A DNA stretch of 64,000 nt from assembly GCF_900110535.1 (NCBI RefSeq), contig NZ_FOJA01000001.1:682001-746000 (forward strand), read 5' to 3'. Shown here piece by piece: positions 1-64,000 of this stretch. The notes under the pieces were generated by a model, which worked only from the letters and a program-made list of their open reading frames with translations, did not search any database and was not told where the DNA came from. The position numbers and the translations under genes were made by a program. Source of the stretch: Halobacterium jilantaiense. GTDB lineage: Archaea; Halobacteriota; Halobacteria; Halobacteriales; Halobacteriaceae. How positions within the stretch are numbered: position 1 is the stretch's first letter; each line of letters begins with the position of its first letter.

Positions 1-290
1 TCGGTCGGCTCCTGAACGCCATCCGGACCCCGGAAGGAACGGTGCAGTTCCAGGAGACGACCGTGAGTGCGGGAGAGACCGTGACCGTGGTCGGGAGAGT
101 CAGCGGGACCGAGAACGAGCGCGTGCGGTTACAGGGGACCGAATCGATCGACCCCGTCATCACCAGAGCCTCGCCGTCGGAGCTGGACAGCAGATACCGG
201 CGCGCGTACCTGATACAGCTGTACGGCATCCCGCTCCTCGTTACGGCGCTCTGCTCGCTGGCTGGGGTCGGCGCGTTTCTCACCCCCTGA
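1..290 (+). CDS. 3' end of a membrane protein gene (truncated by window edge)
   Basis: The reading frame is open from base 3 and ends at the TGA at 288-290, so only the last ~95 residues are present and the true start lies upstream of the window. The visible part is a beta-rich soluble segment (VTVVGRVSGTENERVRLQGTE), then a hydrophobic helix near the C-terminus (IPLLVTALCSLAGVGAF) preceded by basic residues. This resembles the GIDE-type (E3 ligase-like) membrane domain found in haloarchaeal hypothetical proteins, but that is inference from a fragment. The function is unknown. Confidence 0.6.
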   Translation, partial: GRLLNAIRTPEGTVQFQETTVSAGETVTVVGRVSGTENERVRLQGTESIDPVITRASPSELDSRYRRAYLIQLYGIPLLVTALCSLAGVGAFLTP

Positions 291-444
291 CAGAGCCCGG
301 AGGGGTGACCGATGGTTTCGACTCGGTTGTCCGGCAGCGGGTCACGCGCAAGCTGAACGACCATCTGGAGTCAGAGCGATACGGTGTCGAGACACTCGTA
401 GTCAGCCGCACAGAGTTATCAGCCTCCGCGGGGAACCCACGGGC

Positions 445-1206
445 GTGCACACCGAGACGACAGACGGCGTCCGCCGCATCACGTTCGACCGGCCGGACGT
501 CATGAACGCGTTCACGACCGAAGTGGCAGCCGACCTCGCGGCCGAACTGGAAGCCGTCGACCCCGAGACCTACGACGCAGTCGTGCTCGCTGGCGAGGGC
601 CCGGCGTTCTCCGCGGGCGGCGACGTGCAGACGATGGCGGAGCGCGACGGCACCGTTCGGGACTACTACGAGACCGTCGAGGACTCCTTCGGTCGGCTCG
701 CCGAGGCCGCGATGGACGCCCGCGTCCCACTCGTCGCGAAGGTGGACGGGGACGCCGTCGGGGCCGGCCTCGCGCTCGTCGCGCTCTCGGACTTCGCGTA
801 CGCCACCCCGGACACCCGGTTCTCGTGTGCGTTCGTCCGCGTGGGCCTGATTCCCGACACGGGCGGCAGCTACCTCCTCCCGAAGCTCGTCGGCCTGCGC
901 GCGGCCAAGCGGCTGGCGTTCACGGCGGAGTTCGTCGACGCCGCCGAGGCCGCCGACCTCGGCCTCGTCAACGAGGCCGTCCCGGAGGACGAACTGGACG
1001 CCACAATCGAGGCCCTGCTCGACACGCTCCGAGCGCGCCCCACCGAGACCATCGGCATCATCCGGCAGGCGCTCCACGACAACCTCGGGAAGGAGTGGGG
1101 CGACGCCCTCGACCACGAGAATCTCCTCCAGAGCCACGCCTACGACACCGACGAACACGAGGAAGGTGTCTCGGCGTTCCTCAACGGTCGAGAACCGGAG
1201 TTCTGA
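445..1206 (+). CDS. Enoyl-CoA hydratase/isomerase family protein, PaaG-like
   Basis: A 253-residue crotonase-fold protein of normal family length. The oxyanion-hole segments are visible (FSAGGDVQTM near residue 55 and DAVGAGLALVALSD near 100). The first catalytic Glu of true hydratases (GGGxEL) is replaced by Ala, while the GLIPDTGGSYLLPKLVG segment carries the Asp typical of PaaG-type isomerases. It is therefore more likely a CoA-ester isomerase or ring epoxide isomerase than a plain hydratase; the substrate is unknown. The GTG start at 445 lies about 28 nt after a TTATC box near 417, fitting a leaderless transcript. It stands alone but near other acyl-CoA genes. Confidence 0.85.
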   Translation: MHTETTDGVRRITFDRPDVMNAFTTEVAADLAAELEAVDPETYDAVVLAGEGPAFSAGGDVQTMAERDGTVRDYYETVEDSFGRLAEAAMDARVPLVAKVDGDAVGAGLALVALSDFAYATPDTRFSCAFVRVGLIPDTGGSYLLPKLVGLRAAKRLAFTAEFVDAAEAADLGLVNEAVPEDELDATIEALLDTLRARPTETIGIIRQALHDNLGKEWGDALDHENLLQSHAYDTDEHEEGVSAFLNGREPEF

Positions 1207-1225
1207 GCGAACCGTCGGGCCGTCG

Positions 1226-1810
1226 TCAGTCGCCGGCTGCCACCTGCCAACCCACCAGCACGGCGAGTCGACTGACGACGTAGGCGGCGACGAAACCGGA
1301 GACGGCTCCCCGAGCCCAGGTCAGAAGCGAGAGGAGCGAACCGAATGTGATTGTGTTCCCGACAAACTGGCCGGTCTGGGACCCCTCCAGCCGATGGAAG
1401 ACGATGTCTCTCTGGGCGAGGAGAGGAACGCCCGCTCCGAGGAACACACCCGGAAGAACGCTGAGCGCGGCCAGCGGTAGCGTCGGCGGGGGGCCAACGA
1501 GCGTCGCGACCGTCACCCAGTCGAACACCACCCAGAAGTACCCGAGTGTCACGGACGCGGCGCAGAAGATAGCGAGCTTGTACAGCGACGCGAAGAACGT
1601 CCTGCTCGACGAGCGGTCCACCTCCGTCGGAATCTCGTACAGGTACGCGTACCGGGGGACGAGCCGGTACCCGAGCACGCCGATGGAAGCGAGGCAGGCG
1701 AAAATCACAGCGAGGGTGTCGTACCCGACGACCAGTGCGAGCGCACCGCCGAGGAGGGCGAGCGGGACCACCGCAGCCATCGACAGCCTGGCTCTTCGAA
1801 CCTCGTTCAC
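1226..1810 (-). CDS. Hypothetical multi-pass membrane protein
   Basis: A 194-residue protein with about five hydrophobic segments: residues ~11-30, 30-50, 75-97, 105-125 and 165-190. No catalytic or transport signature is recognised. The GTG start at 1810 follows a TTACGG-like box about 27 nt upstream, suggesting leaderless expression. It converges with the enoyl-CoA isomerase gene, with only ~19 bases between the stop codons. The reading frame keeps normal halophile codon bias, so I accept it as real, but I cannot assign a role. Confidence 0.75.
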   Translation of the reverse strand: MNEVRRARLSMAAVVPLALLGGALALVVGYDTLAVIFACLASIGVLGYRLVPRYAYLYEIPTEVDRSSSRTFFASLYKLAIFCAASVTLGYFWVVFDWVTVATLVGPPPTLPLAALSVLPGVFLGAGVPLLAQRDIVFHRLEGSQTGQFVGNTITFGSLLSLLTWARGAVSGFVAAYVVSRLAVLVGWQVAAGD

Positions 1811-1873
1811 GAGGGGTTCGACTCGACTGAGCCGTAAGTACGGTGTGGGTCGTTCGCGGGCGACGAGACCGCC

Positions 1874-3493
1874 CTACTCCAGCCCCTCCCCCAGCGCGCG
1901 CGCCACGGACTCGTCGACGAGTCCCTCGCGAATCAGGTCCGCGACCGTCTCCATCTCGCCGGCGAGCGAGCGGTCGACAGTCACGGGGTCCGACACCTCC
2001 CGCACGAGGTCGTAGACGGCCCCTGTGCCCGCGCCGAGCGCGAGGTCACCGTCGACGAGCTCGCGGGCCTGTGCCGCACAGAGCAGTTCGACGCCGACGA
2101 CGGTGCCGGCCTTCTCGGCGGCTTCCCGGACGTTGTACGCCGACCCGGCGCTCATGCTCACGTGGTCCTCCTGATTGCCGGAGACCGGCGTGTTGTCCGT
2201 CGACGGCCGGCCGAGCGACCGGAGGTCGTTCACGAGCGACGCCGCGGTGTACTGGGGAATCATCAGCCCCGAGTGCAGGCCGCTCTCCGGAGAGAGGAAT
2301 GGCACCAGGTGGTCCTCCTGAATCTCGGGGTTCAGCAGGCGGTCGGTGCGGCGCTCACTGATTGCGGCGAGTTCGGCGAGCGCGCTCGCGGCGTAGTCCA
2401 GCCTGAGCGCCAGGGGCTCGCCGTGGAAGTTCCCGCCGGAGACGACCGCGGCGCGGTCGGTGCCGCTGGCCCGTGAGTCGACGCTGTCGCCGTCGAACAC
2501 GAGCGGATTGTCGGTCGCGCTGTTCAGTTCGACCTCGACGGCCTCGCGGAGATGACCGAGTGCGTCCCGGGCCGCGCCGTGGACCTGCGGGAGGCACCGA
2601 ATCGAGTACGCGTCCTGCACGCGGTCGCAGTTCCGGTGGGATTCGACAACCTCGCTGTCGGCGGTGAGGCGCTTGACGTTGCGCGCGCTCGCCGCCTGCC
2701 CGGCGTGCGGCCGGACCTCGTGGATTGCGGGGTCGCAGTTCGCGGTCGTCGACATCGTCACCTCGGTCGTGAGCGCGCCCGCCACGTCCGCGGCGCGCAG
2801 CACGCGCTCGGCGTCCAGCAGCGCGAGCGCCGCCAGCCCCGTCGTGAGCTGTGTGCCGTTGATGAGCGCGAGTCCCTCCTTCGCGCGCAGCGTCACGGGC
2901 TCTAGGCCGGCCGCGGCGAGCGCCTCGTCGCCCGGCAGCCGTTCACCGTCCACGTCGGCTCGCGGTTCTCCGCTCGCTCGTTCCGTGTCGCGTGGCGACA
3001 CGCGGGCTGCCCCTTCTCCGATGAGCACCAGCCCGAGGTGGGCGAGCGGCGCGAGGTCGCCGCTCGCGCCGAGGCTCCCCCGGGACGGCACTACGGGGTG
3101 GACGCCCTCGTTCAGCATGCCGACGAACAGGTCCAGCACGTCCTCGCGGATGCCGGAGTAGCCCTTGGCGAGCGCGTTCAGCCGCGTGAGGAGGAGCGCG
3201 CGAACCGCCTCGCGGCCGAGTTCGTCCCCGGCACCGGCGGCGTGGCTCCGCAGGAGGTTCGTCTGGAGCGCTTCGAGGTCGTCGGCCTCGATGCGGGTGT
3301 CCACGAGCGACCCGAAGCCCGTGTTCACGCCGTAGACCGCCTCGTCGCCGTCGAGGACGTCCTCGACGCGCTCGCGGGACGCCCGCACCGCGGCCCGTGC
3401 GTCCTCGGGAATCTCGACGCGGGCGTCGTTTCGGGCGACTGCCTCAACGTCCTCGGGCGTGAGGCTCTCGCCGTCGACGAGCACGTCGGTCAC
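1874..3493 (-). CDS. hutH: Histidine ammonia-lyase HutH
   Basis: Converts L-histidine to trans-urocanate and ammonia, the first step of histidine utilisation, in the cytoplasm. The 539-residue protein has the MIO-forming Ala-Ser-Gly triad at residues 143-145 (SLGASGDLAPLAH), the Tyr of VYGVNTGFG near residue 54, and the conserved LINGTQ and SGGNFHG segments. It is longer than the typical ~510 residues because of an extra peptide around residues 160-180 (SPRDTERASGEPR), encoded by a perfect hairpin, and a second short expansion before SGGNFHG. Its GTG start overlaps the hutI stop (GTGA), marking it as the last gene of the hutUGIH operon. Confidence 0.97.
   Translation of the reverse strand: MTDVLVDGESLTPEDVEAVARNDARVEIPEDARAAVRASRERVEDVLDGDEAVYGVNTGFGSLVDTRIEADDLEALQTNLLRSHAAGAGDELGREAVRALLLTRLNALAKGYSGIREDVLDLFVGMLNEGVHPVVPSRGSLGASGDLAPLAHLGLVLIGEGAARVSPRDTERASGEPRADVDGERLPGDEALAAAGLEPVTLRAKEGLALINGTQLTTGLAALALLDAERVLRAADVAGALTTEVTMSTTANCDPAIHEVRPHAGQAASARNVKRLTADSEVVESHRNCDRVQDAYSIRCLPQVHGAARDALGHLREAVEVELNSATDNPLVFDGDSVDSRASGTDRAAVVSGGNFHGEPLALRLDYAASALAELAAISERRTDRLLNPEIQEDHLVPFLSPESGLHSGLMIPQYTAASLVNDLRSLGRPSTDNTPVSGNQEDHVSMSAGSAYNVREAAEKAGTVVGVELLCAAQARELVDGDLALGAGTGAVYDLVREVSDPVTVDRSLAGEMETVADLIREGLVDESVARALGEGLE
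2984..3002. repeat. Hairpin inside hutH (8-bp stem, 3-nt loop)
   Basis: The arms CGTGTCGC and GCGACACG are perfectly complementary around GTG. They encode part of an extra peptide, about residues 164-171 of HutH, that interrupts the usual GEG...GERL segment of the enzyme. It resembles the hairpin in the hutU insertion and several intergenic hairpins in this window. Confidence 0.6.
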
Positions 3494-4728
3494 GCGCGCT
3501 CACCTCCCGACGCCACAACCGAACCGTCCTTCAGCACCGTCTCGGCGCTGTTCACGCCGAAGTTGTAGGGGACGTGGACGTAGCTCGGGCCGTCCACGAC
3601 GACGAGGTCGGCGGCCGTCCCCTCGCGGAGCGTCCCCGTTCCGTCCTCCCGGTCGATTGCGGTGGCGGCGTGGGCCGTCGCGCCGAGCAGCGCGTCCGCG
3701 GGTGCCATCCGCATCCCGTTGCAGGCGAGCGCGACCGCGAACCCCATCGACTGCGAGTAGCAGTTCGGATTCAGGTCCGTCGCGAGCGCGACCGGTGCGC
3801 CGGCCGCTGCGAACTGCTCGGGGTCGGCGTAGTCCTCGCCGAGCGAGAACGCGGTGCCGGGCAGCAGCACGGGCGTCACGTCGGCATCGGCGAGCGCCTC
3901 GGCGTCCTCCCGGTTCGCGTGCAGGAGGTGGTCGGCGCTCGCGGCGTTCAGGTCCGCGGCGAGCTGGGCGCTCCCGAGTCGCGTGAACTCTTCGGCGTGA
4001 ATCTTCGGCGTGAGGCCGTGTTCCCGCCCGGCTTCGAGGATGCGCCGGGACTGTTCGATGGTGAACACGCCTTCCTCGCAGAACACGTCACAGAACTCGG
4101 CCGCGCCGTGGTCGGCGGCGGCAGGGATTTGCTCCGCGACCACCTCGTCGACGTAGTCCTCGGTGTCGCGTCCGTCCGGCACGGCGTGCGCGCCGAGGAA
4201 CGTCCCGACCACGTCGACCGGATGGTCGGCCGCCGCGGTCTCGACGGCGTCCAGCATCCGTAGCTCTGTCTCCGTGTCGAGCCCGTAGCCCGTCTTCACC
4301 TCGGCTGTCGTCGTGCCGTGGGCGAGCATCGCGTCGAGTTGCGCGGTGAGATTCGCGACCAGTTCGTCGTCGCTGGCCTCCCGGACCGCCTCGACGGTCC
4401 GGAGGATGCCGCCGCCCTCGGCGAGAATCTCCTGATAGGGCTTGCCCCGGAGCTTCTGGGCGAACTCGTCGCTGCGGTCGCCCGCGAACAGCGCGTGCGT
4501 GTGCGGGTCGACGAACCCGGGAATCACAGTCTGCCCGGACGCGTCGATGTCCGTGTCGGCGTTCTCCGCCGGGTACTCCGCGAGCAGGTCCGAGGTCCGG
4601 CCGACGGCTGCCACGTCACCGTCGACGACCGCGAGCGCGCCGTCCTCGTAGGCCTGCAGGCTGCCCTCGTCGTCTGGGCCGACCACGAGTTCGCTCGCGC
4701 CGTGGACGACGGTCTGCAACTCAGGCAT
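3490..4728 (-). CDS. hutI: Imidazolonepropionase HutI
   Basis: Hydrolyses 4-imidazolone-5-propionate to N-formimino-L-glutamate, the third step of histidine breakdown. The 412-residue amidohydrolase has the metal site [16 protein letters not shown] with His76 and His78, the family segment [15 protein letters not shown], a central HAEE motif (KIHAEEF) and the DLNPNC segment near residue 320. Length matches the family. Start ATG 4728 overlaps the end of hutG by 8 nt and its TGA overlaps the hutH GTG, so translation is coupled within the operon. Confidence 0.97.
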
Positions 4729-5632
4729 GGTGGCCCCCGAGGAAGTGTGCGACCGTCCGCGCTGCGGCGTCGACAGTTCGGTTCTCGGTGTCCAGCGGGG
4801 GCGCGGTCTCGACGACCTCGAACCCCGCGACCCGGGGCCGACCCGCGACGCGGCGGACGAGCCGGAACAGTTCTCTGGGCTGGAGGCCGCCGGGCGTCGG
4901 CGCGCTCGAACCGGGATACGCGGCGTCCAGCACGTCGACGTCGACGCTGACGTATATCTGGTCGACGCCGCCCATCGCGGCGAGGGCGGCGTCGAGCGCG
5001 CCGCCGGGGTCGGCGGCCACCGTCTCCGCCGTGACGACCTCGCCGCCCCGCTCGTCGAGGTAGTCGGCGTACTCGGTGCTCGTCTCGAAGTGGCGCGCGC
5101 CGACGACGGCCAGCGCGTCCAGTCCGTCCTCGAAGAGCTGTCGGTACGGCGTGCCGCTGGAGGGCTCGCCGTCCGCCTCTCGACAGTCGAGGTGCGCGTC
5201 GAAGCTCACGACGCCCAGCGACCCCCGGTCGAGCAGCGGGCTCGCGTTCGCGTACGACAGGGAGTTGTCACCGCCGAGAAACACCGGGAGCGCACCCAGG
5301 TCGTGGATTCGGTCGGCGACCTGCCGGACGGACCGCTGGGCCGCTGCGACGCCGTCGGCGTCGACCGCTACGTTCCCGAGGTCGCCGACCGAGGAGACTG
5401 GGCCGCGCTCGAAGTGGTGGCTCTTCACGCCCGCGAGCGACTCGCGGATTGCAGCGGGACCGTCGGCCGCGCCTGTCCGCCCGATGACCGCGCCGTCGTA
5501 CGGCTCGCCGACGACCACGGCGTCGTAGTCGGTCGCAGTCTCCGGGACCGCTGTCTCGATTACGTCCCCGAACTGCTCGTCGTTCGGGTCCGAGGACGTG
5601 CCCGTCCAGTTCTCTGTCCGAGTCAGGGTCAT
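4721..5632 (-). CDS. hutG: Formimidoylglutamase HutG (arginase/ureohydrolase family)
   Basis: Expected to release formamide from N-formimino-glutamate, giving glutamate, the last hut step. The 303-residue ureohydrolase fold shows [10 protein letters not shown] (Asp145, His147, Asp149) and the [10 protein letters not shown] motif (Asp231, Asp233), both manganese-ligand motifs. The usual first metal ligand in the GGDHS motif is Asn123 instead (GGDNS), an unusual substitution. Start ATG 5632 overlaps the hutU stop (ATGA). Operon position supports HutG over agmatinase or arginase. Confidence 0.92.
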
Positions 5633-7458
5633 CGGTCCTCCATCGGGACGGAGACATCCGATTCCCGGGCTTCGTCGAGTGCGTCCTCGTAGCCGGCGTC
5701 TGCGTGCCGAATCACGCCCATTCCGGGGTCAGTGGTGAACACGCGGCGGGCCTTCTCGGCGGCGAGGTCCGTGCCGTCGAGGACGACGTGGTTGTTCGTG
5801 TGCAGCGAGTTCCCGATGCCGACGCCGCCGCCGTCGTGGACGCTCACGATGTCCGCGCCCGCGGCGGTGTTCAGCAGCGCGTTCAGAATCGGCCAGTCGG
5901 CGACCGCGTCCGTACCGTCCTGCATGGCCTCCGTCTCGCGGTTCGGACTGGCGACGCTGCCGGCGTCGAGGTGGTCCCGCGTGACGACGACGGGAGCCTC
6001 GATTTCGCCGTCCGCGACGAGGTCGTTGATTCGGAGGGCGAAGCGAGCGCGCTCGGTGAGGCTGGCTTCGGCGGTTTCACCGCCTCCGTCACGAGACTCC
6101 CGCGGAGTCTCGCCGTCGTCACTCTGGTACCCCAGCCAGCACACCCGGCTCGGGAGCCCCTGGAACTGCACCTGCTCCTGCGCGAGGTCGATCCAGCGGT
6201 GGAGGTCGTCCTTCTCGGGGAATAGCTCTTTGACGGCCTCGTCGGTGCGGTGGATGTCCTCGGGGTTCCCGGAGAGCGCGACCCACCGGAACGGCCCCTT
6301 CCCGCGGCAGAACAGCGGCCGGATGTACGCCGGGACGAACCCCGGGAAGTCGAAGGGGTCGTGGGTCTCGCCGGCGGTCGTGGTCACGTCACCCCGGTGG
6401 TCGTCGACCTGCCCGCGGATGTTGTTCCCGTACTCGAAGGCGACCGCGCCCTCGTCCTGCATCGCGAGGATGGCGGCGACGTGGCGCGCCATCGTGTCCA
6501 TCGACGCCTCGCGGTACGCGTCGGGGTCGTCGTCGCGCAGTTCGTCGGCCTCCGCGACGGTGTAGCCGCTCGGGTAGTACCCCTCCAGTTCGTCGTGGGC
6601 GCTCGTCTGGTCGGTGACCACGTCCGGCACGAAGCCGCGGTCGAGCATCCCCTCCAGCACGTCCGCGGCGTTCCCGTGGACGCCCACGGAGTAGGGTTCG
6701 CCGGCCTCGGCAGCGTCTTCGGCTCGCCGAATCGCCTCGTCGAGGTCGTCGGTCTTCTCCATGCAGTAGCCCGTCTCGATGCGGCGGTCGATGCGGTCCT
6801 CGTCGACCTCGGCGGCGATGCAGACGCCGTGGTTCATCGTGACCGCGAGCGGCTGCGCGCCCCCCATCCCGCCGAGTCCCGCGGTCACGACGGTCTTCCC
6901 GCGGAGGCCGTCGTTGTCCGGGTAGTGCTCGCGCGCGAGCTCGGCGAGCGTCTCGAAGGTCCCCTGGATGATGCCCTGTGTGCCGATGTACGCCCACGAG
7001 CCCGCCGTCATCTGGCCGTACATGATTTTCCCGTCGGCTTCGAGTTCGTGGAAGTGCTCCCAGTTGTCCCAGTTCCCGACGAGATTCGAGTTCGCGATGA
7101 GGACGCTGGGCGCGCGCTCGTGGGTGTCGAAGACGCCGACCGGCTTCCCGGACTGCACCAGCAGCGTCTCGGTGTCCTCTAGGCTCCGGAGTTCGTCGAG
7201 GATGGCGTCGTAGGCGTCCCACGAACGCGCCGCGCGGCCCGTCCCGCCGTAGACGACGAGGTCCTCGGGCTTCTCGGCGACCTCCGGGTCGAGGTTGTTG
7301 TTCAGCATGCGGAGGGCTGCCTCCTGCCGCCAGCCCTCGCACTCGGTGTCGGTGCCGGTCGGCGCTCCCCGGTAGGACTCCCACTCGGGGGACGGCTCGC
7401 CCACCTCGAAGTCTGCGTCTGGCGCGTCCATGCCCACACGTTCGGCGACGAGTCCCAT
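5629..7458 (-). CDS. hutU: Urocanate hydratase HutU
   Basis: Converts urocanate to 4-imidazolone-5-propionate using tightly bound NAD+. Signatures present include [26 protein letters not shown], the dinucleotide site [45 protein letters not shown] and [11 protein letters not shown]. At ~609 residues it exceeds the usual ~555. The main excess is a ~20-residue acidic/Arg insertion at about 448-470 ([19 protein letters not shown]), whose DNA forms two adjacent hairpins. I chose ATG 7458, about 31 nt from the shared TATA-like element; GTG 7473 and ATG 7431 are alternatives. It is the first gene of the hutUGIH operon. Confidence 0.96.
6070..6112. repeat. Two tandem hairpins inside hutU insertion
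   Basis: At 6070-6084 the arms GGCGGT and ACCGCC flank TTC. At 6092-6112 the 9-bp arms CGAGACTCC and GGAGTCTCG flank CGC. Both are perfect and both have 3-nt loops. Together they encode the peptide insertion (about residues 449-464) that is absent from the typical urocanase core sequence. Confidence 0.65.
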
Positions 7459-7484
7459 AGGCGTACACCCCACCTCACGACGGG

Positions 7485-7494
7485 TTATTTATCA
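7485..7494. promoter_or_regulatory. Shared divergent TATA-like element, hutU / hut-linked regulator
   Basis: TTATTTATCA is the only AT-rich block in the short space between the divergent genes. Its centre is about 25 nt from the regulator GTG (7515) and about 31 nt from the hutU ATG (7458), suitable as box A in both directions. Any regulator bound here would affect both promoters. Confidence 0.55.
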
Positions 7495-7514
7495 GTGAGG
7501 CGGGAAAGGCGTCC

Positions 7515-8141
7515 GTGCAGCAGGCGACGTTCCGGCTGGCCGGCGGTAACGCGTACGCCGCCGCGACGGCCGACACGGACGCGAGAATGCGGCTCTGGTG
7601 CAACGACCACTGCGACCTCCTCGACGTCCGCGGCGAGGGTGCCGACGGCGTGCTCGAAGCCGTCGACGCCGACGTCGGCGTCCGCGAACGCGTCGACGAG
7701 GGGGACACGACGCTGGCGGTCACCGACGCCTGCCTGCGGGCCGAGTCGGACGGCGTCGAGGACACGCTCGCCGCCCACGGCTGCCTCCTCGTGCCGCCGC
7801 TGACGTACGCCGACGGCGAGAAACACCTCCGCGTGCTGGCGCTCGCTCCGGAGTCACTGACCGCGGTGTACCACGACCTCCGCGCCGACTACGACGTCAC
7901 GGTCGCCGACAAGCAGACCGTGAGCGCGCCGCAGTCGGCCGCGCCGGGCGAGTCCGCCCCGGACCTCACCGCTCGGCAGGCGGCCGTGCTTCGCGCGGCC
8001 GTCGAGTCCGGCTACTACGACCGCCCCCGGGAGACGACGACGGCGGCTCTCGCGGAGCGCTTCGGCCTCGCTCGCTCCACGCTCGAAGAACACCTGCGGC
8101 GCGCCGAGGGGAAGGTCGCGCGCGCCGCGCTCCAGCGGTAG
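7515..8141 (+). CDS. Bat-type HTH_10 transcriptional regulator, probable hut regulator
   Basis: A 208-residue protein. The C-terminal ~60 residues form the haloarchaeal HTH_10 (bat-like) DNA-binding domain: LTARQAAVLRAAVESGYYD, then LAERFGLARSTLEEHLRRAE. The N-terminal ~140 residues are the variable sensory part typical of short family members and have no PAS or GAF signature I can name. It is divergent from hutU and shares its 40-nt promoter region, so control of histidine utilisation is the likely role, by position. The GTG start is set by the upstream TATA-like box. Confidence 0.88.
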   Translation: MQQATFRLAGGNAYAAATADTDARMRLWCNDHCDLLDVRGEGADGVLEAVDADVGVRERVDEGDTTLAVTDACLRAESDGVEDTLAAHGCLLVPPLTYADGEKHLRVLALAPESLTAVYHDLRADYDVTVADKQTVSAPQSAAPGESAPDLTARQAAVLRAAVESGYYDRPRETTTAALAERFGLARSTLEEHLRRAEGKVARAALQR

Positions 8142-8153
8142 CGCAACGCTTCT

Positions 8154-8172
8154 GTCTCCGGCCGCCGGAGAC
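8154..8172. repeat. Intergenic hairpin (8-bp stem, 3-nt loop)
   Basis: Arms GTCTCCGG and CCGGAGAC flank CCG. It sits 13 nt after the regulator stop codon and directly abuts the GTG of the next gene. It could act as a weak terminator, as an operator over the start site, or belong to the short-hairpin class also seen in hutH and hutU. Confidence 0.55.
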
Positions 8173-8607
8173 GTGGACGTGCGCAGATTCGTCGCCGCAG
8201 TCGTCGCGGGCGTACTCGTTCAGGCGGCAGTGCTGGCGACGTTCCGGGAACTCCCCCCGCGCCTCCCGCCCACGTCGGTCACGGCGTTCCGCGTGTTCTT
8301 CGTCGGCGTCCTCGGCGGGTACGTCGCGGCCCAGTTCGCGGTCCGCCGGCCCCGGGCCGCAGCCATCGCGGCCGGAGTGAGCGTGGGCGTCGGCGTCGGC
8401 GCGGCGTTCTGGTGGGCGGTGCTGTACGGCGACACCGTCGGCGTCGTCCGCCACCTCCACTACGCGCTGGCGACGGCCGGCGTCCCCGGTCGCCTGATTC
8501 GGGACGTCCCGCGGCTCGTGGTCGCGGCCGCGGCGCTGGTGGTCGCGGCGGCGTTCGCGTTCGGCGGCTCGCTCGGCGGGTGGACGGCGACCGCCGGTCC
8601 GGACTGA
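8173..8607 (+). CDS. Hypothetical membrane protein
   Basis: A 144-residue protein with four predicted transmembrane helices (about residues 4-20, 37-55, 60-80 and 110-135), rich in Ala and Val. No family motif is recognised. The GTG start directly follows an intergenic hairpin; the frame upstream is blocked by the regulator gene end. It may be co-transcribed with the preceding regulator, since the gap is only 31 nt. Confidence 0.7.
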   Translation: MDVRRFVAAVVAGVLVQAAVLATFRELPPRLPPTSVTAFRVFFVGVLGGYVAAQFAVRRPRAAAIAAGVSVGVGVGAAFWWAVLYGDTVGVVRHLHYALATAGVPGRLIRDVPRLVVAAAALVVAAAFAFGGSLGGWTATAGPD

Positions 8608-8631
8608 CGCCGGCGCTCGCTGCGCCAGCAG

Positions 8632-8832
8632 TCAGGCGGTGCGTCTGGCGAGTTCGTACACCACGCCCGCGGGGGCGAGCACCGCCAGCAGGACGAAGGT
8701 GATATCGCCGGTCGTGGGGGCGTTCTTCGCGGTGGACGCGTACGCGTAGAGTACCCCGGTCGCCAGCACGCCGACGACGGTGGCGACGTACCGCGGGTCG
8801 TCCCACTCGGCGGGGAAGTCCGAGGGTGCCAT
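8632..8832 (-). CDS. Small membrane protein (66 aa)
   Basis: Starts MAPSDFPAEWDDPRY and contains two hydrophobic helices (about residues 15-33 and 40-58), ending in a basic tail. An upstream in-frame GTG at 8859 would add nine residues, but the ATG at 8832 gives the more typical small haloarchaeal membrane protein N-terminus. The 3' end lies 25 nt from the convergent gene. Function unknown. Confidence 0.6.
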   Translation of the reverse strand: MAPSDFPAEWDDPRYVATVVGVLATGVLYAYASTAKNAPTTGDITFVLLAVLAPAGVVYELARRTA

Positions 8833-8895
8833 GCGCGGGGGTAGCTCGGGGCGGTGCAAGAAGATTGCTCTCGTTTGCAGCCAGCGTTATCCGGG

Positions 8896-9768
8896 CTACA
8901 GCCCGAGGAAGTCTTCGGCGTTCTCCCAGAGCAGCTTCCGGTAGACGTCGTCGCTGTAGTCGGTGTGTTCGGCGAACGAGTCCAGCCACTCCTCTGGCCG
9001 AATCATCGGGTAGTCGGTGCCGAACATCACGTCGTCCTGGAGGACGCTGCCGGCGTACTGCAACACCTGGTCGTCGATGTACTTCGGGAGCCAGCCGGAG
9101 AGGTCCATCTTGACGTTGCCCTTCTGCTGGCAGATGGCAAGCTGTTCTTGCTCCCACGGGAACGCCGGGTGGGCGATGAGTATCTGGAGCTCGGGGTGTT
9201 CGGCGGCCACGTCGTCGAGCAGCATCGGGTTCCCGTGTTTGACTTTGAGCCCGCGGCCCCCGGGCGCGCCCGCGCCGAGCGTGGAGTTCCCGCCGTGGAA
9301 CACGCAGGGGACACCGAGGTCCTCGATGGCGTCCCAGAGGTCGTCGTGTTCGGGGTCGCTCGGGTCGAAGCCCTGCGCGATCTGCTGGAACTTGAACCCG
9401 GAGAGACCGAGGTCCTCGACGGCCCGGTAGGCCTCCTCGACGCAGTCGTCCTTGAGCGGGTCGACGGACGCGAACCCGACGAAGAACTCGGGGTGGTCGT
9501 CCCGAATCTCGGCGACGTAGTCGTTCGGCACCGGCGGGTTCCCGGTGTTCGTCTCGGCGTCCCAGCCGAGCAGGACGGCGCGGCCGACGCCCGCGTCGCG
9601 GTACTCCTCGACCATCGCCTCGTAGTCCCAGGTCTCCATCTCGGAGCCGAACTTCGCCGCGGCGTCCGCCATCATCTGGCCGCCCGCGTCCTCAAGGAAC
9701 TCGGCGGTCGGCTGGTGGGCGTGCGTGTCGACGGCGCGCTCCTCCGCGAGCAGGTCGGCGAGTGCCAT
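8896..9768 (-). CDS. Amidohydrolase family protein (amidohydrolase_2 / TIM-barrel)
   Basis: A 290-residue metal-dependent hydrolase or decarboxylase-type barrel. The metal site VDTHAHQ gives His16 and His18, LIAHPAFPW supplies a further His near residue 197, and MFGTDYPM carries the late Asp. The C-terminal WENAEDFLGL is the usual family ending. Members act on ring-cleavage products, lactones or aromatic acids; the substrate here is unknown. Promoter box CTTTATCAC near 9796 lies 28 nt from ATG 9768. Its promoter and first 11 codons are duplicated at 10360-10481. Confidence 0.85.
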   Translation of the reverse strand: MALADLLAEERAVDTHAHQPTAEFLEDAGGQMMADAAAKFGSEMETWDYEAMVEEYRDAGVGRAVLLGWDAETNTGNPPVPNDYVAEIRDDHPEFFVGFASVDPLKDDCVEEAYRAVEDLGLSGFKFQQIAQGFDPSDPEHDDLWDAIEDLGVPCVFHGGNSTLGAGAPGGRGLKVKHGNPMLLDDVAAEHPELQILIAHPAFPWEQEQLAICQQKGNVKMDLSGWLPKYIDDQVLQYAGSVLQDDVMFGTDYPMIRPEEWLDSFAEHTDYSDDVYRKLLWENAEDFLGL

Positions 9769-9837
9769 GCTACCGAGTGGGTAGCCGGCCGTGATAAAGC
9801 CACCCCGGGGCGCGGAGACGGCGGCCGCGCACGCGGG

Positions 9838-10257
9838 CTACGCGAACCGCCGGTAGCCGGCGTACGCGAGGAGGACGACGCCGCCCGCGAGCGACCCGAG
9901 CGTGCGGAGGAGCGGAGTCATGCCCATCACGTGGATGGTGTGCTCGTACTGCACGAAGTACGTCTCGTTCTGGTAGGTGATGTCTTCGCTCGTCAGACCG
10001 TTGCTGTCGGGGAACGGGATGTTCTCCGGGCGCTCCTGACCCGTGTACTCGACGCTGCCGTTCGACGCGAGCGCGGCGTCGAACGCGCGCTGGGTGCCTG
10101 CGGAGAGCTCGTCGTAGGGAGCCGGGTCGGAGGGGTACTCCTCTGTCTGGACCGTGACTGTGTACGTGTCGGGCGGACTGGTGGCGGGCGCGATGAGGAA
10201 CGAGCCCAGCAGCAGCAAGCCGACGACTGCGGGGAGGGCAGTGCGGACTTGGACCAT
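9838..10257 (-). CDS. Hypothetical exported/membrane protein with N- and C-terminal helices
   Basis: A 139-residue protein with an N-terminal signal-anchor (about residues 8-26), a ~75-residue extracytoplasmic part with NGS and NET sequons, and a C-terminal helix ending in GYRRFA. The topology suggests a small surface-exposed protein tethered at both ends. A CACTTTACAC box lies about 26 nt upstream of ATG 10257. A copy of its last codons (RRFA-stop) is found at 10462-10476. Confidence 0.65.
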   Translation of the reverse strand: MVQVRTALPAVVGLLLLGSFLIAPATSPPDTYTVTVQTEEYPSDPAPYDELSAGTQRAFDAALASNGSVEYTGQERPENIPFPDSNGLTSEDITYQNETYFVQYEHTIHVMGMTPLLRTLGSLAGGVVLLAYAGYRRFA

Positions 10258-10342
10258 GTCGATGGCGTCGCAAGGGCGTGTAAAGTGTTTGTTCGTTTCG
10301 CTCGCCTTCGTCGGGAGGAGTCGGCCGCGGCGGCTGGCGTCG

Positions 10343-10393
10343 TTACTCGCTGTCGCCGTCGCGCTGCTCCGCGAGCAGGTCGGCGAGTGCCAT
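10343..10393 (-). pseudogene. Truncated duplicate of the 5' end of the amidohydrolase gene
   Basis: From ATG 10393 the frame reads MALADLLAE like the intact gene at 9768, then diverges and stops after 16 codons (QRDGDSE). The upstream TATA region (CTTTATC) and the CTCGGTAGC leader are also conserved. It is a remnant of a duplication; the 16-residue peptide is probably not functional, but the promoter may still be active. Confidence 0.7.
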
Positions 10394-10481
10394 GCTACCG
10401 AGTAGGTGGCCGGACCCGATAAAGCCGCCCCGAGGCGGGGAGACGACAGCGACGGACCGGGCTACGCGAACCGCCGCTATC
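10360..10481 (-). repeat. Partial duplication of 9738-9855 (gene end, promoter, gene start)
   Basis: This block aligns with 9738-9855 along its length with scattered substitutions. It includes the RRFA-stop codons of the upstream-type gene (10462-10476), the CTTTATC box, the CTCGGTAGC leader and the first codons of the amidohydrolase. It shows a former tandem copy of the gene junction, now interrupted by the lipoprotein gene upstream. Confidence 0.75.
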
Positions 10482-10977
10482 CGTCCGCCGCGTCGAAGTC
10501 CCAGACGCCGTCGACGGAGTGAACCGTCAGGGACGTGCCGTCCGAGGACACCGTGACCGCGCTGTGGACCTGCACGCGGTTGAAGTTCTCGCGGGTCGTC
10601 GCGACGTTGAAGCTGCCGACGGACTCGCCGTCGTCGGCCCACCCGGGGCTGGTGACGCCGACTATGTACCGCACGGACTCGAACTGGTCAGTGAGCGTCT
10701 CGTGGAGGGCATCCGAGACAGTCGGTTTCCGCGGCACCGGGAAGTGGGCCGCCCAGTCCTCCTCGAGGCGGGTCAGCTCTGGACCCGTGTCGTTCTCGTA
10801 GGTCGCCTCGATGTCGATAATCGTGTCGTACGCGGACTCGCTCGACTCGGTTTCGCGGGCCTGTATCGTCTTCAGTTGCACGTACCCTTCGACGCGCTCG
10901 CGTGAGTCGAGGCAGCCTGCGAGCGCGACGGGAACGCCGACTCCGGCGGCACGTAGGAACGTTCGTCTGGAGGGCAT
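10477..10977 (-). CDS. Tat-type lipoprotein of unknown function
   Basis: A 166-residue protein beginning MPSRRTFLRAAGVGVPVALAGC: twin arginines, a hydrophobic stretch and a lipobox with Cys22, so it is likely exported folded and lipid-anchored. The mature domain is acidic and beta-rich with no recognised motif. Its stop codon lies directly against the duplicated gene-end remnant, so its 3' end may mark the recombination joint. Function unknown. Confidence 0.75.
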   Translation of the reverse strand: MPSRRTFLRAAGVGVPVALAGCLDSRERVEGYVQLKTIQARETESSESAYDTIIDIEATYENDTGPELTRLEEDWAAHFPVPRKPTVSDALHETLTDQFESVRYIVGVTSPGWADDGESVGSFNVATTRENFNRVQVHSAVTVSSDGTSLTVHSVDGVWDFDAADG

Positions 10978-11066
10978 CGACCGCCCGATTCGGGGCGCGA
11001 CGACGAGTATCTTGTGCGTTCGCCAGGCAGCGGTGACGGCAGTTCGTGTGGTCGTGCCGTCGCCCG

Positions 11067-11534
11067 CTACTCGCCGTCGTCGCGCTTCACGAGGAACTTC
11101 ATGTCCCCCTGAAAGACGGTCTCGTCGTGCTGGTTCGTCATCTCCGTGTCGATGGTGACGAGGCCGGCGTCCTCCCGGGAGGAGAGTTCCTTCGTCTCAG
11201 TGACCTCCATGTCCAGCGAGATGGTGTCGTCCATCTTCACCGGCGCGGGGATGTCCATGTAGTTCATGCCGAGGAAGGCGACGACAGTGCGCTCGAGGAA
11301 GCCACACCGGTAGACGAACCCGGTGGCGAGCACGAACGTCATCGGGCCGTGGGCGACGCGCTCGCCGAACTCCTGGTCGTCGGCGTACTCCGCGTTCGAG
11401 TGGAGTTCCGTCCAGTCGCCCGTGAACATCGAGTGCATCGTGAAGTCCGACTCGGTCACGGTGCGGCCGACGCTCTCGAAGGTCTGTCCCGCCTCGAAGT
11501 CCTCGAAGTGGTGGGGTCGGTAGCTGTATGGCAC
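11067..11534 (-). CDS. MaoC/FAS1-like hot-dog dehydratase
   Basis: A 155-residue single hot-dog domain of MaoC type. The hydratase motif appears as FTGDWTELHSNAEYA followed by FGERVAHGPMTF, matching the catalytic Asp/His pattern of (R)-specific enoyl-CoA hydratases and mesaconyl-type dehydratases. Length fits the family. GTG 11534 is preferred because ATAATTAT at 11560-11567 lies 28-30 nt upstream and the sequence upstream of the GTG is not protein-like. Near the PaaK-type ligase it probably acts on acyl-CoA esters; the substrate is unknown. Confidence 0.85.
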   Translation of the reverse strand: MPYSYRPHHFEDFEAGQTFESVGRTVTESDFTMHSMFTGDWTELHSNAEYADDQEFGERVAHGPMTFVLATGFVYRCGFLERTVVAFLGMNYMDIPAPVKMDDTISLDMEVTETKELSSREDAGLVTIDTEMTNQHDETVFQGDMKFLVKRDDGE

Positions 11535-11563
11535 ACCCCCACCGACGCCCGAGGCCCAGATAA

Positions 11564-11950
11564 TTATGCAGGGTCGTTGGTGAGGGTCCGGGCGGCGAAC
11601 GACCCGAGAATCCAGACGGCGGCGAACGACAGAATGGGGGCGACCGGGTCCCCGGCGACGGCTCGCACTGCGGTCACGACGCCGGCGTACGACAGCGACG
11701 CGACGACCGCACCCACCGCACCCCAGGCGACCGCTCGCCCCCGGGATTCGAAGGGGCGCTGCCACTGGTCGCGGCCGAATCCCGGCACGGCGACCCCCGA
11801 CAGCAACACGACGAAGTAGCCGTCGGTGTCCCCGGGCAGCGTCTCGAAGGCGACGGCACCCGCGACGAGCGCGACGACGACTGCGCCGGCCGTCACGGCG
11901 AAGTCGGCGCTCCCGAGGTACGCCCGGAAGCGGGCTGCGAGTGAACTCAT
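11564..11950 (-). CDS. Hypothetical membrane protein
   Basis: Starts at ATG 11950 (MSSLAARFRAYLGSADFAV), 128 residues, with about four hydrophobic helices (residues ~18-35, 45-60, 75-95 and 103-122). An upstream in-frame start at 11986 would add 12 residues. It lies between the MaoC-type and PaaK-type genes on the same strand with a 29-nt gap to the MaoC gene. No family is recognised. Confidence 0.65.
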   Translation of the reverse strand: MSSLAARFRAYLGSADFAVTAGAVVVALVAGAVAFETLPGDTDGYFVVLLSGVAVPGFGRDQWQRPFESRGRAVAWGAVGAVVASLSYAGVVTAVRAVAGDPVAPILSFAAVWILGSFAARTLTNDPA

Positions 11951-11993
11951 TGCCACGACGTGCTCGCGCCGGTCGCTTGAACCCACCGACGCG

Positions 11994-13277
11994 TCAGCGG
12001 TGGTCGAAGACGCGCTTGACCTTCCCGGTGGCCTGCCGGTCGATGCTGTTCGGCGGCGCGACGGTGAGCTCGTCGGGCGTGAACGACAGCACGCTGGACA
12101 GCCGCGACAGCAGGTCGTCGTGGAGCGCGTCGGTGTCGCCGTCGAAGCACGGGTCGGTCTCGACCGTGACCTCGATGCGGTCGAGTTCGTGCTCTCGGTA
12201 GAGGTCGATGCGGTAGTGCGGCGCGACGCCCTCGGTGTCGAGAGCGACGGCCTCGATTTCGCTCGGGTAGCAGTTCACGCCGCGCACGATGAGCAGGTCG
12301 TCGGTGCGGCCGGTGACGTTGTCCATGCGGACCGTGGTGCGGCCGCACTCGCACTCGCCGGACGTGAGCGTCGTCATGTCCCCGGTCCGGTAGCGCAGCA
12401 CGGGCAGCGCCTCCTTCGAGAGCGTCGTGAGGACGAGTTCGCCCTCCTCGCCCTCGGGCAGCACCTCGCCGGTGTCGGGGTCGATTACCTCCGGGTAGAA
12501 GTGGTCGTCCCAGACGTGGAGGCCGTCCTTGGCGTCGACGCACTCGACGGCGACGCCCGGCCCGATGATCTCCGAGAGCCCGTAGATGTCGACGCCGTCG
12601 GCGTCCAGTCGCTGTTCGATGGCGTCCCGCATCGGGTCGGTGCAGGGCTCCGCGCCGAACACGACCGTCGACAGCGGGAGGTCCGCGAGGTCCACGCCGC
12701 GCTCGTCCGCGTGCTCGGCGAGGTAGAGCGCGTACGACGGCGTGCAGGTGAGCACGTCGCTGCCGAGGTCTTCGAGGAAGTCGAGCTGGCGGTCGGTGTT
12801 CCCGCCGCCGATGGGAATCAGCTCCGAGCCGAGGCGTTCAGCGCCGGCGTGGATGCCCAGCCCGCCCGTGAACAGCCCGTAGCCGTAGGCGTTCTGGACG
12901 GTGTCCGTCCCGGTGACGCCGGCGGCCCGCAGGGAGCGCGCCGACACCTCCGCCCAGACGTCGAGGTCCGACTGCGTGTAGCCGACAATCTTTGGTTTGC
13001 CGGTGGTGCCCGAGGAGGCGTGGACGCGGGCGACGTCTTCCCGAGGCACCGCGAACAGGCCGTCCGGGTAGGTGTCCCGGAAGTCCGCTTTCGTCGTCGT
13101 CGGGAGCTTCGGGGCGTCGGCGACGCCGTCGACGTCGTCGGGGTGGACGCCGGCGTCGTCCATCGCCGTCCGGTAGAAGGGGACGTTCTCGTAGGCGTGC
13201 TCGACCGTGTCTCGGAAGCGTTCGTTCTGTAGTGTTCGGCGCTCGTCCGGCGGGGCGCACTCGATGTCCGTGGGCAT
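11994..13277 (-). CDS. Phenylacetate-CoA ligase family (PaaK-like) AMP-forming CoA ligase
   Basis: A 427-residue adenylate-forming enzyme of the compact PaaK type, joining CoA to an aryl- or carboxylic acid with ATP. The P-loop appears as HASSGTTGKPKIVGYT near residue 90, with later motifs IYGLSEIIGPG, HVWDDHFYPEV, RYRTGD and GRTDDLLIVRGVNCYPSEIE, and the C-terminal TGKVKRV lysine. ATG 13277 lies about 28 nt from an AACTATCG box. It is divergent from the thiolase gene and adjacent to a MaoC-type hydratase, suggesting activation of an unknown acid for beta-oxidation-like breakdown. Confidence 0.92.
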   Translation of the reverse strand: MPTDIECAPPDERRTLQNERFRDTVEHAYENVPFYRTAMDDAGVHPDDVDGVADAPKLPTTTKADFRDTYPDGLFAVPREDVARVHASSGTTGKPKIVGYTQSDLDVWAEVSARSLRAAGVTGTDTVQNAYGYGLFTGGLGIHAGAERLGSELIPIGGGNTDRQLDFLEDLGSDVLTCTPSYALYLAEHADERGVDLADLPLSTVVFGAEPCTDPMRDAIEQRLDADGVDIYGLSEIIGPGVAVECVDAKDGLHVWDDHFYPEVIDPDTGEVLPEGEEGELVLTTLSKEALPVLRYRTGDMTTLTSGECECGRTTVRMDNVTGRTDDLLIVRGVNCYPSEIEAVALDTEGVAPHYRIDLYREHELDRIEVTVETDPCFDGDTDALHDDLLSRLSSVLSFTPDELTVAPPNSIDRQATGKVKRVFDHR

Positions 13278-13351
13278 CGGTACCACAGGCGTCGCGGCCC
13301 CCGATAGTTCTTCGGGGGAAGATTATGAGGGAGGGCGGAGAACTCCGAAAC

Positions 13352-14536
13352 ATGCGAGACGCGTACGTCGTCGGGGCGGGCCAGACCGACTTCGGGTCGT
13401 TCCCCGACGAGTCCTACCGGTCGCTGTTCGCCACGGCCGTCGACCGAACGCTGGCGAGTGCCGACGGCCTCTGCCGCGGAGACGTCGACGAAGCAGTCGT
13501 CGGCACGCTCGGCGTCGGCGGCCGCCAACTCGGGCTCTCGGGGCCGGCCGTCACCGAGTTCGCCGGCCTCTCGGTCCCGACAACGAGAGTGGAGAACGCC
13601 TGCGCCGCGAGCGGCTACGCCGTCAGGAACGCCGTGCAGGCGGTGAAGTCGGGGATGGCTGACGTCGTCCTCGCGGGCGGCTACGAGGTGATGACCGACG
13701 CCAGCGACGACGCGACGAAGTACTGGCTCGGCGTCAGCGGCGAGACCGAGTGGGAACGACTCACCGGGACGACGTTCGCGGGGACGTACGCCCAGATGGC
13801 TCGCGCGTACCTCGACGAGTACGACGACGCCACCGTCGACGACCTCTCCAGGGCGGCCGTGAAGAACCACGCCAACGCCAGCGAGAACCCCCACGCGCAA
13901 CTCCGCTTCGAGTGCAGCCTCGACGACGCCACCGACGCCGCGACGGTCGCGGACCCCCTCACGCTCTATCACTGCTGTCCGACGACGGACGGTGCTGCCG
14001 CCGTTCTCGTCGTCAGTGAGGACGTGGCCGAGGACCACTCGACCCTCGACGCCGCCCGGGTCGCCGGCGTCGGCGCTGCAAGCGACCGCGTCGGGCTGTT
14101 CGAGCGCGACACCTACACCGCGATTCCCGCGAGCGAGCGCGCCGCCGAGTCGGCCTACGAGATGGCCGACCGCGGCCCCGACGACGTCGACTTCGCGGAG
14201 GTCCACGACTGCTTCGCCATCGCGGAGCTGCTGGCCTACGAGGACCTCGGCTTCTGCGAGCGCGGCGACGCGCCGGCGCTGCTCCGCGACGGCGTCACCG
14301 AGCGCGACGGCCGCCTCCCCGTGAACGTCTCGGGCGGCCTGAAGGCCAAAGGCCACCCCATCGGTGCCACCGGTGCCGGGCAGGTCGCGGAGCTCTGGAA
14401 ACAGCTCACCGGGCGCGCCGGCGACCGACAGCTCGACGGCCCCGAGGTCGGGCTCGCGCACAACGTCGGCGGGAGCGGCGGCGCGGCCGTCGTGACGATT
14501 CTGGAGGGCGACGCCGACCGGGAGGGGAAGCGATGA
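13352..14536 (+). CDS. Thiolase family protein (acetyl-CoA acetyltransferase, SCP-x type)
   Basis: A 394-residue archaeal thiolase. Catalytic residues are visible: nucleophile Cys84 in VENACAASGYA, His285 in EVHDCF and His335 in KGHPIGATG. ATG 13352 lies 28 nt after AGATTATGA (13319-13327); ATG 13325 is an in-frame alternative. The stop overlaps the next gene by 4 nt (ATGA), which encodes a ketoacyl-synthase/DUF35 protein. This is the arrangement known from archaeal thiolase/HMG-CoA synthase/DUF35 complexes. Likely role: thiolytic cleavage or Claisen condensation of acyl-CoA. Confidence 0.92.
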   Translation: MRDAYVVGAGQTDFGSFPDESYRSLFATAVDRTLASADGLCRGDVDEAVVGTLGVGGRQLGLSGPAVTEFAGLSVPTTRVENACAASGYAVRNAVQAVKSGMADVVLAGGYEVMTDASDDATKYWLGVSGETEWERLTGTTFAGTYAQMARAYLDEYDDATVDDLSRAAVKNHANASENPHAQLRFECSLDDATDAATVADPLTLYHCCPTTDGAAAVLVVSEDVAEDHSTLDAARVAGVGAASDRVGLFERDTYTAIPASERAAESAYEMADRGPDDVDFAEVHDCFAIAELLAYEDLGFCERGDAPALLRDGVTERDGRLPVNVSGGLKAKGHPIGATGAGQVAELWKQLTGRAGDRQLDGPEVGLAHNVGGSGGAAVVTILEGDADREGKR

Positions 14537-15954
14537 GGGTCGCGGGCGTCGGAGCCTACGTCCCCCGGTTCCGGCTCCCGACCGACGCAATCGCGGACGC
14601 GCTCGGGCAGTGTCACGCCCGCGGCGTCGAGGCGGTCGCGGTCCCGGACGCCGACGAGGACGCGCTCACGATGGCGGCCGAAGCCGGCGAGCGCGCGCTC
14701 GACGCGGCCGGTCTCGACCCCGAGTCCGTCGACGCGCTCCACCTCGCGTCGACGACGCTTCCCTACGAGGAGGAGGCGGGAACGAGTCGGCTGCGCAGCC
14801 TGCTCGGCCTCGGCGAACACACGGAGAGCGCGCAGTTCGGCGGGAGCACGGACGCCGGCGGCGCGGCGCTCGCGGCGGGGCTGGAGCGCGACGCGCCGAC
14901 GCTCGTCGTCGCCAGCGACACGCCTCAAGGCATCGACGACGAGGCGCTCGGCCACGCCGCCGGTGCCGGTGCGGCGGCTGTCGTCCTCGACCGCGACGGC
15001 CCCGGCCGGGTGGCGGGGCGGGGGAGCCGGACGACGACGAACCCCGGCACCCGGTTCCGGGAGCGCGGGAGCGCCCAGACGACCGGGCTCGGCGTCACGA
15101 GCTACGACCGGCAGGCGTTCCGCGAGACGCTCGCCGGTGCGGTCGAGGGCCTCGATACGAGCGGCGTCGACGCGGCCGCGCTCCAGGCACCCGACGGCGA
15201 CCTGCCGTACCGAGTGGCTGGCGCGCTCGGCCTCGACACCGACACAGTCGCCGCCGGCAGCGTCGTCGAGCGGGTCGGCGACGCGGGTGCAGCGAGCGCG
15301 CTGCTCGGCCTCGCCGGTGCGCTCCGGGACGGGGCTCGGAGCGTGCTGCTGGCGACCCACGGGAGCGGCGCGGCGAGCCACGCGTTCCGCGTCGTCGCCG
15401 AGCGCGGGATTCCAGTCCGCGCCACCGTCGCGGGGGACCGAGAGCTGTCGTTCGCCGGTGCGCGCCGCCGACGCGGGGACTTCGACTCGGGGCCGCCGGC
15501 GGGTGGCGGTGCGTCCGTCAGCGTCCCCTCGTATCGGCGCACGCTCGCGGCCCGCCACCGGCTCGTCGCGGGGCGCTGCCGGTCGTGTTCGGCGCTCCGA
15601 TTCCCGCCGGAGGGTGCCTGCGGCGACTGCGGGGCGACGGACGGCTACGAGGACGCGCCGCTTCGGACCCGGGGCACCGTCGAGACGAGTACGACCATCT
15701 CGCAGGGCGGCGCGCCGCCAGAGTTCGCGCCCCAGCAGGCGCGCAGCGGCGAGTACGGCAGCGCCATCGTCTCGTTCGAGGGCCGCGGTGAGGGGAGCGG
15801 CGAGGTCAGCGTTCCCGTCCAGGTCGTGCTCGCGGACGGGGACACCCCCGGCATCGGGGACGAAGTGGTGGTCGTGCCCCGCGTGCTGTACGACCAGGAG
15901 GGCGTCCGGCGGTACGGCGCGAAGGCGGTGCCCGCGGACTCGCGGCGGGGCTGA
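14533..15954 (+). CDS. HMG-CoA-synthase-like ketoacyl-synthase domain fused to zinc-ribbon DUF35 (OB-fold), catalytic Cys missing
   Basis: A 473-residue two-domain protein. Residues ~1-330 have the KAS-III/HMG-CoA synthase fold (VAGVGAYVPRFRLP start, ASDTPQG, HGSGAASHAF). Residues ~345-473 are a DUF35 module: a zinc ribbon (CRSC...CGDC) and an OB-fold. The nucleophile position reads QFGGSTDAGG, and the only Cys outside the ribbon is Cys27, so normal synthase chemistry is unlikely. In archaeal complexes DUF35 bridges thiolase and HMG-CoA synthase at a shared CoA site. Here it may scaffold the overlapping upstream thiolase. The true HMG-CoA synthase should lie elsewhere. Confidence 0.85.
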   Translation: MRVAGVGAYVPRFRLPTDAIADALGQCHARGVEAVAVPDADEDALTMAAEAGERALDAAGLDPESVDALHLASTTLPYEEEAGTSRLRSLLGLGEHTESAQFGGSTDAGGAALAAGLERDAPTLVVASDTPQGIDDEALGHAAGAGAAAVVLDRDGPGRVAGRGSRTTTNPGTRFRERGSAQTTGLGVTSYDRQAFRETLAGAVEGLDTSGVDAAALQAPDGDLPYRVAGALGLDTDTVAAGSVVERVGDAGAASALLGLAGALRDGARSVLLATHGSGAASHAFRVVAERGIPVRATVAGDRELSFAGARRRRGDFDSGPPAGGGASVSVPSYRRTLAARHRLVAGRCRSCSALRFPPEGACGDCGATDGYEDAPLRTRGTVETSTTISQGGAPPEFAPQQARSGEYGSAIVSFEGRGEGSGEVSVPVQVVLADGDTPGIGDEVVVVPRVLYDQEGVRRYGAKAVPADSRRG

Positions 15955-16013
15955 CGGCCCCGCGTGGCGGACCGCAACCCCTTAGAGGGGGCGGCGGCGT
16001 ACGGAGTGAGGGA

Positions 16014-17309
16014 ATGACGCTACTGAGCGCCGACACCGTGGTTCGGGACGCCGACAGCGTGCTCCACGACGGGGCCGTGGTCGTCGAGGACGACCGGATT
16101 GCGGCGGTCGGCGACCGCGACGACCTGACCGACGCCTACCCCGACCACGAGCGCGTCGACGTGGACGTGCTCGCGCCGGGGCTCGTGGGCGCGCACGTCC
16201 ACTCCGTGCAGAGTCTCGGGCGGGGCATCGCGGACGACCAGGAGCTGCTGGACTGGCTGTTCGACCACGTGCTCCCGATGGAGGCGTCGATGGGGGCCGA
16301 GGAGATGCGGGCGGCCGCCGATCTCGCGTACCTGGAGTTCGTGGAGTCCGGGACGACGGGCGTCGTCGACCACCTCTCGGTCGACCACGCAGGCGAGGCG
16401 TTCGCCGCGGCCGCAGACAGCGGCGTGCGCGCCCGCCTCGGGAAGGTCTTGATGGACAAGGACTCGCCGGAGGGCCTGCTGGAGGACACCGACGAGGCGC
16501 TCGCTGAGACCGAGTCGCTCATCAGAGAGTGGGACGGCGCTCGCGGCGGCCGCATCCAGTACGCCGTCACGCCCCGGTTCGCCGTCTCCTGCACGGAGGC
16601 GTGCTTGCGGGGCTGCCGCGACCTCGCCGACGAGTACGGCGTCCGCATCCACACGCACGCCAGCGAGAACCAGGGCGAAATCGAGACCGTTGAGGACGAG
16701 ACCGGCAAGCGGAACGTCCACTGGCTGGACGAGGTCGGGCTGACGGGCGAGGACGTGGTGCTCGCGCACTGCGTGTGGACCGACGAGAGCGAACGCGAAC
16801 TGCTCGCCGAGACGGGGACCCACGTGACGCACTGCCCGTCCTCGAACATGAAACTCGCGTCGGGCGTCGCCCCCATCGAGGACTACCTCGACCGCGGTAT
16901 CAACGTCGCGCTCGGCAACGACGGCCCGCCCTGTAACAACACCCTCGATGCCTTCACCGAGATGCGGCAGGCCAGCCTGCTCGGGAAAGTCGAGGAACTC
17001 GACCCGACGGCGCTGGCGGCACGCACCGTCTTCGAGATGGCGACCCGGAACGGCGCGAAAGCGGCAGGATTCGAGGACGCGGGACGCATCGCCGAGGGCT
17101 GGAAAGCCGACGTGGTCGGTCTCACCACGGAGAACGCGCGGTCGACGCCCATCCACGACCCGTACTCGCACCTCGTGTACGCCGCCCACGGCGACGACGT
17201 GACGCTGACGATGGTGGACGGCGACGTGCTCTACCGCGGCGGCGAGCACGTCCGGATGGACGCCGAGAGCGTTCGGGAGCGCGCGCGAGAATTCGCCGCC
17301 GAACTCTGA
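16014..17309 (+). CDS. Amidohydrolase, deaminase/chlorohydrolase (TrzA/AtzB, MtaD) family
   Basis: A 431-residue cyclic amidohydrolase. Zn ligands are His61 and His63 (GAHVHSVQS), the His of THASENQG, the His of LAHCVW and the Asp of LGNDGPPCNN. The family includes 5'-deoxyadenosine/SAH deaminase, guanine deaminase and chlorohydrolases. The THASEN and GNDGPPCNN signatures favour the deaminase/chlorohydrolase group, but the substrate cannot be read from sequence. It follows the thiolase/DUF35 pair by 59 nt with its own CTTAGAGG box, so it is probably a separate transcript. Confidence 0.87.
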   Translation: MTLLSADTVVRDADSVLHDGAVVVEDDRIAAVGDRDDLTDAYPDHERVDVDVLAPGLVGAHVHSVQSLGRGIADDQELLDWLFDHVLPMEASMGAEEMRAAADLAYLEFVESGTTGVVDHLSVDHAGEAFAAAADSGVRARLGKVLMDKDSPEGLLEDTDEALAETESLIREWDGARGGRIQYAVTPRFAVSCTEACLRGCRDLADEYGVRIHTHASENQGEIETVEDETGKRNVHWLDEVGLTGEDVVLAHCVWTDESERELLAETGTHVTHCPSSNMKLASGVAPIEDYLDRGINVALGNDGPPCNNTLDAFTEMRQASLLGKVEELDPTALAARTVFEMATRNGAKAAGFEDAGRIAEGWKADVVGLTTENARSTPIHDPYSHLVYAAHGDDVTLTMVDGDVLYRGGEHVRMDAESVRERAREFAAEL

Positions 17310-17351
17310 TTCTCCGGCGGAACGGCCGCGCTGGTGCCGCCAGACGAGTGG

Positions 17352-17513
17352 TCACAGGCCGTAGACGTACCTGTCGACGAGCCAGCCGACAGCGAAGAGC
17401 GCCGAGATCAGGCCGGCAGCGGACACCGCGCCACCGACTGTCTCCGTGGCGCTCCAGCCGGCGACGAGGCCGACACAGACGACGAACCCAGCGACGAGTA
17501 CGCGCCAGTCCAT
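17352..17513 (-). CDS. Very small membrane protein (53 aa)
   Basis: MDWRVLVAGFVVCVGLVAGW opens the protein, with two hydrophobic helices (about 5-22 and 28-46) separated by a Gly/Ala turn and a short VDRYVYGL tail. The ATG at 17513 is the only suitable start. It converges with the amidohydrolase gene. This two-helix hairpin form is common among haloarchaeal small membrane proteins; the role is unknown. Confidence 0.6.
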   Translation of the reverse strand: MDWRVLVAGFVVCVGLVAGWSATETVGGAVSAAGLISALFAVGWLVDRYVYGL

Positions 17514-17548
17514 GGCGGCTGTTCCACCGTCTGTCTGAAGACTCCGTG

Positions 17549-17761
17549 TTATTCCGTCCGCGAGTCCACCCAGTCGTCGAGCTTCTCGGTCGCCCGGTCG
17601 GGGTCGCGGTCCGCGCGCAGCAGCTCCTCGGTGAGCGCGGCGAGTTCGTCGGAGACCCGGTCGCTGGCGTCCATCCGGGGGACGAGGCGGGCGCGCAGCC
17701 AGTCGAGGGCGCGCTGCGGGGAGAACCGGGCGTCGGCGGTCGCCGGGTCGGAGTCGGGCAT
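17549..17761 (-). CDS. Small acidic/helical protein (70 aa), hypothetical
   Basis: Begins MPDSDPATADARFSPQRALD and contains an amphipathic helical middle (LDWLRARLVPRMDASDRVSDEL) with a highly charged C-terminus (RDPDRATEKLDDWVDSRTE). It has halophile-like acidic composition and good codon bias. It lies in a run of tiny genes between the amidohydrolase and hydroxyacyl-CoA dehydrogenase. No family is recognised. Confidence 0.6.
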   Translation of the reverse strand: MPDSDPATADARFSPQRALDWLRARLVPRMDASDRVSDELAALTEELLRADRDPDRATEKLDDWVDSRTE

Positions 17762-17799
17762 CTCTCGGCGGGAGGAGCGGGAGGCGCTTGAAAGACGCG

Positions 17800-17913
17800 C
17801 TACTCGCCGGGGACGGGGTCGGCGTAGACGACGGCAGACTCGTACTCGCGGACGAAGTTCTGGAAGGCGTCCTCGACCGCCTGGTCCCAGACCGACTCGG
17901 TGGAGACGACCAT
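17800..17913 (-). CDS. Tiny protein (37 aa), hypothetical
   Basis: ATG 17913 to TAG 17800 encodes MVVSTESVWDQAVEDAFQNF followed by VREYESAVVYADPVPGE. The composition is acidic with aromatic residues and good third-position GC, so it looks coding despite its size. It is upstream of, and on the same strand as, the 70-residue gene (39-nt gap), so the two may be co-transcribed. Confidence 0.5.
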   Translation of the reverse strand: MVVSTESVWDQAVEDAFQNFVREYESAVVYADPVPGE

Positions 17914-18003
17914 ACTGATGGGTTTGTGGGAGCGAACAAGTCTCTTCGGGCTGTGCTACTCGGCACCACGCTTTTCCGGCCGGCGTCTGGACGCACAGAC
18001 GGA

Positions 18004-18123
18004 ATGTCGGAACCAGTGATGTGTCCCGCCTGCGGCTGGACGGGGCAGTCAGATTCGGTCGCGGGCACCGAGGCCGAGCCGGCGTGTCCGGTCTGCGGGG
18101 CGGTCCTCGGTGCGCTCGCGTAA
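18004..18123 (+). CDS. Small zinc-ribbon protein (39 aa)
   Basis: From ATG 18004 the protein MSEPVMCPACGWTG...CPVCG has two CPxCG knuckles (Cys7/Cys10 and Cys29/Cys32) that would bind one zinc. Such CPxCG mini-proteins are frequent in haloarchaea and some affect biofilm and stress behaviour. A CGCTTTTCCGG box lies ~30 nt upstream. It is upstream of the hydroxyacyl-CoA dehydrogenase by 39 nt, but that gene has its own box. Role inferred only as a zinc protein. Confidence 0.7.
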   Translation: MSEPVMCPACGWTGQSDSVAGTEAEPACPVCGAVLGALA

Positions 18124-18162
18124 CGGTCCACCTTTTTGACGGGGCGCGCGGTACCTCGTGGC

Positions 18163-19050
18163 ATGCACGTAGCAGTACTCGGCGCGGGAACGATGGGGCA
18201 CGGCATCGCCCAGGTGTCGGCGATGGCGGGCCACGACGTGACGCTCCGAGACGTGGACGAGGACGTTGTCGGCGAGGGCGTCGACGCAATCGACGAGAAC
18301 CTCCGGGGCGGCGTCGAACGGGGGAAAGTCACGCCCGAAGAACGGGAGGCGGCGCTGGCCCGCATCACGGGGACGACCGACCTCGCCGAGGCGGTGTCGG
18401 AGGCCGACCTCGTCGTGGAGGCGGTCCCGGAGGACGTCGAACTCAAACGGGACGTGCTCGGTGAAGCCGAGGACGCAGCGCCAGCGGACGCCGTCCTCGC
18501 GTCGAACACGTCCAGTCTCCCCGTCACGGAGATTGCGGCCGCCCTCGACGCGCCCGAGCGGTTCGTCGGGCTCCACTTCTTCAACCCGGTCCACATCATG
18601 GCGCTGGTGGAAGTCGTCGTCGCCGAGCAGACCAGCGACGAGACCCTCGACTTCGCGGCCGAGTTCGTCGACGGTATCGAGAAGACGCCCGTCGAGGTCG
18701 CTGACTCGCCCGGGTTCGCGTCCTCGCGGCTCGGCGTCTCGCTGGGCGTGGAGGCGATGCGGATGCTTCAGGAGGGCGTCGCCAGTCCCCGAGACGTGGA
18801 CCAGGCGATGGAACTCGGCTACAACCACCCGATGGGGCCGGTCGAACTCGGAGACGTTGTCGGGCTGGACGTGCGACTGGACATCCTCGAACACCTCCGT
18901 GACGAACTCGGCGAGCGGTTCCGGCCGCCCCAGATACTCAAGCGCAAGGTCCGCGCGGGCAAACTCGGGAAGAAGACCGGCGAGGGGTTCTACGTCTGGG
19001 AGGACGGGGAAAGAGTCGGCGTCTCGGGCGACTGGGGTGACGACGCGTGA
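18163..19050 (+). CDS. 3-hydroxyacyl-CoA dehydrogenase
   Basis: A 295-residue NAD-dependent enzyme that oxidises 3-hydroxyacyl-CoA in beta-oxidation. The N-terminal Rossmann motif is VLGAGTMGHGIAQVSAMAG, and the catalytic region SNTSSLPVTEIA and GLHFFNPVHIMALVEVV carries the conserved His-Asn pattern. The C-terminal domain contains the family segments DSPGFASSR, ELGYNHPMGPVEL and GKKTGEGFYVW. ATG 18163 follows a CCTTTTTGAC box. Its stop overlaps the next gene's GTG by 4 nt, so dehydrogenase and hydratase are translated together. Confidence 0.95.
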   Translation: MHVAVLGAGTMGHGIAQVSAMAGHDVTLRDVDEDVVGEGVDAIDENLRGGVERGKVTPEEREAALARITGTTDLAEAVSEADLVVEAVPEDVELKRDVLGEAEDAAPADAVLASNTSSLPVTEIAAALDAPERFVGLHFFNPVHIMALVEVVVAEQTSDETLDFAAEFVDGIEKTPVEVADSPGFASSRLGVSLGVEAMRMLQEGVASPRDVDQAMELGYNHPMGPVELGDVVGLDVRLDILEHLRDELGERFRPPQILKRKVRAGKLGKKTGEGFYVWEDGERVGVSGDWGDDA

Positions 19051-19859
19051 CCGAGTCGCCGAGTGCGGCAGCAGCCGACTGCGAGTTCGTCGCCGTCACC
19101 GAGGACGACCCCGAACAGGTCGTCACCGTCACCATCGACCGACCCGACGCGAGAAACGCCCTGAACGGACAGGTCCGCGAGGAGCTGACGCGGGTCTGTG
19201 CGGCGGTCGACGACAGCGGGTTCCGGGTCGTCGTGCTGACCGGGAGCGACGAGTCGGGCGCGTTCGTCGCGGGCGCGGACGTGACCGAACTCCGGGAGCG
19301 CGACGCCGTCGAGCAGCGCCGCGCGAGCGAGCGCCCCCGGGTGTACGAGACGGTTGAGTCGCTCCGCCAGCCCGTCATCGCGCGCCTCAACGGCCACGCG
19401 CTCGGCGGCGGGCTCGAACTGGCGCTCGCCTGCGACATCCGGGTCGCCCACGCGGACGCGAAACTCGGCAGCCCCGAAATCAATCTGGGCATCATTCCGG
19501 GCGGCGGCGCGACCCAGCGCCTCCCCCGGCTGGTCGGGGAGGGCCAGGCGATGAAGCTCGTGCTGACCGGCGACCTAGTCGACGCCGACGAAGCCGAGGA
19601 CATCGGACTCGTCGAGGACGTCCACGGCGACGAAGCGTTCGACGACGCCGTCAGCGACCTCGCGGCGTCGATGGCGGACCACAGCCCGCTCGCGCTCGAA
19701 CGCGGGAAGGACGCGGTGAAGGCAGCCGGCCGCATGGACCTGGAGTCCGGCATCGAGTACGAGGCCGAGCTGTTCGCCGGCCTGTTCGCGACCGCCGACA
19801 AGGACGAGGGCATCGACGCCTTCCTCGAGGGCCGCGAGCCCGACTGGCAGAGCCGCTGA
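19047..19859 (+). CDS. Enoyl-CoA hydratase
   Basis: A 270-residue crotonase with both catalytic Glu residues: GHALGGGLELALACD and SPEINLGIIPGGGATQRL. It is thus a bona fide hydratase, unlike the PaaG-like copy at 445. The oxyanion hole segment is FVAGADVTEL. The GTG start at 19047 overlaps the dehydrogenase stop (GTGA). With the upstream dehydrogenase it supplies two consecutive beta-oxidation steps. Confidence 0.95.
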   Translation: MTESPSAAAADCEFVAVTEDDPEQVVTVTIDRPDARNALNGQVREELTRVCAAVDDSGFRVVVLTGSDESGAFVAGADVTELRERDAVEQRRASERPRVYETVESLRQPVIARLNGHALGGGLELALACDIRVAHADAKLGSPEINLGIIPGGGATQRLPRLVGEGQAMKLVLTGDLVDADEAEDIGLVEDVHGDEAFDDAVSDLAASMADHSPLALERGKDAVKAAGRMDLESGIEYEAELFAGLFATADKDEGIDAFLEGREPDWQSR

Positions 19860-19913
19860 CAGCTCCCCCGCCGAGCCGTCATTCTTTCAAGCGCGCCCCA
19901 CATCGAAGCGAGT

Positions 19914-21086
19914 ATGGAGCGAGGAGTGGCGGCCTGCCTGGTCGTCGCCGTCGTCGTGGTGAGCGCCGTCGCACCGGGCGCGTCGGCCGCCAGTGCAGCC
20001 GCCACCGGAGCGGCAGCCGAGTCGTCGGCCCAGGAGTCGCCGTTCGGACTCCCGCAGGATTTCGACCCGGACACCGTCTCGCTGGGTGCCGACCTGCAGG
20101 CCGACGGTGACGCTCAGTGGCAGTTCACCTACCGGATGACGCTGGAGACGGACAACGAGACCCAGGCCTTCGAGGAACTCTGGGCCGACATCAACGAGAA
20201 CACCTCGGAGTACCTCGACCGGTTCCGCGACCGAATCACGAACACCGTCGACGCCGCGGCGAAGGCGACGGACCGCGAGATGGCCGTGGACAACGTCTCC
20301 GTCTCCACGCGCGTCAACAGCCTCAACGAGGATTCGCTCGGAGACGTCACCTACAGCTTCGAGTGGCAGGGCTTCGCGGCCGTCGACGGTGACACCGTGA
20401 CGGCCGGTGACGCCCTCGAAGGCTTCTACCTCGACAACAAGACGTCGCTGACGGTGTCGTGGCCGAGCGGCTACGCGCTCGACTCCGTCGACCCGATTGG
20501 GAGCGAGCCCCGGGAACGCGCCGTGCAGTGGAGCGGCCCGCTGGAGTTCGGCGCGGACCAGCCCCGGGTCGTGGTCGCGCCGGCACCCGAGCCGACCACG
20601 ACGGCGGCGACGACCACCGACGGCAGCGGGACTGGTGGCGACGACGGAACCAGTGGCAGTGGCGGCGGTGACACGAGTGGTCTGTTCGTGCCGGCCGCGG
20701 TCGGTGCGGTGGTCGCCGTCCTCGTGGTGGGTGGCGGCGGCTGGCTGTACCTCCAGAAGCGCGGGCCGGACGACGACCCCGGCGGCGCTGTCGACGCCGA
20801 CACTGGCGGTGGCGGACCCGGAGCCAGCGGGGCGGACGGCAGCGGAGACGAGACGGACGACGGCCCGCCGTCCGAGCTGCTGAGCAACGAGGAGCGCGTC
20901 GAGCAGTTCCTGGAGTCGGAAGGCGGCCGCGCGAAACAGCAGGCCGTCGTCGAGGTCCTGGACTGGACCGAGGCCAAGACCAGCCAGGTCGTCAACGAGA
21001 TGCAGGACGAGGGCACCATCGAGAAGTTCCGAATCGGTCGGGAGAACGTCCTGAAGCTGCCGGACGCCGACGACCTCGACGAGTAA
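19914..21086 (+). CDS. Membrane-anchored winged-helix protein with extracytoplasmic domain
   Basis: A 390-residue protein in four parts. There is a signal peptide (about 1-28), then a ~210-residue extracytoplasmic beta-rich domain with N-glycosylation sequons (NVS, NTS, NKT). A Thr/Ser/Gly-rich stalk leads into one transmembrane helix (about 260-282). The C-terminal cytoplasmic winged helix (about 325-388) reads LSNEERVEQFLESEGGR...VLDWTEAKTSQVVNEMQ. This topology, sensor outside and DNA-binding domain inside, is typical of haloarchaeal membrane-bound HTH proteins. The ligand and targets are unknown. Confidence 0.8.
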   Translation: MERGVAACLVVAVVVVSAVAPGASAASAAATGAAAESSAQESPFGLPQDFDPDTVSLGADLQADGDAQWQFTYRMTLETDNETQAFEELWADINENTSEYLDRFRDRITNTVDAAAKATDREMAVDNVSVSTRVNSLNEDSLGDVTYSFEWQGFAAVDGDTVTAGDALEGFYLDNKTSLTVSWPSGYALDSVDPIGSEPRERAVQWSGPLEFGADQPRVVVAPAPEPTTTAATTTDGSGTGGDDGTSGSGGGDTSGLFVPAAVGAVVAVLVVGGGGWLYLQKRGPDDDPGGAVDADTGGGGPGASGADGSGDETDDGPPSELLSNEERVEQFLESEGGRAKQQAVVEVLDWTEAKTSQVVNEMQDEGTIEKFRIGRENVLKLPDADDLDE

Positions 21087-21161
21087 CCGGGTGCGTGCCG
21101 TCGAGTGTCACGGCGGGAGCGAGCCGAGACGTACTTCAACCGCGGCGAATTTTGCGGGAGT

Positions 21162-22412
21162 ATGTCCGAGAGCGGTCCCCTCGACAACATGCTCGCGCAG
21201 ATGGAGCAGGCCCGCGAGTACGTCGACATCGACGACGGCATCTTCGAACGACTGAAATCGCCCGAGCGAACGCTGTCCGTCAGCCTCCCGGTCCGGATGG
21301 ACGACGGGAGCGTCGAAGTGTTCGACGCGTACCGCTGCCAGTTCGACAGCGCGCGCGGCCCATACAAGGGCGGCATCCGCTACCACCCGACGGTCTCCGA
21401 GGAGGAGGTCTCGGCGCTCGCCGGCTGGATGACGTGGAAGACGGCGCTCGTCGACCTCCCGTTCGGCGGCGCGAAAGGCGGCATCGTCTGCGAACCGAAG
21501 GACCTCTCCGACAACGAGATCGAACAGCTCACTCGCCGGTACACCGAGGGCATCCGCCGGATGATCGGCCCGGAGACCGACATCCCCGCCCCGGACATGA
21601 ACACCGACGAGCGCACGATGGCGTGGGTGATGGACACGTACTCCGTCTACCAGGGGTACGCCGTCCCCGAGGTCGTCACCGGGAAGCCGCCCGAAATCGG
21701 TGGTACCGAGGGCCGCGTGGAGGCGACCGGTCGCGGTGTCTCCATCGTCACCGAGGAGACCTTCGAGTACTTCGACACCGACATCGAGAGCGCGGACGTC
21801 GCCATCCAGGGCTTCGGGAACGTCGGCAGCGTCACCGCCGACCTCCTGACGGAGCGCGGCGCGAACGTCGTCGCTGTCTCGGACGTCACGGGCGCAATCT
21901 ACGACCCTGACGGCCTCGACATCGAGGACGTGCAGGCGTACACGGAGTCCAACGGCGGCCGCCTGGAGGGCTACGACGCCGAGACCATCTCGAACGACGA
22001 CCTGCTGACGCTGGACGTCGACGCCCTCATCCCGGCCGCAATCGAGGACGTCATCACCGTCGACGTGGCCGAGCGACTGGAAGCCGACGTGGTCGTCGAG
22101 GCCGCGAACGGGCCGACGACGTTCGACGCCGCCCAGGTCTTGGAGGAGCGCGACGTGCCCGTCGTCCCGGACATCCTCGCGAACGCGGGCGGTGTCATCG
22201 TCTCCTACCTGGAGTGGGTGCAGAACAGCCAGCAGTACTCCTGGGACGTCGAGGAGGTCAACCGCGACCTCCGCCAGCGGCTCACCGAGGCGTTCGACGA
22301 GATGCTCGGAGCCTACGAGGCCCGGAACATCCCGACGCTGCGCACCGCCGCGTACACCATTGCGCTCGAACGCAGCGCCGACGCCCACGAGTACCGCGGC
22401 CTGTTCCCGTAA
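21162..22412 (+). CDS. gdhB: Glutamate dehydrogenase (Glu/Leu/Phe/Val family)
   Basis: A 416-residue hexameric-type dehydrogenase interconverting glutamate and 2-oxoglutarate. The substrate site PYKGGIRYHP and WKTALVDLPFGGAKGGI carry the catalytic Lys residues, PAPDMNTDERTMAW follows, and the dinucleotide fold reads VAIQGFGNVGS. ATG 21162 is chosen over upstream in-frame codons because MSESGPLDNMLAQME is the usual haloarchaeal N-terminus. It could oxidise glutamate produced by the hut pathway. The gdhB symbol is by family resemblance; paralogues exist in many haloarchaea. Confidence 0.93.
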   Translation: MSESGPLDNMLAQMEQAREYVDIDDGIFERLKSPERTLSVSLPVRMDDGSVEVFDAYRCQFDSARGPYKGGIRYHPTVSEEEVSALAGWMTWKTALVDLPFGGAKGGIVCEPKDLSDNEIEQLTRRYTEGIRRMIGPETDIPAPDMNTDERTMAWVMDTYSVYQGYAVPEVVTGKPPEIGGTEGRVEATGRGVSIVTEETFEYFDTDIESADVAIQGFGNVGSVTADLLTERGANVVAVSDVTGAIYDPDGLDIEDVQAYTESNGGRLEGYDAETISNDDLLTLDVDALIPAAIEDVITVDVAERLEADVVVEAANGPTTFDAAQVLEERDVPVVPDILANAGGVIVSYLEWVQNSQQYSWDVEEVNRDLRQRLTEAFDEMLGAYEARNIPTLRTAAYTIALERSADAHEYRGLFP

Positions 22413-22567
22413 CGCGGCAGCGACGGCTCGGGTCGGCCGAGGGTCCTACAGTCTGGTGAACTCTGCCGGCGATTCTGGGCGGACGTGTAACACTGGCTAG
22501 GCACCGCTTCGTCCGTTCTGAGCGTTGAGACCTAGTCTCTCGGAGAAACCGCTGGAATAATGCTAGA

Positions 22568-22577
22568 TATTTAAATA
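22568..22577 (+). promoter_or_regulatory. Strong TATA-like promoter of the HalOD1 gene
   Basis: TATTTAAATA is centred about 28 nt before ATG 22601. It is the most AT-rich element of the 188-nt gap after glutamate dehydrogenase; the rest of that gap holds no gene I can support. The spacing implies a leaderless transcript. Confidence 0.65.
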
Positions 22578-22600
22578 ATAGTTTCTGTTTGCGGGCTGTA

Positions 22601-22831
22601 ATGAGCGCCTCCCCCTCGGAGCAGATTCTCACTCGGATCGCCGCACGGCGGGACAGCGACGTCGTAGACCTCCCGCCGCTGTACGACAGCATCGACCCGG
22701 AGAAACTGGACGCCGTCGTCCAGAGCCTGGACGACGGCCACCTCTCGTTCACGTACGCGGGCTTCGCCGTGAAGGTGACGAGCGACGGGGACGTGGCGCT
22801 GTCTCGACGGGCGTCCACGACGTGGTCGTAG
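22601..22831 (+). CDS. HalOD1 output-domain protein (76 aa)
   Basis: The 76-residue protein is essentially one HalOD1 domain: SEQILTRIAARRDSDVVDLP, PPLYDSIDPEKLDAVV, LSFTYAGFAVKVTSDGDV. HalOD1 is a haloarchaea-specific predicted signalling output domain, usually found alone or after receiver domains; its mechanism is not established. It has a strong TATTTAAATA promoter and no operon partner, so it is probably expressed as a stand-alone unit. Confidence 0.88.
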   Translation: MSASPSEQILTRIAARRDSDVVDLPPLYDSIDPEKLDAVVQSLDDGHLSFTYAGFAVKVTSDGDVALSRRASTTWS

Positions 22832-22865
22832 CGGGCGTCGCTGCAGTCGTACCGCGGGCAGACGA

Positions 22866-23192
22866 TCACCCGAGCAGCGTGACGCCGAGAATCCCCGCGA
22901 CCACGAGACCGACCGAGAAACAGAGCAGGAGCAGGCGGCGCGGCGTCCCGGCTTCGGTGGGAGCGGACGTGATGTCCCCACCGGTGGACACCTCGATGTC
23001 TTCCGAGGACTCGTTCATGCTGGAGCTGCCAGCGAGCAGTCCGAAGGCGCTGAGTCCACCGGCGACGAAGATGGTGGTCGGCATGTAGACCGTGACGGAC
23101 TGCCAGATAGCGAGCGAGTACCCGACCGCGGCGACGACTGCGGCCGCGCTGCCGCCGTAGAGGGCCGGCGAGACGAGGACGCGATAGTTCAT
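22866..23192 (-). CDS. Hypothetical membrane protein (108 aa)
   Basis: Starts MNYRVLVSPALYGGSAAAVV and has two N-terminal helices (about 10-30 and 36-55), an acidic loop with SSMNESSEDIEVSTGGD, and a third helix at the C-terminus (88-108). The box GCATATTGC near 23219 lies ~27 nt upstream of ATG 23192 and is flanked by an inverted repeat. It is divergent from the first lipoprotein gene. Function unknown. Confidence 0.65.
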   Translation of the reverse strand: MNYRVLVSPALYGGSAAAVVAAVGYSLAIWQSVTVYMPTTIFVAGGLSAFGLLAGSSSMNESSEDIEVSTGGDITSAPTEAGTPRRLLLLCFSVGLVVAGILGVTLLG

Positions 23193-23207
23193 ATTTCGAC
23201 CTGAGCC

Positions 23208-23236
23208 GTCACACGCAATATGCTTTCGGGTGTGAC
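23208..23236. promoter_or_regulatory. Inverted repeat flanking a TATA-like box (candidate operator)
   Basis: GTCACAC (23208-23214) and GTGTGAC (23230-23236) are perfect 7-bp arms separated by 15 nt containing GCAATATGC. That AT-rich core is at the box A distance for the minus-strand gene (start 23192). A dimeric regulator bound to the arms would cover the promoter. Confidence 0.45.
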
Positions 23237-23290
23237 ACCCCGGTGGCCGAGCCGTGTTACTTTTGCGTTGCGGCGTGGTTGCCCCATCGT

Positions 23291-24466
23291 ATGCGTTCCC
23301 CGACACGACGCGCGGCGCTCGCGGTTGCCGCCGCCCTCCTCCTCGTGACCGCCGGCTGTCTCGGCGTGACGGCACCGACCGATACCGGTGGGTCGTCCAC
23401 TTCCGACACCACGAACTGCACGTACGACACGAACAGGTCCACCACCGAGCCCGGCACGTGGTCGCCGGACGCCTCGGTGGAGCAGTACCCGCCGGGCGTC
23501 GCGGACAACGGCACGCTCGTGAACCCCTCCACGCTGCTGGATGCGCACTTCGCCACAACCGCGAACACGTCGATGGCGCTCAGGCTCGAATCCTCGCGAG
23601 AGGACCGCGTCCAGACGCTGGTACACGGGCCGAAACGGGTGCCGTTCTACAGCACGGCCGCGAAAGGGCCCGACAGCGAACGATACCGGACCGGGTTCTA
23701 CCAGACGGACTCCCACGGGTTCGCCAGGATTGAGCCGCCGAACGAGACGTGGCACACGGTTTACCAGAACGCCACCACTGCCGGCATCACTGCGTGGACG
23801 GGCTACGAAACGTTCGGGGGTCTAGAGGACCAGATCGGCAACTTACTCTACGACGGAAAATTCTCCGTCAACGGCACTGTCGAGCGCGGCGACCGGACGC
23901 TCGTCGAACTCACGGTCGACGAGGATTTGCTGGATACCGGACACGGCACTAGGCGCGTGCTCGTCACGTCCGACGGCGTCATCTACGATGTCGACATCTC
24001 AGGCGCTCAGGGCACCGGCGACGATGCCGGGGAACGCTTTGAGGTGTCGATGTCTCTGGACACCGACGTCGAGTGGTGCGGGGCTCCGTCCTGGTTCGAC
24101 TCTATTCCACACCTCTCGGTGTCGATTGTCGAGGACCGCCACGCTGTCGAGATTCGGAACACTGGCGGAGCAGCTCTGTCGGCGAACGCGTCGTTCCGCG
24201 TCTACGGACAGGAAGAACGCGTAACACGCTCTCGCATCCCCGTGCGCAGTGAGCAGAACGGAACTGTCGTGACTGACGAACGCCTCGAACCGGGTGAAGC
24301 CGTCTACGTGACTGCTGGCCCCGACGGGAGCCCGTCGTCGTTCGCGCTCCACGACGACCCGACGCGTGGCGAGTACACGTTCGGGGTCGTCGGCGTCACT
24401 GGCGGCAGCGAGAGCGCCCACTACCGTCTGCTGACGGGCATCGAGCCGCCGGACTGGGCGGGGTAG
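23291..24466 (+). CDS. Lipoprotein, first of two tandem paralogues
   Basis: A 391-residue exported protein beginning MRSPTRRAALAVAAALLLVTAGC, with a lipobox Cys at residue 23 and a Ser/Thr-rich tether. The mature part shares blocks with the next gene: WSPDASVEQYPPGVADNGTL, YQNATTAGI, SVNGTVERGDRT and DVEWCGAPSW. It carries many N-X-S/T sequons. The C-terminal half looks like a beta-sandwich (VEIRNTGGAALSANASF ... GEAVYVTAG). No enzyme motif is visible. Box GTTACTTTTGC lies ~29 nt upstream of ATG 23291. Confidence 0.8.
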   Translation: MRSPTRRAALAVAAALLLVTAGCLGVTAPTDTGGSSTSDTTNCTYDTNRSTTEPGTWSPDASVEQYPPGVADNGTLVNPSTLLDAHFATTANTSMALRLESSREDRVQTLVHGPKRVPFYSTAAKGPDSERYRTGFYQTDSHGFARIEPPNETWHTVYQNATTAGITAWTGYETFGGLEDQIGNLLYDGKFSVNGTVERGDRTLVELTVDEDLLDTGHGTRRVLVTSDGVIYDVDISGAQGTGDDAGERFEVSMSLDTDVEWCGAPSWFDSIPHLSVSIVEDRHAVEIRNTGGAALSANASFRVYGQEERVTRSRIPVRSEQNGTVVTDERLEPGEAVYVTAGPDGSPSSFALHDDPTRGEYTFGVVGVTGGSESAHYRLLTGIEPPDWAG

Positions 24467-24480
24467 AGCACGCCGCATTT

Positions 24481-24503
24481 ACAAGTTGGCCGCGCCAACT
24501 TGT
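24481..24503. repeat. Perfect 10-bp inverted repeat with 3-nt loop
   Basis: ACAAGTTGGC and GCCAACTTGT flank CGC. It lies between the TATA-like ATTTACAA (24477-24484) and the GTG of the second lipoprotein gene (24507), so it overlaps the expected transcription start. It could be an operator for that gene, or an RNA hairpin ending the upstream transcript; no T-tract follows. Confidence 0.6.
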
Positions 24504-24506
24504 CCT

Positions 24507-25700
24507 GTGACCCTCCCAACACGACGCGCGGCGCTCGCCGTCGCCGTTGCCGCCCTCCTCGCGACTGCCGGCTGTCTCGGCGGGCTGACACCGACCGATA
24601 CCAGTTCGTCGCCCACCAACGACACCCAGACCTGCACCTACGACACGTCTAAGCGTACTATCGACTCCGGCACGTGGTCGCCGGACGCCTCAGTGGAGCA
24701 GTACCCGCCGGGCGTCGCGGACAACGGCACGCTCGTGAACGCCTCCACGCTGCTGGATGCGCACTTCGCCGTGGTCGCGAACACGTCGATGCAGTTCAGA
24801 CTCGAGGCCACGATAGGGGACACGAACGAGACGAGGGTCCGGACGCTGACACACGGGCCGGAGCGGACGCCGTTCTACAGCACGCTCGAGGAAGGACCCG
24901 AGGGCGAGCGACTCCGTACCGAGTTCTACAGAGGTGACTCCAACGGCTTCGCCCGGGTCGCCTTCGACAACGAGACGCGGCACATCGTCTACCAGAACGC
25001 CACCACTGCCGGCATCAGTGCGTGGACGGGCTACGACGGTATCGGGAGTCCACAGAACAGCTTCTATGCGGTGCTCGAGGGCGGGAGCTACAGCGTGAAC
25101 GGCACCGTCGAGCGCGGCGACCGGACGTTCGTCCAGCTCACCACCAGTGAGGACTCACTGGACACCGGCCACATCACGAACGGCACCGTACTCGTGACGC
25201 CGGAGGGCGTCATCTACGACGTCGACGCCACTGTCGTCCAGTTGGCCGGCGAAGACGACGAGCGACGAAACGACATCTCGAACACGCTGACCACCGACGT
25301 CGAGTGGTGCGGGGCGCCGTCCTGGGTCGATTCTACCCCACACCTCTCGCTGTCGATAGTCGAGGACAACCACACGGTCGAGATTCGGAACACCGGCGGG
25401 GCGGCCGTGCCGGCGAACACGTCGTTCGAACTCACCGGGAGCGAGGACCCCGAACTGGGTCCCGGACACCCCAGCCGCGGAGACGTGAAAGGGACTGTCG
25501 CGACCGACGAGCGCCTCGAACCCGGTGATACCGTCTACGTGACGGCGGGCGCAGACGGGAGCGCGTCGTCGTTCGCCCTCCACGACGACCCGACGCGCGG
25601 GGAGTACACCTTCGGGAGCGCAGGGCTCACTGGCGTCCACGGGAACGTCAGCTACCGGCTGTCGGCAGACGCTGGTACGTACCCGTTCGAGGAGTCGTGA
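24507..25700 (+). CDS. Lipoprotein, second of two tandem paralogues
   Basis: A 397-residue paralogue of the preceding gene with the same layout: a signal with TRRAALAV and lipobox LLATAGC, the shared WSPDASVEQYPPGVADNGTL block, the YQNATTAGISAWTGY block, and the same beta-rich C-terminus (VEIRNTGGAAVPANTSF). The GTG start follows a 10-bp inverted repeat. It arose by tandem duplication; the upstream copy differs mainly in the middle third. Likely a surface-attached protein of unknown ligand. Confidence 0.8.
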   Translation: MTLPTRRAALAVAVAALLATAGCLGGLTPTDTSSSPTNDTQTCTYDTSKRTIDSGTWSPDASVEQYPPGVADNGTLVNASTLLDAHFAVVANTSMQFRLEATIGDTNETRVRTLTHGPERTPFYSTLEEGPEGERLRTEFYRGDSNGFARVAFDNETRHIVYQNATTAGISAWTGYDGIGSPQNSFYAVLEGGSYSVNGTVERGDRTFVQLTTSEDSLDTGHITNGTVLVTPEGVIYDVDATVVQLAGEDDERRNDISNTLTTDVEWCGAPSWVDSTPHLSLSIVEDNHTVEIRNTGGAAVPANTSFELTGSEDPELGPGHPSRGDVKGTVATDERLEPGDTVYVTAGADGSASSFALHDDPTRGEYTFGSAGLTGVHGNVSYRLSADAGTYPFEES

Positions 25701-25768
25701 GCCGCCGCGCCAGTCGTTGAGGGGTCCCGCTCGGTGACCGAGGAGTTAACCGAATCCAGCGTGGACCG

Positions 25769-26473
25769 ATGCGCATGACCTACGAGGCGGTGTTCGTCGA
25801 CCTCGACGACACCCTCTACCCCTACGCGGAGTGCAACGAGGCGGGGAAGGCAGCGGCCTGGGAGACAGCCCGAGACCTGGGCTACGATTCCAGCCGCGAG
25901 GCCTTCGAGGAGCTCTACATGGAGGCCCGCCGCGAGGTGAAACGCGAACTCGCGGGGACGGCGAGCGCCCACGAGCGGTTCCTCTACTTCAAGCGCGCCA
26001 TCCAGATTCACACCGGGACGCACAGCGCGAAGGACGCGCTCGCGCTCGGCGAGGCGTACTGGGACGCGTACGTCGAGGAGATGGAGCTCTTCGACGGCGT
26101 AGTGGAGACGCTGGCGGCCCTCCAAGATGCGGGGCTGGCGGTGGCTGTGGTGACGAATCTGACGACGCGCATCCAGATGAAGAAAATCGAGCAGTTGGGT
26201 ATCAGCGACCACGTCGATCTCGTGATGACCAGCGAGGAGACGGGCCGCGAGAAGCCCTCCAGTGTGATGTTTACGCTGCCCATGGCGCAACTGGACGTCA
26301 AGCCCAGCGAGACCGTGATGGTCGGGGACTCGGTGTCCGCGGACGTCGAGGGCGGGAACGCGCTCGGACTGACGACGGTGCTGTTCAACAGCGACGCGAC
26401 CGACCTCGACCACCGCGAGCGGCCCGACCACAGGATTGAATCGTTCCCCGAGATTACGGAGGTAGTACTGTAA
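25769..26473 (+). CDS. HAD family hydrolase (phosphatase)
   Basis: A 234-residue HAD-superfamily protein. Motif I is [12 protein letters not shown] (nucleophile Asp), with Asn at [10 protein letters not shown] (motif II), Lys at [10 protein letters not shown] (motif III) and [17 protein letters not shown] (motif IV). The helical cap between motifs I and II makes it a phosphoglycolate phosphatase/haloacid-like subclass. The start may be ATG 25769 or ATG 25775. Its stop overlaps the start of the class II aldolase gene (TAATG), so the two act in one transcript, perhaps on a sugar phosphate. Confidence 0.88.
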
Positions 26474-27108
26474 TGCTGGCACGCGAACGAGTCGCCGTCG
26501 TCGACCACGCACCGTCCCTGAGTGACCTCACCCCCGGCCGCACGGGCAACCTCAGCGTCCGCGACGGCGACCGGTTCGCGGCGACGCCGACCGGCGTCCC
26601 GTACGACGGTTTCGACGCCAGCGACGTGCCCGTCGTCACGCTCGACGGCGACGTCGTCGCGGGGGAGATGGAGCCGACGAGCGAGGTGCCGATGCACACG
26701 GGCATCTACCAGCGGCTGGACGCGGGTGCCATCGTCCACACGCACTCGCCGTGGGCGTCGACGCTCGCGGTGCTCGGCGAGGAACTGCCGCCCGTCCACT
26801 ACATGATTACGGCGGTCGGCCGGAAGGTGCCGGTGGCGGGCTACGCGCCCTACGGCACCGACGACCTCGCCGAACTCGTCGTCGCGGAGATGGAGGAAGC
26901 GAACTCGGACGCCTGCATCCTCGCGAACCACGGGCTCGTCGCCGTCGGCGAGGACCTCCCGACGGCCATCGAGAACACCGTCCACGTCGAGGAGCTCTGC
27001 AGGGTCTACCTGCAGGCCCGCCAGCACGGCGAGCCGAACGAGCTCACGGACGAACAGCTGGCCGCCGTCGAGGAGAAGTTCGAGTCCTACGGGCAGTCCG
27101 ACGTGTAG
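26473..27108 (+). CDS. Class II aldolase/adducin family protein (fuculose-phosphate-aldolase-like)
   Basis: A 211-residue zinc aldolase of the L-fuculose-1-phosphate type. Metal ligands are visible in [14 protein letters not shown] (two His) and [11 protein letters not shown] (one His); [20 protein letters not shown] is the phosphate-binding N-terminus. The reaction is reversible cleavage of a sugar-1-phosphate to DHAP and an aldehyde. It overlaps the upstream HAD phosphatase gene by one base, indicating coupled expression. Substrate identity is inferred from the family only. Confidence 0.9.
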
Positions 27109-27237
27109 TCACGCCGCCCGGTCACTGCTGCTGATTCTCCGCCCCCGCTGCACACCGCCCACCCGCTCTCTCTCTCTGAGTGTGTGACGCACCAGCATCC
27201 TGCACAGTTATGGTCCGCGGGCCGACACTGCCGGGGT

Positions 27238-29619
27238 ATGGACGACGTTGACACCGCGCGACGTGGCCTGATCGGTGCCGTCCTCGGCGGCGTCGCGGCG
27301 GGCGGGTTCTTCACGCCGGCGTCGACGTACCTCGACCAGTTCTCACCGCTGTCGGGGAGCGTATGGGCGTCGACGACGGACGAGCCGCCCGGCCGAGTGG
27401 ACAGCGAGTACGGCGACGCCACCCTCCAGTACGACGGCCACCGGGTGCCTCGAATCGAAGCCGACGACGAGGCCGCGCTCTACCACGCCGTCGGGTACGC
27501 CCACGGCACCGACCGGCTGTTCGGGATGGACCTCCAGCGCCGACTGATGCGCGGCCAGCTGTCGGCGGTCGTCGGCGACGCCGCGCTGGACTCCGACGAG
27601 TTCCGCGTGCAGATGGACTTCGCGCGCGCCGCCGACGCGAACTGGGCGGCCGTACAGGACCGTAACCCCGAGGTCGCCGACCTGCTGTCGGCGTACGTGG
27701 ACGGCGTGAACGCCGCCCAGGAGGACCAGACGCTCCCGCCGGAGTTCGAGTTGCTGGGCTACGAGCCGGCCGCGTGGACGCCCGAGGACACCCTGCTCCT
27801 GCAGTTACAGATATCGTGGACGCTCACGGGGAGCTTCGAGTCGCTCCGGCGGTCGGTGCTGGCCCGCGAGCTCGGCGACGGCGTGGCCGACCTGTTCCCG
27901 CGACGCTACGACCACGACAGCCCCATTCTGCGGGACGGCGTCAGCACCGCCGGCGGTGCCGGGAGCGGCGGCGGTGGCGGAAGCGAGTCCCGAGAGTCGC
28001 GGCCGGTGTCAAGCGAACTCGCGGGCTGGCTGTCGGGCTTCGAGTCGCCGCCCGGCGTCGGGTCGAACTCGTGGGTCGTCGGCGGCGAGTACACCGAGAG
28101 CGGCGAGCCGCTGCTGGCGAACGACCCGCACCTGTCGCTGCTCGCGCCCCCGGTCTGGTACCAGCAGCACCTCGACTGGGGCGACGGCTGGGTGCGCGGC
28201 GTCACCTTCCCCGGCGTACCGTTCGTCATCATCGGGGAGAACCACGCTGGCGGGTGGGGGTTCACGAACGCGGGCGTCGACGTCCTCGACTGCTACACGT
28301 ACGAGACGGACGGCGACCGGTACCGCTACGGCGACGAGTGGCGGGCGTTCGAGACCGACGAGCACACCATCGAGGTCGACGGTGCCGACGACGTCACCGT
28401 CACGAAGCGCAAGACCGTCCACGGGCCGGTCGTCGAACGCGAGGGCGAGGAGGTCGGCGTCGCGTGGACCGGGTTCTCGGCGACGGCGACCACCGACGCC
28501 GTCTACGCGATGGCCCACAGCGACGGCCTGGACGACTTCCGGGCGGCCACCCGCGACTTCGACCTGCCGACGCAGTGTGTCGTCTACGCGGACCGCGAGG
28601 GCAACACCTACCACAAGGTCACGGGCCGCGTTCCGTACCGGTACACGGACGGAGAGCGCGTGCCCGGCTGGCAGGTCTTCGACGGCTCCGCCCGCGAGGG
28701 CGAGTGGCGGGGGTACACGCCCTACGGCGAGTCGTCCTGGGACGGCTTCGTCCCGTTCGAGGAGAAGCCGGGCGTCGTGAACCCCGACTACGTCGGCACG
28801 GCGAACCAGCGCATCGTCGACGACCCGGGCTACTACCTCGCGGAGTCCTACAGCCCGCCGTTCCGCGGCGAACGCCTCTACGAGGTCCTCGACGACTGGG
28901 CCGAGGATGGCGGAATGACTCCCGAGGACATGCGTGACCTCCAGCGGGACACTCTGGACACGCGCGCCCGTCGGCTGGTTCCGCGGCTCCTCAACGCGAC
29001 CGACGTTGCAGCCGCGGGGTCGCCGTTCGACGCGCTGCCGGACTGGGACTACCGAATGGACCGTGATAGTGACGGCGCGCTGGCGTTCGCGGTCTTCTTC
29101 GACGCGTACCGGGAGGCGCTGTACGCCGACGGCTTTGCGGCGGCGGACCTGAGTGATGACTACTGGCCGAGCGACTGGGTGACGGTGACGCTCGACTCCT
29201 CGCCGTGGTTCGACCGAGAGGCGACGCCGGACTCAGCGCCGGCCGCGATGCGAACGGCCCTCGACACAGCCGTCGGCCGCCTCGAAGACGAGGGCTGGGA
29301 GACCTACGGCGAGTACAACGAGGCGTCTCTCGACCACCCGTTCGGCCAGTCGTTCCTCAACTACCCGGGCGTGCCGACCGACGGGTCGCCGGCGACGCTG
29401 AACAACTTCCGGCGGGACAGCGACACCGGGAGCTCCTGGCGGATGGTCCTCCCGATGAGCGACGACGGCGAGGCGTCCGTCGTCCTCCCGGGCGGCAACG
29501 ACGGCGACCCGTTCAGCGCCCAGTATCACGACCAGCTCCGGGCGTGGGCGGACGGCCAGTACTACGGCTTCGACCGGGAGTTCGCGGGGCCGAGCATCGA
29601 GTTCGGGGGTGGTGACTGA
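27238..29619 (+). CDS. Penicillin acylase family Ntn-hydrolase, exported
   Basis: A 793-residue precursor. The N-terminus has paired Arg and a hydrophobic stretch (ARRGLIGAVLGGVAAGGFF), consistent with export. The autocleavage and nucleophile Ser is Ser276 in GVGSNSWVVGG, followed by PLLANDPHLSLLAP, GVTFPGVPFVIIGENHAGGW and an FTNAGVDVLD segment. Downstream, WTGFSATATTDAV and TANQRI are conserved regions of the large subunit. A low-complexity Gly/Ser linker near residue 240 precedes the cleavage site. The enzyme hydrolyses amide bonds, possibly acyl-homoserine-lactone-like or acylated amino compounds. The TTATGG box is ~28 nt upstream. Confidence 0.9.
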   Translation: MDDVDTARRGLIGAVLGGVAAGGFFTPASTYLDQFSPLSGSVWASTTDEPPGRVDSEYGDATLQYDGHRVPRIEADDEAALYHAVGYAHGTDRLFGMDLQRRLMRGQLSAVVGDAALDSDEFRVQMDFARAADANWAAVQDRNPEVADLLSAYVDGVNAAQEDQTLPPEFELLGYEPAAWTPEDTLLLQLQISWTLTGSFESLRRSVLARELGDGVADLFPRRYDHDSPILRDGVSTAGGAGSGGGGGSESRESRPVSSELAGWLSGFESPPGVGSNSWVVGGEYTESGEPLLANDPHLSLLAPPVWYQQHLDWGDGWVRGVTFPGVPFVIIGENHAGGWGFTNAGVDVLDCYTYETDGDRYRYGDEWRAFETDEHTIEVDGADDVTVTKRKTVHGPVVEREGEEVGVAWTGFSATATTDAVYAMAHSDGLDDFRAATRDFDLPTQCVVYADREGNTYHKVTGRVPYRYTDGERVPGWQVFDGSAREGEWRGYTPYGESSWDGFVPFEEKPGVVNPDYVGTANQRIVDDPGYYLAESYSPPFRGERLYEVLDDWAEDGGMTPEDMRDLQRDTLDTRARRLVPRLLNATDVAAAGSPFDALPDWDYRMDRDSDGALAFAVFFDAYREALYADGFAAADLSDDYWPSDWVTVTLDSSPWFDREATPDSAPAAMRTALDTAVGRLEDEGWETYGEYNEASLDHPFGQSFLNYPGVPTDGSPATLNNFRRDSDTGSSWRMVLPMSDDGEASVVLPGGNDGDPFSAQYHDQLRAWADGQYYGFDREFAGPSIEFGGGD

Positions 29620-29939
29620 TGGACCGCGAGCGGACGCTGGTCGCGGTGGTCGCCGTCGCCGCGTCGCTGGCGCTCGCGTCGGTCCACTGGCTCGGGCTGC
29701 TCGTCGGCGGGATTGCGGTCGGCGTGCTCGCGTCGACGTGGCCGCGCGCGCTCGCCGCCGGCCTCGGATTCGGCGCGCTCGCGTGGGTCGTCTTCCTCGG
29801 GACGCTGTGGCGGGCCGACCGGCTCGCGGCGTACTGGGACGCCGGCCTGCTGCTGTACGCGAGCGTCGGCATCCCGCTCGCGCTGGGCGTCGTCGGTGCG
29901 CTCGCACACGGCCTCAGGAGCCACGGGAGTACTGCGTGA
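29619..29939 (+). CDS. Hypothetical membrane protein (106 aa)
   Basis: ATG 29619 overlaps the acylase stop (TGATG), so it is translationally coupled to the acylase. The protein has three to four helices (about 8-22, 25-40, 46-64 and 78-97) and no loop long enough for a catalytic domain. A partner or anchor for the exported acylase is possible but only inferred from position. The 3' end overlaps a convergent small gene by 26 nt. Confidence 0.7.
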   Translation: MDRERTLVAVVAVAASLALASVHWLGLLVGGIAVGVLASTWPRALAAGLGFGALAWVVFLGTLWRADRLAAYWDAGLLLYASVGIPLALGVVGALAHGLRSHGSTA

Positions 29940-30117
29940 GGAGGAACGTCACCAGAACGAGCAGTCCGAAGCCGGCGATTGCGAACCAGACGCTCGCGAC
30001 CTGCGGCGTCGCTGCCAGCTCCGGCGCGAGGAACCAGACCACTGTGGCGACGGCCCCGAGAACGAGCGCGTAGACGTACGCCCGCACGAGGTCGTAGCCG
30101 AGCCGGACCGCGTCCAT
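29914..30117 (-). CDS. Small membrane protein (67 aa)
   Basis: MDAVRLGYDLVRAYVYALVL begins a protein with two helices (about 12-30 and 40-60) and a short TQYSRGS tail. ATG 30117 is the likely start. Its last codons overlap the end of the opposite-strand membrane protein gene by 26 nt, a tail-to-tail overlap. It is divergent from the methyltransferase gene. Function unknown. Confidence 0.65.
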   Translation of the reverse strand: MDAVRLGYDLVRAYVYALVLGAVATVVWFLAPELAATPQVASVWFAIAGFGLLVLVTFLLTQYSRGS

Positions 30118-30186
30118 ACCCCACAAACAGGTATCACACAGTTTATCCTTTCGCACGGCGGCGCGCTTTTGCACCGGACCGTCGAA

Positions 30187-30858
30187 GTGACAGTCGTGAC
30201 CGTCTCGGAGACGCAGGCCGCGTACGGCCGGTGGGCGCGGGCCTACGACTGGTTCGTGCGGCTGCTGCCGGGCCTCGACGGGCTACGAGCGGGTGCCGTC
30301 GCTGACCTCGACCTGGAGCGCGGCGACACCGTCGTCGACCTGGGGTGTGGCACGGGCGCGAACCTCCCGCACCTCCGGGAGGCCGTCGGTCCGACCGGCA
30401 CCGTCGTGGGCGTCGACCTGACGCCCGGTATGCTCGCGGCGGCCGAGCGGCGAATCGAGACCGCGGGCTGGCGGAACGTCCACCTCGTGCAGGGCGACGC
30501 CGCGCGGCCGCCAGTCGACGGCGTGGACGGCGTCCTCGGGACGTTCGTCGTCGGGATGCTGGCGGACCCGGCAGCCGGGGTCCGGGCGTGGCTCGACCGC
30601 CTCACATCCGGCGGGCGTGTCGCCGTCCTCGAAGCGACGCGCACGACGCACCCCGCGGGCGGCGTGCTGAATCCGGTCTTCGACTCGCTCGTCGCAGCCG
30701 GTGCGCCCGGCAACGGGAGCGACAGCGACGCGTCCCGAACCCTCGACGCCCGGGTCACCGAGGCCAGAGACGCGCTCGCCGTCGAGGGGTCGCTGCTCCG
30801 GGACGAGCGGCGCGTCGCCGGGTTCGTCCGGACACTGGTGGCCGAACAGCGGGCGTAG
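30187..30858 (+). CDS. Class I SAM-dependent methyltransferase
   Basis: A 223-residue methyltransferase beginning with the UbiE-like YGRWARAYDWFVRLLPG segment. The SAM-binding motif I is VVDLGCGTGANLPHLREAVG; the acidic post-I residue is in VVGVDLTPGML and motif II is near QGDAARPPVDGVDGV. GTG 30187 or GTG 30196 are possible starts, after a TTTATC box near 30140. The acceptor may be a quinone or small molecule; not determinable here. It converges with the flavin oxidoreductase gene with a 3-nt gap. Confidence 0.85.
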   Translation: MTVVTVSETQAAYGRWARAYDWFVRLLPGLDGLRAGAVADLDLERGDTVVDLGCGTGANLPHLREAVGPTGTVVGVDLTPGMLAAAERRIETAGWRNVHLVQGDAARPPVDGVDGVLGTFVVGMLADPAAGVRAWLDRLTSGGRVAVLEATRTTHPAGGVLNPVFDSLVAAGAPGNGSDSDASRTLDARVTEARDALAVEGSLLRDERRVAGFVRTLVAEQRA

Positions 30859-30861
30859 CCC

Positions 30862-32208
30862 TCAGTCCTCCTCGCTCGTCTCGTACGCGCCCTCCCGAGC
30901 CAGTCGGCCGCGCTCCGCGAGCACCTCGGGCGTCCGGCAGACGCCGTCCACGCCCGCGGCCTGCGGGACCGCGCAGTTGTTGCAGTTCTCGCAGACGACG
31001 GCGGCGTCGGGGTCGTCGAGCAGCCTCGCGGGCAGCCGGGGTTCGGCGTAGAACGGCCGCCCCATCCCGACGAGGTCGCAGGCGTCCCCGAGCAGGCGGT
31101 CGATTCGCTCGCGCTCCCTGACCCCGCCCTCCAGCATGACGGGCACGTCGACGCGCTCGCGGACGCGCCGGCAGAGGTCGGCGTTCCACGCGGGCTCGAA
31201 CGAGGCGCGGCGGGCCTGGACCCGGTTGGCGAGCGAGACCAGTTTCGCGCGCCACCGGCTGCCGAAGGCGTCCGCGTAGCCGGCCTGAAAGCGGTCGTCA
31301 GCCCAGGCGCGCTCGGGGTACTCGCCACGCACGATGTGCATATCCCAGAACACGCTCCCGGAGACGGGCGCGACGGCGTCGAAGCCGATTTCGGCGGCGC
31401 GCTCGCAGAGCGCCACGCAGTCGTCGGCAGAGAGGTGGCGGCGGATGCCCGGTGGGGCCCGCGTCTCGGCCGGGAGCTTCGCAATCAGGGGCGCGTCGGT
31501 GCGCTCTCGGACCTCGTCGTAGAGGACTTCGAGGAACCGGCCGCCGTCCGCGAACTCGTCGCTCCGGCGGTTGTAGAACGGGGAGAGGAACTGCTGGACG
31601 ATGCCCATGTTCGCGCCGGCCACGTGGACGCCGTGGTAGCCCGCGTCGGCGAGCCGGCCGGCGGCACGACCGAAGTCCGCCGCGAGGTCGTACACCGCGT
31701 CGGTCGAGAGGACGCGCGGCGAGACGTCGAGCAGGCCGAGTCGGTCGGCCGCGCGCAGCGGGAGCGGGGGGTCGGAGACGGCGAGCTGGTCGAGGTCGGG
31801 GTGGGCCGACCGGTAGCCGGCGTGCCAGACCTCCATCGAACGCAGTCCGCCGTGTTCCAGTTGCGCGAACACGCGACCGCCGTGGGCTTCGACGGCGTCG
31901 GGAACGGGCGCGAGTCCGGCGACGAACTCGTCGTCGTGGACGCGGGTCATCCCGGGTGCGGCACAGCCGCCCTCGCCGCGGACGACGGTGGCTCCCTGGC
32001 ACACGAGACCGGCACCGGCGGCCGCCGCCGGTTCGAGTTCGCTTCGGAGCGTGTCGGCTGTCTCCGAGTCGGTGCCCGCGCACTCCAGCAGCGGCGTGCG
32101 GTACAGCCGGTTCCGGAGGCGGAGCCCGCCGACTGTCACGGGGTCGTCGAGGCGCGGCACACACCGACTGTCGGACGGCTCGGGCTTCAGCGTGTGGGTC
32201 GTCCGCAC
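30862..32208 (-). CDS. NADH:flavin oxidoreductase (Old Yellow Enzyme family)
   Basis: A 448-residue FMN barrel: LDDPVTVGGLRLRNRLYRTP at the N-terminus, AQLEHGGLRS (substrate His region), YHGVHVAGANMGIVQQFLSPFYNRRSDEFADGG and the phosphate-binding EGGVRERERIDRLL and DLVGMGRPFYAEP segments. The C-terminus has a Cys cluster (CENCNNCAVPQAAGVDGVCR), resembling the Fe-S Cys motif of dienoyl-CoA reductase-type relatives. The reduced substrate is unknown. The GTG start at 32208 has no better ATG nearby. Confidence 0.87.
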   Translation of the reverse strand: MRTTHTLKPEPSDSRCVPRLDDPVTVGGLRLRNRLYRTPLLECAGTDSETADTLRSELEPAAAAGAGLVCQGATVVRGEGGCAAPGMTRVHDDEFVAGLAPVPDAVEAHGGRVFAQLEHGGLRSMEVWHAGYRSAHPDLDQLAVSDPPLPLRAADRLGLLDVSPRVLSTDAVYDLAADFGRAAGRLADAGYHGVHVAGANMGIVQQFLSPFYNRRSDEFADGGRFLEVLYDEVRERTDAPLIAKLPAETRAPPGIRRHLSADDCVALCERAAEIGFDAVAPVSGSVFWDMHIVRGEYPERAWADDRFQAGYADAFGSRWRAKLVSLANRVQARRASFEPAWNADLCRRVRERVDVPVMLEGGVRERERIDRLLGDACDLVGMGRPFYAEPRLPARLLDDPDAAVVCENCNNCAVPQAAGVDGVCRTPEVLAERGRLAREGAYETSEED

Positions 32209-32246
32209 GCCGCTCTCGAAGGGTTTGCCACGACGTGAGTGACCGA

Positions 32247-32256
32247 GATAGCTATC
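32247..32256 (+). promoter_or_regulatory. TATA-like box fixing the response-regulator start
   Basis: GATAGCTATC is centred 28 nt before GTG 32280, arguing for a leaderless start there rather than at the in-frame GTG 32235, which lies upstream of the box. Confidence 0.5.
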
Positions 32257-32279
32257 CTCACTGGGAGCGAACGGGCTGT

Positions 32280-33068
32280 GTGACTTCGTCCACCGACCGC
32301 GGGCTGTCGGTTCTCCACGTCGACGACGACCCGAGCATGGGGTCGCTCGTGACGACGTACCTCGAACGCGACGCGAGCGGCCTGGACTGCACCGTGACGA
32401 CCGAGACGTCCCCGTCGGACGCGCTCGCGCGGCTCCGCGAGGGTGACGAGACGTTCGACTGCGTGGTCAGCGACTACAACATGCCGGGAGTCAACGGCGT
32501 CGAGTTCCTGGAGGCGGTCCGCGAGTTCGACCCCGAACTCCCGCTGTTGCTGTTCTCCGGCGAGGAGCCCGCCGACATCGCCGCCGAAATCGTGGCGGCC
32601 GGCCTCACCGACTACCTCCGGAAAGCCGGCGACAACCAGTACACGATGCTCGTGCGGCGGGTCGGCCACGCCGTCGAGGACGGCGTCGACGACGGCCAGT
32701 TCGACACCGGCGAGTCGGACACCGAACTCGGCAGCGTCGCCGTCGTCGGCCGCGACGAGTCCTTCGAACGGGTCGACGAGCAGTACGCCGACTACTACCA
32801 GTACGACTCCGAGGACATCGCCGGGAAGCACTGGTCCGAACTCCACCCGGAGGAGGAAGTCGAACACATCCGGACCCACGTCCTGCCGGTCGTGCAGAAG
32901 GGCGGCGAGTGGCGGGGCCGAAGCGAGGGGCTGCGGGCCGACGGCTCCACGTTCACGGAGTCGAAGCTGGTGTCGGCGCTGGACGGCGGCCGGCTGCTCA
33001 TCGCCGTCTCCGAACTCGGAGACGCCGACGACGTGAGCGACGACGCGACCGGCGACCGGGCGGCGTAG
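32280..33068 (+). CDS. Response regulator with receiver and PAS domains
   Basis: A 262-residue protein. Receiver domain, residues ~8-128: VLHVDDDPSMGSLV (acidic pocket), phospho-acceptor Asp in VVSDYNMPGVNGVEFL, and Lys in DYLRKAG. A PAS-like domain follows (about 150-240): FERVDEQYADYYQYDSEDIAGKHW and GEWRGRSEGLRADGSTFTESKL. There is no histidine kinase or HTH domain, so output is presumably by protein contact. Such REC-PAS proteins are common in haloarchaea; the partner kinase is not in the window. Confidence 0.88.
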   Translation: MTSSTDRGLSVLHVDDDPSMGSLVTTYLERDASGLDCTVTTETSPSDALARLREGDETFDCVVSDYNMPGVNGVEFLEAVREFDPELPLLLFSGEEPADIAAEIVAAGLTDYLRKAGDNQYTMLVRRVGHAVEDGVDDGQFDTGESDTELGSVAVVGRDESFERVDEQYADYYQYDSEDIAGKHWSELHPEEEVEHIRTHVLPVVQKGGEWRGRSEGLRADGSTFTESKLVSALDGGRLLIAVSELGDADDVSDDATGDRAA

Positions 33069-33120
33069 CTGCGCTCGAAAACTCGAAGCACTTTAAGACC
33101 AGCACGGTGAGGGTGAAGAC

Positions 33121-50117: not shown

Positions 50118-51629
50118 GTGACTACTGTCTGGGTACTCGGGGACCAGCTCTCGCGCCGGCGCGGCCCGCTCGCGGCCGACCCCGACCGGGTCCTGATGGT
50201 CGAGGCCGCCGAGTTCGCGCGCCGCCGCCGCTACCACCCCCAGAAGCTCGTGCTCGTGTTCGCGGCGATGCGACACCGCCGGGACGACCTCCGGGCGGAC
50301 GGCGTCGAGGTCGTCTACGAGCGCGCCGAGACGTTCGCGGACGGACTGGACGCGTACTTCGAGCAGTACCCCGGCGACGACCTCGTCGTGCAGCGGCCGG
50401 CGAGCCACGGCGCGGCCGACCGCCTCCGACGACTCGTCGAGGACCGCGGCGGCAGCCTCGACGTCGTCCCGAACGCGAACTTCCTGTGCTCGCCCGCGCA
50501 GTTCGACGACTGGCAGGGGACGGAGCCGCCGTTCGACCACGAGTCGTTCTACCGCGAGATGCGCCGGGAGACCGGCTACCTCGTCGACGAGGACGGGAAT
50601 CCGGAGGGCGGTGAGTGGAACTACGACGACCAGAATCGAGAGACCCCGCCGGCCGACTACGAGTCCCCGCCCGTCCCCTCGTTCGAGGATGGCGACCACG
50701 TCCCCGCGCTCCGCGAGTGGGTCGCCGACGAGTTCGACACCTGGGGCGACCCGACCGGCTTCGACTGGCCGGTGACCCGCGGGCAGGCCGAGCGCGCGCT
50801 CGACGACTTCCTGACCCACCGGCTCCCGGCGTTCGGCCCCTACGAGGACGCCGTGCTCGCCGACGACTGGCACCTCGAACACAGCCTGCTCTCGTCGGCG
50901 CTGAACGTCGGGCTGCTCGACCCCGACGAGGTCGTCGAAGCAGCCATCGAGGCGTACCGGGCGCGCGACGACGTGCCCCTGAACTCCGTGGAGGGCTTCG
51001 TCCGCCAGATACTCGGCTGGCGGGAGTTCATGCGGCACGTCTACCGGCTGGAGATGCCCGAGCTCGCGTCGGCCAACCAGCTCGGCGCGGACCGCGACCT
51101 CCCGGCGCTGTACTGGGACGCCGACGCGACCGACATGGCGTGTCTGTCCTCGGCGGTCGGCCGCGTCTACGACCGCGGCTACGCCCACCACATCGAGCGC
51201 CTGATGCTGCTGTCGAACTTCGCGCTCACGTACGGAGCCAGCCCGCAGGCGCTGAACGACTGGTTCCACGGCGGCTTCGTGGACGCCTACCACTGGGTCG
51301 TCACCCCGAACGTCGTGGGCATGGGCGTCTTCGGCACGGACGCCTTCACCACGAAGCCGTACGCGTCGTCCGCGAACTACGTCGACCGCATGACTGACCA
51401 CTGCGCGGACTGCGCGTTCGACCCCGACGCCACCGTCGGCGAGCGCGCGTGCCCGTTCAACAGCCTCTACTGGGACTTCCTCGCGACCCACGAGGACCGC
51501 CTCCGGTCGAACCACCGGATGGGGCTCGTCTACTCGCACCTCGACGACAAACGCGACGCGGGCGACCTCGCCGCCATCCGGGAGCGCGCCCGCCACGTCC
51601 GGCGACGAGCGGCCGCCGGCGACCTCTGA
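50118..51629 (+). CDS. Cryptochrome/photolyase-related protein, Fe-S bacterial type
   Basis: A 503-residue flavoprotein of the FeS-BCP (PhrB-like) group. It begins VWVLGDQLSRRRGPLAADPD, the hallmark of this subfamily, with HPQKLVLVFAAMRHRRDDL. The C-terminal FAD domain has FVRQILGWREFMRHVYRLEMP and RLMLLSNFALTYGASPQALNDWF. Four Cys for the [4Fe-4S] cluster are visible: MACLSS, HCADC and CPFNSLYW. Members repair (6-4) photoproducts with light or act as photoreceptors. The GTG start gives the exact family N-terminus. Confidence 0.92.
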   Translation: MTTVWVLGDQLSRRRGPLAADPDRVLMVEAAEFARRRRYHPQKLVLVFAAMRHRRDDLRADGVEVVYERAETFADGLDAYFEQYPGDDLVVQRPASHGAADRLRRLVEDRGGSLDVVPNANFLCSPAQFDDWQGTEPPFDHESFYREMRRETGYLVDEDGNPEGGEWNYDDQNRETPPADYESPPVPSFEDGDHVPALREWVADEFDTWGDPTGFDWPVTRGQAERALDDFLTHRLPAFGPYEDAVLADDWHLEHSLLSSALNVGLLDPDEVVEAAIEAYRARDDVPLNSVEGFVRQILGWREFMRHVYRLEMPELASANQLGADRDLPALYWDADATDMACLSSAVGRVYDRGYAHHIERLMLLSNFALTYGASPQALNDWFHGGFVDAYHWVVTPNVVGMGVFGTDAFTTKPYASSANYVDRMTDHCADCAFDPDATVGERACPFNSLYWDFLATHEDRLRSNHRMGLVYSHLDDKRDAGDLAAIRERARHVRRRAAAGDL

Positions 51630-51666
51630 GCGGCCTCGTTCGTCCGAATCCGGTTCTGGATGGGGC

Positions 51667-51682
51667 GTTACGCGACCGTAAC
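51667..51682. promoter_or_regulatory. GTTAC-N6-GTAAC dyad upstream of HxlR gene (candidate operator)
   Basis: GTTAC (51667-51671) and GTAAC (51678-51682) are separated by GCGACC, ending 48 nt before ATG 51731 and just upstream of the CTTAACAC box (51701-51708). The same dyad with identical spacing precedes the next regulator gene at 52459-52476. Confidence 0.55.
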
Positions 51683-51730
51683 CGAGTAGGGTCAGGTAGC
51701 CTTAACACGGCAGCGTCCCTACCCGGAGAC

Positions 51731-52102
51731 ATGGCAGACACGGAGCAGCTGCCGGCCTGGTGTCCCGGCGATGGCTGGTGTTCCATCACGTCGACGGCAG
51801 CGCTGGTCGGGAAGAAGTGGCACCCAGTCATCATCCATCGCCTCCTCAGTGAGGGACCGCTCGGATTCAACGCCCTCCAGGAGGAGGTCGACGGCATCTC
51901 CAGCAAGGTGCTCTCCGAGAGCCTCGACGACCTCGAAGACAAACGCATCGTCTCCCGCACCATCGTCAGCGAGAAGCCGGTGCGCGTCGAGTACGCGCTC
52001 ACCGAACTCGGCGAGTCGCTGGAGCCGGTGGTGATGTCGATGGCGGAGTGGGGTCAGAAACACCTCGACCCCGTCGACGAAGAAGCCGCGTCGGTCGTCT
52101 AG
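51731..52102 (+). CDS. HxlR-family winged-helix transcriptional regulator
   Basis: A 123-residue HxlR protein: WCPGDGWCSITSTAALVGKKW, then HPVIIHRLLSEGPLGFNALQ, GISSKVLSESLDDLEDKRIV (recognition helix), and the wing VEYALTELGESLEPVV. Cys11 and Cys17 near the N-terminus could sense redox or metal, as in some HxlR members. It is preceded by a GTTAC-N6-GTAAC dyad and a CTTAACAC box. It converges with another winged-helix gene 9 nt away. Targets unknown. Confidence 0.92.
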   Translation: MADTEQLPAWCPGDGWCSITSTAALVGKKWHPVIIHRLLSEGPLGFNALQEEVDGISSKVLSESLDDLEDKRIVSRTIVSEKPVRVEYALTELGESLEPVVMSMAEWGQKHLDPVDEEAASVV

Positions 52103-52111
52103 ACGAAGCCG

Positions 52112-52402
52112 CTAGTCGAGAACCGCTTCCGCTTCGGCCGCCTCGGCCTCGGCTTCCGCCTCGCTGTCCGACTCCTCGACTTTCAGCCGGTAGAGGTTCT
52201 GCCGCGCGTCGGGGATGTAGATGTCTTTCTCGACCACGTCGGCCTCCTGGAGGCGGTCGAGGGCGTCACGCACCGTACGCTGGGACAACCGGGAGTTCTC
52301 CACGATCTGTTTCTGCGTGAGCCCGCCGTTGTACTCCAGCACCTTCAGTACGAGTTTCGCGCTCGGCGGCAGGTCCTGGACGATGTCGTCGGTCGAGGTC
52401 AT
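52112..52402 (-). CDS. MarR/TrmB-like winged-helix regulator (96 aa)
   Basis: A 96-residue DNA-binding protein: PPSAKLVLKVLEYNGGLTQK, then QIVENSRLSQRTVRDALDRL (helix-turn-helix), QEADVVEKDIYIPDARQNLYRLKV (wing). A low-complexity acidic Glu/Ala tail (ESDSEAEAEAEAAEAEAVLD) follows. It is preceded on its own side by a GGTTAC-N6-GTAACC dyad (52459-52476). It is a single-domain regulator; the ligand is not visible. Confidence 0.88.
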   Translation of the reverse strand: MTSTDDIVQDLPPSAKLVLKVLEYNGGLTQKQIVENSRLSQRTVRDALDRLQEADVVEKDIYIPDARQNLYRLKVEESDSEAEAEAEAAEAEAVLD

Positions 52403-52458
52403 TCGTTCTTTGAAAGGGACGCCGTCCCCTTAGGCACTCGGTAACGCCGGTGTGAGGG

Positions 52459-52476
52459 GGTTACTACTGGGTAACC
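52459..52476. promoter_or_regulatory. GGTTAC-N6-GTAACC dyad upstream of winged-helix gene
   Basis: GGTTAC (52459-52464), TACTGG, GTAACC (52471-52476). It lies 57-74 nt upstream of the start at 52402. A further half-site GGTAAC is at 52440-52445. Same sequence and spacing as the dyad before the HxlR gene. Confidence 0.6.
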
Positions 52477-52537
52477 GGGTGACGGAGCGCCGCGGCACGC
52501 ACGCGTCGAGCGCGCCGCCGCGAGAAGAACCGAACCC

Positions 52538-52744
52538 TCAGACGTCGGCCGATTCCGCGCTGTAGCCCGCGAGTTCGACGCTCCGGAGGAGTTCCTCCGT
52601 GTCCGCGTCGCCCTCGATGGTTGCCTCGCCCGCTTCGTGGTCCGCGTCGACGTCCGAGACGCCGCTCACGTCGCTGAGCGCGCTCTCGACGATGTCCTCG
52701 CAGCCGTCACAGCCCATCCCGTCGATGGAGAGAGTCTTCGACAT
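52538..52744 (-). CDS. copZ: Copper chaperone / heavy-metal-associated domain protein
   Basis: A 68-residue HMA domain: metal motif GMGCDGC (MSKTLSIDGMGCDGCEDIVE), then the ferredoxin-like fold segments VSDVDADHEAGEATIEGD and LLRSVELAGYSAESADV. It binds Cu(I) via the two Cys and delivers it to CopA, whose gene lies upstream on the same strand. Promoter CCCTAATCAG is ~27 nt before the ATG. Confidence 0.9.
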   Translation of the reverse strand: MSKTLSIDGMGCDGCEDIVESALSDVSGVSDVDADHEAGEATIEGDADTEELLRSVELAGYSAESADV

Positions 52745-52884
52745 GCTATCGGCGCTACTCGGTCGACTGATTAGGGTCTTGCGGCTTGCAGCGAGTGGAG
52801 GGGCCGGAGCGTGCGGCGAGGAACAGCGACTCGACTCATACCAGCGAAAGCCCTCGGCGTTCTCGACTCGTCGTTTCAGTCCAC

Positions 52885-52929
52885 CGGAAATCGGAGATTT
52901 CCGAGGTCTGGAGAGAGCTTCGCTCTCTC
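52885..52929. repeat. Two tandem perfect hairpins between copA and copZ
   Basis: 52885-52903: CGGAAATC, GGA, GATTTCCG. 52911-52929: GAGAGAGC, TTC, GCTCTCTC. Both have 8-bp stems and 3-nt loops. They lie in a 295-nt spacer without a gene, whose flanks (AAAGCCCTCGGCGTTCTCGA near 52847) are reminiscent of haloarchaeal dispersed intergenic repeats. Candidate MITE or IS remnant, or copA 3' end structure. Confidence 0.6.
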
Positions 52930-53039
52930 GGCGACCGCCAGGGCACCTGCTGGTCAGTTCGCTGAAGCACGCCCTGCGTCAGGCTCGCCGAATCAGAGTC
53001 CAGAAAAACGGGAGTGGGTACGGGAGAACGGCAGCCGAC

Positions 53040-55613
53040 TTACCGACCGAACAGCTTGTAGTCCTCGTCCGGGGTGTACCTGCGGAACAGCAAGCTGTTC
53101 GTGAGCACGCTGACGCTAGAGACAGCCATCGCACCGGCCGCCAGCACGGGCTGCAGCAGCCCGAGGGAGGCCAGCGGAATCATCGCGGTGTTGTAGCCGA
53201 GCGCCCAGAAGAGGTTCTGCTTGATCTTCGCGAGCGTCCCCTCGCCGACGCGGACGGCCTTCACCACGTCGTAGGGGTCGTCCCGCATCAGGGTGACGTC
53301 GGCGGCCTCGATGGCGACGTCCGTGCCGGAGCCGATGGCGACGCCGACGTGGGCGGCGGCGAGCGCGGGCGCGTCGTTCACGCCGTCCCCGACCATCATC
53401 GCCTCGGCTCCGGACTGCTGGATGGCGTCGACGGCGTCGGCCTTCTCGTCCGGCAGCACGCTCGCGCGGACGTTCTCGGGGTCGACACCGACCTCTTCGG
53501 CGACGGCGCGCGCGGTGCGCTCGTTGTCGCCGGTAATCATGTGGACAGCGAGCCCGCGCTCCCGGAGTTCGCTCACGGCGCGCTTCGCGGAGTCCTTGAC
53601 GGTGTCCGCGTCCGCGACGACGCCGACGACCCGGCCGTCGACGGCGACCAGCATCGCGGTCTTCCCCTCGCGTTCGAGGCGCTCCATCGCGTCGTCGGCG
53701 GGCGCGGGGTCGACGCCCTCGCCGTCGAGGAGCGCGCGGTTCCCGACGAGCACCTCGCGGCCGTCGACGGACGCCTGAATGCCCTTCCCGGGGACGTTCT
53801 CGAAGTCGTCGACCTCGGGAACGTCGAGGCCCCGTGCCTCGGAACCCGAGACGATGGCCTCGCCGAGCGGGTGTTCGCTGTTGGCCTCCGCGGCGGCGGC
53901 CAGCCGCAGGACGAACGACTCGTCGACGGTCTGCTCGACGGTGCCACCGTCGGGCGTGGCGTCTCCGTCGACGACTTCGACGTCGGTGAGCTCCATCTCA
54001 CCGGTAGTCAGGGTGCCCGTCTTGTCGAAGACGACGGCGTCGACCTCGGTGACGCGTTCGAGGATGTCACCGCCCTCGAACAGCACGCCGTGGTTCGCGC
54101 CGATGCTCGTGCCGACCATCGTCGCCGCCGGCGTTGCGAGCCCGAGCGCACAGGGACACGCGATGAGCACGGCCGACGCGAACACGACGACGCCGAACTC
54201 GAAGGCACCGACGGCCGCGGGGCCACCGCCGACGAGCCCCCACAGCGGGAACGCGGCGACCACGTCTGCGAGCACGCCGGGCGCGAGGAACCAGACGACG
54301 CCCCAGAGGACGGCGTTCGCGATGACCGCCGGAACGAAGTACGAACTGATGCGGTCCGCGAGGTTCTGAATGTCGGGCTGCCGGGACTGGGCCTCCCGGA
54401 CGGTGTCGACGATCTGCTGGATGGCGGTGTCCGAACCGACCTTCGTCGCCTGCACGACCAGCACCCCGTTCTCGTTGATGGTGGAGCCGACGACCTCGTC
54501 GCCGGGCTCTTTCGAGACCGGGACGGACTCCCCGGTGACCATCGACTCGTCGACGGCGGACTCGCCGGAGACGACGACGCCGTCGGTCGGAATCTGCTCG
54601 CCGGGCTTGACCTTCAGGCGGTCGCCGACCTCGACCTCGGAGACGGAGACCTCGCGCTCCCCGCCGTCGTCGCCGACGATGCGCGCGGTGTCGGCTTCCA
54701 TCTCCAAGAGCTCCCGGAGCGCGTCGCTGGCCTGCCCCTTCGAGCGGGCTTCGAGGTAGTTCCCGAGCGTGATGAACACGAGGATGAGCGCGGCCGTGTC
54801 GAAGTAGAGGCCGGCGTTCGGGAGGATGCCGAGGAGCGCGACGATGGAGTAGACGTACGCGGTCGTCGACCCCAGCGCGATGAGCACGTCCATGTTCGCG
54901 GTCCGGTTCTTCACGAGCGCCGTGTAGGAGTTCACGAGGAAGACGCGGCCGAGCACGACGTAGACTGGCGTCGCGAGGGCGAACTCCACCCAGCCGAACG
55001 CGACCTCGACGCCGCCGAGCGCGAGCGTCTCCGGGAAGGTGCTGCCGCCGAGCAGGAACGTGTCGGCGACGAACAGCAGCATCGGCGCGGACAGCAGCGC
55101 GCCGAACAGCGTGCGGTTGCGCTCCCGGCGGATGTCGGCCTGCCGGGCCTCGTCGGCTGCGCTCCGGTCGGCGTCCCGGTCCTCGCCGCCCGTGTCCCGC
55201 ACCGGCTCGTAGCCGGCGTTCTCGATGGCGTCGTAGGCCGCCTCGCGGTCGAAGGCTCCGGGGCTGTACGTGACGTGGGCCTCGTCGGTGGCGAAGTTCG
55301 CGGCCACGTCGACGACGCCGGGCACGTCGTGGAGGGCGTCCTCGACCGTTCCCGAGCAGTTCGCGCACGTCATCCCCTGAATGGGAATGGTGGTCTCGGC
55401 GGTCACCGGGTCGTAGCCAGCGTCCTCGACCGCCCCGTAGACGGCGGCGAGGTCCGTCCGGTCGGGGTCGTAGGTGACCGACGCGCCGTCCGTCGCGTAG
55501 TTCGCGTCGGCGTCGCTGACCCCGTCGAGGCCGAGGACGGCGTCCTCGACGGTGCCCGCGCAGTTCGCACAGGTCATCCCGCCGACGTCGATGCGGACTG
55601 TCCGTTCTGTCAT
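53040..55613 (-). CDS. copA: Copper-transporting P1B-type ATPase CopA
   Basis: An 857-residue heavy-metal ATPase exporting Cu(I). It has two N-terminal HMA domains: GGMTCANC (Cys15, Cys18) and QGMTCANC (near residue 85). Transmembrane helices follow, with the transport motif ACPCALGLATP. The phosphorylation site is FDKTGTLTTGE, with SEHPLGEAI (nucleotide domain) and MVGDGVNDAPALAAAHVG (hinge). ATG 55613 is chosen because MTERTVRIDVGG is the normal start. A CGAACGTTCG palindrome lies 43-52 nt upstream. It works with CopZ at 52538. Confidence 0.96.
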   Translation of the reverse strand: MTERTVRIDVGGMTCANCAGTVEDAVLGLDGVSDADANYATDGASVTYDPDRTDLAAVYGAVEDAGYDPVTAETTIPIQGMTCANCSGTVEDALHDVPGVVDVAANFATDEAHVTYSPGAFDREAAYDAIENAGYEPVRDTGGEDRDADRSAADEARQADIRRERNRTLFGALLSAPMLLFVADTFLLGGSTFPETLALGGVEVAFGWVEFALATPVYVVLGRVFLVNSYTALVKNRTANMDVLIALGSTTAYVYSIVALLGILPNAGLYFDTAALILVFITLGNYLEARSKGQASDALRELLEMEADTARIVGDDGGEREVSVSEVEVGDRLKVKPGEQIPTDGVVVSGESAVDESMVTGESVPVSKEPGDEVVGSTINENGVLVVQATKVGSDTAIQQIVDTVREAQSRQPDIQNLADRISSYFVPAVIANAVLWGVVWFLAPGVLADVVAAFPLWGLVGGGPAAVGAFEFGVVVFASAVLIACPCALGLATPAATMVGTSIGANHGVLFEGGDILERVTEVDAVVFDKTGTLTTGEMELTDVEVVDGDATPDGGTVEQTVDESFVLRLAAAAEANSEHPLGEAIVSGSEARGLDVPEVDDFENVPGKGIQASVDGREVLVGNRALLDGEGVDPAPADDAMERLEREGKTAMLVAVDGRVVGVVADADTVKDSAKRAVSELRERGLAVHMITGDNERTARAVAEEVGVDPENVRASVLPDEKADAVDAIQQSGAEAMMVGDGVNDAPALAAAHVGVAIGSGTDVAIEAADVTLMRDDPYDVVKAVRVGEGTLAKIKQNLFWALGYNTAMIPLASLGLLQPVLAAGAMAVSSVSVLTNSLLFRRYTPDEDYKLFGR

Positions 55614-55655
55614 TGTGTGTACGTAGGGCATCCCCGTTCAAGCGGTTTCTCCCTT

Positions 55656-55665
55656 CGAACGTTCG
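55656..55665. promoter_or_regulatory. CGAACGTTCG palindrome upstream of copA
   Basis: A perfect 10-bp palindrome 43-52 nt before the copA start, immediately upstream of the expected TATA region (CCGCTTGAA, minus strand). It could be a regulator site; no family assignment is made. Confidence 0.35.
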
Positions 55666-55713
55666 GAAAACAGCGACCGGTTCTTTGGAATCCGAAGCGA
55701 ATCTCGGAGTTCG

Positions 55714-56130
55714 CTAGGCCAGCACCGAGACGAACGCGACGGCGACGCCGGTCAGCGTGACGAGGTTCAGCGCGACGGACTGCTTGTGGTACTGCGCGAA
55801 CGCGTCCGAGCCCGCGGCCTCCATCTTCGGCACGAGCACGTACCGGGCGTAGATGTTCGCTGCGGCCCCCATGAAGACGCCGGCGTCGGCCGCCAGCGGC
55901 GGCTCGGTGGTGCCAAACGCCAGCGGCCCGACAATCCAGGCGGCGAGGGCGACGGCCGCCATCGCAACCCCGAACACGTAGTACCGGGGGAAGACGACGT
56001 TGACCGCGTCGCCCGCTCGCTCGCTGCCGAGTTCGGAGAACAGCGCCGGCGCGGCGACGAACGAGAAGAAGACGATGCTCCCGAGCCAGACTCCGAGCGC
56101 GCCCGTGACGAGGGTGTCGGCGACGGTCAC
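55714..56130 (-). CDS. DUF4149-like / TMEM205-type membrane protein
   Basis: A 138-residue four-helix protein: ALGVWLGSIVFFSFVAAPALF (opening family segment), then VFPRYYVFGVAMAAVALAAW, ANIYARYVLVPKMEAAGS and a final hydrophobic helix. The SFVAAPALF and FPRYY pattern matches the DUF4149/TMEM205-like family of uncharacterised membrane proteins. GTG 56130 is the start after no better ATG in frame. Function unknown. Confidence 0.78.
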   Translation of the reverse strand: MTVADTLVTGALGVWLGSIVFFSFVAAPALFSELGSERAGDAVNVVFPRYYVFGVAMAAVALAAWIVGPLAFGTTEPPLAADAGVFMGAAANIYARYVLVPKMEAAGSDAFAQYHKQSVALNLVTLTGVAVAFVSVLA

Positions 56131-56155
56131 GGTCCAGCATTGGAGCGCGCCCCCG

Positions 56156-56776
56156 TCAACGTTCGGGGTTCCCGCCCGCCCGTCGGCCGCTCGCCTGCGA
56201 GCGACCGCGCGCCGTCGCGACCACCCACGCCGCCAGCAGCAGCGAGCCGCCGACCTCCGGCAGTGCGAGGCCGCTGACGCCGGCTGCGAAGCCGACGACA
56301 CCCCAGACCAGCCACATCGTCACGTGGCCGAGCGCCCCCCAGATGCCGGCGAGCGCCCGCCGCGCCGACCCGGCGACGGCGGCGTCGCTCGCGTCGAGCG
56401 CGAGCGTGTACGTGAGACCGAGGTAGGTACCGACCGCGACCGGGTAGTGGAGGTCGGTATCGCTCGGGAACAGCCCGACACCCGCCATGCACGCGCCGGT
56501 GACAGCGAACCCCGCGGCGGTCAGCACCCCGAATCTGGAGGTCGCCGTGGCCGCCAGCCACCACGCGAACGGCAACGCGAGGACGCCAGCGGCGACGAGC
56601 GAGTAGTTGAACAGCCCGGCCGTGAGACCGCCCGCGACGCCGAGGTCCGAGAGGTCGTTCGCCGTCCACGAGAACCAGGGCGCTGACGCGACAGCCGCGA
56701 GAATTCCCGCGAACGAGACGACGACGGCTGCGACACCGGACGCACGCGCGCTCCGTTCCAGTGTGTACGTTGTCAC
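56156..56776 (-). CDS. DUF998 family membrane protein
   Basis: A 206-residue protein with about six helices. The N-terminus carries the family segment SAPWFSWTANDLSDLGV, then LFNYSLVAAGVLALPFAWWL and GVGLFPSDTDLHYPVAVGTY, typical of DUF998 proteins. The GTG start at 56776 is chosen over a longer upstream in-frame start because VTTYTLERSARASG begins directly before the first helix. It is divergent from the RecA-like gene. Function unknown. Confidence 0.8.
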   Translation of the reverse strand: MTTYTLERSARASGVAAVVVSFAGILAAVASAPWFSWTANDLSDLGVAGGLTAGLFNYSLVAAGVLALPFAWWLAATATSRFGVLTAAGFAVTGACMAGVGLFPSDTDLHYPVAVGTYLGLTYTLALDASDAAVAGSARRALAGIWGALGHVTMWLVWGVVGFAAGVSGLALPEVGGSLLLAAWVVATARGRSQASGRRAGGNPER

Positions 56777-56898
56777 ACCACGTCCGTCGGAACGTCGCCG
56801 GAAAACCGTGCGGTTCCGTCGCCGTCCCGCCCACACTTATGTGCCTCCGGTTCGGACAGATGGACAGCGCCGGATACAGTGTTCGGCGGGGGTTTCAC

Positions 56899-57558
56899 AT
56901 GCCGTACGACGTCACGGGAGTGCTACCGGACGCGCTCTGTCGGGAGTTCGACCACGGAACGAATCTCCTGTTGAGCGGGCCGGCAATGTCGGGCAAGCGA
57001 ACCACGCTCCTCGACCTGGTCGCGCGCGGCGAGCGCGACGCTGAGGGGTCAGTGTTAGTGACCTCCAGGGACCCCGCCGAGGAAATCGTCGACGAGTACG
57101 AGCAGTCACTCGCCGGACCGAGTTCGTTCCTCCACGTCGTCGACTGCGTGAGCACGCAGTCCGGCTCGGCGACGGCCGCACAGGGCGTCCACCACGTCTC
57201 CTCGCCGGGCGACCTGACGGGCATCGGCATCGAGTTCTCGGGCGTCGCCGAAGCGGCCGCCGAGGCGGGCGTCGACCGGCTCCGCGTGGGGTTCGATTCG
57301 CTCTCGCCGCTGTTGATGTACGTCGACATCCAGCGGCTGTTCCGGTTCCTGCACGTGTTCACGAGCCAGATACAGAGCCAGGACTGGCTGGGCGTGTTCT
57401 CCGTCGACCCGGAGAGCCACGACGCCCAGACGGTCAACACCATCAGCCAGCTGTTCGACGGCATCCTCGAAGTCCGGGTTCCCGACGACGGCGGGCAGGA
57501 AGCCCGGCTCCGGGGCGTCACCGACACACCGACCGAGTGGGTGCCACTGGAGGAGTAG
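56899..57558 (+). CDS. RecA-superfamily ATPase-like haloarchaeal protein (DUF7504-like)
   Basis: A 219-residue protein starting MPYDVTGVLPDALCREFDHG with the P-loop LLSGPAMSGKRTTLLDLV. Other RecA/KaiC-like features are SVLVTSRDPAEEIVDEYEQ and DRLRVGFDSLSPLLMYVDI. The Walker B Asp is in that second segment. Such proteins occur widely in haloarchaea and are thought to be signalling or transcription-linked ATPases, but function is unproved. ATG 56860 would add 13 residues and is an alternative start. It is followed one base later by the VOC gene, so co-transcription is likely. Confidence 0.85.
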   Translation: MPYDVTGVLPDALCREFDHGTNLLLSGPAMSGKRTTLLDLVARGERDAEGSVLVTSRDPAEEIVDEYEQSLAGPSSFLHVVDCVSTQSGSATAAQGVHHVSSPGDLTGIGIEFSGVAEAAAEAGVDRLRVGFDSLSPLLMYVDIQRLFRFLHVFTSQIQSQDWLGVFSVDPESHDAQTVNTISQLFDGILEVRVPDDGGQEARLRGVTDTPTEWVPLEE

Positions 57559-57559
57559 C

Positions 57560-57919
57560 GTGAGCGGCATCGTCTTCTTCCGGACGGCAGCGCGGGACCG
57601 CGTCGTCGAGTTCTACCGCGAGCGCCTCGGGTTCGAAGTGTGGCTCGAACAGGACGGCGGCTGCACGATTCTCCGCCACGACGACCTCAAACTCGGGTTC
57701 TGCGACGCGGCGAGCGAGGACGACGTGGACACGGACGGCATCGTCACCGTCTACTACGACACCCGCGCCGCGGTCGACGAGCGACACGACGACCTCGCGG
57801 ACGTGGCGACCGGCGGCCCCCGGGAGAACGAGGACTACGACATCTACCAGTTCTTCGCCGCGGACCCCGAGGGCCGGACGCTGGAGGTCCAGACGTTCCT
57901 GCACGACCTCCCGGAGTAG
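57560..57919 (+). CDS. VOC (glyoxalase/bleomycin-resistance fold) family protein
   Basis: A 119-residue single VOC domain: VFFRTAARDRVVEFYRERLG, then EVWLEQDGGCTILRHDDLKLGF and FAADPEGRTLEVQTF (late metal-side Glu). Such proteins may isomerise, cleave or bind small molecules; the substrate is unknown. GTG 57560 is one base after the preceding stop codon. Its stop is directly adjacent to the stop of the convergent gene (no spacer). Confidence 0.87.
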   Translation: MSGIVFFRTAARDRVVEFYRERLGFEVWLEQDGGCTILRHDDLKLGFCDAASEDDVDTDGIVTVYYDTRAAVDERHDDLADVATGGPRENEDYDIYQFFAADPEGRTLEVQTFLHDLPE

Positions 57920-58345
57920 TCAGGCGTCGGGCCAGCGTCTACCGTGGCAGTCGCGGAGTGTCTCCGCGAGGACGACTCGGTCGGCCGCGTACGCGAGGTG
58001 CGTCTCGCAGTCGCAGTCCGACGCGCCCAGCCCCGCAACCGGCTCCGACTCGTCGGCGAGCCGGCGGGCCGTCTCGCACTCGATGTCCTCGTTCTCGGTG
58101 ACGTAGACGGCGTCGACGCTCGCCTCGGGGTGGCCCAGCAGGTAGTCGACGTGCCAGTGGCGGGCGTCGCGCTCGCCGGCAGCGAGGTCTCGGTGTCGCG
58201 TCACGCGCTTCAGGCCGCCCGCGCCGAACGCCGAGCCCGTGTAGGCGTACCAGCCAGTGTCGAGGTCGTAGGAGCCGGCTGCGCCGAACTCGACGGTGGC
58301 CGGTTCGGGCAGCGAGACGAGGAGGGTGTAGGTGCCCGGCTGCAT
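57920..58345 (-). CDS. DUF123 / GIY-YIG-related (Uri-type) nuclease family protein
   Basis: A 141-residue protein with PGTYTLLVSLPEPATVEFGA, YAYTGSAFGAGGLKRVTRHR and RHWHVDYLLGHPEASVDAVY. This matches the DUF123 family, related to GIY-YIG endonucleases. The Cys-rich end (DIECETARRL, LGASDCDCETHLAY) is also typical. DNA or tRNA cleavage has not been shown for this family in general. Start MQPGTYTLL at 58345. It converges base-to-base with the VOC gene. Confidence 0.87.
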   Translation of the reverse strand: MQPGTYTLLVSLPEPATVEFGAAGSYDLDTGWYAYTGSAFGAGGLKRVTRHRDLAAGERDARHWHVDYLLGHPEASVDAVYVTENEDIECETARRLADESEPVAGLGASDCDCETHLAYAADRVVLAETLRDCHGRRWPDA

Positions 58346-58406
58346 GTCGGGAGGTGGTCGTGCAACCGGATTCGGTCTTGTGGTTCCGGACCGGACGGGA
58401 GCCGGG

Positions 58407-58523
58407 TCAGGAACGCAGGTAGTCGCCGAGGGCGTTCGAGAGGTTGTAGACGGTGTACAGTCCGTACAGCACGACTACGGCGGACACGACGAGCAGCAGC
58501 GCCCACTCCGCGGTCAATCCCAT
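58407..58523 (-). CDS. Tiny single-helix membrane protein (38 aa)
   Basis: ATG 58523 encodes MGLTAEWALLLVVSAVVVLY followed by GLYTVYNLSNALGDYLRS: one hydrophobic helix with a polar C-terminal tail. It looks like a genuine short membrane peptide with normal codon bias. It lies between the nuclease-like and aldo/keto reductase genes. Function unknown. Confidence 0.55.
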   Translation of the reverse strand: MGLTAEWALLLVVSAVVVLYGLYTVYNLSNALGDYLRS

Positions 58524-58597
58524 ACCGGGCCGACGTGTCGGCTTCGTGAATGCTTTTCGGCGACGCGAGGGAGCGAGTGCAGCCCTCGATGCAGACC

Positions 58598-59575
58598 CTA
58601 CTCGTGGCCGGAGACGGGCACCGGCTCGTAGGGTTCTTCGAGGTAGTCGATGTCCGAGTCGGAGAGACTGATTTCGAGCGCTTCGACGGCCTGTTCGAGG
58701 TGTTCGACGCTGGTCGTGCCGACGATGGGCGCGTCCACGGTGTCCTTGTGGAACAGCCACGAGAGCGCGATTTGCGCCATCTCCACGCCCTTCTCGGCGG
58801 CGAGTTCCTGCACGCGCTCGTTGATTTCCCGCCCGCCGCCCTCGGTGTAGGGGTGGCGGTACATGTGTTCCTCCGTGTCGCCCCGCGTGGTCGCGTCGAT
58901 GTCCTCGTGGGGCCGGGTGAGGTAGCCGCGGGCGAGCGGCGACCACGGGATGACGCCGACGCCCTGATTCTGGCAGAGCGGGAGCATCTCGCGTTCCTCC
59001 TCCCGGTAGACGAGGTTGTAGTGGTTCTGCATCGTGGCGAATCGCTCGTAGCCCTCACGGTCGCTCGTGTGGAGGGCGTCGGCGAACTGGCGGGCCCACT
59101 GCGAGGACGTGCCGACGTACCGGACGTCGCCCCGGCGGACGGCGTCGGTGAGCGCCGACAGCGTCTCGTCGATGGGGGTGTCGTAGTCCCAGCGGTGGGT
59201 CTGGTAGAGGTCGATGGTGTCCATGCCGAGGCGGTCCAGCGAGTTCTGTAGCTCCTGCTCGATGGACTTCCGGGAGAGCCCGCCGGAGTTCGGGTCGTCT
59301 TCGTTCATCTGGAAGTACCCCTTCGTGGCGACGACCTGCTCGTCGCGGTCGTAGTCCGCGAGGACGTTCCCGAGGACGCGCTCGCTCTCGCCCCCGGAGT
59401 ACATGTTCGCGGTGTCGAAGAAGTTCACCCCGAGGTCGATGGCGCGCTCGATGATGGGGCGGGCCTCGTCCTCGTCGAGCACCCACGGACGCCAGCCCGA
59501 CGAGCCGAAGCTCATGCAGCCCAGACAGATTTTCGAGACCTCCATCCCGGTGTTGCCGAGTGTCGTGTACTCCAT
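58598..59575 (-). CDS. Aldo/keto reductase
   Basis: A 325-residue NADPH-dependent (beta/alpha)8 reductase. Catalytic residues are in NFFDTANMYSGGESERVLG (Asp, Tyr), VVATKGYFQ (Lys) and LYQTHRWDYDTP (His). The phosphate-binding part includes ALSWLFHKDTVDAPIVGTTS. It belongs to the YajO/Kvbeta-like branch. ATG 59575 gives MEYTTLGNTGMEVSKICLG, the standard start. The substrate is unknown. Confidence 0.93.
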   Translation of the reverse strand: MEYTTLGNTGMEVSKICLGCMSFGSSGWRPWVLDEDEARPIIERAIDLGVNFFDTANMYSGGESERVLGNVLADYDRDEQVVATKGYFQMNEDDPNSGGLSRKSIEQELQNSLDRLGMDTIDLYQTHRWDYDTPIDETLSALTDAVRRGDVRYVGTSSQWARQFADALHTSDREGYERFATMQNHYNLVYREEEREMLPLCQNQGVGVIPWSPLARGYLTRPHEDIDATTRGDTEEHMYRHPYTEGGGREINERVQELAAEKGVEMAQIALSWLFHKDTVDAPIVGTTSVEHLEQAVEALEISLSDSDIDYLEEPYEPVPVSGHE

Positions 59576-59724
59576 GCGAGAGTGGTCGGCGGCCGGTGTC
59601 ATAGTCGTTGGCTAGCCGGAACCACGGCGTCGCGGCCGACCGAAGCGCGGCTCGCAGCCCGGCGCGGACCAAGTCACAGCGAAGCGTCGCCACGGTTAAC
59701 AGGCGAGGCACGCACGGTGGCGAC

Positions 59725-60210
59725 GTGTCCCCGAGAATCAACATCGGCAGCGGCGACGGCAACTCCTCCCGCGGCGTCCTCGTGTTCCTCGTCATCAGCG
59801 TCGCAATCGCCGGGTACGGCGGCTACGACTACCTCCAGCAGTCGGAGGCCGTCCGGAACGCCGTCGAGGTCGACGCGACCGTCGTCGAGACCGGCGTCGA
59901 CACCGAGTCGGGCCGACGCGGGCGCGTCGACTACCGCCCGACGGCGACCTTCGAGTATAGCCACGACGGCGAGACGTACACCGGGAACTCGGTGTTCCCG
60001 GGGTCGGTGACGCCGACCTACGACACCGAGTCGGCGGCACGCGACGTAGTCGCCGACTACGAGCCGGGCGATACAGTGACGGCGTACGTCGACCCCGCGA
60101 GCCCCGGCAGCGCCTTCCTGAAGAACCAGCAGACGGACACCCCGGTGAAGCTCGCCGCAATCGGGCTGGTGGGCGTCCTCCTGACTGCTATCAAGTACGT
60201 CCGGTCGTGA
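59725..60210 (+). CDS. DUF3592 domain membrane protein
   Basis: A 161-residue protein with an N-terminal helix (VLVFLVISVAIAGYGGYDYL), an extracytoplasmic DUF3592-type domain (VDATVVETGVDTESGRRGRVDYRPTATFEYSHDGETYTGNSVFPG, then YEPGDTVTAYVDPASPGSAFL) and a C-terminal helix. GTG 59725 is chosen; further upstream codons lack coding character. The GGTTAACAGG box lies ~30 nt upstream. Function unknown. Confidence 0.78.
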   Translation: MSPRINIGSGDGNSSRGVLVFLVISVAIAGYGGYDYLQQSEAVRNAVEVDATVVETGVDTESGRRGRVDYRPTATFEYSHDGETYTGNSVFPGSVTPTYDTESAARDVVADYEPGDTVTAYVDPASPGSAFLKNQQTDTPVKLAAIGLVGVLLTAIKYVRS

Positions 60211-60243
60211 CGGGGCCGAGAGCGGCCAGCGAGGCGTGAGCCG

Positions 60244-61284
60244 TCAGTCCTCGCCGCCGCCGGCGAACCACCGGAGGCCGGCGTAGGAGACCGCAGCGGC
60301 CGCGAGCGTCGCGGCGAGCGTGAGCCACGTCAGCGTCGTGGCGCTGTCGACGGCCAGCCGCGCGACGAGGTTCTGCGGGCTCTGCGGGAGCAGGCTGGCA
60401 GCGCCGAACGCCCCGAGCGCGACGAACGAGTACAGTAGCTGTGCCTCCCGACGCGCGCCGATTCGGAGCGCGAGCGCGGCACCCCCGGCGACCAGCACGG
60501 CCGCGACGCCCGTTACGAGCGCGAGCACCGCCAGTGGGTTCGCGATGCTCGTCCCGTTGTACGACAGCAGCGCGAGCCAGAGCGCGACCTGCGCGGGAGC
60601 CAGCCCGACGAGCGCGATGGCTTTCCCGTCGACCACGTCCCGTAGCGACAGCGGCGCGACACGGAGCAGTTCGAGGGTGCCGCGTTCGGCCTCCTCGGCG
60701 AGCGAGTCAGCCATCACGCTGCCGGAGATGAACGCCGGCAGGAACGCCAGCAGCGGCAGCAGGACGGTGTACGTGAACGAGAAGTAGGGGTTCGAGCGGT
60801 CCTCGGGCGGCAGGTCGAGGGGTTGGCGGTCGAGGCGCTGGGCGAAGGTCGTCCGCTGCTCGCGTTCGAGCGCGGACAGCGCGCTCTTCAGCTCCGAGAC
60901 GACGAGCGTCGTGCGGAACGAGCCCTCCGGCGCTGTGGCTTCGACGAGGATGCGGCCGCCGGGTTGTGTCGTAGCGTGCAACAGCGCGTCGACATCGCCG
61001 CGCTGGAACGCCGAGCCGGCCCGAGACTGCGACTGGAACGGGACGACGCGGACGCCGCCGTCGGCGACCGTGGCGGCGATATCGCCGCTGGCGTTCCCGG
61101 TGACGCCGACGTCGACCTCGAGAGCGCCCTCCGTGGAGCCGGGGTCGTACAGCGAGACGAGGCCGACGACGAGGAACGACGAGAACCCCGCGATGAACAG
61201 CTGGATGACGAGCGCGAGCACGATGGTCTTCTCGGAGCGCAGCGACCCGAGCGTGCGGCGCGCGAGGACGATGCGGCTACCCAA
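60244..61284 (-). CDS. ABC-2 type transporter permease
   Basis: A 346-residue permease: an N-terminal helix (LALVIQLFIAGFSSFLVVGL), a large extracytoplasmic domain (SLYDPGSTEGALEVDVGVTG, then VVPFQSQSRAGSAFQRGDVD), and a C-terminal set of five to six helices (FLPAFISGSVMADSLAEEAERGTLELLRVAPLS is the ABC-2/NatB hallmark). The start is a TTG at 61284 overlapping the end of the preceding permease gene by 8 nt; the overlap favours coupled translation. It is the second permease of an ATPase-permease-permease operon. Confidence 0.88.
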   Translation of the reverse strand: MGSRIVLARRTLGSLRSEKTIVLALVIQLFIAGFSSFLVVGLVSLYDPGSTEGALEVDVGVTGNASGDIAATVADGGVRVVPFQSQSRAGSAFQRGDVDALLHATTQPGGRILVEATAPEGSFRTTLVVSELKSALSALEREQRTTFAQRLDRQPLDLPPEDRSNPYFSFTYTVLLPLLAFLPAFISGSVMADSLAEEAERGTLELLRVAPLSLRDVVDGKAIALVGLAPAQVALWLALLSYNGTSIANPLAVLALVTGVAAVLVAGGAALALRIGARREAQLLYSFVALGAFGAASLLPQSPQNLVARLAVDSATTLTWLTLAATLAAAAVSYAGLRWFAGGGED

Positions 61285-63025
61285 GGGAGACCACCACCAC
61301 TGCGAGGTTGTACGCGACGTGCAACACGATTGCGAGCGCGAGCGTGCCGAGGTACGCGAGCCGCGACCGGGCCGCGCCGACGGCGGAGACGGCCGCGGTC
61401 ACGACGTGTAACGCCAGCGGCGCGACGAGCAACAGCCCCGGCGACGCGCCGAGCAACTCGGGTGAGAACGCCGCCTGTGCCACGTCTAGTTCGGGGAGTC
61501 CGACGAGCTGGGTGACCAGCAGGAGCTTCTCCGCGACGAAGAAGCCGACCCCGGAGGCAGCGCCGACGACCAGCGCGTTCCGGAACGACCGGTCGTACTG
61601 GCCGCGCTCGAACCCGGCGAACACGTGGACGCTCTTGGCGATCTCCTCGATGACGGCGACGACGCCCAGCAGCAGCGGGACCGAGATGGAGACCGGGGCG
61701 ACGAACAGCACGGCGACGGCGAACAGTTCGCCGACGAAGACAAACGGCAGGAACAGCGCCGTCCAGAGGCCGGCCCGCCACCGGCTGGTGAGCGGCGCGG
61801 CGAGCGCGTCCAGGAACTTCGAGGGAATCGGGAGCTGCGTGAACATGTCCTCCTCGCGGTAGACGCCCGTACCGAGGCCGAAGAGGACGAACGCGGCGAG
61901 TCCCGGCGGCACTGTCGAGAGCACGAACTGGCCGGCGGTCACGCCGTCGCCCGTGATGGAGTCGACGACGACGGTTAGCGGCGAGATGGCGGCGATGGGG
62001 TGGACCTCCGCGAACACTGCGGGCACGAAGGCGTACGCCGTGAGCGCGACACTGACGGTGACGGTGACGAACGTGAGTTCCTTGTACGACCGGGCGAGCA
62101 TCGCGCCGAAGAACGTCGCCGCGAGGAACAGCGCGGCCAGCGGCGTGATGGCGAGCACGGAGAGCGCACCGGCACCCGTCGCGACCGCGATGACGGAGAT
62201 GAGCGCGAGCGCGCCGAGGAGGTACGGCAGCGTCTTCCCGGCGACGATGTCTCCGCGGGAGATGGGCGCGACGAGCATCGGTTCGCCCCGGCGGTTGATG
62301 CGTTCGGCGAGCACGCTGGACCCGTAGGCCTGAATCACGATGTTCAGCGGCAGCAGGAACGCGAACGCGAACACGAGCGACTGCAGCGGGAACGGCGGCG
62401 AAATCGACGAGGGCGTGCCGGACTGAGCCTGCCCGAGTAGGCCGCTCAGCCCGCCGCCGGTCGTCGGCACGTCGCCGCCACCGGTGGCCGCGTCGCCGCC
62501 GGACTGGACGCCGTCTCCACCCGTTCCGCCGTCGCCACCGGCGTCCGCGTCGCCGTCGGTCTGCTGGCCGTCGTCTGCGGGCTGGCCCGTGACCGAGATG
62601 GACTGCGGGAGGTAGGTCAGAGAGACGACGACCGGGAACGCGGCGGCCTGGTCGGGCTCCTGGCGCATCAGGAAGTCGTTGTACGACACTGTCGCCGACC
62701 GCAGCGTCGAGAGTGCGGCCCTGCCTTTCGGCGTGTCCCGGTAGGTGAGACTGGTCTCGGTGATGACCACGTCGGCCTCGGCAGTCGGGTCGACGGCCGC
62801 GAGCTGGGCGTCGCTGGCGACGACGTCGGCGTACTGGCTGTCGTCGGAGACGCCGACCCGGTAGATGCCTTCGCCGGGCGTCGGCCCCATCGTGACGAGC
62901 GCGGGGACGATGGCGGCGAGCGCGAGCAACACGACGACGAACGCGACCGCGGTCTCGCGGTCGATGTCGCCGGCGCTCCGGGTGGTCTCCCAGCGCGCGA
63001 TGCGGGCGACGTTGCGCGCTTTCAT
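61277..63025 (-). CDS. ABC-2 type permease fused to a PrsW-like intramembrane protease domain
   Basis: A 582-residue protein. Residues 1-400 are an ABC-2 permease: N-terminal helix, extracytoplasmic domain with an acidic Gly/Asp-rich linker (150-195), and helices with GSSVLAERINRRGEPMLVAPIS and AGKTLPYLLGALALI. Residues ~410-582 carry the PrsW-type motifs EE at 460-461 (VIEEIAKSVHVF), GVGFFVAEK (Glu499), LHVVTAAV (His540) and VLHVAYN (His569, Asn573). PrsW proteins are membrane proteases. Stop overlaps the next permease; ATG 63025 overlaps the ATPase stop (ATGA). A transporter that also processes a membrane or exported peptide is suggested. Confidence 0.88.
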   Translation of the reverse strand: MKARNVARIARWETTRSAGDIDRETAVAFVVVLLALAAIVPALVTMGPTPGEGIYRVGVSDDSQYADVVASDAQLAAVDPTAEADVVITETSLTYRDTPKGRAALSTLRSATVSYNDFLMRQEPDQAAAFPVVVSLTYLPQSISVTGQPADDGQQTDGDADAGGDGGTGGDGVQSGGDAATGGGDVPTTGGGLSGLLGQAQSGTPSSISPPFPLQSLVFAFAFLLPLNIVIQAYGSSVLAERINRRGEPMLVAPISRGDIVAGKTLPYLLGALALISVIAVATGAGALSVLAITPLAALFLAATFFGAMLARSYKELTFVTVTVSVALTAYAFVPAVFAEVHPIAAISPLTVVVDSITGDGVTAGQFVLSTVPPGLAAFVLFGLGTGVYREEDMFTQLPIPSKFLDALAAPLTSRWRAGLWTALFLPFVFVGELFAVAVLFVAPVSISVPLLLGVVAVIEEIAKSVHVFAGFERGQYDRSFRNALVVGAASGVGFFVAEKLLLVTQLVGLPELDVAQAAFSPELLGASPGLLLVAPLALHVVTAAVSAVGAARSRLAYLGTLALAIVLHVAYNLAVVVVSLG

Positions 63026-63885
63026 GTTCCGGTCACGTCGAGGAAGACGTCTTCGAGGGTGGACTCGTCGGTGCGGATGTCGACGACCTCGCCGCCGCCG
63101 TCGCTCGCTTCCGACCGCAGCGCCTCCACGTCGTCCATCGACTCGACCTCGGTGACGTGGCGGTCGCCCGCGGGCTCCGAGTCGGCCAGCGGCACGTCGG
63201 TGAACACGCGGTAGGACACCTCGCCGTGTTCCTCACGGATGTCGGCGAGCGTCCCCGTGGCGGCCAGTTCGCCGTCCCGCATGATGGCGACGCGGTCGCA
63301 GACGCTCTCGACGTGGTGGAGGTCGTGGGCGCTGAACACGATGGTCTTCCCGTCGTCGGCGAGCTCTCGCGTGAACTCCACGACGGTGTTCGTCGTCAGC
63401 GGGTCGAGGCCGCTCGCGGGCTCGTCGTAGACCAGCACGTCCGGGTCGTTCACGAGCGAGCGCGCGATGGCGACCTTGCGCTTCATGCCCTTCGAGAAGT
63501 CCCCGACCGGGCGGTCGCGGGCGTCGAGGTCGAGGCGGTCGAGCGCGGCCTCGATGCGCTCGTTCGCGGCCTCCCGGTCGACGTCGTAGAGGTCCGCGAA
63601 GAATCGCAGGTAGCCCCGGGGACTCATCTCGTCGTACAGCGGCGATTCCTCCGGGAGGAAGCCCAGCGAGCGCCGCATCTCAGTCTCGCCGGCGTCGAAG
63701 CCGTTGACCGTGACGTCGCCGGCCGACGGCTCGACGAGGCCACAGAGCATCTTCAGCGTGGATGTCTTCCCGGCCCCGTTCGGCCCGACGAGCCCGAACA
63801 CCTCCCCGGCGTCGACCTCGAACGAGACGCCGTCGACGGCGGTGACGTCCCCGTATCGTTTCTCCAGGCCCCTGACCGAAATCAT
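63022..63885 (-). CDS. ABC transporter ATP-binding protein
   Basis: A 287-residue ATPase: Walker A LVGPNGAGKTSTLKML, Q-loop FLPEESPLYDEMSPRGYLRF, signature FSKGMKRKVAIARSLVNDPD, Walker B VLVYDEPASGLDPL and switch His IVFSAHDLHHVES. It energises the two permeases encoded downstream, which overlap it by 4 nt (ATGA). The NatA-like architecture fits sodium/drug/peptide exporters; substrate unknown. First gene of the three-gene operon. Confidence 0.95.
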   Translation of the reverse strand: MISVRGLEKRYGDVTAVDGVSFEVDAGEVFGLVGPNGAGKTSTLKMLCGLVEPSAGDVTVNGFDAGETEMRRSLGFLPEESPLYDEMSPRGYLRFFADLYDVDREAANERIEAALDRLDLDARDRPVGDFSKGMKRKVAIARSLVNDPDVLVYDEPASGLDPLTTNTVVEFTRELADDGKTIVFSAHDLHHVESVCDRVAIMRDGELAATGTLADIREEHGEVSYRVFTDVPLADSEPAGDRHVTEVESMDDVEALRSEASDGGGEVVDIRTDESTLEDVFLDVTGT

Positions 63886-63943
63886 AGCCGGGTGGAGGGA
63901 CGGCTGCTGCTTGAGGGTTTGGGAGGCGGTAGCGACCGACTTG

Positions 63944-64000
63944 CTACTCGGGCAACTGGTCTGCGGCCGCCAGCAGGTCCTCGTAGACGCTCTCGGCCCA
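63944..64000 (-). CDS. 3' end of a gene running off the window
   Basis: The minus strand reads ...WAESVYEDLLAAADQLPE and stops at 63944-63946; only 18 codons are visible. It lies upstream of the ABC operon on the same strand, with 58 nt between. The identity cannot be determined. Confidence 0.5.
   Translation of the reverse strand, partial: WAESVYEDLLAAADQLPE

Follow-up and report, generated by a model that had tools for sequence, protein, structure and literature searches.

A catalytically depleted HMG-CoA-synthase-like–DUF35 fusion as the probable scaffold of a degradative thiolase in haloarchaea

The thiolase and KS–DUF35 genes

The window, a stretch of 64,000 nucleotides of the Halobacterium jilantaiense genome (contig NZ_FOJA01000001.1, positions 682,001 to 746,000), encodes an SCP2-type thiolase and, overlapping it, a HMG-CoA-synthase-like (KS) domain fused to DUF35. 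The features of the locus and its surroundings are as follows.

445..1206, + strand: enoyl-CoA hydratase/isomerase, PaaG-like (60% against its PaaG-like counterpart in a compact paa cluster)
11067..11498, − strand: MaoC-type hydratase resembling the C-terminal part of PaaZ (PF01575, 61 bits; TIGR02278 PaaZ, partial, 57 bits, under cut-off)
11994..13286, − strand: phenylacetate-CoA ligase PaaK, divergent from the thiolase (NF041878 paak_haloarch, 751.9 bits, cut-off 700)
13352..14536, + strand: SCP2-type thiolase, 394 aa (PF22691, 148.2 bits, cut-off 28; PF00108, 82.6 bits)
14533..15954, + strand: KS–DUF35 fusion, one uninterrupted ORF, 473 aa
14533..15480, + strand: KS domain, residues ~1-316 (model match 6esq_I; catalytic Cys, Glu and His missing)
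14833..14862, + strand: loop QFGGSTDAGG, residues 101-110, replacing the nucleophile loop FACKAG
15544..15642, + strand: rubredoxin-like zinc ribbon, Cys349/352/363/366 (PF12172, 33.9 bits)
15643..15933, + strand: OB fold of DUF35 (residues 330-473 modelled separately)
18136..19050, + strand: 3-hydroxyacyl-CoA dehydrogenase, PaaH-like (PF02737, 220 bits; PF00725, 111 bits)
19047..19859, + strand: enoyl-CoA hydratase, top NCBIfam match PaaF (NF007239, 244.6 bits, under the cut-off of 371)
Just beyond the window, at about 677.3-679.8 kb of G000:C1: paaABCD (PF05138 matches at C1:677771-679718)

The start codon of the fusion overlaps the stop codon of the thiolase gene via ATGA. A first-pass annotation had described a KS domain devoid of cysteine save Cys27, with the loop QFGGSTDAGG, fused to DUF35 and overlapping a catalytically intact thiolase. 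The 473-aa translation agrees: Cys27 is the sole cysteine of the KS domain, and the remaining four form the zinc ribbon, whose PF12172 match, together with the modelled OB fold, confirms the fusion. PF12172 is matched in 45/45 A2 members and the four ribbon cysteines are kept in 80/80 complete rows; PF01796 matches 27/45 A2 members, the window fusion not among them, and its OB part, missed by PF01796 alone, was identified by phmmer and by modelling residues 330-473.

The partner gene combines a Pfam/NCBIfam match with the Cys, two His and Asn of an SCP2-type thiolase, i.e., Cys84, His285, His335 and Asn371, which are kept in 79-80 of 80 rows (at the Cys84 position, Cys in 79/80 haloarchaeal rows and one gap). 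It matches the 6esq_A thiolase with an E value of 2.5e-83 (phmmer) and scores 411.6 bits against NF004720, slightly below the cut-off of 420. The thiolase lies directly upstream of the fusion in 79/80 loci, and the remaining locus ends at a contig end.

Loss of the catalytic residues across the family

Aligned to canonical archaeal synthases, with the motifs SESHPY, FACKAG and FHQPN as reference, the window fusion carries Thr106 (of STDAG), Thr74 and Gln218 in place of the catalytic Cys, Glu and His. The family alignment comprises 81 haloarchaeal sequences, namely the window protein and the best 80 of 106 relatives found. Among them, no sequence has Cys at the nucleophile position (0/81) or Glu at the catalytic Glu position (0/81, replaced by Thr/Ser), while the His is kept in 13 and lost in 68, mostly to Gln. 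Catalysis by a different residue, be it Thr106, Ser105 or some other Cys, was considered, as the loop consensus STRAG is widely kept (Thr in 74/81, Ser in 71/81) and Cys occupies window column 130 in 43/81 sequences. However, the window protein has Thr at that column, the Thr106 position is Ala, Val or Pro in 7/81, and not only the Glu but mostly also the His is gone. Thr106 was rejected as a substitute nucleophile because it is not invariant, and a KS domain active through any such residue seems very improbable.

The loss is due neither to chance nor to decay, since the nucleophile position lacks Cys in all of the best 80 of 106 relatives and the comparison with the closest relative (L003) gives dN/dS values of 0.28 (KS part), 0.21 (DUF35 part) and 0.14 (thiolase). 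The fusion family is present in 147 of the 242 haloarchaeal genomes examined, in some records under the label HMG-CoA synthase. The KS model does have the fold of that enzyme (6esq_I, Z 40.6, rmsd 2.2 Å, 315 aligned). It is nevertheless hardly conceivable that the fusion is the mevalonate-pathway synthase, as public labels have it: its catalytic residues are all gone, its scores fall short of the curated cut-offs (143.5 vs 244 bits for NF003274; 86.8 vs 353.35 bits for TIGR00748), and the search for a separate intact synthase gene that the first-pass annotation had advised located one at C1:2520307-2521635 (NF041302, 881 bits, cut-off 800), by which the fusion as sole HMG-CoA synthase of the genome was rejected. 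Family-wide residue loss, the upstream thiolase and the separate intact synthase together indicate, on sequence grounds, a family that is old, non-catalytic and maintained by purifying selection. The earlier proposal of a dead synthase scaffold is upheld by these replacements, missed cut-offs and the intact copy elsewhere, and the predicted family-wide inactivity in haloarchaea goes beyond its single-protein reading.

In unrooted trees, catalytic columns included, the canonical synthases fall on one side of a branch (99/96 and 100/98); in the 99/96 tree, the bacterial-type HMG-CoA synthase of the same genome is found among the canonical rows. PhlA is placed closest to the canonical synthases (97/93, unrooted). 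These topologies would accord with a dead KS that arose only once.

Relation to known thiolase/KS/DUF35 assemblies

The single-chain models of the fusion best resemble three-component thiolase/KS/DUF35 complexes, i.e., 6ESQ, PhlABC and MucABC. The KS model matches 6esq_I best, followed by PhlA chains (Z 37.9-39.4) and MucA (Z 35.4), and the DUF35 part (residues 330-473 alone) matches 9vbo_G (Z 13.8), 6esq_G (13.5), 5m3k_E (13.3) and 6ok1_B (12.8). All three parts of the 6ESQ-type thiolase/HMGCS/DUF35 complex have homologues encoded together in the window, and 6ESQ is what KS, thiolase and DUF35 (the last by Foldseek) each match best, in sequence as well as in models. Unlike in that complex, the window KS lacks Cys, Glu and His, so there is no active HMGCS to take substrate from the thiolase; in addition, the KS is joined to DUF35, the order is thiolase-KS-DUF35 instead of HMGCS-thiolase-DUF35, and the neighbourhood is degradative.

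PhlABC of Pseudomonas protegens (5M3K, 5MG5) shares a dead KS, a live Cys-bearing thiolase-type subunit and a DUF35 bridge; PhlA is the published precedent of such a KS, described as without Cys and Glu (PMC6392133). The window pair likewise couples a KS without Cys and Glu to a thiolase-type subunit with Cys and His. PhlABC differs in its separate DUF35 subunit and its CoA-independent phenol acylation. MucABC of Streptococcus macacae (9VBO, 9VBT), compared by fold, is also a three-component assembly (Z 35.4 for KS, 13.8 for DUF35), although a bacterial acyltransferase with separate subunits. That these acyltransferases are the nearest structural relatives after 6ESQ, with Cys and Glu missing in PhlA too, could speak for a bond-forming complex, either PhlABC-like or a biosynthetic ketothiolase such as haloarchaeal BktB/PhaA (alpha-beta). 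According to a review (PMC7137286), the latter are two-subunit enzymes in which an SCP2-like thiolase is co-transcribed with an OB-fold protein required for activity. Their catalytic subunits are given there as Ser-His-His, whereas the window thiolase has Cys84; their role is biosynthetic and they likely have no KS part. Two further SCP2-type thiolases elsewhere in the genome, each paired with a stand-alone DUF35, fit the two-subunit layout better, and the neighbours of the window pair (ligase, hydratases, dehydrogenase) are degradative, which makes bond formation unlikely. In Haloferax, a thiolase paired with a 126-aa OB-fold protein was also seen; this concerns the layout only and is not equated with the BktB/PhaA gene names.

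Two further comparisons concern degradation. The benzoylsuccinyl-CoA thiolase BbsAB (7PXP, 7PYT) combines DUF35 with an SCP2-like thiolase that cleaves a CoA ester of an aromatic pathway, but the KS part is absent. PaaJ shares with the window thiolase the proposed reaction step and the gene neighbourhood, and differs in belonging to the classical family; the match to the classical thiolase 1ULQ, which is TthPaaJ by name (PMC9493321), is weak (E 1.1e-6), and the classical PaaJ model gave no link from the window thiolase to a phenylacetate-pathway substrate.

Linkage to phenylacetate genes and the proposed role

Across 242 genomes, the fusion and PaaA/PaaC occur together in 123, PaaA/PaaC only in 7, the fusion only in 24 and neither in 88 (odds ratio 64). 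Counted by genus, which is the only phylogenetic correction applied, the same classes comprise 48/1/5/20 (p 1.7e-12). Distances cover 113 of the 123 genomes carrying both: in 50 the fusion lies ≤20 kb from paaA/paaC, with ~1.3 expected by chance (17.5 kb in the window's genome). As read from these genomes, the link of the family to the phenylacetate epoxidase genes is new here. Against a phenylacetate role count the 59/113 genomes in which the two are separated by >30 kb or sit on separate contigs, the 24 of 147 fusion-bearing genomes without PaaA/PaaC, and the presence of PaaK ≤5 kb away in only 14/80 loci (PaaK and MaoC matches <35% identity left out). A 3-hydroxyacyl-CoA dehydrogenase lies ≤5 kb away in 28/80; the neighbour clustering of these loci mixed real genes with other-frame ORFs and provides leads only.

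Some of these observations would suit a general beta-oxidation or aryl-CoA thiolase complex that lies near paa genes merely through catabolic islands. A second, His-keeping subfamily (L158, H-type loci) adjoins a different PaaA/PaaC-like diiron pair, with CoA ligase, acyl-CoA and aldehyde dehydrogenases and UbiD-like genes, and the 24 genomes mentioned above point the same way. The control gene hutH co-occurs with the fusion too, though more weakly (odds ratio 11.9), and part of the PaaA/PaaC co-occurrence therefore reflects metabolically rich genomes. Nevertheless, hutH lies ≤20 kb away in just 4/93 genomes, all four from the window's own genus, and lacks the recurring cluster layout, so that a general complex is the less probable reading, albeit one to be taken seriously.

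The layout is illustrated by G371: paaG-like, regulator, paaA, B, C, D, thioesterase, paaK, thiolase, KS–DUF35, HADH, ECH. The ten cluster regions compared were picked for close spacing and therefore give no estimate of layout frequency. In the window's region, the SCP2-type thiolase is the sole cluster thiolase. That it is invariably so was rejected, as a classical thiolase is also found in 6/13 regions examined (L153, L154, L155, L157, L159, L089), where the SCP2-type enzyme therefore need not be PaaJ; across loci, a classical thiolase lies ≤5 kb away in just 4/80. In Haloferax alexandrinus, an RNA-seq report (PMC10694973) describes a 'pksG' HMG-CoA synthase gene, in the same gene order, as rising (log2 3.19 and 3.59) together with paaA-D, H, I, J, K. 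A membrane-biogenesis idea put forward there was built on the HMG-CoA synthase label of this gene, which, judged from its equivalent position, looks wrong.

The first-pass annotation had suggested acyl-CoA breakdown, a proposal that the adjoining PaaK and the paa linkage back and narrow to the phenylacetate route; its alternative, a new condensation, would be the more speculative option. With the pair located in a paa cluster, as a functional PaaJ would be, we consider it likely that thiolase and KS–DUF35 constitute a scaffolded, PaaJ-like thiolase of haloarchaeal phenylacetate breakdown with a non-catalytic KS. Complex formation is inferred by analogy with the relatives; the substrate and the function of the KS cavity are likewise inferred. 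PaaK, then the PaaABCD epoxidase, then ring opening would precede the thiolase, which would carry out the PaaJ step by thiolytic release of acetyl-CoA from 3-oxo-(dehydro)suberyl-CoA and/or 3-oxoadipyl-CoA. The KS-like subunit, covalently tied to DUF35, most likely binds the overlapping thiolase in an assembly resembling the archaeal thiolase/HMGCS/DUF35 complex, with chemistry by the thiolase only; CoA would be positioned by the DUF35 part, between thiolase and KS, and the dead KS would keep the thiolase dimers joined and give the acyl pocket its shape.

More speculatively, Haloarchaea might have reused an inherited mevalonate-type thiolase/HMGCS/DUF35 assembly to complete phenylacetate breakdown, with the disabled synthase site retained as a closed chamber in which the reactive ring-opened CoA intermediate is kept for the thiolase. 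Isoprenoid synthesis would then have passed to another HMG-CoA synthase. If so, this would be a scaffolded PaaJ without bacterial likeness.

No paper treating the fusion as a thiolase scaffold was found among the CC-licensed PMC papers searched. Archaeal phenylacetate pathways are termed incomplete in a 2026 survey (PMC13186573), and for one of the steps they lack the thiolase/KS–DUF35 pair is a concrete candidate. After PhlA, the fusion would be a second, archaeal, case of a dead KS retained as a scaffold. Because its catalytic residues are lost, a thiolase-binding domain is fused, a working thiolase is linked and phenylacetate genes are often near, a protein whose usual annotation is that of an isoprenoid-pathway enzyme is probably, in these salt-loving archaea, the scaffold of a degradation enzyme.

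A synthase-like domain without its catalytic residues

The fusion protein is encoded directly downstream of a thiolase, beside a divergent gene for phenylacetate-CoA ligase (PaaK).

11994-13286, divergent from the thiolase: PaaK equivalog (NF041878, 751.9 bits; cut-off 700)
13352-14536, + strand: SCP2-type thiolase, overlapping the fusion gene by ATGA
14533-15954, + strand: KS-DUF35 fusion, a single 473-aa protein

Residues 1 to ~316 of the fusion are homologous to archaeal HMG-CoA synthase (phmmer, 6esq_I, E 3.9e-21), scoring 143.5 bits in the NF003274 profile search, under its 244-bit cut-off. The final 140 residues form a DUF35 unit consisting of a rubredoxin-like zinc ribbon (PF12172) and an OB fold. 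Cys27 is the sole cysteine of the synthase (KS) domain. Sequence, profile matches and the ATGA overlap agree with the first-pass annotation, which described a KS lacking cysteines other than Cys27, fused to DUF35 and overlapping a thiolase gene. The nearest PDB match of this thiolase is that of the archaeal thiolase/HMGCS/DUF35 complex 6ESQ (E 2.5e-83).

The further claim that the KS is a dead scaffold was supported and narrowed. Catalytic positions were compared across 81 aligned proteins (the window protein and the best 80 of 106 relatives from genome contigs). At the nucleophile position, 74 have Thr, 5 Ala, 1 Val, and 1 Pro. The catalytic Glu is replaced by Thr in 60, Ser in 20, and Ala in 1, whereas the catalytic His is kept in 13 and is otherwise Gln (64), Tyr (2), Gly (1), or Thr (1). 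Canonical archaeal synthases, aligned side by side, read SES, FACKAG (with the Cys), and FHQPN or FHMPN. Some relatives carry KS cysteines elsewhere (column 130 in 43/81, column 242 in 15/81), both absent from the window protein, and the four zinc-ribbon cysteines are kept in every complete row. A dN/dS of 0.28 against the nearest relative (DUF35 0.21, thiolase 0.14) indicates that purifying selection acts on the dead KS domain. In 79 of these 80 relatives' loci the thiolase gene immediately precedes the fusion, the remaining one (L011) reaching a contig end. All covering rows (79 to 80 of 80) retain the Cys, both His, and the Asn of the thiolase. The dead-scaffold part of the reading is strongly supported.

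A role of the fusion as the mevalonate-pathway HMG-CoA synthase was rejected, because the same genome encodes a separate intact haloarchaeal enzyme, a gene that the annotation had suggested looking for (C1:2520307-2521635; NF041302, 881 bits, cut-off 800; motif FACIAG). Outside the window, two further SCP2-type thiolases are paired with stand-alone DUF35 genes (G000:C1:454915-455657 and 758391-759184), resembling two-subunit haloarchaeal ketothiolases. In three of nine canonical archaeal mevalonate clusters (L137, L138, L140), the thiolase reads EAADASGG versus EAACASGG in the others. Its nucleophile is therefore Asp, next to an HMG-CoA synthase whose Cys is intact, the reverse of the situation in the window.

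Structural relatives and family history

The AlphaFold model of the whole fusion (mean pLDDT 83.7, pTM 0.88) finds its best match in the HMGCS subunit of 6ESQ (315 residues aligned, Z 40.6, rmsd 2.2 A), followed by PhlA (Z 37.9-39.4) and MucA (Z 35.4) of the three-component acyltransferases PhlABC and MucABC; Foldseek agrees. Residues 330-473 modelled alone (mean pLDDT 75.9) match the DUF35 chains of MucABC (Z 13.8), 6ESQ (13.5), PhlABC (13.3), and Ltp2-ChsH2 (12.8), with 6esq_E as top Foldseek match. Both parts therefore indicate the same three-component assemblies. PhlABC is the nearest precedent for a dead KS within such an assembly: PhlA is described as lacking two key HMGCS residues, Cys and Glu, acyl transfer being assigned to PhlC residues only (PMC6392133).

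In unrooted trees, a supported branch (99/96) separates 30/30 Cys-less rows from nine canonical synthases and the genome's own HMGCS; with two PhlA fragments added, the canonical synthases still form one group (100/98), which PhlA adjoins. This topology is compatible with a single ancient loss of KS catalysis. Thiolase, KS, and DUF35 occur as three separate genes in Halobaculum and three other genomes (G078, G230, G382), and a Cys-less KS, fused or single, extends beyond haloarchaea within the phylum (L129, L130-L133, L148). At L130-L133, from another family of the phylum, a fused Cys-less KS-DUF35 with the KS motif SFRAA precedes a thiolase with ENYCATG.

Association with phenylacetate genes

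The annotation's suggestion of acyl-CoA breakdown can be narrowed toward the phenylacetate route by the adjoining PaaK and by the proximity of the fusion to PaaA/PaaC, which lie within 20 kb in 50/113 genomes with both placed (≤10 kb in 32/113), where uniform placement expects ~1.3 within 20 kb. Both are on one contig in 86/113. Across 242 genomes of the class, 130 carry PF05138 (PaaA/PaaC) and 147 carry the fusion. The two occur together in 123, PaaA/PaaC alone in 7, the fusion alone in 24, and neither in 88 (odds ratio 64, Fisher p 1.5e-34); by genus the counts are 48/1/5/20 (p 1.7e-12). The control gene hutH also co-occurs with the fusion (odds ratio 11.9), which means that metabolic breadth explains part of the co-occurrence and that closeness of the genes is the better indicator: hutH lies within 20 kb in 4/93 genomes, all four from the genus of the window, in which the hut operon sits between the two paa parts.

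Close to the fusion, the window also encodes a MaoC hydratase, an enoyl-CoA hydratase, and a 3-hydroxyacyl-CoA dehydrogenase, and paaA/paaC lie 17.5 kb away, just beyond the edge. The histidine-degradation block (1874-7473, - strand; hutH from PF00221, other genes assigned by eye) separates paaABCD/paaG from paaK/thiolase/KS-DUF35, and hutH-to-fusion spacing is similar in three more genomes of the genus (12.1-13.5 kb). Twelve regions were aligned: the window's own, that of Haloferax mediterranei, and ten fetched for their short spacing. paaA, B, C, and D accompany the thiolase/fusion pair in 10/12. In one region (L152), the ligase, PaaB, PaaC, PaaD, and thioesterase PaaI exceed curated cut-offs, and PaaA falls about one bit short (278.7 vs 280).

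Two HTH_10 (bat-type) regulators are encoded at 7515-8141 (+) in the window and 11848-12483 (+) in locus L151. One has an HVO_A0563 N-terminal domain; the other, divergent from paaA and present in 10/10 paaABCD regions, is a candidate regulator of haloarchaeal paa genes. A His-keeping KS-DUF35 subfamily stands beside a second aromatic-type cluster in G066 (L158, 859-16988), comprising a PaaA/PaaC-like diiron pair only ~30% like PaaA, a PaaD-like gene, a CoA ligase, a ferredoxin, acyl-CoA, aldehyde and alcohol dehydrogenases, and UbiD-like genes.

In the RNA-seq account of Haloferax alexandrinus DSM 27206, cds129-134 are listed as enoyl-CoA hydratase, paaH, pksG (HMG-CoA synthase), paaJ, paaK, and paaI (PMC10694973), an order matching that of another strain of the species. 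Judged by this gene order, pksG would be the KS-DUF35 fusion. It is reported up under silver (log2 3.19 and 3.59) along with paaJ, paaH, paaK, and paaA-D, and the authors interpret it as an HMG-CoA synthase for membrane biogenesis (PMC10694973).

Proposed role in phenylacetate breakdown

KS-DUF35 and thiolase would assemble as in 6ESQ and PhlABC, with CoA at the DUF35 seam and the acyl group passing onto thiolase Cys84 during thiolysis. The dead KS would be structural and its cavity may shape the acyl pocket; likely substrates are 3-oxo intermediates of phenylacetate breakdown. Genomic context supports the role of PaaJ, the pathway's thiolase, moderately, not strongly: 24 genomes with the fusion lack PaaA/PaaC, in 59/113 more than 30 kb or a contig boundary separates fusion and PaaA/PaaC, and PaaK, HADH, and ECH lie within 5 kb at 14, 28, and 29 of the 80 loci (best 80 of 106 relatives). 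A classical thiolase also occurs in 6/13 regions, and the two enzymes may therefore divide the two thiolysis steps, or the classical one may carry them out. The KS-DUF35/thiolase pair is a variant of known thiolase/KS/DUF35 assemblies, and its new point is the link to phenylacetate.

Follow-up and report, generated by a model that had tools for sequence, protein, structure and literature searches.

The 64,000-nucleotide window, that is, the whole stretch of Halobacterium jilantaiense DNA analysed here, harbors an overlapping three-gene operon on the minus strand, in the order ABC ATPase, fusion protein, and second permease. The fusion ORF is the middle gene (61277-63025, ATG start, 582 aa) and overlaps both neighbours, namely the ATPase stop at its 5' end and the start of the second-permease gene at its 3' end. 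The ATPase/permease/permease operon proposed in the initial annotation is borne out. The features are as follows.

63022-63885, minus strand: ABC ATPase (NatA/DrrA-type), operon gene 1 (PF00005, 105.7 bits)
61277-63025, minus strand: ABC-2 permease/predicted PrsW intramembrane protease fusion, 582 aa (profiles, conservation, and models)
61800-63025, minus strand: ABC-2 permease half, residues 1-408 (PF12679, 27.7 bits; NosY 7znq, Z 16.5)
61280-61813, minus strand: predicted PrsW protease domain, residues 405-582, five core helices (PF13367, 38.6-40.7 bits; pLDDT 92.3)
60244-61284, minus strand: second ABC-2 permease, 346 aa, without a protease domain (PF12698, 53 bits)

Residues ~1-400 of the fusion are predicted to adopt an ABC-2 (NosY-like) permease fold. 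PF12679 (ABC2_membrane_2) matches the N-terminal 408 residues alone just above its cut-off (27.7 vs 27.2 bits), and the modelled permease half superposes on NosY 7znq with a VIA-align Z of 16.5 over 209 residues (model residues 4-395). Between TM1 and TM2-6 lies an insertion (about 47-213) made up of an extracytoplasmic domain, large and acidic, with its low-complexity linker. The full-length fusion model has a pLDDT of 83.6, with low-confidence residues at 140-157 and 174-210. The ABC-2 permease fold and the adjacent PF00005 ATPase place the system among the ABC-2 (type V) exporters. The closest named relative of the fusion protein belongs to Halobacterium sp. TGN-42-S1 (88-91% identity), and the H. 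salinarum protein is 77-78% identical. A DUF3592 membrane protein is encoded on the opposite strand adjoining the operon (59608-60210, plus strand); among the fetched named loci, such a gene lies beside the trio in the nearest relative (L025) only.

The PrsW-type domain

Residues ~405-582 are predicted, from profiles and modelling, to be a PrsW-type intramembrane protease domain. The last 180 residues alone score 38.6-39.2 bits against PF13367 (cut-off 23.5), and a search of the genome with this profile retrieves the fusion at 40.7 bits (E 2.8e-10). In hhalign, the domain aligns with a stand-alone haloarchaeal PrsW with a probability of 96.7% (E 3.3e-10) and all four motifs in register, whereas the probability against CPBP is 2.8%. 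The fusion is also not among the matches of PF02517 (CPBP) in the source genome; together, these two results rule out a CPBP identity. PrsW, CPBP/Rce1, and APH-1 constitute one superfamily (PMC6588880, PMC4602095). The initial assignment to a "different protease family" from that of the bacterial NatB/CPBP fusion therefore holds at the Pfam level but is misleading above it.

The structure prediction suggested in the initial annotation yields a protease-domain model with a mean pLDDT of 92.3. Its best VIA-align match is gamma-secretase APH-1 (Z 11.0, rmsd 4.4 over 161 residues), which scores about 2 Z above unrelated MlaE rows. The BOS complex of the multipass translocon supplies a further match, one of its subunits scoring Z 9.7-9.9, and Rce1 (4cad) scores Z 4.5. 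The model thus has the fold of the PrsW/CPBP/APH-1 superfamily, the match being graded moderate because Foldseek with the same model returned nothing at E<=0.001. Run against PDB sequences, the protease profile gave no match.

The motifs of the fusion are E460-E461-xx-K464, G492-x-G-F495-xxx-E499-K500, H540-V-V-T543, and H569-xxx-N573. Three of the initially listed motifs (EExxK, GxGFxxxEK, and HxxxN) are present as described, while the third reads HxxT rather than HxxxT. The elements that characterize PrsW, namely EExxK, a histidine in the penultimate helix, and HxxxN/D in the last helix (roles as given in PMC4602095), are all found and are invariant or nearly so. Across 89 orthologues, E460, E461, and K464 do not vary; E499, H540, and H569 are retained in all 88 intact orthologues, the sole exception being one frame-broken contig end. 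Position 573 is asparagine in 85 of the 89 and aspartate in the remainder. In all 19 distant orthologues, with identity down to about 30%, the EE pair, K, E, and both histidines are kept. Loss of catalytic residues in orthologues, which the initial annotation had named as grounds for abandoning the assignment, was therefore not observed in any of the 88 intact or 19 distant sequences. Because of this invariance, the motif is more than a chance occurrence, an explanation that the profile scores likewise rule out. The E499-K500 pair is characteristic of the fused forms; solo haloarchaeal PrsW has E-N instead.

The model helices and loop charges indicate 11 transmembrane helices with the N-terminus inside and the C-terminus outside. 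The predicted cytosolic loops and the N-terminus carry 2.0-4.5 K+R per sequence and the outer membrane loops 0-0.7; the extracytoplasmic domain is strongly acidic. In this predicted topology, the outer helix ends are 11 to 17 residues away from E460/461, E499, H540, and H569, which would put the catalytic residues at similar depth; the clustering that the initial annotation asked for was probed indirectly, by this depth and by the fold match. Taken together, the sequence, its conservation, and the models show an intact, invariant PrsW active site at mid-membrane, and the profiles, hhalign, and models agree with the initial description of an ABC-2 permease fused to a PrsW protease.

The domain is easily overlooked. 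An hmmscan of the uncut 582-aa protein reports neither PF12679 nor PF13367, and in whole-protein scans PF13367 is reported in only 5 of 62 full-length orthologues; standard annotation therefore tends to miss it. The RefSeq name of one relative is just "ABC transporter permease subunit". That HMMER scans of uncut proteins drop domain matches that are clear on the halves is a filter effect, through which many fused intramembrane proteases probably escape annotation pipelines.

Haloarchaea also have stand-alone PrsW proteins. The source genome encodes a separate one (G000:C1:1488162-1488773), and PF13367 is found above cut-off in 39 of 39 haloarchaeal genomes searched, nearly always including a solo PrsW. 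In H. salinarum, translational up-regulation has been reported for the PrsW family protein VNG2625C (PMC7394353), which may be either the solo PrsW or the fusion. Stand-alone PrsW (PF13367, MEROPS M82; B. subtilis and haloarchaeal solo forms) shares with the archaeal domain its fold and the EExxK, GFxxxE, H, and HxxxN/D motifs. The archaeal domain differs in being fused to a permease, in having EK where the haloarchaeal solo form has EN, and in its helix count, which is below the eight that most PrsW are reported to have (PMC3482391).

Distribution and linkage of the trio

The phylogenetic spread, another point raised initially, was surveyed with a full-length fusion profile, the listed matches to which nearly all span from about residue 3 to the profile end. 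In the class, 214 of 292 genomes (56 of 77 genera) have a match; in the phylum Halobacteriota, 206 of 393 genomes do (83 of 136 genera). These counts include a few weak matches (E above about 1e-10), for example the solo PrsW-like L132, that probably represent other proteins. The fusion is found in Methanoculleus, other Methanomicrobiales, and ANME-2c, and among haloarchaea also in H. salinarum DSM 3754 and several species of Haloferax. All 80 loci listed in an all-GTDB scan for close-range patterns are haloarchaeal or methanogen/ANME records, a few of them labelled only Euryarchaeota or uncultured archaeon. A plasmid search for the fusion returned a single haloarchaeal megaplasmid. Since it is absent from a minority of haloarchaea and from many other genomes of the phylum, the fusion is not a general necessity. 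Among the listed matches, the fusion is nearly always one frame of ~600 aa, which rules out mis-joined ORFs as its source.

The ATPase and the second permease adjoin the fusion in almost every haloarchaeal locus. In methanogens, the ATPase is usually divergently transcribed, yet it is still adjacent to the fusion. Of the family's 26 genomes, 17 have both the fusion and the second permease and the other 9 have neither. This adjacency and joint presence or absence mark protease, permeases, and ATPase as a single unit, which tends to disappear in its entirety. Sequence, conservation, and structure prediction establish that the linkage of protease, permease, and ATPase is ancient and tightly kept.

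Two loci depart from this arrangement. In Halarchaeum acidiphilum (G003:C87; L030, about 7272-8295), the second permease is split over frames while the fusion and ATPase are intact, reflecting either a sequencing error or early decay. In L148 (G316), the fusion is accompanied by a divergent ATPase and no second permease is recognised beside it; a homodimer or a very diverged partner permease is possible.

Beyond the trio, the next commonest neighbour is an aldo/keto reductase (27 of 81 loci). The initial annotation had suggested looking for small peptide genes beside orthologues; no peptide or regulator gene is conserved next to the trio in 81 haloarchaeal-centred and 25 mostly methanogen loci, in a screen of ORFs from about 35-40 aa upwards. 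For this reason a dedicated peptide-maturation cluster is not supported, and the trio may have either a general peptide-clearing or exporting role or a regulatory one.

Possible functions and comparison with known systems

The reading we prefer, to which we assign a probability of about 0.4, is that of a heterodimeric ABC-2 exporter with an intramembrane protease built into one permease subunit, cutting and exporting membrane-embedded peptides or helices. The PrsW domain would cut membrane-embedded substrates, which could be remnants of signal peptides or lipoprotein leaders or helices belonging to small membrane proteins. Its products would then be extracted and exported by the ATP-driven permease pair. 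The lack of a dedicated peptide gene favors such a general substrate pool. Archaeosortase (ArtA), a possible source of membrane remnants, is present in all 321 good-quality genomes; because of this ubiquity, its presence or absence says nothing on a link with the fusion.

By analogy, cutting and clearing might be performed here by a single machine, a job that in Firmicutes is split between Eep/RasP and EcsAB/PptAB. In the Firmicutes systems, ABC exporter and intramembrane protease are functionally coupled (PMC7157817, PMC2996298). In Staphylococcus aureus, Eep and EcsAB are both required to make and export lipoprotein-leader peptides (PMC7157817); in B. subtilis, intramembrane proteolysis is inhibited once Ecs is lost, and a "cleaning function" for the membrane has been proposed (PMC2996298). 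Their components are encoded by separate genes and the protease is of the S2P type, such that they offer a working analogy without family relation. In the TMcin RiPP system, the intramembrane protease TmcP and the ABC exporter TmcBC likewise act on a transmembrane peptide, which they process and extract (PMC13252029). TmcP and TmcBC are, however, separate proteins, the protease is again S2P-type, and the precursor gene is dedicated and lies in the cluster. PCAT bacteriocin exporters have a cytosolic C39 cysteine protease, belong to another ABC exporter type, and have no known homology with the archaeal fusion. PCATs, as cited in PMC13252029, carry protease and transporter in one chain, with cutting coupled to export.

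The nearest architectural counterpart is NF041647 (ABC_perm_CPBP), likewise an ABC-2 permease with a C-terminal intramembrane protease of the same superfamily. The protease is CPBP in NF041647 and PrsW in the archaeal fusion, and the archaeal trio has a second, unfused permease that resembles the NF041647 permease half. The source-genome fusion protein does not match NF041647 (full-length cut-off 435 bits), one of 62 orthologues matches weakly (E 0.0022), and the profile finds nothing above cut-off over 59 genomes. The two fusions may be independent. A haloarchaeal locus (L107; G066:C1:1389725-1390990) matches the permease half of NF041647 at 113 bits, with no matched CPBP half and an internal TAG. 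The superfamily of PrsW, CPBP, and APH-1 and the NCBI-curated ABC-permease/CPBP fusion are thus already known; no paper on an archaeal PrsW-permease fusion was found in the open-access literature.

Against cutting and export stands the fact that the precedent proteases (Eep, RasP, and TmcP) are S2P-type and not PrsW. Furthermore, B. subtilis PrsW, the one member of known function, acts in signalling by cleaving the anti-sigma factor RsiW. A signalling role is the main rival: the exporter substrate or transport state would switch the PrsW domain, which would then cut a membrane-anchored regulator encoded elsewhere in the genome, in a site-1-type cleavage like that of RsiW. Archaea are not known to have sigma/anti-sigma pairs of the RsiW type, which weakens the parallel. 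PrsW is often fused to sensory domains (PilZ, cNMP-binding, and FHA; PMC3482391), in keeping with such a switch. A helix-turn-helix gene also adjoins the operon in the source genome (L105, 4944-5711), yet this family occurs in only 8 of 81 loci and the various genera have no conserved regulator gene next to the trio, leaving a sensor protease doubtful.

The domain could instead serve maturation or quality control, trimming the exporter, the partner permease, or a single dedicated export product, either a membrane protein or one anchored by a lipid, in an Rce1-like or sorting-type reaction, with a non-peptide transport substrate. The large extracytoplasmic domains of the heterodimeric exporter would suit this role, as would the processing or sorting of surface proteins by CPBP relatives described in the work on Myxosortase (PMC11980579). 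Such a function appears unlikely, in that no cargo gene is conserved near the trio and self-trimming would not require phylum-wide retention of the fusion. APH-1, the best structural match, acts as a scaffold in gamma-secretase, so the PrsW domain might be a structural remnant that is no longer a protease and merely stabilises the permease dimer. The invariance of EE, K, E, H, and H in both close and distant orthologues fits an active site and not a scaffold, and makes this alternative highly improbable.

Little is understood of how cells rid themselves of transmembrane stubs after intramembrane proteolysis or signal-peptide cutting, and archaea have hardly been studied in this respect. If cutting and export are indeed combined in the trio, it may represent a self-contained machine for "cut and extrude", driven by ATP and with mechanical coupling of proteolysis to product export, ancestral in a large part of Halobacteriota and overlooked as an ordinary permease; we advance this fuller picture tentatively, as something short of an even chance. 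The fusion also reveals a whole family of putative proteases concealed under the name "ABC transporter permease". With its active site invariant from methanogens to haloarchaea, it provides a defined, genetically tractable object (in Haloferax and Halobacterium) for the question of whether cutting and export are coupled.
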